Shown in pieces: positions 1 to 64,000 of a stretch of 64,000 bases of DNA. Both the position numbers and the translations under genes were made by a program. The DNA is from Nitrospira sp. Ga0074138 (lineage in GTDB: Bacteria; Nitrospirota; Nitrospiria; Nitrospirales; Nitrospiraceae): NCBI GenBank assembly GCA_001464735.1, contig LNDU01000043.1:1-64000 (forward strand). The letters are read 5' to 3'. The notes beneath the pieces are model-generated. The model searched no databases. It was not told the origin of the DNA and saw only the letters and a list, made by a program, of their open reading frames with translations. Numbering within the stretch: position 1 is the stretch's first letter; each line of letters opens with the position of its first letter.

Positions 1-591
1 TTCGTCGGTGAAGAGGGAAAGCCAAATCTTATCCGACCAGAAAAACATCAGGCATCAGATGCGACACCATGATTCACAACAGATGTTTCTGAACCATGTT
101 TTGACCGCTTCCAAGGCGGAGTACGTCGCGAGGTCGGCTCGTGAATGAGTCGGAGGTTTTTCGTGCATCCCCAATTCAGTATAGGCCGTAACATGGTCGA
201 AGTCCTCTCGGTATACAAGTCTGGTTGATTGTCAGGGGCAGGAGAATGCACGCAGAGCTAAGACAAGCCTACGACAGGGAGATGCATGCAGCAGCAGAGC
301 ACTAATCTGGTACTAACCTCGACCTCCTACCACAAGAACGCAGACGTTGAACGGCCGCTTCTCAATTCGGAGATCGACCGGTTTGGGTCGGTAGAGGCTA
401 TTCTGACATACCTCAAGTCCCATTGATCCGTCCCGTGCTTAGCAGTCCCCTCACCCATTCGGTGTAGCTGTAAATTCAATCTTCTGGGCGATAGCGAAGG
501 AACCTTCCGCTTATTAACATGTAGCAAACATAGAGGACGGTCCAAACACTCTTCTACAGAAAATAGGACGTTACAAACAAGGAGGTGCTCT

Positions 592-720
592 ATGAGTGAT
601 CTACACTTAAAAGACATAAAGGACGACTTAACACATGAGCCACCATGGGTGTATTTGTATGCCGTGCTGTTAATTGGGATCATTGCATTTGCGCTCCTGT
701 CCGCCGGTTTCATGGGATGA
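592..720 (+). CDS. Small single-TM protein, 42 aa (MSDLHLKDIKDDLTHEPPWVYLYAVLLIGIIAFALLSAGFMG)
   Basis: ATG preceded by AAGGAGG (about nt 579-585); one hydrophobic helix VYLYAVLLIGIIAFALLSAGF; stop TGA at 718-720. Below the ORF-track length cut-off. Confidence 0.6.
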   Translation: MSDLHLKDIKDDLTHEPPWVYLYAVLLIGIIAFALLSAGFMG

Positions 721-932
721 GCAGTTATCCGCAAATTGCCGCCAGGACAGGAAGATTGGCCGGAGCCGTGTCCAAACGGCTTCGGTACCGGTCTTTCCTT
801 GTCAATTCACAAAGGACCGATGCCCTTCTCGCGGTAAAGTAAGGAGGGACGACTTCGGACACACCATCTGCTTTGACAGCCGCCGCCATTGGTGGATGTC
901 TATTCTCACGTCAATCACACCCCACGAGCAGA

Positions 933-1331
933 CTACGCCCAGAACGCGTCCCAAGCGTGGAGGTCGTAATAATGCTCCCGAGCCTCAATGACCAGGCCGT
1001 TCTTGAATTGGAAGACAATGCAGCAATCAACCTCCAGGCGCTTCCCGTTCCGTTCGGCGCTGTTGTGATGAACACCCACCACCACGCCGTCGTCATCCTT
1101 GAGCACATGCAGCAACTTCGCCTTGAAAGTCCCGCCCGTCAGGCTCCCATACCGACTGAATTGGGCGAAGACCGACTCGCGTCCCTTGTGGTCGCCGGCG
1201 ATGGGGTTTTGGCCCGGCGTATGCCACGTGGCATGCTCATCAAACAGAGTCGTGAGTGTTTTCATGTCAGCCGCGTTGAAGGCCGCATAACCGCGCCGTA
1301 CGATTTCTGCATTCTTTTCTGCTTGATTCAT
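933..1331 (-). CDS. SnoaL-like / NTF2-fold protein
   Basis: 132 aa ORF; NAEIVRRGYAAFNAADMKTLTTLFDEHATWHTPG...GRESVFAQF is typical of the SnoaL-like polyketide cyclase family. Confidence 0.8.
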   Translation of the reverse strand: MNQAEKNAEIVRRGYAAFNAADMKTLTTLFDEHATWHTPGQNPIAGDHKGRESVFAQFSRYGSLTGGTFKAKLLHVLKDDDGVVVGVHHNSAERNGKRLEVDCCIVFQFKNGLVIEAREHYYDLHAWDAFWA

Positions 1332-1432
1332 ATTGTTGTTCTCCTGGGCTCAGGGTGAAAGTTCAATACGTGTGAAGTTATTGGGTCGGCATCATCAAGT
1401 GGGCGTGCAGCAACGCCTAACTAAGTTTAGAT

Positions 1433-1571
1433 CGATCCGCATAAGAACCAGATCTGCCAGCTTCTGTCTGTCTAATACGCCGCTGCCGCTCGCGAACAAT
1501 ACGCCATAGCTGCTGCCGTTTCAATGAGTTGCGACTGGGCAACCATGTGTCACGGATTCTTATGCGGATCG
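1433..1571. repeat. Pair of perfect 15-bp inverted repeats (CGATCCGCATAAGAA / TTCTTATGCGGATCG) bounding 139 bp, MITE-like
   Basis: Arms read directly at 1433-1447 and 1557-1571. Confidence 0.5.
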
Positions 1572-2012
1572 GCATAGCCCCCCCTTTTTGAGCAGGCCCA
1601 CATCCCTATCTCGCTGCACACGCCTGCCAGTCTCCCTGAAACGTGCCTGGGTCGTACAAGACGGAACTGGCCTCTCATCGATCAGATGGGAATCGTTTTT
1701 CGTACGCACTGTATCGATTCTTGAGCTGGCGCGTGAGCGGATAGCGCAACAACTCGCCGAGCAGGCAATGGAGTTACCACCTCCACCAAGGGAGGAAGTC
1801 ATCTGAGCCGCTTGCTGGAGCGGCTCAGCAATCGTCAAAGGGCGATCTGGGGAAGTGTCGCCGGTAGGCGGCGACTCACAGATCTCACCAGAAGGGGGGT
1901 AGAGCCCACTCTAAATGCGGGATTGGATCTCGTGAAGATTAGGGCAGGATGGAAGTCTGACGCACTGGCTCATTGGTCAATATCTATTATTCTCTCGCAC
2001 GGAAAGGAGGCG

Positions 2013-2276
2013 ATGATGTTCACATTCGTGCAATTCCAAGAGGGTCATAGGCTTCACAATGGGTACAAAGGTGCTCTCGCACTCGGCGCGTTGCTGTGGC
2101 TGATCCTGTCGCTGAGTGGCTGCTCCACAGCTCGCAAGGAATACGTTGTGGATTATACCCGCGGTAACGATATGACGGCGCAGGGCTCACGCGAGCGTCC
2201 GTGCCAGACTGAGGTACACTGCCGGACCCTTGCTGAGCGTGACGGGATGCGCTCGTATTGGATGGTCTATCAGTGA
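2013..2276 (+). CDS. Small putative lipoprotein
   Basis: GGAAAGGAGG SD before ATG; ALALGALLWLILSLSGC lipobox-like sequence; in frame with the track ORF 1812-2276. Confidence 0.5.
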   Translation: MMFTFVQFQEGHRLHNGYKGALALGALLWLILSLSGCSTARKEYVVDYTRGNDMTAQGSRERPCQTEVHCRTLAERDGMRSYWMVYQ

Positions 2277-2459
2277 GGGCGACAATGGCTTGAGCGTTCA
2301 GGAGAATCGCTGATGGCCGCTCTGTCCGGGAGCAGTCCGGTACTACCGGAACAGGTTGATAGCTGACTCTGACCGGAAGATTGAATCTGAACGACTACGC
2401 CTCTTTCATCTTTCTTCCAGCATGGCCTTTTCGCGTTGCTTCACGTATCGTACGCGGCG

Positions 2460-3149
2460 ATGTTTCGCCTGAATCGGCACGACCTTCGTTTCCCCACGGT
2501 TGATCGAGCATCCCCAGAAGGGTTACTCGCCGTAGGAGGCGACCTCTGTCCGGAACGGTTACTCGAGGCCTACCGTCACGGGATCTTCCCTTGGTACAAC
2601 GATGACCAACCCATTCTCTGGTGGTCGCCCGATCCTCGCGCCGTATTGTTCCCCGACAAACTCCATGTCTCACGCAGTCTCAAGCGAACCCTTCGTTCAA
2701 ACGTGTTTGCCCTCACGCTTGACACTTGTTTCCGAGAGATCATGACACAATGCGCGGGACCGCGCCCGCAGTATCCCGAGGGAGGCACCTGGATTACAGG
2801 TGATATGCTGGACGCCTATACCCGCTTGTACGAACTCGGCCATGCCCATTCGGTCGAGACATGGCAGGATGATCGCTTGGTCGGAGGACTGTATGGCGTG
2901 GCGATTGGAGGTGCCTTCTTTGCCGAATCGATGTTTACGCGAGTCGATGACGCATCCAAGGTGGCGCTTGTGAAGCTCGTCAAGCAGCTTCAGGCCTGGA
3001 ACTTTCGCCTCATCGATTGCCAACAGTTCTCTCCGCATGTCAGCCGGTTCGGCGCGGAAGAGATTCCACGATCAACCTTCATCACACATCTACACCAGGC
3101 ACTTACCCTTCCCGGCCGACGGGGACGATGGGCATTCGAAACAGTGTGA
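2460..3149 (+). CDS. aat: Leucyl/phenylalanyl-tRNA--protein transferase
   Basis: FPTVDRASPEGLLAVGGDLCPERLLEAYRHGIFPWYNDDQPILWWSPDPRAVLFP is the canonical Aat N-terminus; ATG chosen at 2460. Confidence 0.95.
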   Translation: MFRLNRHDLRFPTVDRASPEGLLAVGGDLCPERLLEAYRHGIFPWYNDDQPILWWSPDPRAVLFPDKLHVSRSLKRTLRSNVFALTLDTCFREIMTQCAGPRPQYPEGGTWITGDMLDAYTRLYELGHAHSVETWQDDRLVGGLYGVAIGGAFFAESMFTRVDDASKVALVKLVKQLQAWNFRLIDCQQFSPHVSRFGAEEIPRSTFITHLHQALTLPGRRGRWAFETV

Positions 3150-3258
3150 GCCTCTGAAAAAACTAGCTGGCCTGCCTTCACCTACGGGAGCGACTGCATT
3201 TGACAGATTTTTCCCCCGTCGCTTATGATCTTGTCTTCATGTACGAAGAGGAGGCCAC

Positions 3259-3579
3259 ATGAGCTTTGTCATCACACCGAAAGAATTGAAGTCGAGACTC
3301 GATAAAGGAGATAAGCTGGTGCTGTTGGATGTACGGGAGCCTTGGGAGAATCAGCTCGCCAAGCTGGACAATTCTCTCCTCATTCCACTTGGCACCTTAC
3401 CCAACTCACTGTCCCAGTTGGACAAAAACACCGAAATTATCGCCTACTGCCATCACGGGATGCGAAGCGGAGATGCCACAGGCTTTCTCCTCCAGCAGGG
3501 ATTCTCGAACGTGAAGAATTTAATCGGTGGCATCGATGCCTGGTCAATCCAGGTTGATGGGAGCGTCCCTCGATACTGA
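3259..3579 (+). CDS. Rhodanese-like domain protein
   Basis: LLDVREPWE and CHHGMRS active-site loop, GGIDAWS. Confidence 0.9.
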   Translation: MSFVITPKELKSRLDKGDKLVLLDVREPWENQLAKLDNSLLIPLGTLPNSLSQLDKNTEIIAYCHHGMRSGDATGFLLQQGFSNVKNLIGGIDAWSIQVDGSVPRY

Positions 3580-3686
3580 TCGGATAAGCTCTTGAAGACA
3601 GTGGCAGTCGCGAGTGGGCAGGTTCGTCTGAGGACGTACCAGTTGGTGCGTGGTTCGTCCTGCGCGTCAGCCTGTAGGCCGGTAGG

Positions 3687-4610
3687 CTAGCGACTCTTCC
3701 CTTGGAAAAATTCTACCGTCTGCTTCAGCCCCTCCGCGAGGTCCACCTTGACCTCCCACCCAAGCTCTTGTTTGATCCTTGATGGGTCAACCACGCTGCG
3801 AATCTGCTCGCCGGCTTTGGCTGGGCCATGCACTTCCTTGACGCTCGAAGCAGTCAGCCCGGCGAGCATCCGGAACAATTCATTGACGGAGGTCTCAGCC
3901 CCGGTTCCGACGTTATACACTCCATGTGCATCCTGCCCCATGGCGGCCAGATTCGCTTCGGCCACGTCGTCAACAAATACGAAATCTCGCGTTTGACGAC
4001 CGTTTCCATGAATAATGGGCTGCTCGTTGTTCAACATCTTTTGAATGAAGATGGCAATGACTCCGGCTTCTCCATCGGGATCCTGCCTCGGCCCATAGAC
4101 GTTGGCATACCGGAGGCTGACGACCGGAATCCCGCTCACCCGTTGGAAATAGGACAAGTAATGTTCCCCGCACAGTTTACTGATGCCATAGGGTGAGAGT
4201 GGGTTGGTGGCATGAGATTCAGCCGCCGGAAACGTCGCCTGTTCACCATAGATGGCTCCACCGGATGAGGAGAACACGACCTTACGGCACCCATACCGAA
4301 CCGCTTGCTGCAACACGTTCATGGTTCCCAAGACATTGATCTGCGCATCGAACACCGGATCGGCTATCGAACGAGGGACATTGATCTGAGCCGCAAGGTG
4401 GAGGACAATATTGGGCCGTTCATTGCGAAACACCCGTTCAAGACGCCAGCTGGTAATGTCGGTCTTGTAGAGACTCGCCGCACGATTAACATTCTTCCGC
4501 TTGCCAGTGGCCAGATTGTCGACGATGACAACTTGATGCCCCTCTTCAACGAGTCGGTCCACTACATGAGACCCGATAAACCCTGCGCCGCCCGTTACGA
4601 GTACTTTCAT
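3687..4610 (-). CDS. NAD-dependent epimerase/dehydratase (UDP-glucose 4-epimerase-like)
   Basis: MKVLVTGGAGFIGSHVVDRLVEEGHQVVIVDNL Rossmann motif; extended SDR catalytic region YGISK. Confidence 0.9.
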   Translation of the reverse strand: MKVLVTGGAGFIGSHVVDRLVEEGHQVVIVDNLATGKRKNVNRAASLYKTDITSWRLERVFRNERPNIVLHLAAQINVPRSIADPVFDAQINVLGTMNVLQQAVRYGCRKVVFSSSGGAIYGEQATFPAAESHATNPLSPYGISKLCGEHYLSYFQRVSGIPVVSLRYANVYGPRQDPDGEAGVIAIFIQKMLNNEQPIIHGNGRQTRDFVFVDDVAEANLAAMGQDAHGVYNVGTGAETSVNELFRMLAGLTASSVKEVHGPAKAGEQIRSVVDPSRIKQELGWEVKVDLAEGLKQTVEFFQGKSR

Positions 4611-4649
4611 TGGCCCTCCTGAATGAACGCTCAGCAGTTACGACAGACC

Positions 4650-5420
4650 TTACATACCATGAAACGGGGTGTCGTACTCAAAGATTGCTAATATTTCCTG
4701 GTTGCCTTTTTTCCCTTTGATCGGAGACGCGACGGTCCCCATGGTCTTCAGCCCCTTATCCGCCGCAAATTGGACGATCCTCTGAACAGCTTCCGCTCGC
4801 TGTGCGTCATCACGCACGACGCCGCCCCGACCAACTTGGCCCTTGCCGACTTCAAACTGCGGTTTGATCAAGGCAATGACGCGGGCTGGAGCACGGAGAA
4901 ACGGCAGGATGGGCGGAAGCACCTTCGTCAATGAAATAAACGATACATCGATGACAACCAAATCAACCGGATCCGGGATGGCGGAAGGAGGTAGATAGCG
5001 AATGTTGGTTCGTTCACTCAGCACGACGCGTGGGTCTTGTCGGAGCCGCCAATCGAATTGACCGTAACCCACGTCAACCGCGTAGACCTTCGCCGCCCCT
5101 CGTTTGAGCAAACAGTCGGTGAACCCTCCAGTCGAGCACCCCACATCGAGACAAACCAGTCCTTGGGGGGCGATCGAATAGGAGTCCAGCGCGGCCTCCA
5201 GTTTTTCGCCCCCTCGGCTGACGAACGGCTGGGTCTCCCCGATCATCTCAATGACCGCATCGACGGGAATCACTCTGGAGGGTTTGTCGACGATCGCTCC
5301 GTTACTTCGGACCTTTCCCGCGAGAATCATCCGGACCGCGGCGTCTCGACTCTGCACCAATCCCCGAGCCGCCAGCACATGGTCACAACGATCCCTATCG
5401 CGTCGTCTGTTCATACCCAT
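4650..5420 (-). CDS. TlyA family RNA methyltransferase (S4 domain plus FtsJ-like)
   Basis: S4-like N-terminus (RCDHVLAARGLVQSRDAAVRMILAGKV) followed by CLDVGCSTGGFTDCLLKRGAAKVYAVDVGYGQ. Confidence 0.9.
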   Translation of the reverse strand: MGMNRRRDRDRCDHVLAARGLVQSRDAAVRMILAGKVRSNGAIVDKPSRVIPVDAVIEMIGETQPFVSRGGEKLEAALDSYSIAPQGLVCLDVGCSTGGFTDCLLKRGAAKVYAVDVGYGQFDWRLRQDPRVVLSERTNIRYLPPSAIPDPVDLVVIDVSFISLTKVLPPILPFLRAPARVIALIKPQFEVGKGQVGRGGVVRDDAQRAEAVQRIVQFAADKGLKTMGTVASPIKGKKGNQEILAIFEYDTPFHGM

Positions 5421-5476
5421 GAGAATCGCAACGGGGGAAAGACCAGAAAAGAGATGATACGCAGAAGAGCAACCTG

Positions 5477-5740
5477 TTATGAATCTTCAGCGGAACCCTG
5501 GACATCAATGTCATCGGAGGTGAAGGCGCGTAGTTGTTTTTTCCCATTCTTATCCTGGACGAGCACCTCGACTTTTCGTTCAGCGTCCTCCAATACCTTT
5601 AAACAATTCCTCGATAGCCGAATGCCCTCCTCGAAAATCTTCAACGATTCATCCAAGGGCAGATCTCCATTCTCTAATTCACCCACAATGGCTTCCAATC
5701 TGGCCATCGCTTGTTCGAACTTCACCCCAGCCACAACCAT
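5477..5740 (-). CDS. xseB: Exodeoxyribonuclease VII small subunit
   Basis: FEQAMARLEAIVGELENGDLPLDESLKIFEEGIRLSRNC; adjacent to xseA. Confidence 0.93.
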   Translation of the reverse strand: MVVAGVKFEQAMARLEAIVGELENGDLPLDESLKIFEEGIRLSRNCLKVLEDAERKVEVLVQDKNGKKQLRAFTSDDIDVQGSAEDS

Positions 5741-5791
5741 TCTCCTTTCACGCCAACCCGCAGCCCATTATAACGAAGTCCCAGCCGGCTT

Positions 5792-7243
5792 TTAAACTGA
5801 CGGATCCAACCTGACCTCCTCCACCGTACATCGGATCTGACCCCTGGCCAAACGTGCCAGGATCTCCTCCCCGACGGACACCTGTCCAGCATCGTGAATG
5901 ATCTGGCCACCAGGCATCGTCTCGAGAATCCCGTATCCCCGATCCAGAACCGCGAGTGGGCTCAGCCCCTTCAATCGGCCCAGATACGCATGGGTGTGCT
6001 GGGTCTTCCGTTTGAGGCTATGGTTCATGGCAGCGATCACACGCGATCGCAACTGTGGAACGATCAGCAAATCCCGACGCACATGGAGCACCGGACTCTT
6101 CGATCGTAGAGCTTGCGCCCATGTTTGCGCATTCACCATCGCGTGTTTGAGATGGGCGCGGACTGCTTCTCGCATGCCTGCCACTAGGCCATCCACCCGC
6201 TGAGCTTCTTTGAGAATTCCAAACCGGATGTTGCCCATATGGGCAAGCAGAAGATCAAGTCGCTGATGCTGTTCCATGCATTGTGAGGTCATGGCTTGCT
6301 GACAGCGGGCAGTGAACATGCCCAGCCGCTCAACGATCTCCGTTAACACCGGGGCAACCATTTCGGCAGCAGCGGACGGAGTTGCAGCTCGTACGTCCGC
6401 CGCAAAGTCGGCCAGTGTCACATCTGTCTCATGCCCAACGGCAGATACAATGGGGACCCGTGACGCAGCGATCGCTCGCACGACAGTTTCTTCGTTGAAA
6501 CTCCACAGATCTTCCAACGAACCGCCGCCCCGCCCAACGATGATGACGTCGACAACTCCGAGCCCGTTCAATGCCTGAATGGCGGCTGCAATCTGTTCGG
6601 CCGATCCAGCCCCCTGCACCGGTACGGGCGCGATGATGATACTCAAGATAGGACAGCGACGGTGCAACACAGTGATCAGATCTCGAACAGCCGCCCCGGT
6701 CGGCGAGGTCACGATTCCGACTGTCCGAGGGAATGCGGGTAGCGATTGTTTGCCCTCCACATCGAAGAGTCCTTCGGCCTCGAGGCGGCGCTTGAGTTGC
6801 TCAAATGCCAACTGGAGAGCGCCTCGCCCCTTGGGTTCGAGATGATCAAGTATGATCTGGTACTCTCCACGAGGCTCGTAGACGGAGAGTCGCCCTTTTA
6901 CGACGACTTGCAGCCCCTCCTCCAGGCCGAACCGCAACCGAACGGCCGCCGAACGGAAGATCACCGCCCGAATCTGACTCGTCTGGTCTTTGAGGGTGCA
7001 GTAGAGATGCCCGGACCCTGGTGCGCGCAGGTTCGAAATTTCCCCTTCAAGCCACACTTCGGCAAAGTCCGTTTCGAGGGAAGCCCGAACCATGGCAGTC
7101 AGTTCCGAGACGGTGAGGACTTGTCTCGATGTCAACTCGGACGCAAAAAGGGGCGGGCGAGAGTACGTAGTCGTGAGTCCTCTCCTTTGAAGCTCGCCGG
7201 CAAGCTGTTCACAAAGTCTGTCCAGCAAGGCCGCAGCAAGCAA
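5792..7243 (-). CDS. xseA: Exodeoxyribonuclease VII large subunit (true start probably downstream, near LTVSELTAMVRAS)
   Basis: LTVSELTAMVRASLETDFAEVWLEGEISNLRAPGSGHLYCTLKD; GRGGGSLEDLWSFNEE; VSAVGHETDVTLADFAADVRAATPSAAAE. Confidence 0.95.
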   Translation of the reverse strand: MLAAALLDRLCEQLAGELQRRGLTTTYSRPPLFASELTSRQVLTVSELTAMVRASLETDFAEVWLEGEISNLRAPGSGHLYCTLKDQTSQIRAVIFRSAAVRLRFGLEEGLQVVVKGRLSVYEPRGEYQIILDHLEPKGRGALQLAFEQLKRRLEAEGLFDVEGKQSLPAFPRTVGIVTSPTGAAVRDLITVLHRRCPILSIIIAPVPVQGAGSAEQIAAAIQALNGLGVVDVIIVGRGGGSLEDLWSFNEETVVRAIAASRVPIVSAVGHETDVTLADFAADVRAATPSAAAEMVAPVLTEIVERLGMFTARCQQAMTSQCMEQHQRLDLLLAHMGNIRFGILKEAQRVDGLVAGMREAVRAHLKHAMVNAQTWAQALRSKSPVLHVRRDLLIVPQLRSRVIAAMNHSLKRKTQHTHAYLGRLKGLSPLAVLDRGYGILETMPGGQIIHDAGQVSVGEEILARLARGQIRCTVEEVRLDPSV

Positions 7244-7370
7244 TAGACTGAAGCGTACGCTGTTTTCACCCGCCCACCCATTGCCTGTGTGAACAGGCGT
7301 TTGCCCAGGTGGTACGCTGCGGCCTTGAGCGGTGCGAAAACGCCGGCGACGGACTTTTTCAGCAGCCTGC
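7200..7370. repeat. Nested imperfect inverted-repeat element between ymdB-like gene and xseA
   Basis: Outer arms GCAAGCTGTTCACAAAGTCTGTC / GACGGACTTTTTCAGCAGCCTGC (imperfect IR); inner perfect 12-bp IR CAAGGCCGCAGC (7226-7237) / GCTGCGGCCTTG (7316-7327). Confidence 0.65.
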
Positions 7371-8149
7371 TAGTCGATGCTGCGAATGCGTTCAAACGTG
7401 ATCACCTTGCCCAGGCGGGGATCGAGCTCAAGCAGAACCGCACAAAATACGGACGGTCCTGATGCGACTTCAAACCGCCTCGGCATCGCAGTCAAAAACT
7501 TTTCGATCGCTAATTCTTTCTTGACTCCGATCACCGAATGGAGCGGTCCCGTCATGCCGATATCCGTGATGTACGCCGTGCCCTTCGGCAGGATTTGTTC
7601 ATCGGCAGTCTGCACGTGCGTATGCGTCCCGACGACAGCGACCACCTCTCCATCCAGGAAATGCCCCATGGCCATCTTTTCAGACGTGGCTTCCGCATGC
7701 ATCTCGACGATGATCGCGGACGTCTCGCGCTTCAACCGTGACAACTCACGTTTAGCCGTCTGAAACGGGCAATCGATCGTCGGCATATACACCCGACCCA
7801 TCAACTGTAAGATGGCCAGCCGCTCACCGCCTGCAGTCTCGATGACGACACTCCCATTTCCAGGAACGCCCGCCGGATAATTCGCCGGCCGCAACAAGCG
7901 GGGCTCACGAGCAAAGTAATCGATCGCCTCTTTCTTATCCCAGGCATGATTTCCGGTGGTGATCACCGAGATGCCGGTGTCGAACAATTCCTCGGCCAAC
8001 TCCGGCGTCACCCCGAAGCCTCCTGCCAGATTTTCACCATTGGCGATGACCGCATCGATACGATGCTGCGCAACCAGCCGAGGCACGGCCCGAGCGACAG
8101 CCCGACGGCCCGGCTCCCCCATGATATCCCCGAGACAGAGGACCTTCAT
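7370..8149 (-). CDS. YmdB family metallophosphoesterase (TIGR00282)
   Basis: MKVLCLGDIMGEPGRRAV, NGENLAGGFGVT, TGNHAWDK, VVGTHTHVQTADEQILP. Confidence 0.95.
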   Translation of the reverse strand: MKVLCLGDIMGEPGRRAVARAVPRLVAQHRIDAVIANGENLAGGFGVTPELAEELFDTGISVITTGNHAWDKKEAIDYFAREPRLLRPANYPAGVPGNGSVVIETAGGERLAILQLMGRVYMPTIDCPFQTAKRELSRLKRETSAIIVEMHAEATSEKMAMGHFLDGEVVAVVGTHTHVQTADEQILPKGTAYITDIGMTGPLHSVIGVKKELAIEKFLTAMPRRFEVASGPSVFCAVLLELDPRLGKVITFERIRSID

Positions 8150-9762
8150 TTGGCGTAATCCACGTAGCGGCTTTCTCGAATGACGGTGACCTTGATCTGT
8201 CCCGGATAGGTCAACTCCTGCTCGATCTTCTTCGCCAGTTCACGAGACAACTGAAACGACTCGGCATCGGTGATATCCTCCTGTCTCACAATGACGCGAA
8301 TTTCACGTCCGGCTTGGATCGCGTAGGCTTTCTGCACGCCCTTATGCCCGGTCGCGAGCGATTCCAGCTTTTCCAACCGCTTCACATAAGACTCCAGCGC
8401 TTCCCGGCGCGCACCCGGACGCGCCGCCGATAACGCCTCGGCCGCCGCCACCAACACACTTTCCGGACAGATCGGCTCCACCTGCTCGTGATGCGCGGCG
8501 ATCGCGTTGACGATCTTTGGAGATTCTCCGTACTTCTTGGCGATCTCGGCCCCCAGCATGGCATGCGGCCCCTCTTCTTCGTGGCTCACCGCCTTGCCGA
8601 TATCATGAAGCAAGGCTCCGCGGCGAGCTAGTCGGACATCGAGACCCAATTCCGAGGCCATGATGCCGCAAATGTACGACGCCTCGCGGGCATGATAGAG
8701 GTTATTTTGCCCATAGCTCGTGCGATACTTGAGACGCCCCAAGACCTTGATCAACTCAGGATGAAAATCTGAAAGCCCCAGTTCGAAAATAATCTTCTCT
8801 GCTTCTTCATACATCAGCTTGTCGATGTCGACCTTGACCTTTTCGACGATCTCCTCGATGCGCGTGGGATGGATGCGCCCGTCGTGCATCAGACGCTCCA
8901 GCGACACTTTGGCAATCTCGCGACGCAATGGATCGAATCCAGAGATAATCACGGCTTCAGGAGTTTCGTCGATGATCAGATCAATGCCCGTCGCCGCTTC
9001 AAGCGCACGGATATTGCGCCCTTCCCGTCCGATGATTCGACCTTTCATGGCATCGTTTGCAATGGGAACCACCGAGATCGTGGATTCCGAGACATAATCA
9101 CGAACGACGCGTTGAATCGAGCTGGTGATGATTTCCCGCGCCTCACGCTCGGCGTTCTCACGAGCCTCTTCGATCGTGCGCTTGGCAAGGCCTACGGCAT
9201 CGAGCCTCGCTTGCGATTCCATTTCCAGGATCAACTGTTTCTTGGCTTCATCGGCCGTCATCCCGGCGACGCGCTCCAGCGCGTCGCGATGTTCGCGTTC
9301 AGCCTTGGCGCAGGCAGACTCTTTCGCTGCCAGCCCCTCTTCTCGTTTCGCGAAATCCGCCTCGCACTTGCGTGACTCAGTTTCTCTCTTTTCCAGGGCG
9401 GCAACTTTTCCGTCAAGCGCTCCTTCTCGTTGGATCAGACGCTTCTCAACCGCCGAGAGTTCACCAAGTTTGGCTTTCTGCTCTTGCTCGAATTCAGACT
9501 TTGCCTTGAAGACCAAATCCTTGGCTTCAAACCTGGCTTCTTTGAGAACATTCTCGGCCTCTCGTTGTGCGTTCTGCACAACCTGCTTAGCCAAGTCTTC
9601 CGCCTCAGCCTGCTTGGCGCCCGTCATCCGCCGCCGCAGGAAATCAAATACTCCAGCACCAACCACAGCCCCGAAGATCACCGAAAGGATTATGTACACG
9701 ATAGTTGCAGTAGAAATGGGAGTCACCCCCTTCTTGAAAACAATCAGACCCGATGAGCTCAA
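8146..9762 (-). CDS. rny: Ribonuclease Y
   Basis: N-terminal TM helix, long coiled coil, KH domain (GRIIGREGRNIRALEAATGIDLIIDETPE), HD domain (GALLHDIGKAVSHEEEGPHA). Confidence 0.97.
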   Translation of the reverse strand: MSSSGLIVFKKGVTPISTATIVYIILSVIFGAVVGAGVFDFLRRRMTGAKQAEAEDLAKQVVQNAQREAENVLKEARFEAKDLVFKAKSEFEQEQKAKLGELSAVEKRLIQREGALDGKVAALEKRETESRKCEADFAKREEGLAAKESACAKAEREHRDALERVAGMTADEAKKQLILEMESQARLDAVGLAKRTIEEARENAEREAREIITSSIQRVVRDYVSESTISVVPIANDAMKGRIIGREGRNIRALEAATGIDLIIDETPEAVIISGFDPLRREIAKVSLERLMHDGRIHPTRIEEIVEKVKVDIDKLMYEEAEKIIFELGLSDFHPELIKVLGRLKYRTSYGQNNLYHAREASYICGIMASELGLDVRLARRGALLHDIGKAVSHEEEGPHAMLGAEIAKKYGESPKIVNAIAAHHEQVEPICPESVLVAAAEALSAARPGARREALESYVKRLEKLESLATGHKGVQKAYAIQAGREIRVIVRQEDITDAESFQLSRELAKKIEQELTYPGQIKVTVIRESRYVDYAK

Positions 9763-10268
9763 CCTAGTGCGGACACCCCGCCACAGGCCGAGCAGAATAG
9801 ACGCGAATCACGATGTGAGGTGAAGAGATGGAAGAGTCTTAGGAGACCGCGAGTCGTCCCGCCTGGAACCGCAAGAAATTGTCAGGATACGATGCCTTAC
9901 TCAGGAAGTTTCTCTCTCTGCCCTTCCTTAGGCGTCTGTTTCCAGACATCAGCCATTGAAAAGAGTCAGCGATCGAAACAGGCATGGAGGGTGGATACTC
10001 GTTCCGTCCGGCAGGTATTCGCCGGATCGCTTCAATTTCAGAAACTGGCCGCTGGGCGCCCACGTGACGTCGCCCGCGCACGACCCATACCATGAGCATC
10101 CACCGAATGAACACTTCGTATCCCATCAAGTAAACGTTCTCTTGTGGTTTTCTTAGCACTCGTTTCCAGGCGATCAACAATCGGCGATATCACTCTTCCC
10201 TGCTCATCCGCACACTCACTTATGTACACGATAACAAAGGGACTCTTTGAAAGCAAGGCGAATCTCCG

Positions 10269-10613
10269 CTACCGAAAGAGCGATGTCGGCATCTGCTCAT
10301 CGATCGATTCCATCAACGTCACCATCCGCCGTTCGACATCCGCTTCCCCTTGGACCCGCTTTTTCTCGGACTCAAACAGCTGATGAGCAAGGTTGATCGC
10401 CGTCAGCACCGCTAACTTCGATGGGGTCGTCGTCTTCATCCCTTCCGCCAGATGTTTCATATGATCGTCGACAAAATTGGCCAGCCGCCGGACATAGGCA
10501 TCATCGCCACCTCCCGTGATCGCGTACCGTTGACCATAAATTTCAACATCAATGGTCTTAGTCAATGGCCACCTCCTTAGGATCTTCGACACCTTCAAGC
10601 AACTCCATCTCAT
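10269..10613 (-). CDS. zapA: Cell division protein ZapA
   Basis: TIDVEIYGQRYAITGGGDDAYVRRLANFVDDHM; start probably internal to the ORF. Confidence 0.88.
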   Translation of the reverse strand: MRWSCLKVSKILRRWPLTKTIDVEIYGQRYAITGGGDDAYVRRLANFVDDHMKHLAEGMKTTTPSKLAVLTAINLAHQLFESEKKRVQGEADVERRMVTLMESIDEQMPTSLFR

Positions 10614-10812
10614 TCATGACTTTCTCGATCCGCGCCTTGATATCCATCCGTTCCTTTTCCCATTGGCGATTCGTATCATCCTGCGAAGCCAACCGCTGGC
10701 GAGCCGCCTTGAGCTCTTCCTCTAAGAGCGCATTCTTTCGCTTGTACTCTTGGACAAGCTTCACCAGGTCACGAATTCTGGTTTCCAATGCATCAAGTCG
10801 ATCCAACGACAT
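10558..10812 (-). CDS. Coiled-coil protein (ZapB-like position and character)
   Basis: 84 aa coiled coil immediately upstream of zapA. Confidence 0.6.
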   Translation of the reverse strand: MSLDRLDALETRIRDLVKLVQEYKRKNALLEEELKAARQRLASQDDTNRQWEKERMDIKARIEKVMNEMELLEGVEDPKEVAID

Positions 10813-10878
10813 AATCAGCCCCTCTTCGTTATTGCCCCTACGGATTGTGGCGCACTATAAAAACTTCACAAGATCTTG

Positions 10879-13188
10879 TCAAGAAACGGCTTTTTGGATC
10901 CCGGCCAGACGCAGATATTCCTTATAGCTCCGTAATACCCGTTTGACGTATTGCCTGGTCTCCTGATAATGGATCAGCTCGACAAATTCATCCTCACTCC
11001 GCCCCCGATAGGTTGCTGCCCAGGTTCCCACCACGATCGGGCCGGCATTATATGCAGCGATCGTCTGCACGACATTGCCGGAAAACTGCGTAAACAGTTG
11101 CTCGACATACCGAGCCCCGATCCGGATATTTGTCTCTTGATCAAACAAATCTTCTCGGGAGAGGCTTGGAAGGCGGTGCTGTTGAGCCACGGCATTAGCG
11201 GTGGCGGGCATGACCTGCATCAATCCGATCGCTCCGACGCGAGAGACGGCTCTCCGATCATATTGACTCTCTTCCCGAATGATTGCCGCAACAAGAAACG
11301 GATCAACCCCGTTCGCTCCCGACATTTTGATCGTAGGAATCAAACCCGTGGGATAGGCCACGCTCCACAATCCATCTGCGACCACTCCACCGGTTCGCTC
11401 TAACTTTTCACGGAATCGAGACCGCACCAGACGCAAGGCATGATGGTAGGCACCGACCTCATTCAACATGATGGATAATGCCGCCAACACCTCTGAGTCA
11501 CGACTATATCGATCCGTCAACGCGCCGAGTTCTCTCGCGGCATCATGCTCAAGACCGAGCATTCTGAGTTCTACCGCCCGCCGGTACGCCGGGTGGAGCT
11601 CGATCTGCATCCGGCTACTTGCCTGACTGTCCTGGACCGGCGCCTGAGTGACTTCAGCAACAGACGGAGTGGACGAGACCGTGACGACTGAGCCTTCCTG
11701 TTTCGTCTGCCCTGGAACCGACAGGTCACTCTGTTCGCGCGCCAACTGGCAGTAGTAGGTGTGCGGAAACCGCTGACAGAGCAGCGCAAATATCTCCTTT
11801 GACTTCACACTTTCCACATGGCCGTAGGAACGTGCAATCCAATAGAGGGCTTGCGGCTCTAGATCGCTGTCCTTCTGATCGACGATCTGCTGCCACACGC
11901 TGATCGCCTCCTGATAACGAGCCGTTCGGTAAAGCACCCACCCTTCCCGCCATTGTGCTTCAGTTCGTTGAGAAGCCGGTTCTCCCAACTTGGCCACCTG
12001 CCGATACCTCGCGATTGCCTCATCGAACCGTGCCTCATCCTCAAGCCAGATCCCAGCAAATAGATTGATCTGCCCTTTCTGCTCTGGAGTGACCGTTCGC
12101 TTCGGGAGTGTCCGGCACAGATCCAAGAGCTTCTCCCCGAGTCCCTGTCTGAGATAGACCCTCGCCAGCCAGACAGTCGCCTCATCCGCGCGAGGCTCTC
12201 GCTCAGCCGTCAACGCATGAAAGGTCTCGCGTGCCTGGTCGTACAGCTTTAAACGAACTTGGGCGATGCCCAATTTCAGCCTGGCCTCCCCACGGTGAGA
12301 GGAGGTCGGATCTCGAGCCAGGAACTTTTTCAGCTCCTCGATGGCCTCCGCGTGGAGCGACTGCCCTAGAAAAGCCTGAGCGCGCTCATAATACGTGTCG
12401 GGCGCCGCGGTCCACGGGACCCCGCCAATATTGCCCCCAAGCAAAGTCTCGGCTTCCTTGGCCTCTTTCGTTTGCGGAAACTTCATCCACAGCTGTTTCA
12501 GCGTTTCTTGTCCTTCCGCCAATTTATTCTCTCGGAGCAAACAAGACGCCGACCGTAACCAAGCCTGAGCGACCTGAGGGTCCTTGTCATTGACATTGAG
12601 GGCCTTAGCGAACCAAGGCACGGCCTCGGGACAGCTGGACGCCTGATACCACGCTTCCCCGGCACGGAGCGCGACCTGATTGAGAAGATTAGAATCGGGG
12701 ACCGCTTGTGGCACCCCCTCAAACATACTGGCCGCCTCCTTGGCCTCCCCGAGACGCAGCAAAGCCTCTCCGATCCAGAATCGAATGTAATCGTCGAGCA
12801 CGAGAAAATCCCGCTGGGCTGCCCGAAGGTATGGCAGACTGCCTGCAGGATTCCGATCGATCAATATCACCCCGGACAGCAACCCGGCACGCTTGGCCCA
12901 CTGCGTCCCCGGAAATCCTTCCATCACCTTTCGGAGACGTTCCAGCTTGAGCGCCACCACTTGATCTTTCGTCAACGCCTGACCGAGTCGCTCTTTCGGC
13001 CAGGCCGCCGCCACAAAACACTCCTCTGCTGTCGTACAGCCAGTGACCGTCGATTGTTCGGAGGTCTCAACCTGTGCCGCATACCCGTCGTTTGAGAAAA
13101 CCGCTCCGAGGGCGAGCACCAGGATGGACGCGACCACCAGGCCGCAGCCATGGATAGAACGATACTTGGTAGAAATCTTCATCATGAT
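10879..13188 (-). CDS. Soluble lytic murein transglycosylase with N-terminal TPR-like superhelix
   Basis: ANGVDPFLVAAIIREESQYDRRAVSRVGAIGLMQVMPATANAVA and AYNAGP SLT motifs; start set at MMKIS because the track ORF overlaps rlmN on the opposite strand. Confidence 0.9.
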   Translation of the reverse strand: MMMKISTKYRSIHGCGLVVASILVLALGAVFSNDGYAAQVETSEQSTVTGCTTAEECFVAAAWPKERLGQALTKDQVVALKLERLRKVMEGFPGTQWAKRAGLLSGVILIDRNPAGSLPYLRAAQRDFLVLDDYIRFWIGEALLRLGEAKEAASMFEGVPQAVPDSNLLNQVALRAGEAWYQASSCPEAVPWFAKALNVNDKDPQVAQAWLRSASCLLRENKLAEGQETLKQLWMKFPQTKEAKEAETLLGGNIGGVPWTAAPDTYYERAQAFLGQSLHAEAIEELKKFLARDPTSSHRGEARLKLGIAQVRLKLYDQARETFHALTAEREPRADEATVWLARVYLRQGLGEKLLDLCRTLPKRTVTPEQKGQINLFAGIWLEDEARFDEAIARYRQVAKLGEPASQRTEAQWREGWVLYRTARYQEAISVWQQIVDQKDSDLEPQALYWIARSYGHVESVKSKEIFALLCQRFPHTYYCQLAREQSDLSVPGQTKQEGSVVTVSSTPSVAEVTQAPVQDSQASSRMQIELHPAYRRAVELRMLGLEHDAARELGALTDRYSRDSEVLAALSIMLNEVGAYHHALRLVRSRFREKLERTGGVVADGLWSVAYPTGLIPTIKMSGANGVDPFLVAAIIREESQYDRRAVSRVGAIGLMQVMPATANAVAQQHRLPSLSREDLFDQETNIRIGARYVEQLFTQFSGNVVQTIAAYNAGPIVVGTWAATYRGRSEDEFVELIHYQETRQYVKRVLRSYKEYLRLAGIQKAVS

Positions 13189-13321
13189 GGCCTGACCACA
13201 CTCATCCGAGTTCATTATATACAGAGCTGTCTGCAATGAAAGAAGTTTCCGGACCCAATGATGGGCATGGCCGTATGCGGCATGACTTCCGCTATGGTAG
13301 GCTCCTAGCGTTGAGGATGAT

Positions 13322-14422
13322 ATGGCCGACTCGCCGATAATCGCTTCCGGTACCGTGACAACGCTCTTGGGTCTCACCGAACCCCAGATGGTCAGGTTTG
13401 TCCGCGCGCAAGACTGGCCGGACTATCGCGCACAGCAAATCTTACGATGGCTCTATCAACGGCGCGCGCGAACGCTCACCGACATGACGGATCTCCCGAT
13501 GCATGATCGCATGGCGCTCTCTCCATCCACTAAGGTCGGGCGCTCGGCTCAGACCACGATCTTATCGTCCCAGGACGGAACCCGCAAATTGCTCTTGATG
13601 CTCGACGATGGCCTGACGATCGAGGCCGTCCTGATTCCGGATGAGGATCGGCTGACGCTCTGCGTGTCAACTCAGGTCGGATGTATGTTGGATTGTGGAT
13701 TCTGCCTGACTGGGAGAATGGGACTGAAACGCAATCTCAAGCTTCATGAAATCATCGATCAGATCCTGACCGCGCAAGACCTGCTGAGCTCCGATGAACA
13801 CATTACAAATCTCGTGTTCATGGGGATGGGAGAACCTCTGGCCAATGTGGAGAGTCTTAAGGCGGCCGTGACTGCGTTGACCAACAAACCGTGGGGTCTT
13901 GGGTGGTCGCGTAGACGCCTGACGGTGTCCACAGCGGGGTTGGCATCTCGCCTTCCGGAGGTCGCAGCGCTCGGCGTGAACCTCGCCATCTCGCTCAATG
14001 CCACCACTGAAGAACAGCGACGAGCGCTGATGCCTGCCGCCAGCGAGATCGCTTCACTGAAATCACTGCTGGCTGCCTGTCGCCGCTATCCGCTCGCCCC
14101 TCGCCAACGGCTGACCTTCGAATATGTGCTGCTCGCCGACGTCAACGATCATGCAGCTGATGCCCGCCGACTGATTCAATTGCTCAGAGCCATGCGATGC
14201 AAGGTCAACTTGATTCCGTTCAATGAATTTCCAGGCAGCCCTTTTCGTCGCCCGTCCGAACAGGCGGTTCTTCGTTTTCAATCCATCCTCCGCGACGCCG
14301 GCCTCGATGCATTTGTTCGAAAGAGCCGAGGACGGGACGTTCTCGGCGCCTGCGGACAACTTGGAGAGCTCCCCAGCAACCGACCCTCCCTTACCTTGAC
14401 ACCTATTGAAACTCGTTGCTAG
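13322..14422 (+). CDS. rlmN: 23S rRNA (adenine2503-C2)-methyltransferase
   Basis: Radical SAM motif CMLDCGFCLTG; NLVFMGMGEPLAN; RRLTVSTAGL; NLIPFNEFPGSPFRRPSE. Confidence 0.96.
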   Translation: MADSPIIASGTVTTLLGLTEPQMVRFVRAQDWPDYRAQQILRWLYQRRARTLTDMTDLPMHDRMALSPSTKVGRSAQTTILSSQDGTRKLLLMLDDGLTIEAVLIPDEDRLTLCVSTQVGCMLDCGFCLTGRMGLKRNLKLHEIIDQILTAQDLLSSDEHITNLVFMGMGEPLANVESLKAAVTALTNKPWGLGWSRRRLTVSTAGLASRLPEVAALGVNLAISLNATTEEQRRALMPAASEIASLKSLLAACRRYPLAPRQRLTFEYVLLADVNDHAADARRLIQLLRAMRCKVNLIPFNEFPGSPFRRPSEQAVLRFQSILRDAGLDAFVRKSRGRDVLGACGQLGELPSNRPSLTLTPIETRC

Positions 14423-14431
14423 CATAGTAAT

Positions 14432-15823
14432 TTGTACCTCATCATGATCATGCAGACTATCCACTATCATTGGCGCATCCACCTCTTAACGGCGCTGCTC
14501 GTCTTCAGCTCGATCTCGGTCTCGCTCGGAGCAGAACCGAGTGAATACATCCTCTCGAACGGCATGAAAGTGCTGCTGGTTGAAGTTCCCAAGGCTCCGG
14601 TAGCCACAGTGCAGGTGTGGTACAAAGTCGGTTCTCGAAACGAGGTGATGGGGAGGGCCGGACTCTCACACATGCTTGAGCACATGATGTTCAAGGGCAC
14701 GGCGCGGTATCCGAAAGGTTCATTTTCTAAAATCGTGAGAAAGAACGGCGGCATCGACAACGCGTTTACCGGACAAGACTTTACCGCCTATTTTGAGAAC
14801 GTGGCAGCGGATCGTGTTGGACTGGCTCTTGAGCTGGAGGCCGATCGAATGCAGGGCCTCCTTCTCGATCACAGCGAATTTCAGACCGAGCGCGACGTCG
14901 TAAGAGAAGAGCGCCGCCTCAGATCCGAAGATGACCCGCAGGGTGCGCTGGTTGAAGCCCTCTTTGCCCAAGCCTTCCTCAGTCATCCCTACCATTGGCC
15001 CGTCATCGGATGGTTCGCCGATCTCGATGCGATGTCCCTGGAAGACTTGCAACGCCACTACGACACGTTTTACTCTCCCAACAATGCAACCCTTGTGGTT
15101 GTGGGCGATATCAAGGCCGACGCTCTACTGCCGACGATCAAGCGTCTGTTTGAACCGATTCCCAGAGGTCCCTCCCCAAAACAAACCCTGGCGCCGGAAC
15201 CGGAACAGCGAGGTGAGCGCCGTTTTCTTTTGAAACGCGAGGCACAAGTGCCGTTTGTCATGATGGGGTTTCGCGTACCCAACTATTCGAGTGAGGACTC
15301 CTATGCGCTCGACATTCTCGAATCGGTCCTCTCGCACGGGAAAAGTTCTCGGCTCTACCAGAACTTGGTCTATGAGCAGAAGAATTCTTTGTCGGTCGGG
15401 GCAGAGTACAGTCTAATCCAGACGGATCCCAGTCTCTTTTATTTCTACTCGCTGGTCAATCCCACCGCGAAGGTAGAAGCGGTCGAGGAGGCTCTACACC
15501 GCGAGATTCACCGGCTTCAGAATGAGCCGCCGTCCGAGCAGGAGCTTCAGCGGGCCAAAAATCAGGTAGAAGCCTCACGCGTCTTTGAGCAGGATTCGAA
15601 TTTTCGTCATGCCATGCTGTTGGGACAATTGGAATCGGTCGGTGCCGGCTGGCGACGACTCGATCAATACATAGAACGGATCCGCGCAGTCACGGCGAAA
15701 GACATCCAACGCGTCGCGAAGCAGTATCTGACCCAAGACAATCGGACCATCGGCATTCTTATTCCTTTACCCCCGAAGCCCCCAGAATCAAGTCCCGCAA
15801 CAGCTCAAGAAGGAAAGTCATAG
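14432..15823 (+). CDS. M16 family zinc peptidase with HxxEH
   Basis: GLSHMLEHMMFKGTARYPKG contains the inverted zinc motif HMLEH. Confidence 0.93.
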   Translation: MYLIMIMQTIHYHWRIHLLTALLVFSSISVSLGAEPSEYILSNGMKVLLVEVPKAPVATVQVWYKVGSRNEVMGRAGLSHMLEHMMFKGTARYPKGSFSKIVRKNGGIDNAFTGQDFTAYFENVAADRVGLALELEADRMQGLLLDHSEFQTERDVVREERRLRSEDDPQGALVEALFAQAFLSHPYHWPVIGWFADLDAMSLEDLQRHYDTFYSPNNATLVVVGDIKADALLPTIKRLFEPIPRGPSPKQTLAPEPEQRGERRFLLKREAQVPFVMMGFRVPNYSSEDSYALDILESVLSHGKSSRLYQNLVYEQKNSLSVGAEYSLIQTDPSLFYFYSLVNPTAKVEAVEEALHREIHRLQNEPPSEQELQRAKNQVEASRVFEQDSNFRHAMLLGQLESVGAGWRRLDQYIERIRAVTAKDIQRVAKQYLTQDNRTIGILIPLPPKPPESSPATAQEGKS

Positions 15824-15831
15824 AGGCGGTC

Positions 15832-17229
15832 ATGGGTAAGGAATCCAGAAACAAGAGAGGCCAGGGGGCTGACCCACGATCCATCCAACGAAGATCAGTG
15901 CCTTCCTTGATGGGACTAGTCCAGTGTGTCGTACTCGTGATGTGTATCACGACGACAGGGCTTGCCGCCGACATTGCACCGATGAGATTCATAGCTCCCA
16001 ACGGTATGACGGTACTCGTCCTGGAACAACATTTCCTTCCCATCGTTGAAATCCATGCCCTGATCAAAGCTGGCGCTGCGCAGGATCCTCCAGAAAAAGC
16101 GGGTGTGGCAAATTTGGTGGCCAGCCTCTTGGATGAAGGGACAACAACCAGATCCTCGAAGCAACTGGCCGAACAGATTGATTTTGTCGGTGGCTCGCTG
16201 GCGGTCCAGGCAGGCGAAGACTACACAACCGCATCTGCACGCACACTCAAAAAAGATATCGATCTCGGGTTCACCCTGTTGGCTGATATTCTTCAGCACC
16301 CGGCTTTCCCCAAGCAAGAATTTGAACGGGTCCGATCTCAGATCCTTGGGGAAATTTCTAGCGACAATGATGATCCCGGACATGTCGCCATGAAGACCTT
16401 CAATCAGTTGGTCTTCCAAAACCATCCCTATCGTTGGCCAGTGAATGGCACAGAAGAGACACTGAGTAAGATCACCTTGGCTGAGGTTCAAAGCTTCTAT
16501 ACCAAGGAGTATCTACCCAACCAAGTGATCCTGACAATTGTCGGTGACGTCACGGCGGAGCAAGCGACGACGCTAGTACAGACGCATTTCGGATCATGGA
16601 AGAAAGGGGTTGTGCCGTCCAGAGCGGTTAAGAAGCCGCCGGCCATCGACAAGAAGACCGTGCAGCTCGTCGAGAAGGATCTCACACAATCCACCATTGT
16701 GATCGGTCACCCTGGAATCAGTCGAACCAATCCTGATTTTTACGCCGTTACCGTCATGAATCATATCCTGGGTGCTGGAGGATTTTCGTCTCGCCTTATG
16801 GATTCCATCCGGGACAAACAGGGGCTGGCATACGGGATCATGAGTCATTACGATGCACGGGTGATGCCGGGCTCGTTCTGGATCAACCTGCAGACTCGGA
16901 CAGAAACCACCAATCAAGCCATCAGCGGCGTCTTGATCGAAATGAAGGCGATTCGCGAGGCCCCGGTCAGCGATCAGGAATTGGCCGATGCCAAAGCATT
17001 TTTGATGGGCAGCTTCCCCTTACGGCTGGATTCTACGTCGAAGCTGGCGCAAGTCTTGGCGCAAGTGGAGTTTTTTGGATTGGGATTCGACTATTTTAGT
17101 CAGTACCCAAAATGGATTGAGCGAGTGACGAAAGAGGACGTGCAGCGCGTGGCCAAACAGTACCTGGACCCTCAGCACTACGCCCTCGTCGTGGTTGGCA
17201 ATATCGCGAAGGCAAAAGTTCGCCACTAG
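15832..17229 (+). CDS. M16 family protein lacking HxxEH (presumed non-catalytic partner)
   Basis: M16 fold sequence; the equivalent of the zinc motif reads GVANLVASLLDEGTTTRSS; retains SRLMDSIRDKQGLAY. Confidence 0.9.
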   Translation: MGKESRNKRGQGADPRSIQRRSVPSLMGLVQCVVLVMCITTTGLAADIAPMRFIAPNGMTVLVLEQHFLPIVEIHALIKAGAAQDPPEKAGVANLVASLLDEGTTTRSSKQLAEQIDFVGGSLAVQAGEDYTTASARTLKKDIDLGFTLLADILQHPAFPKQEFERVRSQILGEISSDNDDPGHVAMKTFNQLVFQNHPYRWPVNGTEETLSKITLAEVQSFYTKEYLPNQVILTIVGDVTAEQATTLVQTHFGSWKKGVVPSRAVKKPPAIDKKTVQLVEKDLTQSTIVIGHPGISRTNPDFYAVTVMNHILGAGGFSSRLMDSIRDKQGLAYGIMSHYDARVMPGSFWINLQTRTETTNQAISGVLIEMKAIREAPVSDQELADAKAFLMGSFPLRLDSTSKLAQVLAQVEFFGLGFDYFSQYPKWIERVTKEDVQRVAKQYLDPQHYALVVVGNIAKAKVRH

Positions 17230-17249
17230 GCTCAAGTAAAGCGCACGTT

Positions 17250-18059
17250 ATGCAATCGCCCCTTTTGCAACAAAAGCTCGATCAGCTGCGAACCCTCCTA
17301 ACAGAGATGGGCTCGGTCGTGGTGGCCTATTCCGGTGGAATCGACAGCACCTTCGTTCTGAAAGTCGCGCACGACCAACTTCACGAGAAGGCGGTCGGCA
17401 TCACGGCTATCTCACCGACGTTTCCATCTATTGAGTTGGAAGCCGCCGAAAGGATCGCTCAGGAGATCGGTGCCCGCCATGAAACCGTGCAGACGGATCA
17501 GCTGGCCATTGATGACTTCGTCAAAAACGACGCGAATCGCTGTTTTCACTGCAAGACCGACCTGTATCAACTTCTTGGTAATGTGCGGCAATCACGGGCG
17601 GCCGCGTATGTCGTCGATGGAACCAACCTGGACGATCTGGGTGATGACCGTCCCGGCATCAAAGCGGCTCGGGAATGGGGCGTGCGAAGCCCGCTCGTTG
17701 AGGCTGAACTGTCGAAAGTTGATATCCGCATCCTTGCCAAAGAGCTGGGACTTTCAAATTGGGACAAGCCGGCCGCTGCCTGCCTTTCATCAAGAATCCC
17801 GCGTGGAATCGTAATCACCAGCGCACAATTAAGCCGCGTCGAAGGAGCTGAAGCTGTGCTCCATCATGAAGGATTCCGTCATTTTCGAGTGCGAAATCAC
17901 GGTGAGATTGCGCGGATTGAATTGGCACAGGACGAACTCCCCCGGCTCATGGAATCAAATCGCTGTACGGAAATTAGTGCCAGGCTGAAAGAGCTGGGGT
18001 TTAAATTCGTAACGGTCGATCTGGAAGGCTACCGGCCGGGTGGAGTCACCCTAAGCTGA
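17250..18059 (+). CDS. larE: ATP-dependent sacrificial sulfur transferase LarE
   Basis: VVAYSGGIDSTFVLKVA PP-loop; NRCFHCKTDLY; ACLSSRIPRG. Confidence 0.93.
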   Translation: MQSPLLQQKLDQLRTLLTEMGSVVVAYSGGIDSTFVLKVAHDQLHEKAVGITAISPTFPSIELEAAERIAQEIGARHETVQTDQLAIDDFVKNDANRCFHCKTDLYQLLGNVRQSRAAAYVVDGTNLDDLGDDRPGIKAAREWGVRSPLVEAELSKVDIRILAKELGLSNWDKPAAACLSSRIPRGIVITSAQLSRVEGAEAVLHHEGFRHFRVRNHGEIARIELAQDELPRLMESNRCTEISARLKELGFKFVTVDLEGYRPGGVTLS

Positions 18060-18082
18060 CTCCACCCGCAGATCACGGCAAC

Positions 18083-18589
18083 TTAACGGGGCTGTGATTT
18101 GGAAAGCGCCTCAAGCGCCTCGTCTGCATATTTTTTGTGATCAGCCTCTACTAAGCTCCGCTGAACCACTTTCTCCGCTACCATCAAGGCGAGTTCTGTT
18201 GTCTGGGCTCGGATGTCTTGCAACGCCTTACGGCGCTCTTGCTCGATCTGACGCGTCGCATCACCTTTGATACGCTCCGCTTCTGCGGTCAACCGCTGTT
18301 CATTCTCATCGAGCAACCGTTGAGCCCGCTCCTTTGCCGTCGCGAGGATGGCCTCAGCCTCCTTCCCCGCCGTATTGAGCTTGGCTTCATATTCCTTGAG
18401 CCGTCGCTCGGCCTCAGACCGGTGCTGCTCGGCCTGATCGAGGCTGTCCTTAATTTTCTTTTCGCGTTCTTCCAAGGCGCTCAAGATACCGGGAAAGGCA
18501 TACTTGTAGAGCACGAACAGGAGAATCCCAAACGAAATGACTTCCCAGAAAATCAACGAGGAAAAAAAGTCAGGTTCAAACTGTGGCAT
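18083..18589 (-). CDS. atpF: F0F1 ATP synthase subunit b
   Basis: N-terminal TM plus long coiled coil; follows c and a subunit genes. Confidence 0.92.
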   Translation of the reverse strand: MPQFEPDFFSSLIFWEVISFGILLFVLYKYAFPGILSALEEREKKIKDSLDQAEQHRSEAERRLKEYEAKLNTAGKEAEAILATAKERAQRLLDENEQRLTAEAERIKGDATRQIEQERRKALQDIRAQTTELALMVAEKVVQRSLVEADHKKYADEALEALSKSQPR

Positions 18590-18674
18590 GTGCGTGTTCG
18601 TGAAACGTTAAGCGTGAATCGCTACACGAGAAAGATCTCTCGATGAACGGTTCACGAATAACGGTTAACGCTCC

Positions 18675-18905
18675 CTACTTCCGAAAACCCATGATGATGA
18701 AGGCGATGACCAAGCCATATAGCGCAATGGCTTCGACCAGCGCGAACCCGATCCACATGTACTTGGTGACGCGAGCTTCTGCTTCAGGCTGACGTGCCAC
18801 CACTTCAATCATCTTTCCGAAAATGTAGCCGATTCCCACACCGGCCCCGGCAAATCCTGCCGCGGCACATCCCATACCGATCAACCCTGCTGCTGCTGAA
18901 TCCAT
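18675..18905 (-). CDS. atpE: F0F1 ATP synthase subunit c
   Basis: 76 aa two-helix hairpin: AAAGFAGAGVGIGYIFGKMIEVVARQPEA...FALVEAIALYGLVIAFI. Confidence 0.96.
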   Translation of the reverse strand: MDSAAAGLIGMGCAAAGFAGAGVGIGYIFGKMIEVVARQPEAEARVTKYMWIGFALVEAIALYGLVIAFIIMGFRK

Positions 18906-18941
18906 TATGTCTTACTCCTCCCTTGGCTAAACCCGCATGTG

Positions 18942-19691
18942 CTAATGCGCATGCTCTTCATGGCCATGTAAATGAAATGCGTCTCCCAAGTAGACGCACG
19001 TCAAGATCGTAAAAATATATGCTTGGATGAACGCAATACCAAATTCCAATAAATAGATCGCCACCGTAAACACGAAGGGTAACCACCCGATCAGCAAGCC
19101 CCCACTGATTGTGAGACCGAACAGAACCGCGAGCATGACGTGGCCAGCCGTCATATTGGCAAAGAGCCGCACCGCCAAGGAAATGGGCCGTGCAATCTGG
19201 CTGATGATCTCGATCGGGACCATGAGAGGCACCAGCCATCCTGGCGTGCCAGGCGGGATAAGAATGCCCAGAAACTTCACCCCGTGTATTGAGAAGCCCA
19301 CGACCAAGCTAATCCCATAGACCAGGAAGGAAAAGGCCGCCGTCACAATGATCTGGCTCGTCACGGTATAGGCCCCAGGAATGAGCCCGATGTAGTTGGA
19401 GAAGAGGATAAACACAAAGAGCGTGGCGACGAGGGGGAAAAATCGCATGCCATCTTTGCCCATGGTTTCCATGATCATGGTGCGAATGAAATCCACCATC
19501 ATCTCCGCCAAGCTCTGGAGCTTGCCTGGGACGAGCTTGCGCGATGATCCAGCCATAACCATCAGCACCGCTGCCACGGCAATGACAACCCACATAAACA
19601 CCACAGCTTTATTGATGGAGAGATCCAATCCACCGATCGAAATCGGGACCCAGCGTTGGAGTTCAAATTGATGAAGCGGACTTTCTTCCAT
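18942..19691 (-). CDS. atpB: F0F1 ATP synthase subunit a
   Basis: RPISLAVRLFANMTAGHVMLAV; LEFGIAFIQAYIFTILTCVYLGDAFHLH. Confidence 0.96.
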   Translation of the reverse strand: MEESPLHQFELQRWVPISIGGLDLSINKAVVFMWVVIAVAAVLMVMAGSSRKLVPGKLQSLAEMMVDFIRTMIMETMGKDGMRFFPLVATLFVFILFSNYIGLIPGAYTVTSQIIVTAAFSFLVYGISLVVGFSIHGVKFLGILIPPGTPGWLVPLMVPIEIISQIARPISLAVRLFANMTAGHVMLAVLFGLTISGGLLIGWLPFVFTVAIYLLEFGIAFIQAYIFTILTCVYLGDAFHLHGHEEHAH

Positions 19692-19703
19692 GACGATCCT
19701 TAA

Positions 19704-20024
19704 CTATTCCCTGTTATTCGAGTTGTCTACTGCCTCTTGCCATCGCTGTACGGATCGGTAGACGCTTCTGATACCTGCCGCCAACCCAAAGACCAACCCC
19801 ACAACAAGCCCCCACGGAGCCGACTCTAGCAGATAGGCATCAATCGCCCATCCAAGCCCACCGCCGACGATTAGCGCAGCCAGCAGTTCCGTTCCGATTC
19901 GAACGGCTTGACCAAGCCCCGCGTATAGAGGATCTTGTGAAGGGGCCATCCCAAACCCACGGAAGGCGAGAGCACGTGAGCAGAACTCTGCCCGTGATGG
20001 GGTTCGCAATTTAAACAAAACCAT
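19704..20024 (-). CDS. AtpZ/AtpI-like protein
   Basis: Two-TM small protein (GGGLGWAIDAYL...GLVVGLVFGLAAGIRSVYR) directly upstream of atpB. Confidence 0.75.
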   Translation of the reverse strand: MVLFKLRTPSRAEFCSRALAFRGFGMAPSQDPLYAGLGQAVRIGTELLAALIVGGGLGWAIDAYLLESAPWGLVVGLVFGLAAGIRSVYRSVQRWQEAVDNSNNRE

Positions 20025-20121
20025 GCTTGCAATGTCAAGCGGTTAGAGGGCTATGCGCGCAGAAATTGCTTCGGTATATACGGTATAGTGATCTCCCGTT
20101 CGTGTTGAGAATACGTCGCCT

Positions 20122-21600
20122 ATGCCCACAATCTTACCCTCATCGATCCCATTCCTACACAGTTCCCCTTCCCCTCTTATTCTGATACGCCCTGCTCCCT
20201 CGGCAAGCCCGTTTGAACTGTACTCGAAGATCGCATCAGCTCGATGCCCTTCGTTTCTCTTTGAGAGCGGTACCGGTGATGGCACCATGGGACGCTATTC
20301 ATACTTTGGCGTTGATCCCTATCAAACACTGTCTGGGAAGGGAGATACCTGTGTGTGCCGATCGATTCAAGGCCGCATGGATCCAGACACATCTCCGTTT
20401 CAATATGTGACGCACCTCCTAAACCGTCAGCGGATCGTTCGTCCTCCCGAGGCTCCGCCATTTTTTGGCGGCGCGGTCGGCTATTTGAGCTATGATCTCG
20501 CACGCCAGTTCGAGAGGTTGCCATCTCTAGCCTTAGATGACCTTGCCTGCCCTGAGCTGGAGTTCGCATTTTTCGATCTTGTCGGGGCAATCGATCATGA
20601 GCTGAACCAGCTGGTGCTCATGTTCTGTCCTCCTCTTGACCGATTTTTGGGTGAGCCTCGTGAAAAACTATTTCGCGAGGGAAAGGATCGACTGGCCGAG
20701 CTTGAAGCTCGATTGACCAGACCTGACATGGTAGACGCGCACGGGAGTCATCTTGGTCGCCTAACATTTACACCGGAGCAGGAGCAGACGAACTATAGTC
20801 GGAACGTGCGCCGGTGTCAGGAATACATCTCAGCCGGTGACATCTATCAAGCCAACCTCTCCCACCGGTTCAACGTAACCGGTTCGGCATTCTCCTCTCT
20901 CGGGGACCTTCAAACCGATCTGTCTGCCTATAGTCGCTTGCGCACGTTGAACCCGTCCCCCTTCTCGGGAATACTCCGGTTTGACGCAGTTCGCCTCATC
21001 AGCTCCTCACCGGAGCGGCTCGTTCGCCTGGAAGGGGATCGAGCCGATACGAGGCCGATCGCGGGAACGAGGCCTCGCGGAACAAACGCCGAGGACGATC
21101 AGCGACTGATCCATGAGTTGCGGGTCAATGAAAAGGAATGCGCGGAACATGTCATGCTGGTTGACCTTGAGCGGAATGACCTCGGGCGAGTCTGTCATTT
21201 CGGGAGCGTCCAGGTGGATGAATTGATGACCTTGGAGCAATATTCTCATGTCACCCATCTGGTTTCCCATGTGGCCGGCACCCTCAAAGATCATGCGACT
21301 GGCTTTGATCTGCTGAAAGCCATGTTTCCAGGTGGGACGATTACCGGGGTACCTAAGATCCGCTGCATGGAGATCATCGAGGAGTTGGAGCCGGTACGCC
21401 GCGGTCCTTACACCGGCTCGATGGGTTACCTCAGCTGGAGTGGGGACCTCGATTTCAATATCCTGATACGTACGCTGGTCATGAAGAATGGCCAGGGCTA
21501 TCTCCAGGTCGGAGCAGGGATTGTGGCCGATTCCGACCCGACACGCGAATATGAAGAAACCATCCATAAAGCCCAGGCTTTCTTCAGCGCCTTTTCATAG
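20122..21600 (+). CDS. pabB: Aminodeoxychorismate synthase component I
   Basis: ISAGDIYQANLSHRF; SSSPERLVRLEGDRADTRPIAGTRPRG; PGGTITGVPKIRCMEIIEELEP. Confidence 0.9.
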   Translation: MPTILPSSIPFLHSSPSPLILIRPAPSASPFELYSKIASARCPSFLFESGTGDGTMGRYSYFGVDPYQTLSGKGDTCVCRSIQGRMDPDTSPFQYVTHLLNRQRIVRPPEAPPFFGGAVGYLSYDLARQFERLPSLALDDLACPELEFAFFDLVGAIDHELNQLVLMFCPPLDRFLGEPREKLFREGKDRLAELEARLTRPDMVDAHGSHLGRLTFTPEQEQTNYSRNVRRCQEYISAGDIYQANLSHRFNVTGSAFSSLGDLQTDLSAYSRLRTLNPSPFSGILRFDAVRLISSSPERLVRLEGDRADTRPIAGTRPRGTNAEDDQRLIHELRVNEKECAEHVMLVDLERNDLGRVCHFGSVQVDELMTLEQYSHVTHLVSHVAGTLKDHATGFDLLKAMFPGGTITGVPKIRCMEIIEELEPVRRGPYTGSMGYLSWSGDLDFNILIRTLVMKNGQGYLQVGAGIVADSDPTREYEETIHKAQAFFSAFS

Positions 21601-21604
21601 CCCC

Positions 21605-22492
21605 ATGTGGATTTACTTGAATAACAAGTTCGTGAAAGACGAAGACGCCCTGATCTCCGTCTTCGACCATGGGTTTCTCTACGGAGATGGAGTGTATGAA
21701 ACGCTGCGCTCATATGGCCCTCATGTCTTTATGCAAGACCAACATCTGTCACGGCTGTTCCGTTCCGCAAGGGCAATCGGGCTGACGATCCCGATTTCCA
21801 TGAAGAGCTTGGCTGACATTCTGCAGGAAGCTATGATCCGCAACGAGGTTGGAACCGATCAGCAGGATGCCTATTTAAGAATCACCGTTTCACGAGGGGC
21901 GGGAGACATCGGATTGGACCCGGCACTCTGTTCGTCACCGACCGTTGTCGTGATGGCCAAGCCTCTCGTGCCCCCAGCGTCCCATCTCTATGAAACAGGC
22001 GTGAAGGTGATCATTGCGTCCACGAAACGGAATTTGCCGGGCGCGTTGTCGCCGCAGATCAAGTCCACAAACTTCCTGAACAACATCCAGGCTAAACGCG
22101 AAGCCATCGCAGCAGGCGCATTCGACAGTATCCTGCTTAATTGGGAGCAGCATCTGACTGAATGCACCATCAGCAATGTGTTCCTTGTCCTCGACGGCAC
22201 ATTGCGAACGCCAGCTCTGGAATGCGGCTTGCTCGATGGCATCACCAGAATGATCGTGATTCAGTTGGCCAGAGAGCTCGACATCCACACCGACGAAGGT
22301 CGCTATACCGTTGACGACTTGTCCAAGGCCGACGAATGCTTCCTCACGAACACCAGTATGGAAATCATGCCGGTGACTTCCGTCGACCGTCGAGCTGTCG
22401 GCGACGGAAAGCCAGGTCCACTGACCCTGAAGCTAAGGGAGCAATTCCCAGCGATGCGAGGCCGATACGGGAATATACTTCATACTCGATAA
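21605..22492 (+). CDS. Class IV aminotransferase (PabC/IlvE-like)
   Basis: SVFDHGFLYGDGVYETLRSY; IKSTNFLNNIQAKREAIAAGAFDSILLN; ATG at 21605. Confidence 0.9.
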   Translation: MWIYLNNKFVKDEDALISVFDHGFLYGDGVYETLRSYGPHVFMQDQHLSRLFRSARAIGLTIPISMKSLADILQEAMIRNEVGTDQQDAYLRITVSRGAGDIGLDPALCSSPTVVVMAKPLVPPASHLYETGVKVIIASTKRNLPGALSPQIKSTNFLNNIQAKREAIAAGAFDSILLNWEQHLTECTISNVFLVLDGTLRTPALECGLLDGITRMIVIQLARELDIHTDEGRYTVDDLSKADECFLTNTSMEIMPVTSVDRRAVGDGKPGPLTLKLREQFPAMRGRYGNILHTR

Positions 22493-22565
22493 GCCCTCAT
22501 CTTCCCGTTTTCTCTCATCATTCTTCTGCTCCCCAAACACAAGATCTGCATTTCCTTGACAGGCA

Positions 22566-23291
22566 GTGACAGACTGCTATCGTTTGACCATGCTAAAACC
22601 TAACACACTGCATCACTCCTCAACGTTCCGGCCTGTCATGACTATCCTCGTCGCATTGAGCGGCAGCATCCTGCTGGCTGTTCCAAGTGATAGCCGTGCA
22701 GAGATGTACCAATATGTCGATGCCAAGGGGACAATATCGCTCACCAACGTTCCCTCTGACTCTCGATACCGCCGGATCGACCTCCACCCAAATCGGCTCC
22801 ATCCCATTCTCTCAGAGGAGGAATTGGAACCGGTAATCCGTCGATTCTCACAGCAGCATCAACTACACCCTGCGCTTATCCGCGCCATCATTAAGGCTGA
22901 ATCGGATTTCGACCCTCGTGCGGTCTCACGAGCCGGAGCCATCGGATTGATGCAATTGATGCCGCAAACGGCAGTGAGATTGGAGGTCCGTGACCTCTAT
23001 GACCCCGAGGACAATATCGGAGGAGGGACAAAGTACTTACGCCAGTTGCTCGACCGATTCCGTGGCAACCTTCCACTGGCGCTCGCTGCCTATAACGCCG
23101 GGGAGCATGTCGTCGATCGTTACCGAGCTCTTCCGCCAATTACCGAAACCCGCCACTATGTCCGCAAGGTCTTGCGATACTACCGACTCTTCCTCGCCCG
23201 TGACCTTGCCGTGACCGGACACGTCATCCCCTCTTCGGAGTACGCAATGCCACAACCCGCCCCCGTGTCTTCGGTTCAGTCAGGCCAGTAG
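22566..23291 (+). CDS. Lytic transglycosylase (SLT domain, DUF4124-like N-terminus)
   Basis: YQYVDAKGTISLTNVPSDSRYR; LHPALIRAIIKAESDFDPRAVSRAGAIGLMQLMPQTA; AYNAGEH. Confidence 0.93.
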   Translation: MTDCYRLTMLKPNTLHHSSTFRPVMTILVALSGSILLAVPSDSRAEMYQYVDAKGTISLTNVPSDSRYRRIDLHPNRLHPILSEEELEPVIRRFSQQHQLHPALIRAIIKAESDFDPRAVSRAGAIGLMQLMPQTAVRLEVRDLYDPEDNIGGGTKYLRQLLDRFRGNLPLALAAYNAGEHVVDRYRALPPITETRHYVRKVLRYYRLFLARDLAVTGHVIPSSEYAMPQPAPVSSVQSGQ

Positions 23292-24858
23292 TTCGGCCCC
23301 CCAAATATAATTGACTATGCTGTTTCCAGCCCGGTCGTTTGGATCCTGGAAAATCGGATCGGTAATGGGCGCCCACGCTATTTTCTCTCCAGAGCGCAGC
23401 TTCTGCCACGCAATGCGCCACTTGCACCATATTCTTGACCTCCAGATCGGCCCTCCCCGGAAAGGATTGGGACACCATCTGTTCCCACCGCGCAAGCTGG
23501 GCCGTAGCACGAACGAGCGACTCCCGAGAACGGATAAGCCCCACTTGCCCCCACATGATCCGCCGAAGCGAACTGCGTACTTTTTCGGCATCCTCCAATC
23601 GTTCCAACCGACCGCTCCTCAGGCGCTCCACATGATGAGTCACATCAGGCATCGAACGGCGTGAGGCCCAGGCGACAGCGGCCACACCGGCCCGCATCCC
23701 AAACACTAATCCCTCGAGCAATGAATTGCTGGCCAGCCTGTTGGCGCCGTGCACACCGCTACAGGCAACCTCGCCCGCCGCAAAAAGACCCGGCAAGGTC
23801 GTAGCCCCGTTGAGGTCGGTCGCCACCCCCCCCATCATGTAATGGGCGCTTGGAGAGACCGGAATCCATTCTTCCGTGATATCGATATCATGACGGAGAC
23901 AGGTCGCATAGATCGTCGGGAATCGCCGTTTGACAAAACTCGCCCCTAAGTGAGTCACATCAAGGTAGACATGCCGAGCACGCGTCGCTGCCATTTCCGC
24001 CCAGATCGCCCGCGCAACGATATCCCTCGGGGCCAAGGCGCCGAGCGGGTGATACTGTGACATGAAGGTCTCTCCCCTGTTATTGCGCAGCTGACCGCCC
24101 TCTCCTCGCATGGCTTCTGACAACAAAAAAGGCGGGCTTGAGGGCAGATACAACGAGGTCGGGTGAAACTGGACGAATTCCATGTCCTGGAGTTGCGCTC
24201 CTGCACGAAATGCCATGGCCATACCGTCGCCGGTTGCATTCGGCGGATTGGTGGTGCGAGCAAAAATCTGTCCCGCCCCCCCTGTCGACAGAACGACGGC
24301 TTTTGCAGGAATAATGAATTGTTCCCCTGAATGCTCATCAAGCACCACTGCTCCGCAACATCGGCCTTCCTCAACCACGAGATCGACGGTGAAATGGTAA
24401 TCCAGCCGGACGATCCGCTTGTGTCGCGTAGCCTGCGCCATCAGCACCCGCACCATTTCGTTTCCTGTCGCATCGCCTCTCGCACGGAGGATTCGGCTAC
24501 GGCTGTGAGCCGCTTCCCGAGCAAAAGCAAACTTCCCCCCGGATTTGTCGAATTTCGCGCCCCAGCGAATGAGCTCTTGAATCCGATCCGGCCCCTCCTC
24601 AACTAAAACACGCACCGCTTCACGACGACACAGGCCGTGTCCGGCCTTCACAGTATCCGTCAAATGAATGGCAACATCATCCTCTTCACTCAAGGCCACG
24701 GCGACACCGCCTTGTGCGAAGATGGAATTGCTTTGTAAGGGATGGCCCTTGGTGAGAACGATCACTCGACCGACTCGACAGAGGTCCAGGGCGGCACGAA
24801 GCCCAGCGACTCCGCTGCCGATGACGAGAAAATCTGCTTCCAGGGCGCTTCGCGGCAT
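23224..24858 (-). CDS. nadB: L-aspartate oxidase
   Basis: FLVIGSGVAGLRAALDL FAD motif; HTAHSRSRIL-like HSRSRILRARGDATG; MMGGVATDLNGATTLPGLFAAGEVACSGVHGANRLASNSLLE. Confidence 0.95.
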   Translation of the reverse strand: MPRSALEADFLVIGSGVAGLRAALDLCRVGRVIVLTKGHPLQSNSIFAQGGVAVALSEEDDVAIHLTDTVKAGHGLCRREAVRVLVEEGPDRIQELIRWGAKFDKSGGKFAFAREAAHSRSRILRARGDATGNEMVRVLMAQATRHKRIVRLDYHFTVDLVVEEGRCCGAVVLDEHSGEQFIIPAKAVVLSTGGAGQIFARTTNPPNATGDGMAMAFRAGAQLQDMEFVQFHPTSLYLPSSPPFLLSEAMRGEGGQLRNNRGETFMSQYHPLGALAPRDIVARAIWAEMAATRARHVYLDVTHLGASFVKRRFPTIYATCLRHDIDITEEWIPVSPSAHYMMGGVATDLNGATTLPGLFAAGEVACSGVHGANRLASNSLLEGLVFGMRAGVAAVAWASRRSMPDVTHHVERLRSGRLERLEDAEKVRSSLRRIMWGQVGLIRSRESLVRATAQLARWEQMVSQSFPGRADLEVKNMVQVAHCVAEAALWRENSVGAHYRSDFPGSKRPGWKQHSQLYLGGRTTGLTEPKTRGRVVALRTPKRG

Positions 24859-24860
24859 CG

Positions 24861-25394
24861 TTATCGTGGAAGGGTCTGCGATGCGGGAGGTTCTGCCAAC
24901 AGCTGTTTTGTCTTCATTCCGAAAGGCACATCTCCTTGCGCGCCGCGCAGGAGAATCGAGTGCGTACCAACCCATTGTAGCCGTGCAAGGCCTCGTTGTC
25001 GGACCCCCATGTCAGTGGCGTCTCGTTTCCACGTCCCTTGCCAATGGATGAGCACGTTGATATCGTCCTTTTCAAGCGTGACCCGTTCGATCTTGAACTC
25101 GAGGGAGATGGCGGAAAAGGCTGTGAAATCCATTTCAACCTGCCGTTTCAGTTCGTCCAGCTGATCCATCGGCAACAGCAGGGCATGGAACTCGGACCGA
25201 TCCTTTCGTTGATAGGCACTCCGCAAGGATTCCACCGCTTGATCGATACGCAGGAGTCGCTCATGCTCTGCTGGGTATCGGATGGGCTTCGACGGGCACC
25301 CAACGATCGCGATAGCAAGCACGATCAGCCACACAATGGTTGGAGGCCGTAAAAAACCAATCCTTCCAAGATACATGGTGGTGCAGTATAGCAT
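24861..25394 (-). CDS. Hypothetical lipoprotein
   Basis: TIVWLIVLAIAIVGCPS lipobox-like; upstream of nadB on the same strand. Confidence 0.6.
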   Translation of the reverse strand: MLYCTTMYLGRIGFLRPPTIVWLIVLAIAIVGCPSKPIRYPAEHERLLRIDQAVESLRSAYQRKDRSEFHALLLPMDQLDELKRQVEMDFTAFSAISLEFKIERVTLEKDDINVLIHWQGTWKRDATDMGVRQRGLARLQWVGTHSILLRGAQGDVPFGMKTKQLLAEPPASQTLPR

Positions 25395-25470
25395 AAGGGG
25401 AAAAGGCGCCGTGACCTTGCATTTTCAGCGGAAAGCTTTTAGACTCGCCCCTCCTTAGGAGATACAGAAC

Positions 25471-25566
25471 ATGTCAAGCGTCCTGAAGAAACGGCGAAAG
25501 AAGATGCGCAAGCACAAGTATAAGAAGCTGCGCCAGCGCCAGAAGTTTCTTCGCCGAAAAAGCTAA
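25471..25566 (+). CDS. 31-aa highly basic protein, AURKAIP1/COX24-like (MSSVLKKRRKKMRKHKYKKLRQRQKFLRRKS)
   Basis: ATG at 25471 with TTAGGAGA upstream; KKRRKKMRKHKYKKLRQRQKFLRR matches the known small ribosome-associated AURKAIP1/COX24 pattern. Missing from the ORF track because of length. Confidence 0.88.
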   Translation: MSSVLKKRRKKMRKHKYKKLRQRQKFLRRKS

Positions 25567-25596
25567 GTTCTACCGGCGTGGCCGGAGGAGGGAACC

Positions 25597-25815
25597 GTGG
25601 CCGAAGGGAAGAAAGTCCGCATCCGCGTACGAACGGTCAATTGTACCTACGTGGGCGACTTCCTCGTCCCTCCGATGCGGCATCGCGTCTCTGATGCGAT
25701 CAACGAAGAAGCCCGTCTCTTTATCAGCCTGACCGACGTCGTTGTCGACGATAAGGAGCGATCGGATTTCATTGCGATCAATAAGAATCTAATCGAGTCG
25801 ATCGCTCAACTCTAG
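25597..25815 (+). CDS. Small conserved protein (DUF6812-like)
   Basis: 72 aa; VRIRVRTVNCTYVGDFLVPPMRHRVSDAINEEARLFISLTDV; immediately follows the basic microprotein. Confidence 0.7.
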   Translation: MAEGKKVRIRVRTVNCTYVGDFLVPPMRHRVSDAINEEARLFISLTDVVVDDKERSDFIAINKNLIESIAQL

Positions 25816-25878
25816 TCGTTTCCTCTCACCCTCGTCAGCGTACTCGTTCAGCGTTGCCGTGAGCGAGGGCACGATTTC

Positions 25879-27633
25879 GTGCCGACACACCACCCGACCA
25901 CAATGTCGATCTTCAAGCGATTCCTGCCGTTCGTACGCCCGTATTTGCCACGGCTCATGCTGGCTGGGCTCTTAGTAAGCGGGGTTGCGCTCGTCAATCT
26001 CGCCTTAGTTCGGCTGGCTGGTAGCCTCTGGGATGTCATTACCGTTCAGCACGATGCGGACCAGATGACTCGGTCGATCGGCCTGTTCCTGAGCCTGGTG
26101 ATTCTGCAGGGGCTCTGTTCGATGGGCCACAGCTACCTGACGGCGTGGGTTTCTCAGCACATTGTCGCCGACTTTCGTCAACATCTCTTTGGCCATCTGC
26201 AGACGTTGACGGTCAGTTTTTTTGCACGGCGCCGCACCGGGGAGTTGCTGTCGCGAGTAATGAACGACGTCGCGGTCATTCAATCCATCGTCACAGAAAC
26301 CCCGATCGACACGGTCAAGCAACTCGTGACCTTCATCGGCGGCATGACATTTCTGCTGATGATGAATTGGCGCCTCTGCCTGCTGATCCTGATCCTGCTC
26401 CCCTTGCTGGTCCTGGTCGCTAAAGTATTCGGCCGCAGACTGAAATCCCTTTCCACCTCGATTCAAGACCACACAGCCGCGCTCAGCACCCTCATCGAAG
26501 AAGTGATTTCCGGCATTCGAATCGTCAAATCATTCGTGCAGATACAGCGAGAGGAAACCCGCTTCGCCACCCAGGTGAACGAAATGCTTCGCCTCACTCT
26601 GCATCGGGCCGGCATCATGGCCGTGTTCATTCCCGTGATCAGCCTGGTCACCTTTTCTGCGGCAGCAGCGGTGCTGTGGTACGGCGGTCAACAGGTCATC
26701 GAAGGGACTGTCACGCCGGGGGAGCTGTTCGCCTTCGTCCTCTTTGCCGGCATCCTCATCGGCCCATTTAGCTCAGGAGCCCGCATCTTTACGCAGCTCA
26801 AAGAGGCGCAGGGAGCCATGCAACGGGTCTTTGAGATTCTGGATGCACAACCGGAAATTGCGGATCAACCCACAGCGCAGAGTCTCTCCACAGTCGAAGG
26901 ACACGTCCGAGTCGAGAGAGTCAGCTTTGGTTATGACCCTCAACATCCGGTGTTAGTGGACCTGTCGTTTGAAGCCAAGCCTGGCGAATTGATCGCTTTC
27001 GTCGGCCCAACCGGCGCCGGAAAAACCACGATGATTAATCTGCTTCACCGGTTCTACGATCCGATAGAAGGGCGCCTCACCATCGACGGCAACGATCTGC
27101 GTGATGTGACCCTTGAAAGTTGGTACCGACAGATTGCACTGGTTCCACAGGAGACCATCCTTTTTGGAGGAACCATACTCGACAATATTCGCTACGGAAA
27201 GAGGGACGCGGACGAAGCCGCAGTATGGGAGGCCAGCAAGGCCGCGCATGCACACGACTTCATTATGGGCTTGCCCGATGGATACCAAACCCTGGTCGGT
27301 GAGAAGGGCGTCAACCTGTCAGGCGGACAACGCCAACGCATTGCGATCGCTCGGGCGATTATAAAGAATCCTCGTATCTTACTACTGGACGAAGCCACCT
27401 CATCGCTGGACACCGAATCGGAACGGCTGGTGCAGGAAGCACTCCATCGCCTCATGGCAGGACGCACGACCTTCGTCGTTGCCCACCGACTGTCAACCAT
27501 CCAGCGGGCCGACCGAATTCTGGTCTTGGATAAGGGGAAATTGGTCGAGGAAGGTACTCACGCAGAGCTGCTAGCGCGTAAGGGTCTGTACCACTACCTC
27601 TATACCATCCGCTTGAATGAACCGATCGCCTGA
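25879..27633 (+). CDS. ABC transporter, MsbA-like (TMD-NBD fusion), all motifs intact
   Basis: FVGPTGAGKTTMINLL Walker A; LSGGQRQRIAIARAI; ILLLDEATSSLD; VAHRLSTI H-loop. Confidence 0.94.
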   Translation: MPTHHPTTMSIFKRFLPFVRPYLPRLMLAGLLVSGVALVNLALVRLAGSLWDVITVQHDADQMTRSIGLFLSLVILQGLCSMGHSYLTAWVSQHIVADFRQHLFGHLQTLTVSFFARRRTGELLSRVMNDVAVIQSIVTETPIDTVKQLVTFIGGMTFLLMMNWRLCLLILILLPLLVLVAKVFGRRLKSLSTSIQDHTAALSTLIEEVISGIRIVKSFVQIQREETRFATQVNEMLRLTLHRAGIMAVFIPVISLVTFSAAAAVLWYGGQQVIEGTVTPGELFAFVLFAGILIGPFSSGARIFTQLKEAQGAMQRVFEILDAQPEIADQPTAQSLSTVEGHVRVERVSFGYDPQHPVLVDLSFEAKPGELIAFVGPTGAGKTTMINLLHRFYDPIEGRLTIDGNDLRDVTLESWYRQIALVPQETILFGGTILDNIRYGKRDADEAAVWEASKAAHAHDFIMGLPDGYQTLVGEKGVNLSGGQRQRIAIARAIIKNPRILLLDEATSSLDTESERLVQEALHRLMAGRTTFVVAHRLSTIQRADRILVLDKGKLVEEGTHAELLARKGLYHYLYTIRLNEPIA

Positions 27634-27683
27634 AATTGTCGTTTGACAACCATCGGACCCTCACTTTTGCATCCCTTTCTTTT

Positions 27684-27699
27684 GTAACAAGTCTGTAAC
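27684..27699 (+). promoter_or_regulatory. PHO-box-like direct repeat GTAACaagtctGTAAC (11-bp period)
   Basis: Units at 27684 and 27695, upstream of the response regulator. Confidence 0.6.
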
Positions 27700-27755
27700 G
27701 TAGAGAGCGTATGGTTGCTGGTGCAGGCTTTAGAAAGAACAACTGGGGAGATCCC

Positions 27756-28463
27756 GTGAGTTCACCACGTCCCAAGAAAATTCTCATCGTCGAAGACGAA
27801 CAGGATATTGCACAGTTGCTCAAGCACTATCTTGAGAAGGACGGATTTCACACCTGCCTCGCCACAACGGGCCTTGAAGCGTTGAAGCTCGTGTCATCTG
27901 AGCATCCTGATCTGGTGATTCTCGATCTCATGTTGCCTCACCTGAACGGATTGGAGGTATGCAAAACCCTCCGACACAAGCCTGAGACCGCGCTGTTGCC
28001 GATCATCATGCTCACGGCGAAGAACGAAGAGTCCGATACGGTTGTCGGACTTGAGCTTGGAGCTGATGATTACGTCACCAAACCCTTCAGCCCCAAGACA
28101 TTGGTGGCTCGAGTCAAATCCCTCTTCCGTCGGCTGGAGCGGACAAACGATCACAAACCAACGTCCTTAGTGTACGGTTCCCTCCAAATGGATCTGACGC
28201 GACATGAAGTGACGGTCAGAGGTAAAGAAGTGCTGCTCACAGCTAAGGAGTTTGGACTGCTGGCGCATCTCTTACGTCACCCTGGACGGGTACTGACGCG
28301 GGAGGTACTGCTTAATGAAGTGTGGGGTTACGACTATTATGGGACGACGCGAACCGTTGACGTCCATGTTCGGCGATTGAAACTGAAAGTGCCGCTCCTC
28401 AATGACTCGATTGTCTCGGTCAAAACGCTTGGGTACAAACTATTGGATCAGCCTCGAGTATAG
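27756..28463 (+). CDS. OmpR/PhoB-family response regulator
   Basis: Intact receiver (IVEDE, VILDLMLP, LTAK, KPF) and winged helix (LTAKEFGLLAHLLRHPGRVLTREVLLNEVWGYDYYGTTRTVDVHVRRL); GTG at 27756 with GGGGAG SD preferred over ATG 27711. Confidence 0.93.
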   Translation: MSSPRPKKILIVEDEQDIAQLLKHYLEKDGFHTCLATTGLEALKLVSSEHPDLVILDLMLPHLNGLEVCKTLRHKPETALLPIIMLTAKNEESDTVVGLELGADDYVTKPFSPKTLVARVKSLFRRLERTNDHKPTSLVYGSLQMDLTRHEVTVRGKEVLLTAKEFGLLAHLLRHPGRVLTREVLLNEVWGYDYYGTTRTVDVHVRRLKLKVPLLNDSIVSVKTLGYKLLDQPRV

Positions 28464-28563
28464 TCACTTCCCCTGCATTGTCCGAAGTCGAGACCATTAG
28501 GTAGGAACTCACGAACCTCACTCATCCCCTCCACCTTTTCACCGTTTCCTCCGGCCATAAATC

Positions 28564-28990
28564 TCAGGGCAAAGACTTTGAACGAGAGTCCGATGATTGA
28601 TCCGCCGTTCGCAACCACTTTCGGACCTGCTCAGCAATCTCATCACGTACTCGGCGGAAAATCTGCAAGCGTTCAGGATCGGAACCTTGGGCAGCAGCAA
28701 GATCATCAAAACTCCAATGCAACTGGACGTCCCCCTCTGGGATTTTTCGGGCACGATGCGTGGGCGTGATCACAGACCGTACTGCGCAGTGGAAATGTCG
28801 TCCTTGAAATTCCGCAACATGCTTCGAGTAGTGACGAGAGATATTGATTCCCACCTCCCCCATCACTTCAACAGCTCGTGGTCAACCATGACACTGCCTC
28901 CACAAGACCACTTCGAAACTTTTTACATAGACGTAAACTCTCTGTAACCAAACATTGCCATCCATGCTGTATCACTGGCCTCAAGAGATT
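28564..28990 (-). pseudogene. Decayed thioredoxin-type arsenate reductase (arsC-like) remnant
   Basis: One frame gives MGEVGINISRHYSKHVAEFQG...VQLHWSFDDLAAAQGSDPERLQIFRRVRDEIAEQVRKWL; the conserved TVCDHAHASCP segment between them is in a different frame; the N-terminal catalytic-Cys region is not recognisable. Upstream boundary approximate. Confidence 0.75.
28922..28948. promoter_or_regulatory. PHO-box-like triple repeat TTTAC-N6-GTAAA-N6-GTAAC
   Basis: Units at 28922, 28933, 28944. Confidence 0.5.
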
Positions 28991-29028
28991 ATGGGCATGC
29001 CCCTACTGCACAACCAACTGGCAGTCGA

Positions 29029-29586
29029 GTGAGCGCAAACAGCAAACTGCCCGCGCTCATGGGAGTGAGCCACATGATCAAGCGCTTACGATTGAGAGAG
29101 GAACTCAGCCGGCAACGCACCTCGCTTCTGACCGAGTGGAACTTCTCGCTTGTTCCGCCATCCGAACGAGCATGTTATGCAGACCCTTCCGATCAGGCAT
29201 CGAACGATTTCGAGCAGGATCTGGCCATACAGGTAAGGACGAGAATGATCGCAAGGCTCAAGCGGATTGAGCGCGCTCTACAATTGACGCAGACCAAGAA
29301 CTATGGATGCTGTCGGCGGTGTCGCAAGGCGATTCCTTATGCTCGGCTGACGGTTCAGCCGGATGCGCTCTTCTGCGTGTCTTGCCTTGCACGCATGGAG
29401 GGTCGACTACGGACATTGACGACGGATCGCATGACGCCCCGGGGGAGCCGACCTGCCCTCCCAAGCCAGTGCCTGGCTCCTCCACGCTTGCCCTTTCTTT
29501 CAAGAGCAGGGGCAAGCGCAACTTATATGGAAGTTCTACTTCGAGGAAGGAGGTGGCTATGCAATGCGCACGCTGTGCCGGCATGA
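29029..29586 (+). CDS. TraR/DksA-type zinc finger protein (start uncertain)
   Basis: CCRRCRKAIPYARLTVQPDALFCVSC zinc finger after a helical segment. Confidence 0.75.
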   Translation: MSANSKLPALMGVSHMIKRLRLREELSRQRTSLLTEWNFSLVPPSERACYADPSDQASNDFEQDLAIQVRTRMIARLKRIERALQLTQTKNYGCCRRCRKAIPYARLTVQPDALFCVSCLARMEGRLRTLTTDRMTPRGSRPALPSQCLAPPRLPFLSRAGASATYMEVLLRGRRWLCNAHAVPA

Positions 29587-29786
29587 ATGTGCCCGAGATC
29601 ATTGTTGAGGGAGGGGCGAAACTTTTTGTGATGCGTTGTGTTCACTGTGGGGACGTCATCGATCATATCATCCTGATGAACCGCCGACGCCAACGCTCTA
29701 TACGGCTCGGGCGCCCACGAACTTCAATCTATAGAAATAATCGGTCCGCCTGGAATAGACCGACACTGATCAAAGATGAGAGCTGA
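29559..29786 (+). CDS. Small CxxC zinc-ribbon-like protein, 75 aa
   Basis: AAGGAGG before ATG 29559; MQCARCAGMNVPEI...MRCVHCGDVIDHII has paired CxxC; within track ORF 29307-29786, same frame. Confidence 0.65.
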   Translation: MQCARCAGMNVPEIIVEGGAKLFVMRCVHCGDVIDHIILMNRRRQRSIRLGRPRTSIYRNNRSAWNRPTLIKDES

Positions 29787-30306
29787 CCGAGGGTTGACCC
29801 GCTGTGTTGAGCCTCAGACCGAAAGAGGCGCTACAGAATCGGATGGGATCGACGGCGGCGTGACATCCTGGTCATCAGTCTCCAGCCCGCGCACCTGCAA
29901 CCAAAAGACCTTGACCTGCGGCTCCTCAATAATTGCAAACGTCAGTTGCGGCGAATTCAAACTTTGGAGGACGATATGCTCTGCGATTTTCCCGGTTAGT
30001 TCCTCCAGATCATCTGACCGCTGAAACCGCAGAGCATAACCCTAAGGAGGTTCAACCAATCAACGCGCATGCTTAAGCAAATATGACAGCAGTATTCGGC
30101 GGCGCAAGGCCTTAGCAGAATTGAGTACCGGAGACACGAGCCATCGCCTTAAGCAGGATTCACTGTGGTGTTCATGCTGTCGTCCATATTTCTGTCCTCC
30201 AGGCTTCAGTGTCTGTACATCTCGCTGAGTTCGCATTTCACCCTCCTTCTAGCTATTCCGGGTCCACGGACCTTGATTCCGCAGACCCGCATCACCGTTT
30301 GTATGG

Positions 30307-32280
30307 TCAGGTCCCGATCCTCCCGCCGTCATCTTTCGTCACGACGATCAGGGCCGACCGTGGTCGTCCGCCGTTCGGACCATCCGGCCAGGAGCTGAAC
30401 CGCTTCGGATCCAGCGGATCACCCGGCAAATCGTCAGGCCGCTCGCCCGGATGCTGAATCCCGACGAACATAGTCCGCCGATCCGGCGTCATGAACACAC
30501 CGGTAATTTCGCACTGAGACGGGCCAACGAGAAAGCGTCGGGCCTCTCTGGTGTCAGGATGCGCCGCCAGCATCTGGTTGTTGCCGAAACCGACATAGGC
30601 ACCGGCGTTGATGGTGGAAGTTGACACATCGGTCTGAATCCAGATCAATCCACTTGGATCGACATAGATGCCGTCCGGCGATCCGTACTTGTCGCCGAAG
30701 ATCGTGGAGCCGTGAGCCGAGTTTGCGGGATCGCCGCAGAGGGCGAAGATGTCCCAACCGAAGGTCGGCTCCGTCCAATCCTGGCGATAGTACCAGCGGA
30801 TGATGTGGCCATAGTTGTTGGCAGCGCGCGGATTGGCCGCGTCCACCGGCGGACGGGCGGAGCCAGCTGCGGTAGATCCGTCGGGATTGTTGACCGACTC
30901 TGGGGTAGTACCCCGTCGGCTGTTGTTGGTCAGAGTCGCGATGGCCGTCAAATCCTTTGGGAACGTATCGATCCATTCGGGACGATCCATCATGGTCGCA
31001 CCGGCGGCATCGGCGGCTCCGCGGGTATTGATCAGAATGTCGTTCAAGGACCATCCCGCGAGACGTGGATTGTCCGGCGTGAGCGGTAGCCATTCGCCCG
31101 TACCATCCGCATGGAACTTGGCGACGTAGAGAATCCCGTCGTCAAGAGGGTTGATCCCCTGTGCGCGCGCCTGACGCCAAGGCAGGTTGGATACATAGCG
31201 ATAGATGTACTCGTTGCGCTCGTCGTCGCCCATATAGACAACGACACGGCCGTTTCGCGACTCCTGTACCCAGGCACCCTCGTGTTTAAGTCGGCCAAGC
31301 GCCGTGCGCTTGACCGGAGTCGAATGAGGTCGGAACGGATCAATCTCCACGACCCAGCCGAACCGGTTGGGCTCGTTGGGTTCTTCATCGACACGGAATC
31401 GCTTGTCGGTTGTGTGCCAGAGATAGCCGAACCCCGCCGCGGTAATACCGTAGCGCTTTTCCAGTGTCGTCTGTGGACCGTTCTTTCGGAAATAGCCGTT
31501 GAAATTCTCCTCACAGGCCATAATAGGTCCCCCAGGGGGTATAGCCCATGGCACAGTTGTTGAGGGTGCCCAGCACGCGCGTGCCGGTCGGATCGTCGCT
31601 GGTAGTCAGCCGAGGATCCCCGGCTGCAGGGCCACCGATGTCGATCGGAGTCATACCAGTGATGCGGCGTGCGAAGCGAGACGGTCGCACGACATCCCAC
31701 TTACCTCGACGACGTCCCAAGTCAAAGTGAAAACCGGTCCGCTTGGCTACTTCAATAATCGATACACCGTGAGCATTCAGCGATTTCCTGGTCTTCTCCG
31801 CCGTCCAATTGTTGACACCGTCCGGGAAGAGGAGGCCATCGTCTGTATATTCATTGTTTTGAACAATCAACCCGCGCTGCGACCTGACAATTGGGAAATA
31901 CACGATCCCATCATTGTGCATGCCCCACTGACGCGCCTGTTCTTCTGCCGTATTGCTGGCATCCTGTTTGAACGCTGGCCCATTTGAGACAGGGTCGCCC
32001 CAGGCGATGAGGACGTCGGCTGTGTACCCTTTCGGTACCACGACCTCATCGGCAGAAGAGACCGCTACACTATTGAATCCGAGCATCGGCCGCTGCCCCC
32101 AACGTCCTCCTCTCCCCACATCCGTGTCTTCCGCTTCTTCGATCTCCTGGGCTGCAGCAGGGACAGCTTTCAACAGCGCTTCGACACCACCCAGTGACAC
32201 TGCTGCGGCCGTCGCGAGACCGCCCGTCAAGAAGTTGCGTCGCGATAGGCACGCACTTGCAATATCCTGAAAATGTTCAT
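30307..32280 (-). pseudogene. PhoX-type (DUF839) alkaline phosphatase with Tat motif, frameshifted
   Basis: Two adjacent ORFs (31511-32230 and 30307-31554) joined by a 1-nt shift at ...GYTPWGTY/ACEENFNGYF...; SRRNFLTGG Tat motif lies upstream of the first called start, with no ATG/GTG/TTG in frame above it. Confidence 0.85.
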
Positions 32281-32424
32281 TGCCAGACGTATTGCTTACA
32301 CGCTCGTCATCGATGATCGAGATAGAATCCCCTCCTGCCTGAGCATGAATGAATGTATCGTTGACGTCTCACCTACAACGAGCCTTCACTGGTGATGACT
32401 TTGGCATCGGACCATTACAAAGCG

Positions 32425-32451
32425 GTCAACAACTGGTAACGGTCTCGTTAA
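32425..32451. promoter_or_regulatory. PHO-box-like triple repeat GTCAA-N6-GTAAC-N6-GTTAA
   Basis: Units at 32425, 32436, 32447, between the divergent phoX-like pseudogene and the RMD1 gene. Confidence 0.6.
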
Positions 32452-32556
32452 AGATTGATGTGGAGTGCCAGCGATGTGGCGTTGATGTCTGCCGCTCTGG
32501 TAGCCTCGAATGAGCAAAAGCTGGAATGTTAAAATAATGGCTGAAAAGGAGGCCTT

Positions 32557-33657
32557 GTGTCGCAATCTGTCACCATCACCAAAGGGACTTGCTTCGCCCT
32601 GTTCGCGTACGATGTCGGACACTCCATTAACCTGAGCGATGCGGAACGGCGGATCGCCGCCGGAGCAGAACGAGGCCGTCTCCGCCATAAGACCAGGGCC
32701 CCTCAGTATTTTGAGTATCGACCGGCTCCTCTGCGCCTGGTTCAGGAAGGGAGCGTCTTCGACGTCAGTCAGTACCAGGCAAGTCCTACGGTTGAAGTCA
32801 TGGTGTATGACTTCGGGGCCGTCACCATTACCTATCGCTTCTCTCTCGACGGACAGTTCGATCGGTTACTGGTGCTGAGCGAGTCGCTCTACGAGAATGA
32901 ACGACTTCTGACCGAGTCGCGCGCCCGCGTAGAACAGCTGATTCAGGCGCTGGGTCCCGCAATCGAGCGGCCATGCATCGCAGAGGAGGTTGAGGATTAC
33001 ATCATCTTCTCCATCGAGTCTCATGTGCCTGAGAACCCTCCATTGTGGACGACCAACGAATCCGACTTGGCTCAGATTCTACGTGCCGAACGGACGCCAT
33101 TCTCCGAGCAAGAAGTGGCCGACGCGGTTTCGTGCCGCATCTCGTTTGGGCGAGAAGATGCGGCGGTTATCGACTGGCATTCCGCGGTGCTGTTCGGCAA
33201 GGAAATGGATGATGTGCGCGCCGTCTTGGAATTCGCCAACGTCGAGTTGCTGGAGATGCGGATGCTCGACGAACAACTCGACCGGGCCCTAGACGAAGGC
33301 TACGAAGCCTTGTCTCGTAAACCGCGCCTTCTGTCCCTCACCGGCTCCCACGAAAAAGACATGAGGCACATTGCACAGCTTCAGGTCGACAGCGCGTTGA
33401 TTTTTGAACGCGTCACGAACACCTTGAAGCTGCTGGGCGACCAGTATCTTGCCCGAGTCTATCGGCTGGTCTCGCAGCGCTTTCATTTGGAGGCATGGGA
33501 CGCAAGCATCCTTCGCAAACTCCAGACCTTGGAAAGCATCTACGGCAAGATGTCGGACCGAGCCGGTACCAGACGGATGGAGGTCCTTGAGTGGATCATT
33601 ATCATTTTAATCGCGCTTTCCCTCGCGGTATCGTTGTTCCCGGTTGGCCAGCACTGA
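32557..33657 (+). CDS. RMD1/DUF155 family protein
   Basis: ALFAYDVGHSINLSDAE...; VYDFGAVTITY; C-terminal RRMEVLEWIIIILIALSLAVSLF TM, typical of RMD1/YagE. Confidence 0.85.
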   Translation: MSQSVTITKGTCFALFAYDVGHSINLSDAERRIAAGAERGRLRHKTRAPQYFEYRPAPLRLVQEGSVFDVSQYQASPTVEVMVYDFGAVTITYRFSLDGQFDRLLVLSESLYENERLLTESRARVEQLIQALGPAIERPCIAEEVEDYIIFSIESHVPENPPLWTTNESDLAQILRAERTPFSEQEVADAVSCRISFGREDAAVIDWHSAVLFGKEMDDVRAVLEFANVELLEMRMLDEQLDRALDEGYEALSRKPRLLSLTGSHEKDMRHIAQLQVDSALIFERVTNTLKLLGDQYLARVYRLVSQRFHLEAWDASILRKLQTLESIYGKMSDRAGTRRMEVLEWIIIILIALSLAVSLFPVGQH

Positions 33658-33765
33658 AGGGAGCCCACGTCAGGCTCTACTGTGTCGTCTACGCACCGAG
33701 TGGGCGCAGAGAGATTGGTCCCATCCTAGCTCTCGGTATCTTCTTCTACTCGCCCCTTTCTCGTT

Positions 33766-35460
33766 TCAACGCAACCGATCGTGCTTGGCTCGCCATACAT
33801 CGAGGAAGGCTGAAAGCTTGGCCCTCCACAGCGTATGCTCGTCGGATATCTTCTCCAGGAATTCTGAGAGACGCCTGGACTTGAAGATCGTGTACAGAGT
33901 CACGGCTGTCGTTGGGATCAGAACCGATAGGAAAATGAAGAGTTTTTTTACGAACGGACTATCGGCCTCAGCGATCAAATTCATGCCCAGAAAACCCGTC
34001 GTTGCCATGCCGATCAACCCAACCGTGGTCACGACGGTCAAGCGCACCATCGTTTCTCCTTGACGGCGCAGCACATCGCTATCCAGATACTGACTCATAT
34101 CCTCAATCGCTTCCCGAACCTCGGTATAGAGCTGGGCAGTCCCAAGATGCCTATTCGTCATGCGAAACAATTCCTTCACCTGGGTATGTTCCGAGACATC
34201 CTGGAACCAGTACCGATGGGTGAAACGAAGGAATACGCCGAGTATCTGTCGTATCATGGACCGGAAGTGCCTGATCGATTCCAAATTGTCGGGCTCCAAC
34301 CGGTTGAGGGCATCAACCAGGCGATCGGACAGCATGAGCATGGTTGCTTTATGAAAATGGGAAATCAAAAAGAGCACAAAGTACTCGTGCCGAAACTGTT
34401 CGAGTCCCGTCTTTCGTGTGGCTGACAATCTGTCGCCGCAATCGCTCACTTCCGTGAAGACACGTCCGCTACAGATGAAGCGGGTCCCCCGGCGCGCATG
34501 GTCTCTATTCCTCCAGTATCGATCATAAAAACAGCGCTTCTCAAAGTCGCCAAGGTCCTGTTCGGAGTACGGCAGTGAGTCCGATGAATCAGGGGCGGCC
34601 GCCAGCCCCAGCCGTATAAAATCCTCCCGGGCGAGCTCAGCTGGATTGTCTATTGTCAGATAGGCCATCAACGGCAGTAGATGAGATTCGATTTGCCGAT
34701 AACGGATGAGGCCGGTCTTCCCAGAATGGTGTAGGACCAACGGTTCCAACAGAAACTCCCAATGCGAGGCAATACAGGGCGCCCGGTACTGGCATGCAAA
34801 TGACAAGTATTTCTCCCTGTGTTCATAGTCGGAGGACGCCAACACCGTGCCATCCCTGGCCAGCCATTCGGCCTTTTTCAGGCAATGACCACCCTGTCCC
34901 TCGGATTCCCAATACGTAGGATATCCTCTGGCAAAACGAAGCATGGTATCCTCTACGCAGGCCAGAGGGAGGTCATCGGCGAAAATCTCCATGGCCAGGA
35001 TGACGATGTCAATGTCGTAGAAAAAGTACAAATCAATATGCGCGACCTCGAATATGACCGGGAGAGTTCCGGTATCGGGGTAGGTCATCCGCACCCGTGC
35101 GACATCGGTGCGGCGGAATACGCGAATCGGTGATTCCTGATTAATGCCAGGTCCCCGCCCTGTACCCTCGCCGTAGAGAAAACGCTGGACGGACGGGAGG
35201 AAGGTGATGAATTCGCTGTAATGCCGTTCCTGAAACAGAGAGGGGTCTCCGGTAAACTCGTCTTCCACCTCTCGCCAGAGGTTAGTGAAGTCCTGTGTCT
35301 GAATAAAGTCGCAGTGTTTCTGGATCGGCAGATCGTCACGGATCGGCATCAGCTGCAGCGGCCAGAGCACAATCTGCCTGAAATGCCGGACAACGAGGCC
35401 ACGGTCGAGAGAAATCCCCTCGCCTACATCACTCGTGTTCGCTGATGTTGATTGTTCCAT
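33766..35460 (-). CDS. CorA-like membrane protein
   Basis: C-terminal TTVGLIGMATTGFLGMNLI...KKLFIFLSVLIPTTAVTLYTIFKSRRL has two TM helices with a GMN motif; long N-terminal cytosolic part. Confidence 0.7.
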   Translation of the reverse strand: MEQSTSANTSDVGEGISLDRGLVVRHFRQIVLWPLQLMPIRDDLPIQKHCDFIQTQDFTNLWREVEDEFTGDPSLFQERHYSEFITFLPSVQRFLYGEGTGRGPGINQESPIRVFRRTDVARVRMTYPDTGTLPVIFEVAHIDLYFFYDIDIVILAMEIFADDLPLACVEDTMLRFARGYPTYWESEGQGGHCLKKAEWLARDGTVLASSDYEHREKYLSFACQYRAPCIASHWEFLLEPLVLHHSGKTGLIRYRQIESHLLPLMAYLTIDNPAELAREDFIRLGLAAAPDSSDSLPYSEQDLGDFEKRCFYDRYWRNRDHARRGTRFICSGRVFTEVSDCGDRLSATRKTGLEQFRHEYFVLFLISHFHKATMLMLSDRLVDALNRLEPDNLESIRHFRSMIRQILGVFLRFTHRYWFQDVSEHTQVKELFRMTNRHLGTAQLYTEVREAIEDMSQYLDSDVLRRQGETMVRLTVVTTVGLIGMATTGFLGMNLIAEADSPFVKKLFIFLSVLIPTTAVTLYTIFKSRRLSEFLEKISDEHTLWRAKLSAFLDVWRAKHDRLR

Positions 35461-35500
35461 GTGCGGTCAGGAAATTAGGCGAAGCTTGTCGCGCTGCTCT

Positions 35501-37639
35501 TCATGGCCTGGACTTCCAGTGAGTCAAGAACCATTCCTGAGAATTCACAGCTGCTTCACCCTGTGTCGGCTGCTTACGTTCATACGTTCCGTCAGAAAGC
35601 AACCGTCTTGCCTGCACATTGTCCCGCAGCCCCATGCCGAGAATGTCGTTGATGATGATCTCACGCCACTGAGGATCTTCTACAGGGAACACCACTTCCA
35701 CCCGGTGATCCAGATTTCGAGGCATCAGATCGGCGCTCCCCATCAGCACCTCGTTCTGCCCACCGTGACGAAAATAGAAGATCCGTGCGTGTTCCAGAAA
35801 ACGTCCAACCACTGAAGTAACGGTGATGGTCTCGCTGATCCCCGGAAGGCCTGGCTTTAGGCAACAAATGCCCCGCACTTGAAGATCAATCCTGACTCCG
35901 GCTTGCGATGCCTGGTAGAGAGCCTGAATACACGGTGTATCGACCAATGCGTTCATCTTGAACGCGATATATCCATCAGCGTGCTCGCGATGGCGGGAGG
36001 TCTCGCGCTCGATCCGATCGAGTATTTGCTGCCTGAGTGTGGTCGGTGCAACGAGCAACTTGGAATAGATGTTCTTGCGGGAATACCCGGTCAGTGAGTT
36101 GAACAGATCGGATACATCGTGGGTAATGGCAGGGTCACAGGTGAAGTAGCTCACATCGGTATAGATACGACTGGTGACCACGTTATAATTTCCGGTGCCG
36201 AGATGGACATAGCGGCGGATTCCCTCCGGTTCGCGACGGACGATGAGACAGACCTTCGCATGCGTTTTGAGCCCGCGTACGCCGTACACAACGTGCACAC
36301 CTTCATCCTCAAGTTTTCTGGCCCATTCAATATTATTCTCTTCGTCAAATCGAGCTTTGAGCTCCACCAGGACCGCGACTTGCTTGCCGTTGACACGAGC
36401 TTCCATCAGGGCATCGACAATGGGTGATTTGGGATTGACGCGATAGAGAGTCTGTTTAATGGCGAGGACGTCCGGGTCATTTGCTGCTTCTCGCAGAAAT
36501 TCCACGACCGGCATGAAGCTGTCATAAGGATGATACAAGAGCACGTCCTGCTGACGGATGGCAGCCAAAAGACTGCCTGATTTACTCACGCAGGGAGGGA
36601 CGGCCGGAACAAACGGCGGATCCTTCAGATCAGCACGGTCAAGTGCGTGCAGTTCACGAATCCCAGCCATCCCGATCGGGCTGTGTCCCGCATAGACAAG
36701 GTACAACGGTAGCTGAAGGTTTCTTGTCAGGATTTCGCGGATGTGACCGGGTGTCGCCGCATCCAATTCCAATCGAACGGCTGACGTGTACTGTCGCTGG
36801 TCGAGCTGTGCTTCCACCGCCTCGATGAGATCGGATGCTTCGTCTACCTCAATCGCAACATCGGCATCTCGCGTCACACGGAATGGATAGGATGCGACAA
36901 CGTCCAGACCGGGAAAGAGATTGTCCAGGTTGTGTGCAATAACCTCTTCCAGCCAGACAAATTGCTGCACCCCTCCAGCCCCGCCCAAACCCATCTGTTG
37001 GCGCGCAACATCCTCATCGGTGGGGATCGGAACCAGTCGAGGGAAAACGTCAGGCACTTTGACGCGCGCGAAACAGTCACCGCGCTCGGGGTCATTTACC
37101 AATACGGCAAGATTAAAGCTCAGACTCGAGATATGCGGGAAGGGATGGGTCGGGTCAAAGGCGAGCGGAGTCAGCACCGGAAATATTTCTCGCTGAAAGT
37201 ACCCTTGGATCGCCTCTCGTTCCCTCTGCCCCAGCTCTACATAATGTAGAATGCGAATGCCGGCTTCTTCCAACCCGGGCAAAACATCCTGTTTCCAGCA
37301 CATGTTGTATCGTTCATAGTGGACCATCAGCTCTCGGTTGATCGCCAGTATTTGCCCTGATGGTGTCATGCCATCGGGCGTCGTTCCGACGACTCCGCCA
37401 GCCACCTGACGATGGAGACCTGATACTCGAATCATGAAAAACTCATCCAGATTCGTGGCGAAGATCGCCAGAAACTTCACTCGTTCCAAAAGAGGATGCC
37501 GCTTGTCCTCGGCTTCTTCGAGAACCCGCAGATTGAATCGCAGCCAGCTGAGTTCTCGATTCAGGAAATGGCGCGACTCATCGATACCCTGCTCTGGCTC
37601 GGCGGCTGATTCTCCCTGCCCAGCAGACTGGTCGATCAT
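35501..37639 (-). CDS. ppk1: Polyphosphate kinase 1
   Basis: RFLNRELSWLRFNLRVLEEA; FATNLDEFFMIRVSGL; LYHPYDSFMPVVEFL; GLKTHAKVCLIVRRE; HLGTGNYN. Confidence 0.97.
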   Translation of the reverse strand: MIDQSAGQGESAAEPEQGIDESRHFLNRELSWLRFNLRVLEEAEDKRHPLLERVKFLAIFATNLDEFFMIRVSGLHRQVAGGVVGTTPDGMTPSGQILAINRELMVHYERYNMCWKQDVLPGLEEAGIRILHYVELGQREREAIQGYFQREIFPVLTPLAFDPTHPFPHISSLSFNLAVLVNDPERGDCFARVKVPDVFPRLVPIPTDEDVARQQMGLGGAGGVQQFVWLEEVIAHNLDNLFPGLDVVASYPFRVTRDADVAIEVDEASDLIEAVEAQLDQRQYTSAVRLELDAATPGHIREILTRNLQLPLYLVYAGHSPIGMAGIRELHALDRADLKDPPFVPAVPPCVSKSGSLLAAIRQQDVLLYHPYDSFMPVVEFLREAANDPDVLAIKQTLYRVNPKSPIVDALMEARVNGKQVAVLVELKARFDEENNIEWARKLEDEGVHVVYGVRGLKTHAKVCLIVRREPEGIRRYVHLGTGNYNVVTSRIYTDVSYFTCDPAITHDVSDLFNSLTGYSRKNIYSKLLVAPTTLRQQILDRIERETSRHREHADGYIAFKMNALVDTPCIQALYQASQAGVRIDLQVRGICCLKPGLPGISETITVTSVVGRFLEHARIFYFRHGGQNEVLMGSADLMPRNLDHRVEVVFPVEDPQWREIIINDILGMGLRDNVQARRLLSDGTYERKQPTQGEAAVNSQEWFLTHWKSRP

Positions 37640-37838
37640 GGAAGCTCCTTGAGGATGAACATTCTCTTACACCTGTTCTTTTGCATTCTACATGGAGAGG
37701 CTGATCGTGTTCAGAAAAGGCACGTGGCCAGGATCTTACAAAACGCACACCGTGACACAGCCATTGGACCACCAAGAATCCGATGAGCTTACCAACCGAC
37801 AAACCGTGGGAGTTTATCCTGCATGCGATCACAACGCC

Positions 37839-37865
37839 GTTGCAGGGGCGTTACAGATCTGTAAC
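37839..37865. promoter_or_regulatory. PHO-box-like triple repeat including perfect palindrome GTTACAGATCTGTAAC
   Basis: GTTGC 37839, GTTAC 37850, GTAAC 37861; palindrome at 37850-37865 in the ppk1/38037 divergent intergenic region. Confidence 0.6.
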
Positions 37866-38036
37866 ATTTCGATCCTGGGCCGTACTAACCCCTGACAACT
37901 GTTGGTGTTCGTCAAGCAAACGCATCTCCTTCGAGGACAATTCGTGGCGTAAGAGCCCGCTCGCCGATTATCCCCTACTGATTCTTGAGCCGCAGCCGTA
38001 ACGCCGAGAGACCCCTACCGGGCAATCTTCGATGCG

Positions 38037-38786
38037 GTGTGTGCCTTAAAAAAGCGCTCGGACGGAAATGGCCTTCTCAGACAGGATAAAGCAATCAGCC
38101 GTGGTCCTTCATATGTTAATTTGTTTGGACGACTCATGAATGCTCTTAGAAAAGCGTCCCTATCAAGTCGGCTATGTTTCATCGCCTGCCTTTCTTTGGG
38201 CTGGCTCCTTTCGCAAGATGTCACCCGAGCAGAGCCCCAGCCTGAAGTAACGGTGTGGCTGGAGTCTGGTCAAGCCGTTGCGACCAGTCAACTGAGCGGC
38301 CGGCGGGAAATACCCTTGGGTGCACAGGAAGTGATCATCAGTTCCGGCACGAATGGGATCAATGGTATCGTCGTCACGTCTCGTTGGCTGTTAGGGTTTT
38401 CAAGCCGTGCCCTGACCTGGAGCAAGATAGAACTGGACGTAAACGAAAAAGTCCTCGAACGAAAGATCCTCCCAAGCTTCAGCCTCGTCAGAACGGATCG
38501 ACATCTATACGGATTTCGGGGCGTCAACGGGCTGTGGCTCGAAGAAGCGTTAGGAGTGCGGGAAAAGGTGACTCGCTTTCACAGCAACGACTACGGAGCA
38601 GTCTTCATCACCAATGAGCGTGTGGTTGGATTCACACCACTGCTCGGCGGCTTCGCGTCGAGGCTCTTGGACGTGCATGAGCGCATCGTGGGTGTGGAGA
38701 ATGACAATGGGCTCATTCTCGTTTCCACCACCAAGCGAACGCTGGTCTTCGGCAGCCGCCTGAGCGGATGGGAGGAATTCGAGTAA
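38037..38786 (+). CDS. Secreted hypothetical protein with internal repeats (start uncertain)
   Basis: Signal-like ASLSSRLCFIACLSLGWLLSQ; recurrent VVTSRWLLGFSSR / VRTDRHLYGFRGV / ITNERVVGFTPLLG / STTKRTLVFGSRL units. Confidence 0.65.
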   Translation: MCALKKRSDGNGLLRQDKAISRGPSYVNLFGRLMNALRKASLSSRLCFIACLSLGWLLSQDVTRAEPQPEVTVWLESGQAVATSQLSGRREIPLGAQEVIISSGTNGINGIVVTSRWLLGFSSRALTWSKIELDVNEKVLERKILPSFSLVRTDRHLYGFRGVNGLWLEEALGVREKVTRFHSNDYGAVFITNERVVGFTPLLGGFASRLLDVHERIVGVENDNGLILVSTTKRTLVFGSRLSGWEEFE

Positions 38787-38819
38787 CGGTGTTGGCCGTT
38801 CTTGCCAGTCTTGCCGGAG

Positions 38820-38846
38820 TTTACACCGATTTAACAAGTCGTTCAT
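38820..38846 (+). promoter_or_regulatory. PHO-box-like triple repeat TTTAC-N6-TTAAC-N6-TTCAT
   Basis: Units at 38820, 38831, 38842 upstream of the pyruvate kinase-like gene. Confidence 0.5.
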
Positions 38847-38906
38847 CGAAGCGGCATAAGACGCCGGTATCGTACTCTCCTGAGACTTCCCTTCACCCTC
38901 TGAGAG

Positions 38907-40955
38907 TTGAGCATGAAAACTAGAACCGCCACGGATTCACCAGTTCCCTCTATCCATGTTGAGAGCGGTTCGTCTGCTGGAATGGAGGCCGTGACAGCTC
39001 ACAACTCTCTGCACGCCACTCCCCCTTGTGACGGCAATCTTGAACTGATCCTTCGGGAGCTCTTGGCTATTAGGGCCGGTATGGTCGATGAGTCGGCCGT
39101 GTCAGAAGCACGTCTGAGTAGAATCCATCCCAACTACAGAGCCAGTGCCGCCAATCTCCTGCATTACCTGACTCTGCGTCAACGCGATCTCCGTCCATTG
39201 CAGCTCCGACTAGCCGAGATGGGGCTATCCTCTCTTGGTCGAGCTGAATCGCATGTCCTGACCACACTCGATGCCGTTTTACAGGTTCTGCACAGCTTGG
39301 CACAGCGCCCCTATCAGGTCCCGCCATCAGAGGAGACCGTACCCGATTTCGCAACTGGGCAACGCCTCCTTGATGAACACACCGACACATTGTTAGGTCC
39401 GCAACCTCTTCGGCGTGGGACCCGGATCATGGTGACCATGCCGAGCGAGGCGGCGAATGATTATATGTTGGTTCATGACTTGCTCCAACAGGGGATGGAT
39501 TGCATGCGCATCAATTGTGCGCACGATGATGTCCCGGCATGGTTGCGGTTAATCGAGCACATGAAGCGTGCCAAAAAAGTACTGGGTCGATCTTGCAAGA
39601 TCCTCATGGATCTGGCCGGACCAAAACTCCGTACCGGCCCGCTGGAGCGGGGCCCGGAAGTAGTCCGTATTCATCCCTGTCGCGATAGCTATGGCAGAGT
39701 CATTGCCCACGCCCGGGTGTGGTTGACTCCAGCGACTGCCCCCCAATCACCTCCTGCTCCGGCGCAGGCTTGTCTTCCCGTCACCGCCCCATGGTTCGCC
39801 CGCCTTCGTCCCGGCGAAGAGGTCCACCTCACCGACGCTCGGCAAGCCAAACGCAGCCTCACCATCGTGGACGTCACCGAACAAGGTTGCTGGGCGGAAG
39901 CCACCAAGACAACGTACATCATCCCCGGTACAGTCCTCAGTCGTCACTCCATGACAACGGATCGAAGCACCCGCGATGGAATCGTTGGTAAACTGCCACC
40001 GGGTGAGAACCCTATCGTCCTCCGGCAAGGGGATGTACTCATCTTGCAGCGTGACATCAGACCCGGCCGCGCTGCAACCTGCGACAGTGCTGGGCAGGTG
40101 CTCACTCCTGCGTCGATTGGCTGCACCATACCGGAAGTATTCGACGACGTTCGATCCGGGGAATCGATCTGGTTCGACGACGGCAAGATCGGAGGCGTGG
40201 TTGACAAGATCGAGCCACACCGAGCGTTCATTCGAATAACCCACACACGCGCAGGCGGCGACAGGCTCCGGAGCAACAAAGGGATCAATCTGCCCGAGAG
40301 CAATCTTCGCCTGGCAGCGCTGACTCCCGTGGACCTAGAGAACCTCGCCTTTGTCGCGGAGCATGCCGACATCGTCGGACTTTCGTTCGCGAACAGCGCG
40401 CAGGACGTGGCGTCACTTCAACAGCACCTGGCTTCACACGGGCATCAGCAACCCGCCATCGTCCTGAAAATCGAAACGCGGCGCGGCTTCGAGAACTTGC
40501 CGGAGATGCTGCTGACGGCGATGAGATGGCCGTCGTGCGGTGTGATGATCGCACGAGGTGACCTGGCTGTCGAATGTGGTTTTGAGCGTTTGGCCGAAGT
40601 TCAGGAAGAGATTCTCTGGATCTCGGAGGCGGCCCACGTCCCTGTGATCTGGGCGACACAAGTCCTGGAAACCCTGGCCAAGAAAGGGATGCCATCCCGC
40701 GCCGAGATTACGGATGCCGCGATGGGACAACGTGCCGAGTGCGTGATGCTGAACAAGGGCCCCCATATACTCAACGCCATCCGTGTTCTCGATGATATCC
40801 TGCGGCGGATGCAGGCGCATAAAGCAAAAGGGCGGGCTCTACTGCGTGAGTTGCGAGTGGCCCAGGCACTGCCGGTCGAATCCTGCTCGCAGCCAAACAA
40901 CAGCGAATCAGAATCCAATTCTCCATTAACACTCATCAAAGAACCATCCCAATAA
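38907..40955 (+). CDS. Divergent pyruvate kinase with about 150-aa N-terminal extension
   Basis: AGPKLRTGPL; LVLKIETRRGFENLPEML-like (AIVLKIETRRGFENL); MIARGDLAVE; WATQVLETLAKKGMPSRAEITDAAMGQRAECVMLNKG. Confidence 0.85.
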   Translation: MSMKTRTATDSPVPSIHVESGSSAGMEAVTAHNSLHATPPCDGNLELILRELLAIRAGMVDESAVSEARLSRIHPNYRASAANLLHYLTLRQRDLRPLQLRLAEMGLSSLGRAESHVLTTLDAVLQVLHSLAQRPYQVPPSEETVPDFATGQRLLDEHTDTLLGPQPLRRGTRIMVTMPSEAANDYMLVHDLLQQGMDCMRINCAHDDVPAWLRLIEHMKRAKKVLGRSCKILMDLAGPKLRTGPLERGPEVVRIHPCRDSYGRVIAHARVWLTPATAPQSPPAPAQACLPVTAPWFARLRPGEEVHLTDARQAKRSLTIVDVTEQGCWAEATKTTYIIPGTVLSRHSMTTDRSTRDGIVGKLPPGENPIVLRQGDVLILQRDIRPGRAATCDSAGQVLTPASIGCTIPEVFDDVRSGESIWFDDGKIGGVVDKIEPHRAFIRITHTRAGGDRLRSNKGINLPESNLRLAALTPVDLENLAFVAEHADIVGLSFANSAQDVASLQQHLASHGHQQPAIVLKIETRRGFENLPEMLLTAMRWPSCGVMIARGDLAVECGFERLAEVQEEILWISEAAHVPVIWATQVLETLAKKGMPSRAEITDAAMGQRAECVMLNKGPHILNAIRVLDDILRRMQAHKAKGRALLRELRVAQALPVESCSQPNNSESESNSPLTLIKEPSQ

Positions 40956-40972
40956 AGTGAAAGTATCCACCT

Positions 40973-40999
40973 GTAACTTCTACGTAACGCCAACCTAAC
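40973..40999 (+). promoter_or_regulatory. PHO-box-like triple repeat GTAAC-N6-GTAAC-N6-CTAAC
   Basis: CTGTAACTTCTACGTAACGCCAACCTAAC; units at 40973, 40984, 40995. Confidence 0.7.
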
Positions 41000-41047
41000 G
41001 CTGGAGCGTCATCATGTATCTCCCTGATCACTCAGGAGGTATGGACC

Positions 41048-41401
41048 ATGGTTCTTAATGATGATGGCCCTCCGACACTTCCCATATCGTTGCTCTCGAT
41101 GCAGCGGGCGCTCATCGAGACGTGCCCATCGCCAACCTGGAGGTTATACCGAGGCTGGATGCCACGGAAGACAAATAGGCAAGCCGGACAAATAGGAAAC
41201 GGAACGCGAAGGGCGCGAGCGTTGTTGAAACGACTCGATGCGCAGGAGCACGCAAAGAACAAGAGCCGACTCTATTCTTCTCACCCCGCGGTAAACAAGC
41301 CTTGTCAGAAGGAACGAATAGGGACAGCAGCCATATCTCGCGTCAGGTTCCTCCCCTTTCGACAATCACCATCCTTTCACACAGAATTAGCACCTCTGTA
41401 A
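41048..41401 (+). CDS. Hypothetical protein
   Basis: CAGGAGG SD before ATG at 41048; lies about 50 bp downstream of the triple repeat. Confidence 0.4.
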   Translation: MVLNDDGPPTLPISLLSMQRALIETCPSPTWRLYRGWMPRKTNRQAGQIGNGTRRARALLKRLDAQEHAKNKSRLYSSHPAVNKPCQKERIGTAAISRVRFLPFRQSPSFHTELAPL

Positions 41402-41503
41402 TGGCCGCGAAACAGCGCCTCTGTAGACTTCCACCATGTTGATCAGTGGGGTCGCCGATGATGACTGTCAAACGAACACCAAACCGGAAGGAGGCGAGCA
41501 GTT

Positions 41504-41587
41504 ATGACCATGTGGATCATCGAAGCGTTCCTGTTGAGCGCCATTGTGGGACTCACATATACCGTGCTATCTGCGGGCCGCGAGTAG
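41504..41587 (+). CDS. 27-aa single-TM microprotein (MTMWIIEAFLLSAIVGLTYTVLSAGRE)
   Basis: GGAAGGAGG SD upstream of ATG 41504; one hydrophobic helix. Confidence 0.55.
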   Translation: MTMWIIEAFLLSAIVGLTYTVLSAGRE

Positions 41588-42160
41588 GCGAAGCGACTTG
41601 CAACGAGCTTGAGCAGGGGAGGTTCAAAGAGAATGGGCGTGCAGACATACGCGAGCCGATGGGGAACAAGCCCCACCGGCCCGCGTCAGGATAATATTTC
41701 GCTCTCGGCAAACCGGTAAGCCTAGACATCATCTCGCAGCGACCGTCACCTCTTCGCACTGATGTTCTCCCCCGCTCGCAGTTTGATCTTGAAGGTCGTC
41801 TCCCAATCGCTGAGGCAGCCTGCTGTATCACGCAGCCGGTGAGACACCGCCACTCCTGGTTACACGTAGCCGGTTGCCCGAGTGGGTCCGCTCACTCCAC
41901 CGGTCCGGTCTCATGGCCATGCTAAGGGCGAACATGGCTATGATAACCAAGAACAATACCAGTGCCATACCGAGAAGAACCCCCTGTTCGGATCTCGGCA
42001 ATCAGGTATTCCATCTCCTTTGCTCAGATCAATGTTTGTTGTGAAAATAGAAATTGACGTCTTCGTGCTGACTGTCGCTGCAGAACAAAACCACCATCAG
42101 CGCCGACAAGTTTCAGCGTACGGCGTCGTGCATCTTGTTCACCGGTTGCAGGTAATCACT

Positions 42161-42274
42161 TCACCGAACCAACCTTAGTCTGATGAAGATGCCACAGACG
42201 CTCATCACGATGATGCCCACGCAAGTCATAAGGGACTTCACGAGCAAGAACCCCACCCGCAGCTTAGCAAGCAT
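42161..42274 (-). CDS. 37-aa single-TM microprotein (MLAKLRVGFLLVKSLMTCVGIIVMSVCGIFIRLRLVR)
   Basis: AGGAGG SD on the minus strand just upstream of ATG (42274); hydrophobic core. In frame with the longer track ORF 42161-42472. Confidence 0.5.
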   Translation of the reverse strand: MLAKLRVGFLLVKSLMTCVGIIVMSVCGIFIRLRLVR

Positions 42275-42518
42275 AGTGTCTTCCTCCTTGTCTTCAAAAG
42301 AGGACCAGGACATTGTCCTGCTCCATTGATTCACCCATCTCGTGCCTTGGATCAGCGAATTCCTATTCGTGTGTTCCTCTGAACACCCATCAGTGAAGCA
42401 TGCCACGAGGACTCGACTCGTAGACATCAATGGGTCAGCGTGATTACTCGTGAGGCGGACTCCTTTGTGCATTGAGTAGATATGTACCCGTCGTGCATCA
42501 CTGCCTCATTGCCGAATC

Positions 42519-42582
42519 GTAAACGCCGTGTAAAACACTGTTCCTTCCCTGGAAATTTACCGGCCTGTAATACCCGTCTAAT
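42519..42582 (+). promoter_or_regulatory. Two PHO-box-like arrays: GTAAA-N6-GTAAA and TTTAC-N6-GTAAT-N6-CTAAT
   Basis: Units at 42519, 42530 and 42556, 42567, 42578 upstream of the PstS-like gene. Confidence 0.65.
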
Positions 42583-42631
42583 ACCGGCGCAATGTCGTAT
42601 TGGTAGTGGTCAAACATAAAGGAGGGGTCAG

Positions 42632-43294
42632 ATGAAATGTTCTCATTTGGCGTTCGTCGTCTGTGTGATCGCGATACCAGTGCAGGGGGTACTTCCACCG
42701 CAGAATTTGGCGCAAGTTCGCGCGACGATCGATCCTGACATTCCGGCCTATATCGTTCAGGATTCAGTATCCGGCAGACTGACCATTTCCGCGCCTGAAA
42801 CGATGAAGCCCTTGGTTGAGGCCTGGGCAGGGGATCTGATTCGCCAGCATCCGGACCTGATAGTCACTGTGATACGAGAGGACCCCAACTCCGGCCTCGC
42901 AGCACTCCTTGAACGTCGGGCGGAGATCGCAGCCATGTCCCGCCGCATCACTCCCACTGAAATTGCGGAATTTATCTTCGAATATGGGTATGTACCGATG
43001 GAGGTTCCCGTGGCTCGTCACGCATCGACCGTCTTCGTTCACAACGACAACCGGAATGCCAACTTTTTAATACCTAGTAAAGTGGATCGCCTCCACCCTG
43101 TTCGACGAAATCTTTACCTGTATATCACCAGACCCTCAAGATCGAACCCTACTCCCCCGTCTGCAGAGCTGGTCCGCTACGCGTTGAGCCGGCAAGGTCA
43201 GGAGCTGGCACTCGCCTTGGGACACTCCCCGCTATCCTATGCGGAGATTGCACGGGTGAGTTCGAAGTGGTTAGTTTGCTGCAAGCTCCCCTGA
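42632..43294 (+). CDS. PstS-like phosphate-binding protein with internal deletion
   Basis: LTISAPETMKPLVEAWAGDLIRQHPDLIVTV...RRAEIAAMSRRITPTEIAEF then VFVHNDNRN joined directly to HPVRRNLYLYITRPSRSNPTPPSAELVRYALSRQGQ. Confidence 0.8.
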   Translation: MKCSHLAFVVCVIAIPVQGVLPPQNLAQVRATIDPDIPAYIVQDSVSGRLTISAPETMKPLVEAWAGDLIRQHPDLIVTVIREDPNSGLAALLERRAEIAAMSRRITPTEIAEFIFEYGYVPMEVPVARHASTVFVHNDNRNANFLIPSKVDRLHPVRRNLYLYITRPSRSNPTPPSAELVRYALSRQGQELALALGHSPLSYAEIARVSSKWLVCCKLP

Positions 43295-43296
43295 AT

Positions 43297-43334
43297 TTTA
43301 CCCCAACGTAATCTCACCTTAACGCTCGAGCAAT
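43297..43334 (+). promoter_or_regulatory. PHO-box-like quadruple repeat TTTAC-N6-GTAAT-N6-TTAAC-N6-GCAAT
   Basis: Units at 43297, 43308, 43319, 43330 upstream of the CBS-pair gene. Confidence 0.65.
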
Positions 43335-43388
43335 ACTCCAACGCTAATATACAAACAATACAATTATAAATAATAAGGAGGATCAGTT

Positions 43389-43772
43389 ATGGTCACCGTA
43401 GGGAACTTAATGCAGAAAGAACCGGTCACGGTGGATGTGGGCACATCGGTCGTGGAGGCGGCGAAATTGATGAAAGCCTGTAACGTGGAAAGTGTGCTGG
43501 TGGTCCGCCAAGCGCAGATCATCGGCATTGTGACCGAGTCGGATGTCGTCAAGAAGTTTGTGGGCGCGGAGAAAGCCGCGTACTTCGTGCCGGTGGAGGA
43601 CATCATGAGCAGTCCGGTACCAGGCATCGAAGAGCGGCGGCCGTTGACGGAAGCCGCTGATCTCATGGACAAGCAACGCACACTCCACCTAGGAGTCACA
43701 AAAGCCGGTGCACTCATCGGTTTGCTGTCGGTTCGGGACTTTCTTCGTCCAGTCTCCCTCGACGAGTTCTAA
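43389..43772 (+). CDS. CBS domain pair protein
   Basis: VGNLMQKEPVTVDVGTSVVEAAKLMKACNVESVLVV...GIVTESDVV; VEDIMSSPV...GLLSVRDFL; AAGGAGG SD. Confidence 0.93.
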   Translation: MVTVGNLMQKEPVTVDVGTSVVEAAKLMKACNVESVLVVRQAQIIGIVTESDVVKKFVGAEKAAYFVPVEDIMSSPVPGIEERRPLTEAADLMDKQRTLHLGVTKAGALIGLLSVRDFLRPVSLDEF

Positions 43773-43955
43773 CGACCCTGCCTTTCATGAGCCTGCTGCC
43801 TGCTCGGTTAGGGGGCCCCTCGCCCCCTCTCTTCCACATCGCCAGTTCGCACGGGTGATCTCCCCCAGCATTTCCTGACGACCCACCGGGAGTTGCGTTT
43901 CCCTCTCTCCAGCGTCCATACTTAGAAACGCCGGTTCTTCTGTGAGAATTCCACC

Positions 43956-45373
43956 TTGTCTCGATTGGCCACCCTTCTCGCTTCTCATGGTCGCTCCTCC
44001 CCGATCTCTTCACAACGAGAACGCGAACGGAAGCTGACCGTCGCACCTGATTTCCACCTCCCTCGGCTGCCCGGCACACCGCTCCCCCGACGGCAGCTGA
44101 TCTCCACCTATTACGATACGACGGCCTACGATCTGGCCCATGCACGGATAACCCTTCGAGCTGAAGATTCCGTTGGGCGACGATCGGCAGGAGATAGAAG
44201 TGGCTGGCACCCAAGCCAATCCACCAGATTCCTTGCGACAGCTGCTGATGCTCCATCTTGACCATCGGCACCTAGTCCCGATCGTGACGCTGCGTGTCTG
44301 GCGACGGGGCTTCTTGGTGCATCATGGCCGAGTGCCCGTCGCGGAGATTGCCCTCGACACAGTGGCAGTTGAGAAGAACGGCGGTATCATCCAACGCTTT
44401 CACGAACTCGAAATTGAACAGCGGCAGGGAGACGAGGCCTCGCTTCATTCCCTTGAACGGCAGCTGCGCGAGGCCGGAGCGTCCGATCATGACGGACGGC
44501 CCAAGTTCTTTCGGGCCCTCTCGCTCCCAGCCCCCACCCCCTCTGCACCGCCTGAGCCGAAGGCCCCGGTGGTCGACTATCTCAAGTGGGCGCTCGCGCA
44601 GCACGTCGGATGGCTCCTGGCCCATGATCCCGGCACGAGACTCGGCACCGAGCCTGAGAGCCTGCATCAAATGCGCGTCGGGACCAGGCGCCTGCGCGCG
44701 ATACTCCGCACAGCCCGGCCGACCCTCCTGCCCACATGGGTCACGACACTGGAACAAGAGCTCACATGGCTCAGCGAGCTGCTAGGGCCAGCCCGCGATC
44801 TCGACGTCCAGATCGCCCATTTCACGCAAGAATCTGCCAATTTAGATGCGCGAGATCGCAAGCTGCTGGCACCATTCATCTCCCATCTACGCACGCAACG
44901 AGAGGCCGCTCAGCAGATGGTGGTCAGCGAGCTCACAGGCGTTCGCTACGTGGAACTGATCCGGCGGCTTCAACAAGCGGCGCAAGACCCTGCTGTCGTG
45001 GAGTCTCCCCTGACCGTGCGCGACCTCGCCAGACAGGAATTCAAAAAGTTGCGCAAGGCGATCAGCCGGCTCGCCCCTTCCCCATCGGACGCCACACTGC
45101 ACAAGATCCGCATCAAGGCTAAACGCGCCCGCTACGCAGCGGAACTTGCTCGCAGCTCAGTGGGGAAACCAGCCAGCCGGTTTATCAAGTCCGCGCGTGA
45201 GGTCCAGGATCTCCTGGGCCTCCATCAGGATGCGATCCAAGCCGAACGTCACGTCCGACAGTTCCTCAAATACTCGACGAGTGTCCGCGCCGGATTCGTC
45301 GCGCAACGTTCATAAGGAGATCAAACCGCTGTTCAAGTCGTTGCTGAAACGAGGGAAGAAGGCCTGGGAATGA
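43956..45373 (+). pseudogene. CYTH-CHAD domain protein interrupted by two frameshifts
   Basis: ExExK signature ERERKLTVAPDFHLPRLPGTPLPRRQLISTYYDT in frame 1; ELKIPLGDDRQEIEV... CYTH remainder plus CHAD in frame 2; C-terminal HKEIKPLFKSLLKRGKKAWE in a third frame. Confidence 0.8.
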
Positions 45374-45380
45374 ACGAGGC

Positions 45381-46028
45381 TTACTTCACTTTGGACAATT
45401 CGGCGGGAATTCTGATCTCTTGTCCGTCTTGCAGATTGACGACGAACACCGACGTGGCGTTGGGGTCGAACTGTTCATAGGCAAACACTGCGGTAAACCG
45501 GGATCGGAAGACTGGGCCGTTCGTTTCGTTTTTTCTCCCCCGTTCGGCCTTACCGATGTCGATCGGCTTGATCCGCTTCGATCCTTGCTGCAACTCAATC
45601 AATGCGCCCTCGGCGAAATACTCATCATCGCCGCACAGCTGTACTTCCATTTCCATGTTGGGCATGTCCATCACTTTCTGGATGAACTCCTCGGGCATGC
45701 GCACGTCTGTCTTCCGCTTCTTTGATTCTGCCGCCTCTTGGCGACCAAAGGCTTCCAGGCGATACCGCTTGGTGCGAAGGACAGCGCTCGCGCCGCAGGG
45801 CTCTTTCTCCGGGTCGGCCCCCACGCGAGTCGCTAAGGACGCTTGCTGAAGGACTTTCTTTACGTCTTCCGGCGAATTAGCCTTTTCCATCGGAATGCGC
45901 CCGATCTCCAGCGCTTTGTGCGCCTCGTCGGGCGATAGATTGACCTCAATCGCCCACACGCCACTGTTCCCTGCCGCAAGGACTCCGATCAAGCCCACCA
46001 GCGACGCAATCCGTTTGCGAACAGTCAT
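45381..46028 (-). CDS. Hypothetical secreted protein
   Basis: Signal-like N-terminus (IASLVGLIGVLAAGNSGVWA); 215 aa. Confidence 0.65.
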   Translation of the reverse strand: MTVRKRIASLVGLIGVLAAGNSGVWAIEVNLSPDEAHKALEIGRIPMEKANSPEDVKKVLQQASLATRVGADPEKEPCGASAVLRTKRYRLEAFGRQEAAESKKRKTDVRMPEEFIQKVMDMPNMEMEVQLCGDDEYFAEGALIELQQGSKRIKPIDIGKAERGRKNETNGPVFRSRFTAVFAYEQFDPNATSVFVVNLQDGQEIRIPAELSKVK

Positions 46029-46124
46029 GCCTTCCTTTTATTTGGCCGATATGGCGAGACCCAACGAATTAGGCACAATCAGATTAATGGCGTGCATTGT
46101 AGGTGAACCCTCATGCCTTTGCAA

Positions 46125-46757
46125 TTAGGAGACGAACCGATTCCAGTTCGCATATGGTTGACGTCGATACAGGTCCTCGACGTTCACGAGAAGAGGATAA
46201 CCGGCTGACCGAAGCAGATGCGCCACAAGCTTCAGCGGTAATCCCACCACGGTCGTATAGTCGCCGGCGATCCGTTCTACCAGACCTGCACCGAGTCCTT
46301 GGATCGCATAGGCTCCGGCTTTGCCTAACGACTCCTCCGATGCAAGATACCGTTCATACGCGTGCTCGAGGTCCGCTTTCATCCAGACTTCCGCCGTGGC
46401 CACCTCCACTGATTCAATATGCCGCTCTCGGTCGCATAAGGCGACGGCCGTATGGACCTGATGGGAACGGCCAGCCAGACGTGCCAGCATGGTGCGTGCA
46501 TCTGCAAGATCGACCGGCTTCCCGAGCAGTTGGCCATCGAGATCGATCACGGTATCACTGCCGAGCACAAGGGCTCGTGGCCTCACACATGCCACGGCTC
46601 TCGCCTTTTCGCGCGCGAAACGCCTGACCTGCTCAATTGGCGACAACCCAACCGTGGGGTGTTCGTCGAACTCCGACGGGCACACCTCGAAGGAAAGGCC
46701 CAGCAGTGCCAGGAGTTCCTGGCGGCGTGGCGAACTCGACGCCAGCACTAGCTGCAT
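46125..46757 (-). CDS. Maf family nucleotide pyrophosphatase
   Basis: LVLASSSPRRQELLALLGLSFEV; VLGSDTVI; KAGAYAIQGLGAGLVERIAGDYTTVVGLPL. Confidence 0.94.
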   Translation of the reverse strand: MQLVLASSSPRRQELLALLGLSFEVCPSEFDEHPTVGLSPIEQVRRFAREKARAVACVRPRALVLGSDTVIDLDGQLLGKPVDLADARTMLARLAGRSHQVHTAVALCDRERHIESVEVATAEVWMKADLEHAYERYLASEESLGKAGAYAIQGLGAGLVERIAGDYTTVVGLPLKLVAHLLRSAGYPLLVNVEDLYRRQPYANWNRFVS

Positions 46758-47923
46758 CGTGAGACCAGTACGCTCGACTCCTCGGCTAATTCAGTCTGGG
46801 GCAGGTCCGTGATGGCTTCCGGCCGATCGTGAAACTCTGCGAGCAGGGCACGGAGCTCTTCGACAGATGAGACCCGCACCATCTGTGCGCGAAGCGAGGC
46901 GGCATGTGGAAAACCTTTACAATACCAGCCCAGATGTTTGCGCATGCGGTGAAATTGCTGTGCGCCAAAGAACTGCGTGAACTGACGGGCATGTTCGACT
47001 AAGACCGCAAACCGTTCGTGCAGCGGACGCGCACAGACATCCGATCCGACCTCAGGATCGCGCACACCACCGACTCCTATGCGAGCCCGTTCCTTTGCGT
47101 GAAAGAACCACGGCGCGCCAAGCACCCCTCGCCCGACCAACACTCCATCGACTCCCGTGTCACACACTCTTCCGGCGATGTCGTCAAGACGCTGAATGTC
47201 CCCATTTCCCAATACTAATGTCGTGGTTCCCCGCGCGAGTGCGGCAGCGCGGGCAATGGCCGACCAGTCCGCCGTGCCGCGATACATCTGCTGGAGCGTT
47301 CGTCCATGGAGCGAGAGCACGGCCGGCGCTTCCAGTAAAAGTTGTTTGACCCAGTCTTCAACCGTGACCGAATCGTACCCAATCCGCGTCTTCACGGACA
47401 GCGGCAGTCGCCGCCGCGGGGGAGGGCTCGTGTCGCCGCGCTGTTGATTGAGACGTTCAAACATGGCAATGCGCGCCGGCTTCAACCCTGCTTGTTCAAG
47501 CGTCTGTCCGTCGGCCCAATCCTCGATGCCCCGTTTGGCTGCCTGCATGATTGTGCGCGCCAGTTCCGGCGTGCGGATCAGCCCGGCGCCTGATCCCGAC
47601 GACGCCACACTCTTCGACGGACATCCCATATTGATGTCCAGCCCATCAAAGCCTAACTCGCACACCGCCTGGGCCGCCAAATAGAAACGCTCCGGGTCTT
47701 TCCCATAGAGCTGCGCCACGATGGGACGCTCCCCCTCGCTGTACCGAAGCGTCTCCAAGCACTTTTCCGGTCCATGACAGATGTCATGGACATGTGTAAA
47801 TTCTGTAAAGCTGACATCCGGCTTTCCTTGCTGTGCGATGACAGATCGGAAGCACGCATCGGTGACACCATCCATTGGAGACAATCCAATGATCGGACGT
47901 GGGAGATTCAACCAAAAGCTCAT
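46748..47923 (-). CDS. tRNA-dihydrouridine synthase
   Basis: IIGLSPMDGVTDACFRSV; IVAQLYGKDPERF; DGLDINMGCPSKSV; SLHGRTLQQMYRGTADW; TTLVLGNGDIQ. Confidence 0.94.
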   Translation of the reverse strand: MSFWLNLPRPIIGLSPMDGVTDACFRSVIAQQGKPDVSFTEFTHVHDICHGPEKCLETLRYSEGERPIVAQLYGKDPERFYLAAQAVCELGFDGLDINMGCPSKSVASSGSGAGLIRTPELARTIMQAAKRGIEDWADGQTLEQAGLKPARIAMFERLNQQRGDTSPPPRRRLPLSVKTRIGYDSVTVEDWVKQLLLEAPAVLSLHGRTLQQMYRGTADWSAIARAAALARGTTTLVLGNGDIQRLDDIAGRVCDTGVDGVLVGRGVLGAPWFFHAKERARIGVGGVRDPEVGSDVCARPLHERFAVLVEHARQFTQFFGAQQFHRMRKHLGWYCKGFPHAASLRAQMVRVSSVEELRALLAEFHDRPEAITDLPQTELAEESSVLVSRCS

Positions 47924-47924
47924 A

Positions 47925-49436
47925 TCAGCTCTCGTACGCTGGAACACCGGGTTCGTTGGCAAAGTGGTACGCTCGGCGAAGGTCCTCGGCTTCTCTTTCG
48001 GCAATGCCGTGCAACTCTGGCACCACCTCATGGATAAACTCTACAAACCGGTCGACCTTCAGCAGGAAGAAGTCGTACGTACCGACGAGAGTCCGTGGCT
48101 CACGGAACCAGAATGCCACAAACCCATCAAGCGACACATCGCGCTCTTTAAGCCGACGACAGGATTCTACAAACATATCCTCTATCTTTCCTCCCCAGTG
48201 AAGAATCTCATACGGGAGATAGACGGAACGATAGAGGTTCAGCTCTTGGATGTTGACAGTGGCTTGGCTCCATTCTGCTCCCGCTGGCTCCATCGTTCCC
48301 GCCACAACTCGGGCATATCGATCATACGCCGCTTCAAGGGTTGCTGTACCTGGTGTTGCCCTCGGCCCTTCCGACAGTGCGCATGGCTCGGAATCCGGCA
48401 CGACCTGTTCAGTGTTGGTCAACTGGTGGAACAGTACCCCATAACGACGGGTGAACGCCACGAATTCATCCACGATCAATTCGACCGGTTTCGTATCCAC
48501 CTCCAGAGCAAGACCTTTCAGGCTGGTGAGCTGTGGGTGGCATAAAATCTGATCGAGCATCTCGAACAAGACGGTCGGAATGGGAGCGGAATGGGCATCA
48601 ATCCAGGCAGGAAGCGCGTCATCGCCTAGACCACCCCCCAGTCGTGACGCGAGGGCTCGGTCTGATTCATGAATGGCCAGACCCGCCACGTGAATCTCAA
48701 CCACACGGTCCATGGGAAACTCGTTGAGAAATGCTTCGATAAATCGTGTGAGCGACATGTTCCGATGCGCGCCGGAATAGCGAAACACCGTCCAGAGATG
48801 GCCCACGTCCAAGACCAGCCCACAGGGAACCTGTTCGCTGATGACCTGAAAAAACCTTGGGATAGACATGGTCCCAGCGACAAAGTACGTGAGGGGCGGC
48901 ATTTCAAGGAGCATCAGTGGTGTGCTCCCATTGGCCAAACGACACCGTTGATCAAGCAGACGTTGGATCAATCGTGTATTATCAGCCACCACGTTCGCGC
49001 TTAACGGCGTATAGAGCGGGGGAAGGTAGGTCCCGTAGTGATAGCCGGCGAGATATTTTGTCGCACACTCATGATTCAGCCAGGCACTCTGCAAGATTAC
49101 CAGTTGCTCAGCAGCCTCGGAGATTTCTTGTCCAAACGCCGTCGAATCGGCCATCTGGGGTTGAGTGACCCACAACCCTTCGCCATGATATGTCAGTAGA
49201 CCGTTGCCGGCCGCTTTCCTGGTGGATGCTAACACCCTCGATGTCGTACGGAACACTTCAAGGTAGGCAGGCGGCACTTGACGTTCTTGTAGCGTTCCCC
49301 GCAAGCTAGAAAGGTCCGGAGCATGAATATCGACGGAAAGCCCCAACCCATGAATCGGAATGGTCTCGAGCCGACGAAGGAACTCCCTATGATAAGGCCC
49401 ACTCGACGCCATCATTTCTCTCTTACCGACAGTCAA
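47925..49436 (-). CDS. DUF692 (MNIO) family protein with C-terminal extension
   Basis: GLSVDIHAPDL; LTYHGEGLWV; LLEMPPLTYFVAGTMSIPRFFQVISEQVPCGLVLDVGHLWT; VVEIHVAGLAIH. Confidence 0.75.
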   Translation of the reverse strand: MTVGKREMMASSGPYHREFLRRLETIPIHGLGLSVDIHAPDLSSLRGTLQERQVPPAYLEVFRTTSRVLASTRKAAGNGLLTYHGEGLWVTQPQMADSTAFGQEISEAAEQLVILQSAWLNHECATKYLAGYHYGTYLPPLYTPLSANVVADNTRLIQRLLDQRCRLANGSTPLMLLEMPPLTYFVAGTMSIPRFFQVISEQVPCGLVLDVGHLWTVFRYSGAHRNMSLTRFIEAFLNEFPMDRVVEIHVAGLAIHESDRALASRLGGGLGDDALPAWIDAHSAPIPTVLFEMLDQILCHPQLTSLKGLALEVDTKPVELIVDEFVAFTRRYGVLFHQLTNTEQVVPDSEPCALSEGPRATPGTATLEAAYDRYARVVAGTMEPAGAEWSQATVNIQELNLYRSVYLPYEILHWGGKIEDMFVESCRRLKERDVSLDGFVAFWFREPRTLVGTYDFFLLKVDRFVEFIHEVVPELHGIAEREAEDLRRAYHFANEPGVPAYES

Positions 49437-49580
49437 AACACATTTCTAGTGTATGCCGGAAAACCATTGAATGACAAGGCTTTCAACCTCTCATGGCCCC
49501 CATGGACCTTCTGCTATACTTGGCATACATTGCGGCCAGGAGGGGGGCAGATTCGTGAGAAAAAAGGACCTCGCTGAGGA

Positions 49581-50357
49581 ATGGCAGACACGGACAGTCA
49601 AGAGCCAAAGGCCACGGATCACCAGACCATACTGGTTGCACATATGATGACACCCGGCGTAGTCCAGGTACCGGGAGACGTCTCGGTTACTGAAGCCGCG
49701 TCGCTTTTGGAACGCGAACGCATGCCCTGCCTCTTGGTCAAGGATACCGAGTCTCGTTTCGGGCTCATGACACCGACCGACATCGTCAAAAAGGTCGTTG
49801 CGCAGGGCCTCGAACCGGATGACATTGAGGTCCGAGCCATCATGACAAGACCAGTCCAATTTATCGAGTACGATCGAGCGATGGACGAGGCCTCGGCACT
49901 CATGATGTCCACCGGGACACCGATCCTCATCGTCACGAAACAAGATCAACCGGTCGGCGTCCTCACCGCAAGAGACCTGATTCTTTCCCCAAAGCGATGC
50001 ACGACGAAGATCTCAGCTACCATCAGTGTCCTGGAGGGAGAGGGCGTGGGAGATGAGCATCCGGTCACCATCTCACAGCTCAGTCATGCCGGGGCTTCAG
50101 TGGAGTCGCCCTCGCTGTTACTACCTGGGACCAGAGTCCTATTGAGCTTTTGCCTCTCTGAGATGATGAGTCCCTTGACCATCCGAGGGAGCATCTTGAA
50201 TAACACGAGCGTTGAGTCGGTGTCCGGCAACAGAGGTTCCCTCATAGCCGCACCTCGGGGTATAGAGATACAATTCGTCGATCTCTCTCCCGCCGACCAG
50301 TCCAGAATCAAAGCCTGGGTGCTGGCCAATCTTCCTAAGTCGTTCGAGCCCTCCTAG
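49581..50357 (+). CDS. CBS domain pair plus PilZ-like C-terminus
   Basis: Two CBS repeats (MMTPGVVQVPGDVSVTEAASLL; IMTRPVQFIEYDRAMDEAS) then PGTRVLLSFCL...IRGSILNNTS...GIEIQFVDLSPADQSRIKAWV. Confidence 0.75.
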   Translation: MADTDSQEPKATDHQTILVAHMMTPGVVQVPGDVSVTEAASLLERERMPCLLVKDTESRFGLMTPTDIVKKVVAQGLEPDDIEVRAIMTRPVQFIEYDRAMDEASALMMSTGTPILIVTKQDQPVGVLTARDLILSPKRCTTKISATISVLEGEGVGDEHPVTISQLSHAGASVESPSLLLPGTRVLLSFCLSEMMSPLTIRGSILNNTSVESVSGNRGSLIAAPRGIEIQFVDLSPADQSRIKAWVLANLPKSFEPS

Positions 50358-50412
50358 ATCGCACCAGATCCCGACAATCTTTGACCAACGTCTGATCCAT
50401 TGGTACAATTTT

Positions 50413-51495
50413 GTGTCTCACTCAATGGAAAGGGTAGCTATGAATACAACCGGTAAGATTTCGCAGAGTCGATCCCGCCCCGTTTTATCGCGAGATGAGA
50501 TTCTTCATCAGGTCAGCACTCTTCTTAATAGCCCGGAGGACGACCTGCATGCCGCACTCATGCGAGAGCTCCTGACGGGTATGTTGAAACTCCATGACGC
50601 ACACTTAGATCTCTTGGATGTGAAAATCGTGAACCGCGCTGTCAAAGAACTGCGTCATGCATTCGGTGTCTTCAACGGCTATCGCAACCGGCAGAAAGTC
50701 AGCATTTTTGGCTCAGCGCGCACCCCCTCCGACGATCCCAATTATCAACTTGCCCATCAATTCTCCCAAAGCATCGTCCGAGCAGGGTTCATGGTCATCA
50801 CCGGCGGGGCAGATGGGATCATGCGCGCCGCCCAAGAGGGCGCCGGACGCGAGAACAGCTTCGGCGTCAACATCATGCTGCCCTTCGAACAAGGTCCGAA
50901 CTCCACGATCGCCGATGACCCAAAGCTGATTACCTTCAAATACTTTTTCACCCGCAAGTTGATGTTTCAAAAGGAAGCCAACGCCATCGCGCTCTTCCCT
51001 GGCGGGTTCGGAACGCACGACGAAGGTTTTGAAATCCTCACGCTCGCCCAAACCGGCAAGAGTGATCCGCAACCGATCATCTGTCTTCAAGCCCCCGGCT
51101 GCGACTATTGGGACGATTGGTCGGCGTTTGTGACGAGGCAACTGCTGAAACGCAAGCTCATCAATGAAGAGGACATGAGTCTCTTCTCAATCGTCACGAC
51201 CGCAGATGCAGCTGTGAGCCAGATCATCAGATTTTACCGCCGTTATCATTCTATGCGCTTTGTGGGACGAGAGCTGGCAATGCGACTCAAGCAGGCCATT
51301 ACGCCTGAGCAACTCGAACAGCTCCGGGAGCGATTCTCCGATCTCCTATCGGACGGCACGTTCGAACTTCGCGGCCCACTCACGGAAGAATTGGACGAAC
51401 CGGCTCTGCGTGATCTCCCTCGACTCGTGTTCACTTTTAATCGACGCAACGCCGGCCGACTTCGCCAATTGATCTGTCACCTGAACGAGTTGTGA
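50413..51495 (+). CDS. LOG family (TIGR00730-like) protein
   Basis: VITGGADGIMRAAQEGAGRENSFGVNIMLPFEQGPN; ALFPGGFGTHDEGFEILTLAQTGK. Confidence 0.92.
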   Translation: MSHSMERVAMNTTGKISQSRSRPVLSRDEILHQVSTLLNSPEDDLHAALMRELLTGMLKLHDAHLDLLDVKIVNRAVKELRHAFGVFNGYRNRQKVSIFGSARTPSDDPNYQLAHQFSQSIVRAGFMVITGGADGIMRAAQEGAGRENSFGVNIMLPFEQGPNSTIADDPKLITFKYFFTRKLMFQKEANAIALFPGGFGTHDEGFEILTLAQTGKSDPQPIICLQAPGCDYWDDWSAFVTRQLLKRKLINEEDMSLFSIVTTADAAVSQIIRFYRRYHSMRFVGRELAMRLKQAITPEQLEQLRERFSDLLSDGTFELRGPLTEELDEPALRDLPRLVFTFNRRNAGRLRQLICHLNEL

Positions 51496-51574
51496 GCCAT
51501 GCCGTACATGTCGGCATGAACGCGACAGATGCCTTTTAGTCCTGACTTGGGCATGCTATTCTCTCTCAACTCTT

Positions 51575-52447
51575 ATGGGTAATGTATCTTCAGCACCTCC
51601 ATTCCATGGTTCTCCGGACATTGTCCTGTACCATGCCGAATGTTCCGATGGGTTCGGGGCAGCCTGGGCTCTCTGGAAAAAGTTTCCGAGCGCGAGTTTT
51701 TCACCAGTCAAACATGGCCACCCGCCCCCTCCCGATCTCAAGGATCGCCGTGTCGTGATCGTAGATTTCAGCTATGCTCGGCCGATTCTGGAAGCTATGG
51801 CCTCCGAGACCAAAGAACTTCTGGTTCTCGATCACCATATCACCGCTGAGCGGACCTTGGACGGCTTTTCAAATGCGTACTTCGATCAAACAAAGTCCGG
51901 CGCCGTCCTAAGCTGGGAATGGGCCCACCGCACGCCGGCTCCCTGGCTGCTTCAATACATTCAAGACAAGGATTTATGGACCTGGGCTTTGCCGAACAGT
52001 CGCGAAATCAACGCGGCCTTGGCTTCCTACCCCTTTGATTTCAATGTATGGGATCGCTTTACTCAGTCGACCCTCGAGCAGGAAGGCCGAGCCATCTTGC
52101 GGTATGAACAGGAACTGGTCGGCAAACTCGCGGCACAGGCCGCTCTGGTTGAATTCCAGGGGGTGGTCGTTCCCTCCGTGCAAAGCGCCATTCTCACGAG
52201 CCAAATCGGCGAACGGCTCTCGCCGCATCATCCTTTTTGCCTGATCTGGCATGACCGCGATGGTCGTCGCTATTTCAGCATGCGGTCCCGAGCCGACGGG
52301 ACTGATGTTGGGACCATTGCCGCCTCGTTTGGCGGCGGGGGCCATACCCATGCAGCCGGCTTTTCCGTTCCGCTGGAGACGGATGGAACTCCTCCGAGTG
52401 ATCCTAGATTGCCTCGTATGTTCCGAGAACATCGCCAAACAGCATAG
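51575..52447 (+). CDS. DHH/DHHA1 family phosphoesterase
   Basis: YHAECSDGFGAAWA; VDFSYARP; LVLDHHITA; FGGGGHTHAAGF. Confidence 0.92.
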   Translation: MGNVSSAPPFHGSPDIVLYHAECSDGFGAAWALWKKFPSASFSPVKHGHPPPPDLKDRRVVIVDFSYARPILEAMASETKELLVLDHHITAERTLDGFSNAYFDQTKSGAVLSWEWAHRTPAPWLLQYIQDKDLWTWALPNSREINAALASYPFDFNVWDRFTQSTLEQEGRAILRYEQELVGKLAAQAALVEFQGVVVPSVQSAILTSQIGERLSPHHPFCLIWHDRDGRRYFSMRSRADGTDVGTIAASFGGGGHTHAAGFSVPLETDGTPPSDPRLPRMFREHRQTA

Positions 52448-52459
52448 CCACAGACCCTC

Positions 52460-53158
52460 ATGATTCCTCTCCACGACGATAATCCCACTCAACGAACTCC
52501 CATCGTCACGATGATCTTTATCGGCATCTGTGTCGCGGTGTTTCTCTATCAAGTGAATCTTCCCCAGGAGGCTGCCGAGCTCTTCGCATTTCAATACGGC
52601 GCCATCCCTGCCATTGTCTTCGGCCAGGCTTCGCTTCCCGAGGAAGCCGTTGCCTTTCCGGCATCCCTCAGCCTGGTGACCAGCATGTTTCTTCACGGAG
52701 GCTGGATGCACTTACTCGGGAACATGCTCTACCTCTGGATTTTCGGCAATAATATCGAAGATGCGATGGGTCACTCGAAGTTCGTCGTCTTCTATCTCCT
52801 ATCTGGTATCCTGGCTGCGCTGAGCCATGCCTTAACTGACCCTTCCTCCCAAATCCCGATGGTGGGCGCCAGCGGAGCCATCTCGGCTGTACTCGGTGCC
52901 TATCTGCTGTTATTTCCACGCGCTCACGTGCTGGTCTTGCTGCCGGCGATCGGGATGACCCGAGTGGCAGCGGGCATCGTTCTCGTCATGTGGTTTATCA
53001 CGCAGCTGATCAGCGGAGGCATGAGCGTAGGCGCAACAGGAGGGGGCGTAGCCTTTTTCGCTCATATCGGTGGATTCATCGCAGGCATGGCACTGATCGG
53101 TCTTTTCAAACGGAAGGATGTGCGTTTTTTTTCGCCTGGCCGGTCGACGTGGTCTTAA
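52460..53158 (+). CDS. Rhomboid family intramembrane serine protease
   Basis: FLHGGWMHLLGNMLYLWIFGNNIED; VGASGAISAVLGAYLLLFP; FFAHIGGFIAGM. Confidence 0.95.
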   Translation: MIPLHDDNPTQRTPIVTMIFIGICVAVFLYQVNLPQEAAELFAFQYGAIPAIVFGQASLPEEAVAFPASLSLVTSMFLHGGWMHLLGNMLYLWIFGNNIEDAMGHSKFVVFYLLSGILAALSHALTDPSSQIPMVGASGAISAVLGAYLLLFPRAHVLVLLPAIGMTRVAAGIVLVMWFITQLISGGMSVGATGGGVAFFAHIGGFIAGMALIGLFKRKDVRFFSPGRSTWS

Positions 53159-53191
53159 TGAGGACGTCCCTCCCTGAACCGAGAAGACTGC

Positions 53192-55090
53192 TCATGCAGC
53201 ATCCAACATCTCTCTGACCTTCTCGACTAATCCGGACTGACGGTAGGGATGCTGTAGGACAAACCGCTGATTGATCCGATGGTGCTGAATCGTTTCATCA
53301 TCGTAGCCCGAGACAAACAGCGTCTTCATCGTTGGATGCTGGCGCAGAAGTCGGCGGGCAAGTTCACGCCCTCCGATCTCACGCATCACTAAGGGACTCA
53401 CTGCGAGATGAACAATCCCCTTATAGTGTTGAGTGAGCATAAGCGCCTCGACCGATGAGGCCGCTTCCAAGACTCGATAGCGATGGCGCTGTAAGATGGA
53501 CCGTGCCAGCTTCCGCTCGATTTCGCTTTCCTCCACAAGCAAGATCGTTTCATCTCCTTTGGCCAACATCGCTTTGGGAGTCATCTCGTCCCGTACCTCC
53601 TGCGCCGGAGCCGCAGGGAACACGACTCGGACAACCGTCCCTTGCCCTGGTCGGCTCTCGACGTCTAGAAGTCCGCAGTTTTGTTTAACAATCCCAAAGA
53701 CCGCAGTGAGACCAAGGCCAATGTTGGTTTCTTTCGTCGAGAACAGCGGTTCGAACATATGGGCCTGAGTATCCAGACTCATGCCGGTTCCGGTATCACT
53801 GATTTGAATGAGGATCTGGGAATGTGCTGTATTGACCGACATCGGTCGGGCCAATTTTTGAAGCTCCTCAATGGTCTTGATCTCAATCGTCAGTCGGCCT
53901 CCGTTGGGCATAGCATCTCGTGCATTAACAACCAATTGAAGAAGAACGGTTTCCAAGCCTTCTCGATCCACCTCGGCATAGGCCACCTGCTCATCCGCCT
54001 TGACGATCAGCTCAATATGGTCGGGTAAAAGACTCACGATCATACTGTGCAGATCGGCGAACACCGCTTGGACGGACCAGATGTGTCCAACGTGCCGGCT
54101 CTCACACTCCAGTGCAATGAGCTGAGCCGTGAGCGTGGCAGCCTTTTCCCCGACCCTAAAGAGCTCATCGGCAGAAGACCTGAGAGGGTCGTTCGGCGGC
54201 AGACCCGATAACATGAGACCGGTCTGCTTTCCAATGACAGCAAACAACGCCCCGAATTCACCTGCAATTCTGGCCGTGACTCGACCGACGGCTTCCATCT
54301 TCTGTGCCTCATGAAGTTGTCGCTCAAGTCCCTTCCTGACAACATGCCCCTCGCGGAGACCGACATTCGCCTTTGCAAGATCCTCTTTCAGGGATTTAAT
54401 TCTGGCTTCAAGGTGAGTTTTGGCGGTCTCCAATTCCTCCTCGGTCGTCTTCAGCTGCTCTACATCCTTCTGGAGCGAGGCCTTTTCTTCTTGAGCAACG
54501 GCCGTGCTTTCTAGTGCGACCCCGTAGAACACCGCCATGACGAGAAGAACCGGGATGCCCAGCAGCTGTCCGGTAGCCATGACTCCGGTTTGCAGAACCC
54601 CCTCATAGAGCACAACTGCATAGCCAGCACTCAAGAGCAGTGAGAGGCCAAGTAGATGACTGAGCCGCCTGACTGACGCCGCCACCAACATAAGAACAAA
54701 ATAGGCAATGTACAGATCTGATCGGGCGTTCCCGGAAAGATAGATGACCGTTGTCACGAGCAGCGTATCTGCTGCAACAAGTCCTGCACTGAACCAGGCC
54801 GATCCCAGTAGAGCTTGAGGCAACATCGCGATGACGAGGATTCCCAGCCATAGCCCTACCACCAGACTATTGCTCATCACTCGACTCACGACTGATTCGG
54901 CACCGAAGAGCAATTCATACGAAAGGATGATGGTAACGAGGCCCTGGAGAACCAGGAACCGGGAGCTTGGGTTCGAAAGCAACTGACAGAGTCTAGCCGA
55001 CCCCTGACCGGAACCTGCTTGGACCAAATTTTGTCCCATGTTTTTCAAGCCTCCCGCTTGCAACAGGACGTGGGATCCAGCAAGTGTCAT
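53192..55090 (-). CDS. Hybrid sensor histidine kinase-like protein with degenerate H-box and receiver
   Basis: TM N-terminus, coiled coil, QKMEAVGRVTARIAGEFGALFAVIG in place of the H-box, intact N/G boxes (LVVNARDAMPNGG, DTGTGM), C-terminal receiver-like domain. Confidence 0.88.
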   Translation of the reverse strand: MTLAGSHVLLQAGGLKNMGQNLVQAGSGQGSARLCQLLSNPSSRFLVLQGLVTIILSYELLFGAESVVSRVMSNSLVVGLWLGILVIAMLPQALLGSAWFSAGLVAADTLLVTTVIYLSGNARSDLYIAYFVLMLVAASVRRLSHLLGLSLLLSAGYAVVLYEGVLQTGVMATGQLLGIPVLLVMAVFYGVALESTAVAQEEKASLQKDVEQLKTTEEELETAKTHLEARIKSLKEDLAKANVGLREGHVVRKGLERQLHEAQKMEAVGRVTARIAGEFGALFAVIGKQTGLMLSGLPPNDPLRSSADELFRVGEKAATLTAQLIALECESRHVGHIWSVQAVFADLHSMIVSLLPDHIELIVKADEQVAYAEVDREGLETVLLQLVVNARDAMPNGGRLTIEIKTIEELQKLARPMSVNTAHSQILIQISDTGTGMSLDTQAHMFEPLFSTKETNIGLGLTAVFGIVKQNCGLLDVESRPGQGTVVRVVFPAAPAQEVRDEMTPKAMLAKGDETILLVEESEIERKLARSILQRHRYRVLEAASSVEALMLTQHYKGIVHLAVSPLVMREIGGRELARRLLRQHPTMKTLFVSGYDDETIQHHRINQRFVLQHPYRQSGLVEKVREMLDAA

Positions 55091-55243
55091 ACCTTAGGAT
55101 TCCAAGCCAACCATGTTACTTACGAGGGTTTTTATCTTCCTCCCGATCCTTTACGGACCAGCCATTGACAAAATCGAACGATAGTAGCCTGTTGTACATG
55201 GGGTAAAAAGGCTCTCCGGCAGCCAAGATGTATGGGAACGACC

Positions 55244-56407
55244 TTACGCGGGCCTTGGGACCCGCTTGATGAATTGGTGAGCCAATTCTGCTGCTGTCGC
55301 CACTTGAGGAGCGGTAAAAGTCACATGCCCCATCTTTCTACCGGGACGAATCATCCGCTTTCCGTACAGATGAAGCACAGCCCCTGCGGTTGAATGGAGT
55401 GCAGAGGATCCTTCCCTGGATGTCACAGATCCTACTTCCTCACCAATGAGATTGACCATTACCGCAGGGCTCAAGAGCCTTGCTTCTCCCAATGGAAGCC
55501 CACAGGTCACTCGTACCTGTTGCTCGAATTGGGATACCGTACAAACGTCCAACGTATAGTGACCCGAGTTGTGAGGACGAGGTGCAATCTCGTTAATAAG
55601 GAGGGACCCATCGTTGGCCTGAAAGAGTTCCACACAAAATACACCTACACCCCGTAACGCCGTGACGGCTCGCTTCGAAAGTTCTGTTGCCTGCTCAGCA
55701 ACGTCAAGTGGAATAGCAGCAGGTACCCGCGTTTCTCGTAAGATGCCCAGCTCATGCCGATTCTCGACCACTGGATACACACAGGATGCGCCACACTCGC
55801 TTCGTACGACGAGCACTGAGAGCTCTCGGACATATTCAACGAATTGTTCAAGAATCCATCGATGACCGGACGTGGCTGTTTCCAAGAGGTCTTCAATATC
55901 CCGGACATCCGCGGGCTTTCGAAGTAGCCACTGACCTTTCCCATCGTACCCACTCTTTGCGGTCTTACAGACAGCGGGAAGGCCGAGACGGTCGACAGCT
56001 GAGACTAGTTGAGATGACGATTCGACGATAGCAAACGCGGGGACAGAGAGGTGTCGTGACAGTAAGTATTGCTTCTGTTCAATCCGGTCTTGGAGGATAT
56101 TGAGCACAGCTCCGGAAGGTCGCATCGGGCGACGGATCTCCAACCATTCACAGAGCGCAGCCGGCACATTTTCCCATTCCAGAGTAACGGCATCGACGAG
56201 ACGGGCAAATTGGTCACGGGCGCCAAGATCTGAGAATGGCGCAGTAAATGAATGGGCGGCAAGCCGATGAGCTGGCGCATCGGCATCTGGATCCCAGACA
56301 GCCACCTGATAGCCCATACGGTGGGCAGCCCCGGTGAACATCGCCCCCAATTGTCCCCCACCCAATACCCCGAGTATGGAGCCAGGCTCAAGGATTGGTG
56401 TCGTCAC
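55244..56407 (-). CDS. purK: 5-(carboxyamino)imidazole ribonucleotide synthase
   Basis: [45 protein letters not shown]. Confidence 0.96.
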
Positions 56408-56997
56408 GGTCGTCGGCTCATCTCGTCCACTCCAAGGTTACCAAGACCTGTGCCCTTGGCCTCGGGAGAATTGAGAACGCGCTTCGTTTGAGCCGCCCGA
56501 TAGCGCTTAATGTTGTGGGCAATTTCAGGATGGCTTCCCGCCAAAATCTGGCCTGCGAGGAGGCCAGCATTCTCGGCTCCTCCGATCGCCACGGTGGCCA
56601 CGGGAATCCCTTTGGGCATCTGAACGATGGACAACAAGGAATCGAGGCCGCGAAGGTTTTCTGTAGGAATCGGGACACCGATCACCGGAAGATGAGTCTT
56701 AGCTGCCAACATGCCGGGAAGGTGAGCCGCTCCTCCAGCCCCCGCAATGATGACTTTGATCCCGCGTCCTGGAGCACTGGTGGCGTACTCGAAGAGGCGG
56801 TCTGGCGTTCGATGCGCAGAAACGACAAGTAATTCATAGGGAATATTGAGCTCGTCCAAAATCACTCCGGCCTTTTCCAAAACAGGAAAATCCGAGTTAC
56901 TCCCCCCCAAGACCCCGACAAGCGGCTTGCGGTTCTTGACCTCTCGGCTCACTCGTTGCCGAGACCGACTCGCTGCCTGCAGTATTCTGGCCATCAT
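56404..56997 (-). CDS. purE: 5-(carboxyamino)imidazole ribonucleotide mutase
   Basis: [73 protein letters not shown]. Confidence 0.96.
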
Positions 56998-57268
56998 CTA
57001 CCTCTCCTTCTATGTCAACCATGCATTCTCATTCCAGAGAAAAGTAGTGGCACCTTAGCGAGTCCAACTATTGCGGTCAAGGAGATTGGAGTTGTGACAA
57101 TTAACCTTTTGAACAATTGAGCGGGGTACGGCGCTAACAGCAATTCGCTGGTCTGCACTCACAACGAGACCACTGCAGGAGCTGTGGCTGCCGATCACGG
57201 TGCGTTGGAGAAATGAACATGCACCAGAAAATTGACGGAGACAAAGCTTACAGCGATTGCTCATTACA

Positions 57269-57341
57269 AAGATGGCCCAGGGAAATGCCCTGAGCCATCT
57301 TCAAGAAGGAGAGGTGAGGTGCCGCACCGATGGTGCGGCAC
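57269..57341 (-). terminator. Two tandem strong hairpins downstream of the export operon
   Basis: GTGCCGCACC-gat-GGTGCGGCAC (57319-57341) and AAGATGGC-c-CAGGG-aaatg-CCCTG-a-GCCATCTT (57269-57301), just past the HlyD stop. Confidence 0.6.
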
Positions 57342-57347
57342 GATCGA

Positions 57348-58793
57348 CTATTTGCCGCCCGGTGCCGCCACTTTTGGCGCGAACATCTCAAACACACTGG
57401 GCTCCCGCTCCAGATAGTCCGGCGGGAAGAAGTTAAACCGCCGCCATAGTTCATACCACAGAGGGACACGATTCATGATCACCCAGCCCAATACCTTGGT
57501 GCCCTGCCGCACCTGAGCCTGATCAGGCCATGGTTGAGGATCTTCTGGATCAGGAACGACCCAGAATCGGTAGTTGCCTTTTCCATCGTCAATCTGGTCA
57601 ACCACCTTGATCACACCCCCGCGAGTGCCCGCCATCAATCCAGGCCAGGCCGGTAAGGGAATAGCCGGAACTCCAAAGAACAGGATTCGTACTTTTCTGC
57701 CTGCGGTCAACAATGGGGAATCAAGCCCTTCCGCCACCATTTCTATGGCCGGATCAGAGGCGAGTGGAGAAATGGTAACCAGCTCATCTCCCTGCTTAAC
57801 CGTTTCGTTAATTCCGACTCTGGCCATCTTAACGACCGTGCCGTCCATCGGGGCATAAAGCTTTGCGGCCTCAATACGTTGCTGCACTCCTTGTTGTTTG
57901 TAGGAGATTTCAGCCAAGGATTCGGTTGCTTTGGCAGCTTCTGCAACGGCGGAATCACGTGATGCAATGGCGTCCATCAGTTTCTGATGCACATCAGCTG
58001 ACACTTGATCACGACCGAAGCTCAAGGCCGACCGAGACTGCTCGGCAGCCAACAGAGCAGCCTGTGCTGCCTGCAGACCAGCCTTGGTACCGATCTCAGT
58101 TTGGATCGTGAGCTCAAGTTCCCGCTGGGAAACCAGCCCGTCCCGGACAAGTTGCCGATGCCGATCAACATTGAGCTGGGCCGTGAGCACATCAATCTTG
58201 TACTGCTCAACCTTCTGTTGGGCCTCACGCACTCTATTATCTGCCTCCACCACGCGAGCCTCCGCCGAGGGGACGGCAGCCTGCACCAACTTTTTCATCT
58301 CCCCTATTCTTTTTGTCAGCTGATCAGCCCTGGACAGAGCTGCCTGGCGCGTTTGCTCCAACGCTACCTTGCGCTGTTCGAAGAGGGGGAGAATCTCAGG
58401 CGCCATAAAGGTTGGATCGTAATCTTCCAACTCGCCGACAAGTTCACCCTTTTTGACTTTGACGCCTTCGTAAATATGCCAGGTTTTGATACGGCCTGTA
58501 ATCCGAGACTCAATCTTTTGTGGTCGATCATAGGGCGTGTAGGCCGACACTTTCCCAGAGGCCTGGATCGTTTGTGTCCAGGGTACGAATTCGAGGATGA
58601 TCAGAAAGAGCAACAGAATCGTCAGAATGGCACGAGAAGCCGTGAACATTCCGCGAGGAATCTGTACCGCTTCCCAGCACGGCATCTTGGCCAATGCCGG
58701 CCCCTGTTCGATGGCGATGGCCTCTAAGCCGACCCCTCGCCGGACCAGCGCACGTTCTCCACTGTTTTCCAGACTGCGACCTAGGCTAGCCAT
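57348..58793 (-). CDS. HlyD family membrane fusion protein
   Basis: Single N-terminal TM, IESRITGRIKTWHIYEGVKVKKGELVGELEDYDP, long coiled coil, LYAPMDGTVVKMARVGINETVKQGDELVTI. Confidence 0.9.
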   Translation of the reverse strand: MASLGRSLENSGERALVRRGVGLEAIAIEQGPALAKMPCWEAVQIPRGMFTASRAILTILLLFLIILEFVPWTQTIQASGKVSAYTPYDRPQKIESRITGRIKTWHIYEGVKVKKGELVGELEDYDPTFMAPEILPLFEQRKVALEQTRQAALSRADQLTKRIGEMKKLVQAAVPSAEARVVEADNRVREAQQKVEQYKIDVLTAQLNVDRHRQLVRDGLVSQRELELTIQTEIGTKAGLQAAQAALLAAEQSRSALSFGRDQVSADVHQKLMDAIASRDSAVAEAAKATESLAEISYKQQGVQQRIEAAKLYAPMDGTVVKMARVGINETVKQGDELVTISPLASDPAIEMVAEGLDSPLLTAGRKVRILFFGVPAIPLPAWPGLMAGTRGGVIKVVDQIDDGKGNYRFWVVPDPEDPQPWPDQAQVRQGTKVLGWVIMNRVPLWYELWRRFNFFPPDYLEREPSVFEMFAPKVAAPGGK

Positions 58794-58838
58794 GGAGCCT
58801 CCATTAATTTACCGGTGTTGATTTGCCGTTCCAATCGC

Positions 58839-60521
58839 TTACGCATGAGCATGATGCAGCATAATACGACGGTCCGCATGATCCGTAAGATTGGGATCCG
58901 TCGACACGAAGATCACAGACCATGCTTCATCTTTCGAGCACAGCCGACGCAGGATACGCTCACGCAACGACGGCTCGAGCGAGTGAATGAGGCCATCAAA
59001 TATAAGGACTTGCGGACGTCCCAAAATGGCTCTAGCCATGAGGATCTGCACAATGTGAGTCGGTGAAAGCGATTCTCCCAGCGCAGAGACATCGGACTTC
59101 ACCCCGCGTGGCAACCCCTCGACATCTTCTTCAAGTTCCGTGAAACGAAGCGCCCAGTTGAGATCATCGTACGTGACATAGGAACGTCCCATCACGATAT
59201 TTTCTTCAATCGTTCCCTTCACCAATGACAACTGAGAGTCAATGATGACACTGCGGCATTGGTTGATCGCATTGCCTTCGATATAGCGGAGATCAACCCC
59301 ATTGTACTGAACGACACCGCTCGTTGGAACTTCGAGACCACCCAACACTCTGGCCAGAGCTGTTTTGGCCGACGTTGTCCGAGCGTAGATCCCGAGCTTC
59401 TCACCCGGTGCGACATCCAGGTTGAAGCCATCGAATACGGACACCCCACCATGAACCAAACTAACCCCTTTGCAGGTAACCCGGACTCCTTGAGTCAAGT
59501 GCTTGGGCAACGCCACCGTTGATTCGGTTGAGACCTGATCTTGCTCCTGACTAAAGGCCTCATCAAGGTGGGTCAGGGAGGCGAAGAAATAGTACACAAA
59601 CCCCATATTCTTGATCAGGGAGTCGAAATTGATGACGAGTGCACTCACGACCGCTTGAACAGCGACTAACTGCCCCAGAGTCAGCTGCCCCCCCGCCATG
59701 AGCGAGGCTGCGATGCCGAGCGCTCCGGCTTGTGCGATGGCTTGTCCACCCACCGAACCGATGTATTGCCGCACGAGAACCGCAAATCGCGCCTTCCGAG
59801 TTTCAACATACCGAGTGACAAGCTCGTTCGTTTTGTGCATGAGAAACGGGCGGCTGTCAGTGGCCTTCAGCTGCAGTGCATTCTTTGAAACCTCTTGAAT
59901 AAAATTGAAGACGTCGTATTTCGCGTGAGACATGGCGAGGGTCGTCTTGAGGGCACCACGGGACAGCACGAAGAACGTGAGGGCAAACCCAGCCATGAGC
60001 ACAAGGTTATACATGAGGAAATAGGGATGGTAGACGACCAGCACAACCATGCCGACCGTACCACCCACCACGACATTGATCAGGTCGATCAGCAGCGTGG
60101 ACAGGGCCCGTTGTATGAAGACCGTTTCAATAAAGTAGTTCGCAATTTCAGGGCGTGAGCCCTTGAAACGATTCCGAGGAAGCTGTTCCACCATCGCAAC
60201 CGTGACGCGTGCAAAGAGCCGGCGTTGCACGACGTCTACCGCGTAGAAGTGGAATGTCTTGAACAGGCCGACAAACAACAGCACCGACAGCATAATGCCG
60301 GTCAACGTCCAGATCATGACCGGCTGAACCGCATAGGAAAAGGTGCTGACCAATTCCTGTACGGTCAACGGGATGATAAGAGAGAAGAACCCGACGGCCA
60401 GCGCATAAGAAAAAATCAAACTCATGATTTTTTTCTCAGCCTTCATGGCCACGGACAGCTGCTTCATCAGCGCTTCGAACAGGCCCTTGGAACCTTCGCC
60501 CTGAGGTTCTTTCATGACCAC
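58839..60521 (-). CDS. HlyB/exporter-type ABC transporter with degenerate NBD
   Basis: Six-TM exporter domain then NBD with IYARTTSAKTALARVL, LSPTHIVQILMARAI and VLIFDGLIHSLEP in motif positions. Confidence 0.85.
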   Translation of the reverse strand: MVMKEPQGEGSKGLFEALMKQLSVAMKAEKKIMSLIFSYALAVGFFSLIIPLTVQELVSTFSYAVQPVMIWTLTGIMLSVLLFVGLFKTFHFYAVDVVQRRLFARVTVAMVEQLPRNRFKGSRPEIANYFIETVFIQRALSTLLIDLINVVVGGTVGMVVLVVYHPYFLMYNLVLMAGFALTFFVLSRGALKTTLAMSHAKYDVFNFIQEVSKNALQLKATDSRPFLMHKTNELVTRYVETRKARFAVLVRQYIGSVGGQAIAQAGALGIAASLMAGGQLTLGQLVAVQAVVSALVINFDSLIKNMGFVYYFFASLTHLDEAFSQEQDQVSTESTVALPKHLTQGVRVTCKGVSLVHGGVSVFDGFNLDVAPGEKLGIYARTTSAKTALARVLGGLEVPTSGVVQYNGVDLRYIEGNAINQCRSVIIDSQLSLVKGTIEENIVMGRSYVTYDDLNWALRFTELEEDVEGLPRGVKSDVSALGESLSPTHIVQILMARAILGRPQVLIFDGLIHSLEPSLRERILRRLCSKDEAWSVIFVSTDPNLTDHADRRIMLHHAHA

Positions 60522-60646
60522 CCCCAGTAATAAGTCAAAATGTGAATCATTGGCCCCTTATACCCCTACCCAGACTAGATCATGTTCGAGAGTTTATTTC
60601 CAACCCACCGAATGCACTATCTTCTACCACTAACCCTACGCACACC

Positions 60647-62239
60647 TTAGTCACGCCCCGGCTGTTTATGGCCAGATGAGCCGGCCGCTTGCAATGGATC
60701 CCCGTACTTGCTTAACACACGTTCAGAAACCGGTTTCGACAGCGCCCCTCTGGCCCACAGCATGCCTCCACGAGAAACCACGTAGTCCGCCTGAGCCCGG
60801 TAGAGTTCATAGGATGCCTCAACTACGTTGCGCTCACGCATATTGACAAAAAGAATGCTGGTCGCTCCCATATTAAACCGAGCCCGTTCCCCTTCTTCCA
60901 ACGTCTTGGCCAAGCGAAGAGCCTCTGTTGCGGCCTTCACCCGGTCCCGGGCCCGCACTTGGGCAGACAGCCAGTTATCAACGTCGACCGCAACCTGCTT
61001 TTCGGTATAGGCCTGTTTATACGCCAATCGTTGCTGCTGCGCTTCTGCGTGAAGGACCTTCCCTCGAGCGCCCCGATTGAACAAGGGCATACTGAAGAGA
61101 GTCCCTACCCGGTAGCCGAATCCTCCGATCCAATAGATACCGCCCACCGCTGGCCCCCCCTCGACCTGTAGCTTGGGAAGCAGACTATTCTTCGCCAGTT
61201 TCAGTTCGATGTTGTTCAGTCTGGCTTCAATGTAGAGGTCGCGCACTTCCGGGCGATCCTCAGTGGCTTCTACCTTAAAAGCCGCCACATCCTCTTCGCT
61301 CGGCAACGGCATTTCCCCGTGAAACTCCGGAGCCCACTCCGGTCTTGGTGTTACCGGCTCACCATTCTCCCAGAGAAAGAGCGCCAGCTTATATTGCTCA
61401 TACTCGACCTTCCGTTGTGCATAAATGGCCGCTTCTCGACGCCGCTGAACTTCTTCCCTGGCTTCGACCACGTCGATCGGAGCAATCGCGCCGGATTTGG
61501 ATCTGCCCTCCACCATGCGATAGCGCTCCTCCGCGACGGCGAGCGCACGCCTCACTACATCGGCCTGTTTGACGGCGACCTGCCAGTCCCAGTATTGCAC
61601 GGCCCCGGCGAGATAGAGATCTTGCCGTTTCTGCGCCACCTTCACCTCGGCTTGCGGCCCGGCGAGCTCCGCCTGTTGAAACTCGGCATTCGCTTCGTTG
61701 ACCATGAATCCCCGTAACAGGTTAAACGATCCGCCGACGATGGCCATTTGCTGCGTATAGAAAAGTGTCATGTCGGTCGGGAAGGCTACCGGGCCAGTGT
61801 CCGCACCGGTAATGAACCGGCCGGCGTTGCCAGCGATCGTCGTGTGATCCCCAAAGCCGTGACGGACCCCGCCGAACACCTCGAAACCCCAGGGGTGCCC
61901 GATCTTGAGCATAGTATCGCTATAGCCACCCGTCAGGGTATTCGGCACGCCGGAGACGTTTGTCAGATTAAACGTTTGAAACCGATCGACCTCGACCTCG
62001 TTCCGAAACTTGGGCTCCCACGCACCCAATGCTTTCAGGATTTTCGCCCGAGCCTGCGAACGCTCCAGTCCCGTAGCGCGGAGCAGCGGATGGGTCAATT
62101 CGATCCGGGCAAGCACTTCTTCAATGGTCAAGGGGGCGGTGCGCACCGGTTCAGCGCTTGGGGAACTCGCCGCGGCCTGGGGTTCTGCCACTGCGGTCGC
62201 CGGCACCATCATCAACGAGAACAACAATAGAAGGATCAA
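60647..62239 (-). CDS. TolC family outer membrane efflux protein (paralog 1)
   Basis: TolC-like helical repeats; QARAKILKALGAWEPKFRNEVEVDRF; ends ...QPGRD. Confidence 0.9.
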   Translation of the reverse strand: MILLLLFSLMMVPATAVAEPQAAASSPSAEPVRTAPLTIEEVLARIELTHPLLRATGLERSQARAKILKALGAWEPKFRNEVEVDRFQTFNLTNVSGVPNTLTGGYSDTMLKIGHPWGFEVFGGVRHGFGDHTTIAGNAGRFITGADTGPVAFPTDMTLFYTQQMAIVGGSFNLLRGFMVNEANAEFQQAELAGPQAEVKVAQKRQDLYLAGAVQYWDWQVAVKQADVVRRALAVAEERYRMVEGRSKSGAIAPIDVVEAREEVQRRREAAIYAQRKVEYEQYKLALFLWENGEPVTPRPEWAPEFHGEMPLPSEEDVAAFKVEATEDRPEVRDLYIEARLNNIELKLAKNSLLPKLQVEGGPAVGGIYWIGGFGYRVGTLFSMPLFNRGARGKVLHAEAQQQRLAYKQAYTEKQVAVDVDNWLSAQVRARDRVKAATEALRLAKTLEEGERARFNMGATSILFVNMRERNVVEASYELYRAQADYVVSRGGMLWARGALSKPVSERVLSKYGDPLQAAGSSGHKQPGRD

Positions 62240-62264
62240 GGAAGGATACTCCTTTATTGCTGAA

Positions 62265-63842
62265 TTAATCGCGTCCCGGTTGCTTAGTGGATCCGTTCGT
62301 GCCGGCTGCCGTCAGGGGGTTCCCATACTTGGCCAGCTCGCTTTCAGGCCAGGGCTTCGACAGGGCGCCCTTGGCCCACAGCATCCCTCCACGCGCCACC
62401 GCGTAGTCGGCTTGGGCCCGGTACAATTCGTACGCGGACTCCACCACGTTGCGCTCCCTGAGGTTGACGAACAACACGGTGGTCGCCCCCATATTGAACC
62501 GGGTCCGCTCGCCTTCTTCCAGAGTCTTGGCCAACCGCAGCGCTTCCGTCGCCGCCTTCACCCGATCTCGAGCCCGCACGATCGCCGAGAGCCAGTTGTC
62601 CACATCGATGCTGACTTGTTGCTCGGCGTACAGCTGTTTGAAGGCTAATTGTTGCTGGTCCGCTTCCGCATACAGGACCTTCCCACGTGCTTCCCGCTGG
62701 AACAGCGACATCTCAAACTGCATGCCGTACCGATACCCCGCACCCACAATCCAGTCCGCGGGCGCACTCGTTCTTCCCCCATCAAAATTCAACTTCGGGA
62801 GCAGTTTGTTCTTGGCCAGCTTGATGTCGATATTGTTCATCTTGGCTTCGACGTAGAGGTCCCGCACTTCCGGCCGATCTTCTTTCGCCTCCACTTTATA
62901 GGACGCGATGTCTTGTTCAGTCGGCAAGGGCGTCTCGCCCTGAAACTCCGGCGCCCACTCCGGTCGTGGGGTCACGGGCTCGCCGTTCTCCCAGAGAAAA
63001 AGAGACAGTTTGTATTGCTCATACTCCACATTCCGCTGGGCAGCGATGGCCGCCTCACGTCTGGCCTGAACCTCTTGATTCACCTCGATCACATCGAGCG
63101 GCGCAACCTTGCCGCCCTTGGCCATCCCTTGTACCTGTACAAACCGCTCTTCGGCAACGGTCAAGGCGCGCTTCACCATCTCGGCCTGCTTGACGGCAAC
63201 TTGCCAATCCCAGTACTGGACGGCCCCGGCGAGATAGAGATCCTGCCGTTTCTGCGCGACCGCGATCTCCGCCTGCGGCCCCGCGAGCTCGGCTTTTTGA
63301 AAATCGGCGTACTCCTCATTGACCATAAAGCCACGCAGCAGAGGAAACTCCCCGCCGAAGATCATTTGCTGCTGATTATAGAAAAGATGTGCATCAGGGA
63401 TGACAGCCACTGTCCCTGCTGCCAGTCCACTGATACCAGGAACTCCGACAATGGGGGGGTCCCCGAATCCGTTACGGATCCCGCCCAGGACCCGGAAGCC
63501 CCAGGGATGCCCGACCGCGAGCTTGCTGTCGTTGAATCCCCCCGTAGCCACCTCGGGGTTATAGAGAAAATTCCAAATTTGAATACGAGCGACCTGTGTA
63601 ATGTTCGAGAACGTGGGTTCCCAAGCCCCGAGCGCTTTCAAGATCTTCGCCCTGGCCTGAATCCGTTCGACGCCCTGAGCCCTGAGCAGAGGATGGGTCA
63701 GCTCAATACGTGCAAGTACTTCACTGATAGTCAGGGGTTCGGTGCGGGCGGACTGCGCTTTCAACGCGCTGGAATCATGCACCGGTCCCGCCACGCTCGC
63801 CACGGGAAGTAAGAGCAGAATCACGAATAATAGAGCGGCCAT
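62265..63842 (-). CDS. TolC family outer membrane efflux protein (paralog 2)
   Basis: Near-identical architecture and long identical stretches with paralog 1; start placed at MAALLFVILLLLPVASVAG. Confidence 0.9.
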   Translation of the reverse strand: MAALLFVILLLLPVASVAGPVHDSSALKAQSARTEPLTISEVLARIELTHPLLRAQGVERIQARAKILKALGAWEPTFSNITQVARIQIWNFLYNPEVATGGFNDSKLAVGHPWGFRVLGGIRNGFGDPPIVGVPGISGLAAGTVAVIPDAHLFYNQQQMIFGGEFPLLRGFMVNEEYADFQKAELAGPQAEIAVAQKRQDLYLAGAVQYWDWQVAVKQAEMVKRALTVAEERFVQVQGMAKGGKVAPLDVIEVNQEVQARREAAIAAQRNVEYEQYKLSLFLWENGEPVTPRPEWAPEFQGETPLPTEQDIASYKVEAKEDRPEVRDLYVEAKMNNIDIKLAKNKLLPKLNFDGGRTSAPADWIVGAGYRYGMQFEMSLFQREARGKVLYAEADQQQLAFKQLYAEQQVSIDVDNWLSAIVRARDRVKAATEALRLAKTLEEGERTRFNMGATTVLFVNLRERNVVESAYELYRAQADYAVARGGMLWAKGALSKPWPESELAKYGNPLTAAGTNGSTKQPGRD

Positions 63843-63866
63843 CGAAGCATGCTCCTTGTGCCGGAT

Positions 63867-64000
63867 TAATCGCGGCCCGGTCGTTGAAATCCGTACCCAC
63901 CGGCTGCCGTCAGCGGATCTCCATACTTCGCCACGGATTCCGTCGACCAGGGCTTCGACAAGAGGCCCCTGGCCCACAGCATCCCTCCACGCGCGACGGC
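63867..64000 (-). CDS. TolC family protein C-terminal fragment (paralog 3, continues past window)
   Basis: Minus strand reads AVARGGMLWARGLLSKPWSTESVAKYGDPLTAAGGYGFQRPGRD*; runs off the window edge. Confidence 0.85.

Follow-up and report, generated by a model that had tools for sequence, protein, structure and literature searches.

Tandem 11-bp Repeat Arrays in Nitrospira Are Very Probably PHO Boxes of a Multi-Locus Phosphate Regulon

Results and Discussion

Genes and arrays at the locus

The analysed window, a 64 kb stretch of contig C43 from a Nitrospira genome of 4.1 Mb, carries an island of phosphate-related genes with tandem 11-bp repeats in the DNA between them. Its features are collected in Table 1.

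Table 1. Genes and candidate PHO sites of the island with strand, site score and supporting observation.
Feature	Position	Strand	Score	Remarks
2-unit candidate PHO box upstream of phoB-like gene	27684..27715	+		GTAAC N6 GTAAC, 10-bp gap, -10 TATGGT
PhoB-type response regulator, 235 aa, orphan	27756..28463	+		Pfam Response_reg and Trans_reg_C
Candidate PHO array upstream of dksA-like gene	28917..28976	+	19.3	-10 TATCAC
DksA/TraR-like gene	29029..29586	+		Pfam zf-dskA_traR; start uncertain
phoX alkaline phosphatase, split over two reading frames	30307..32230	-		Pfam PhoX pieces 30307-31554 and 31511-32230
Candidate PHO array upstream of phoX	32397..32456	-	20.3	4 units; poor -10
ppk1 polyphosphate kinase	35501..37639	-		four Pfam PP_kinase domains
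Candidate PHO array upstream of ppk1	37811..37870	-	24.3	second best in window; divergent gene 38037 on other side
Candidate PHO array upstream of pyruvate-kinase gene	38815..38874	+	22.4	-10 TATCGT
Pyruvate kinase, PRK14725 type, 682 aa	38907..40955	+		NCBIfam NF011314; start 38907 or 38982
Candidate PHO array, gene served uncertain	40968..41027	+	14.6	no -10 at usual distance
Candidate PHO array upstream of 27-aa gene	41371..41430	+	22.4	-10 TAGACT
27-aa predicted single-pass membrane peptide, MTMWIIEAFLLSAIVGLTYTVLSAGRE	41504..41587	+		Shine-Dalgarno sequence
37-aa predicted single-pass membrane peptide	42161..42274	-		13 distinct full-length relatives
Candidate PHO array upstream of 37-aa gene	42480..42539	-	13.9	-10 TACATA
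Candidate PHO array upstream of PstS-like gene	42551..42610	+	20.8
Short PstS-like protein	42632..43294	+		N-terminal half of fold only; Pfam PBP_like_2 positions 7-105 of 267
Candidate PHO array before CBS gene	43292..43351	+	28.6	4 units; -10 TAATAT
CBS-domain protein	43389..43772	+		Pfam CBS
CHAD-domain protein	44173..45315	+		Pfam CHAD; no array of its own

A first-pass annotation of this DNA had listed (G/T)(T)AA(C/T) cores at 11-bp spacing, and these are present at every position it gave. Several of the sites have to be read differently. The pair at 27684/95 is a genuine site and is conserved together with its -10 box in close relatives, in three more distant ones (L039, L083 and L037) and ahead of the regulator paralogue on contig C30, but it consists of two units and does not qualify as a three-unit array. 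The arrays listed at 32425 and 37839 hold, although both read better on the minus strand, towards phoX and ppk1; the phoX array scores 20.3 there against 3.1 on the plus strand and has matching arrays in L039, L043, L044 and L045. The pair at 42519/30, listed together with 42556/67/78, is actually part of the minus-strand promoter of the 37-aa gene. The array described at 43297 stands, with 43330 as its weak fourth unit; it ranks first among about 128,000 positions and is thus the best site in the window. The array at 41371 was absent from the earlier list.

phoX is unbroken in relatives and on C30, and the ppk1 product shares 94-95% identity with its counterparts in Nitrospira sp. RSF1 and others. 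With 819.9 bits the pyruvate kinase lies above the curated NF011314 cut-off of 642 bits and keeps the barrel motifs KIE, ARGDL and ATQ; the gene is rare in relatives, and a similar site precedes its orthologue in L045/L002. Conservation of the DksA-like gene extends to 9 loci from relatives, and it shares 63% identity with its C30 paralogue; its array recurs in L031, L033, L038 and L047, with a paralogous site at C30:32650. A 92% identical copy of the CBS protein occurs on C30, likewise preceded by an array. The proposed inclusion of pyruvate kinase, DksA-like and CBS genes is thus supported by conserved arrays at their orthologues or paralogues. At 52.7 bits the PstS-like protein stays below the TIGR02136 cut-off, the CHAD gene lies near ppk1 in many relatives, and the reading frame 3' of the 40968 array (41048-41401) is weakly conserved, with matches in 2 loci only.

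Distribution of the arrays in the genome

A weight matrix was built from the listed window units, and both strands were scanned at periods of 8 to 15 bp. At period 11, intergenic three-unit arrays appeared in the window island and on the untrained contig C30 (17 hits), against 0-1 for the same matrix at periods 8-10 and 12-15, which confirms both the intergenic placement and the specificity of the period. For a second scan C30 was added to the training set and the strands were merged, with the end of contig C47, which carries the pst operon, held out. This matrix found 7 arrays per 5.5 kb of intergenic DNA in the window island, 14 per 13.5 kb on C30, itself in training, and 2 per 2.0 kb at the held-out C47 end, compared with 3 per 105 kb of intergenic DNA elsewhere, from about 520 kb of sampled genome stretches; gene boundaries came from a simple gene caller, so the intergenic sizes are approximate.

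Exact matches to the array pattern numbered 9 genome-wide, against 1 for the reversed control. With one mismatch allowed, no overall excess was seen (43 against 52 for the reversed control); since the control is equally common, this loose pattern is uninformative as a count and was used for location only. Of its 27 distinct sites, 19 fall in three phosphate regions that make up ~3% of the genome. A direct-repeat finder reported no repeats of at least 16 bp, as the units are too degenerate, and an Rfam search of 27.0-46.5 kb gave no match up to E 0.5.

The two other regions are C30 and the end of C47. Second copies of the phoB-like, dksA-like, phoX, pyruvate-kinase, PstS-like, CBS and 27-aa genes occur as paralogues on C30, whose island also holds a 5'-nucleotidase and an OprO/P porin. 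On C47 the two held-out arrays stand in front of pstS and of an OprO/P porin gene, with pstC, pstA, pstB and phoU alongside. The promoter-model score of 33.0 for the pst site is not independent, as the stretch was in the training pool; the held-out matrix scan is the independent result. Sites of this type thus stand upstream of pstS as well as of other phosphate-acquisition genes (OprO/P porin, phoX, ppk1).

With the same sites in the paralogous C30 island and the pst operon, the regulon extends beyond the window, and the earlier view of one local regulon is not supported. A self-contained island controlled by the window regulator 27756 alone would agree with the position of that regulator inside the island, under its own two-unit box, but the sites before the pst operon and the C30 genes, together with a recognition helix that is nearly the same in the C30 and C45 paralogues, make such an arrangement very unlikely.

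Promoter layout and conservation

For the layout, three units alone served to align 70 non-redundant arrays from this genome and its relatives. Two elements emerged outside the selected part. One was a weaker fourth unit, with G, A and T at +38, +41 and +42, and the other a -10 box (T53, A54, T58). A typical site consists of three strong units, each roughly (C/T)(G/T)T(A/T)AC followed by five loosely defined bases, and a weak fourth, followed after ~10 bp by a sigma-70 -10 box. Removal of the window and its orthologues left 54 arrays for a 60-bp promoter model. Among these, TAnnnT occurs at +53 in 21, while no other offset shows it in more than 5, and the fourth unit occurs at +38 in 23, with individual sites varying.

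With this model the 17 top-scoring positions of the window all lie within 28.9-43.3 kb. The model finds 8 separate sites in the intergenic DNA of the island, compared with a mean of 0.03-0.07 (maximum 1) in 60 dinucleotide shuffles. A good -10 box was absent at the phoX, ppk1 and 40968 arrays of the window.

In E. coli, PHO box units are 11 bp long (PMC4415409) and the repeats lie 10 bp upstream of TAN3T/A (PMC1906773). The layout found here matches the published one to within one base, depending on how the units are counted, and places TAnnnT about 10 bp beyond the repeats. The proposed agreement with PHO-box geometry thus extends to a -10 box that took no part in the selection of the arrays.

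The arrays are also conserved in related genomes. In the loci of relatives, 96 intergenic arrays were found at period 11 against 2 coding ones, with 0-3 at other periods, and an array precedes ppk1 in most Nitrospira loci fetched. An origin of the arrays as chance or compositional repeats, or as a structural or nucleoid element, might be read from the loose genome-wide pattern with its equally frequent control. It is largely refuted by the exact pattern, by the 8 island sites against about 0.03 expected from shuffles, by the fixed -10 spacing and by the conservation across species, and can be regarded as extremely improbable.

Regulators and kinase

Three OmpR-family regulators are nearly equal against the PhoB model, with 242.4 bits for the C30 copy, 240.4-240.9 for the window regulator and 240.3 for the C45 copy. 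For the window regulator PhoB (TIGR02154) is the best NCBIfam model, yet the score remains below the curated cut-off of 296.2 bits; this cut-off is passed in 2 of 14 control genomes by the same search and by no PhoB-like protein here. The protein is 80% and 70% identical to its C30 and C45 paralogues, respectively. The recognition region YDYYGTTRTVDVHVRRLK is common to the window and C30 copies, and the C45 copy has a single I for V. In a fourth regulator, 53713 on C30, the receiver motif usually present has been lost.

No kinase gene was found beside the window regulator. The best PhoR-like kinase adjoins the C45 phoB-like gene; it reaches 310.1 bits, the next one 185, against a PhoR cut-off of 334.2 bits. 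The promoter-model scan found no PHO array near this candidate phoBR pair. From this arrangement we infer one probable signal input and two induced orphan PhoB-like copies.

Among solved full-length structures, RegX3 comes nearest to the window regulator. The DNA-binding domain of the window regulator best matches 8hml and 8hig, two OmpR-family regulators which we take to be GlnR, with RegX3 close behind. These matches, and YycF as the second-best NCBIfam model (228.5 bits), could indicate that another member of the family, WalR/YycF-like or GlnR-like, binds the arrays and that the phosphate genes are incidental, as the motifs of WalR and GlnR are 11-bp repeats as well. We consider this very unlikely, since PhoB tops the NCBIfam models and the sites lie in front of pstS in the pst-phoU operon and of OprO/P porin, phoX, ppk1 and PstS-like genes. 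The geometry relative to the -10 box, the held-out pst operon and the conservation across Nitrospira instead point to the arrays being, very probably, PhoB-type PHO boxes of a multi-locus Nitrospira Pho regulon.

Small membrane peptides

Two conserved peptide families are the most unexpected part of the predicted regulon. Both genes were missed by the simple gene caller. The 27-aa frame has 17 distinct full-length relatives and a second copy on C30. Variation in both families is codon-like. Differences within the 27-aa family fall to 51% on third and to 18% on second codon positions, and within the 37-aa family to 44% and 20%; these are pairwise figures and not phylogenetically independent. 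The single membrane crossing of either peptide was read from its hydrophobic stretch. Neither gave a significant Pfam match, and an identification of the 27-aa peptide as KdpF found no Pfam support up to E 1.

For the 27-aa family, loci found by protein search alone carry a promoter-model score of at least 14 within 320 bp upstream in 12 of 17 cases, and 4 of 491 other genes in the comparison set reach at least 10. In three of the 12 (L173, L175 and L177) the best site lies 243-293 bp upstream and differs in sequence, for which reasons it may belong to a neighbouring gene. In the 37-aa family a shared array is found 124-285 bp upstream in nearly all loci.

Proposed mechanism and comparison with known systems

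Sites, spacing, -10 box, conservation and gene order, as read from the DNA, suggest the following course. A phosphorylated PhoB-type regulator would bind the tandem 11-bp units head-to-tail and, in place of the missing -35 element, bring in RNA polymerase under phosphate scarcity. The response would most likely be triggered by the PhoR-like kinase on C45, acting via the neighbouring PhoB. The orphan PhoB-like genes of the window and C30, under their own PHO boxes, would be induced and amplify this signal. Predicted targets are the pst operon, OprO/P porins, phoX, ppk1, the PstS-like, DksA-like, CBS and pyruvate-kinase genes and the two families of tiny membrane proteins. Taken as a whole, PHO boxes bound by a PhoB-type regulator, with probable PhoR-like input from C45 and two orphan PhoB copies as putative amplifiers, are the explanation in which we place high confidence.

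The well-known PhoB-type control would thus very probably be extended to Nitrospira, whose members are major nitrifiers both in soil and in water treatment. The literature search, in which subscription journals were sparsely covered, found no description of phosphate (Pho) regulation in Nitrospira, and the papers found say little about how this group responds to the supply of phosphate. The site model allows the phosphate response to be predicted across the genus, places ppk1 under predicted control in most sampled loci and exposes the two conserved peptide genes.

Direct 11-bp repeats, usually in pairs and set 10 bp ahead of a TAnnnT -10 box, as well as pst-phoU, phosphatase and phosphate-porin targets, are shared with the E. 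coli PhoB regulon. Among the differences, most Nitrospira sites have three strong units and one weak one; the core is GTAAC/TTAAC instead of CTGTCAT, and the Nitrospira genome has three near-equal PhoB paralogues and additional targets. The cyanobacterial SphR Pho boxes CTTAACCT are closer in form, with a very similar core (TTAAC) and at least three tandem repeats of 11-bp period (PMC1906773). They belong to another phylum with other accessory targets, and in Nitrospira a weak fourth unit and the -10 box are resolved. The mycobacterial SenX3-RegX3 system is similar with respect to the regulator, RegX3 being the structure named above.

A more far-reaching and clearly speculative model would be a branched Pho network in which one PhoR-like kinase signals to three PhoB copies, with two of these acting as amplifiers under PHO-box control, and in which starvation-induced 27- and 37-aa peptides tune a membrane partner, for instance PhoR, Pst or the polyphosphate machinery. 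Small proteins tied to phosphate control have a precedent in DUF1127 proteins of under 50 aa, which bind PhoR and are linked to PhoR-PhoB control (PMC12501420); the Nitrospira peptides differ from these in being predicted to span the membrane.

A second phosphate island, a paralogue of that in the window, is found on another contig of the same Nitrospira genome (C30; 78 kb in the fetched stretches L111-L114), where about 15 PHO promoters, marked by arrays of 11-bp-period repeats, are predicted. On this contig, PHO arrays lie between two divergently transcribed genes, one encoding a pyruvoyl-dependent arginine decarboxylase and the other a protein like deoxyhypusine synthase, which suggests a link to polyamines. 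A further array is located upstream of the gene of an OmpR-type regulator (see table). The alkaline phosphatase gene phoX of the window is divided into two reading frames, while the C30 copy and those of relatives have a single frame; the split may represent a true break or else an assembly error.

Near-identical copies of the TTAAC repeat element on C29 occur in most Nitrospira genomes searched, and its PHO promoter score is only 13.2. This element may serve a regulator other than that of the PHO promoters. Similar elements to the PHO-like promoter on C7 are present in several relatives, and the C53 array is almost identical to arrays near the polyphosphate kinase gene ppk1 in relatives' loci (L040-L043).

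Positions of the features on the window and on other contigs of the genome
Feature	Contig position	Fetched stretch	Remark
phoX	window, 30307-32230		minus strand
PHO arrays	C30:37798-37845		
OmpR-type regulator	C30:53713-54420	L113:13713-14420	receiver domain without usual phosphorylation motif
PHO array	C30:54493		
TTAAC repeat element	C29:44148	L115 near 14144	period 11; adjoins HI0933-like flavoprotein gene in this genome
PHO-like promoter	C7	L122 near 645	high score, 24.8; precedes gene of 205-aa protein without family
Array	C53:50443
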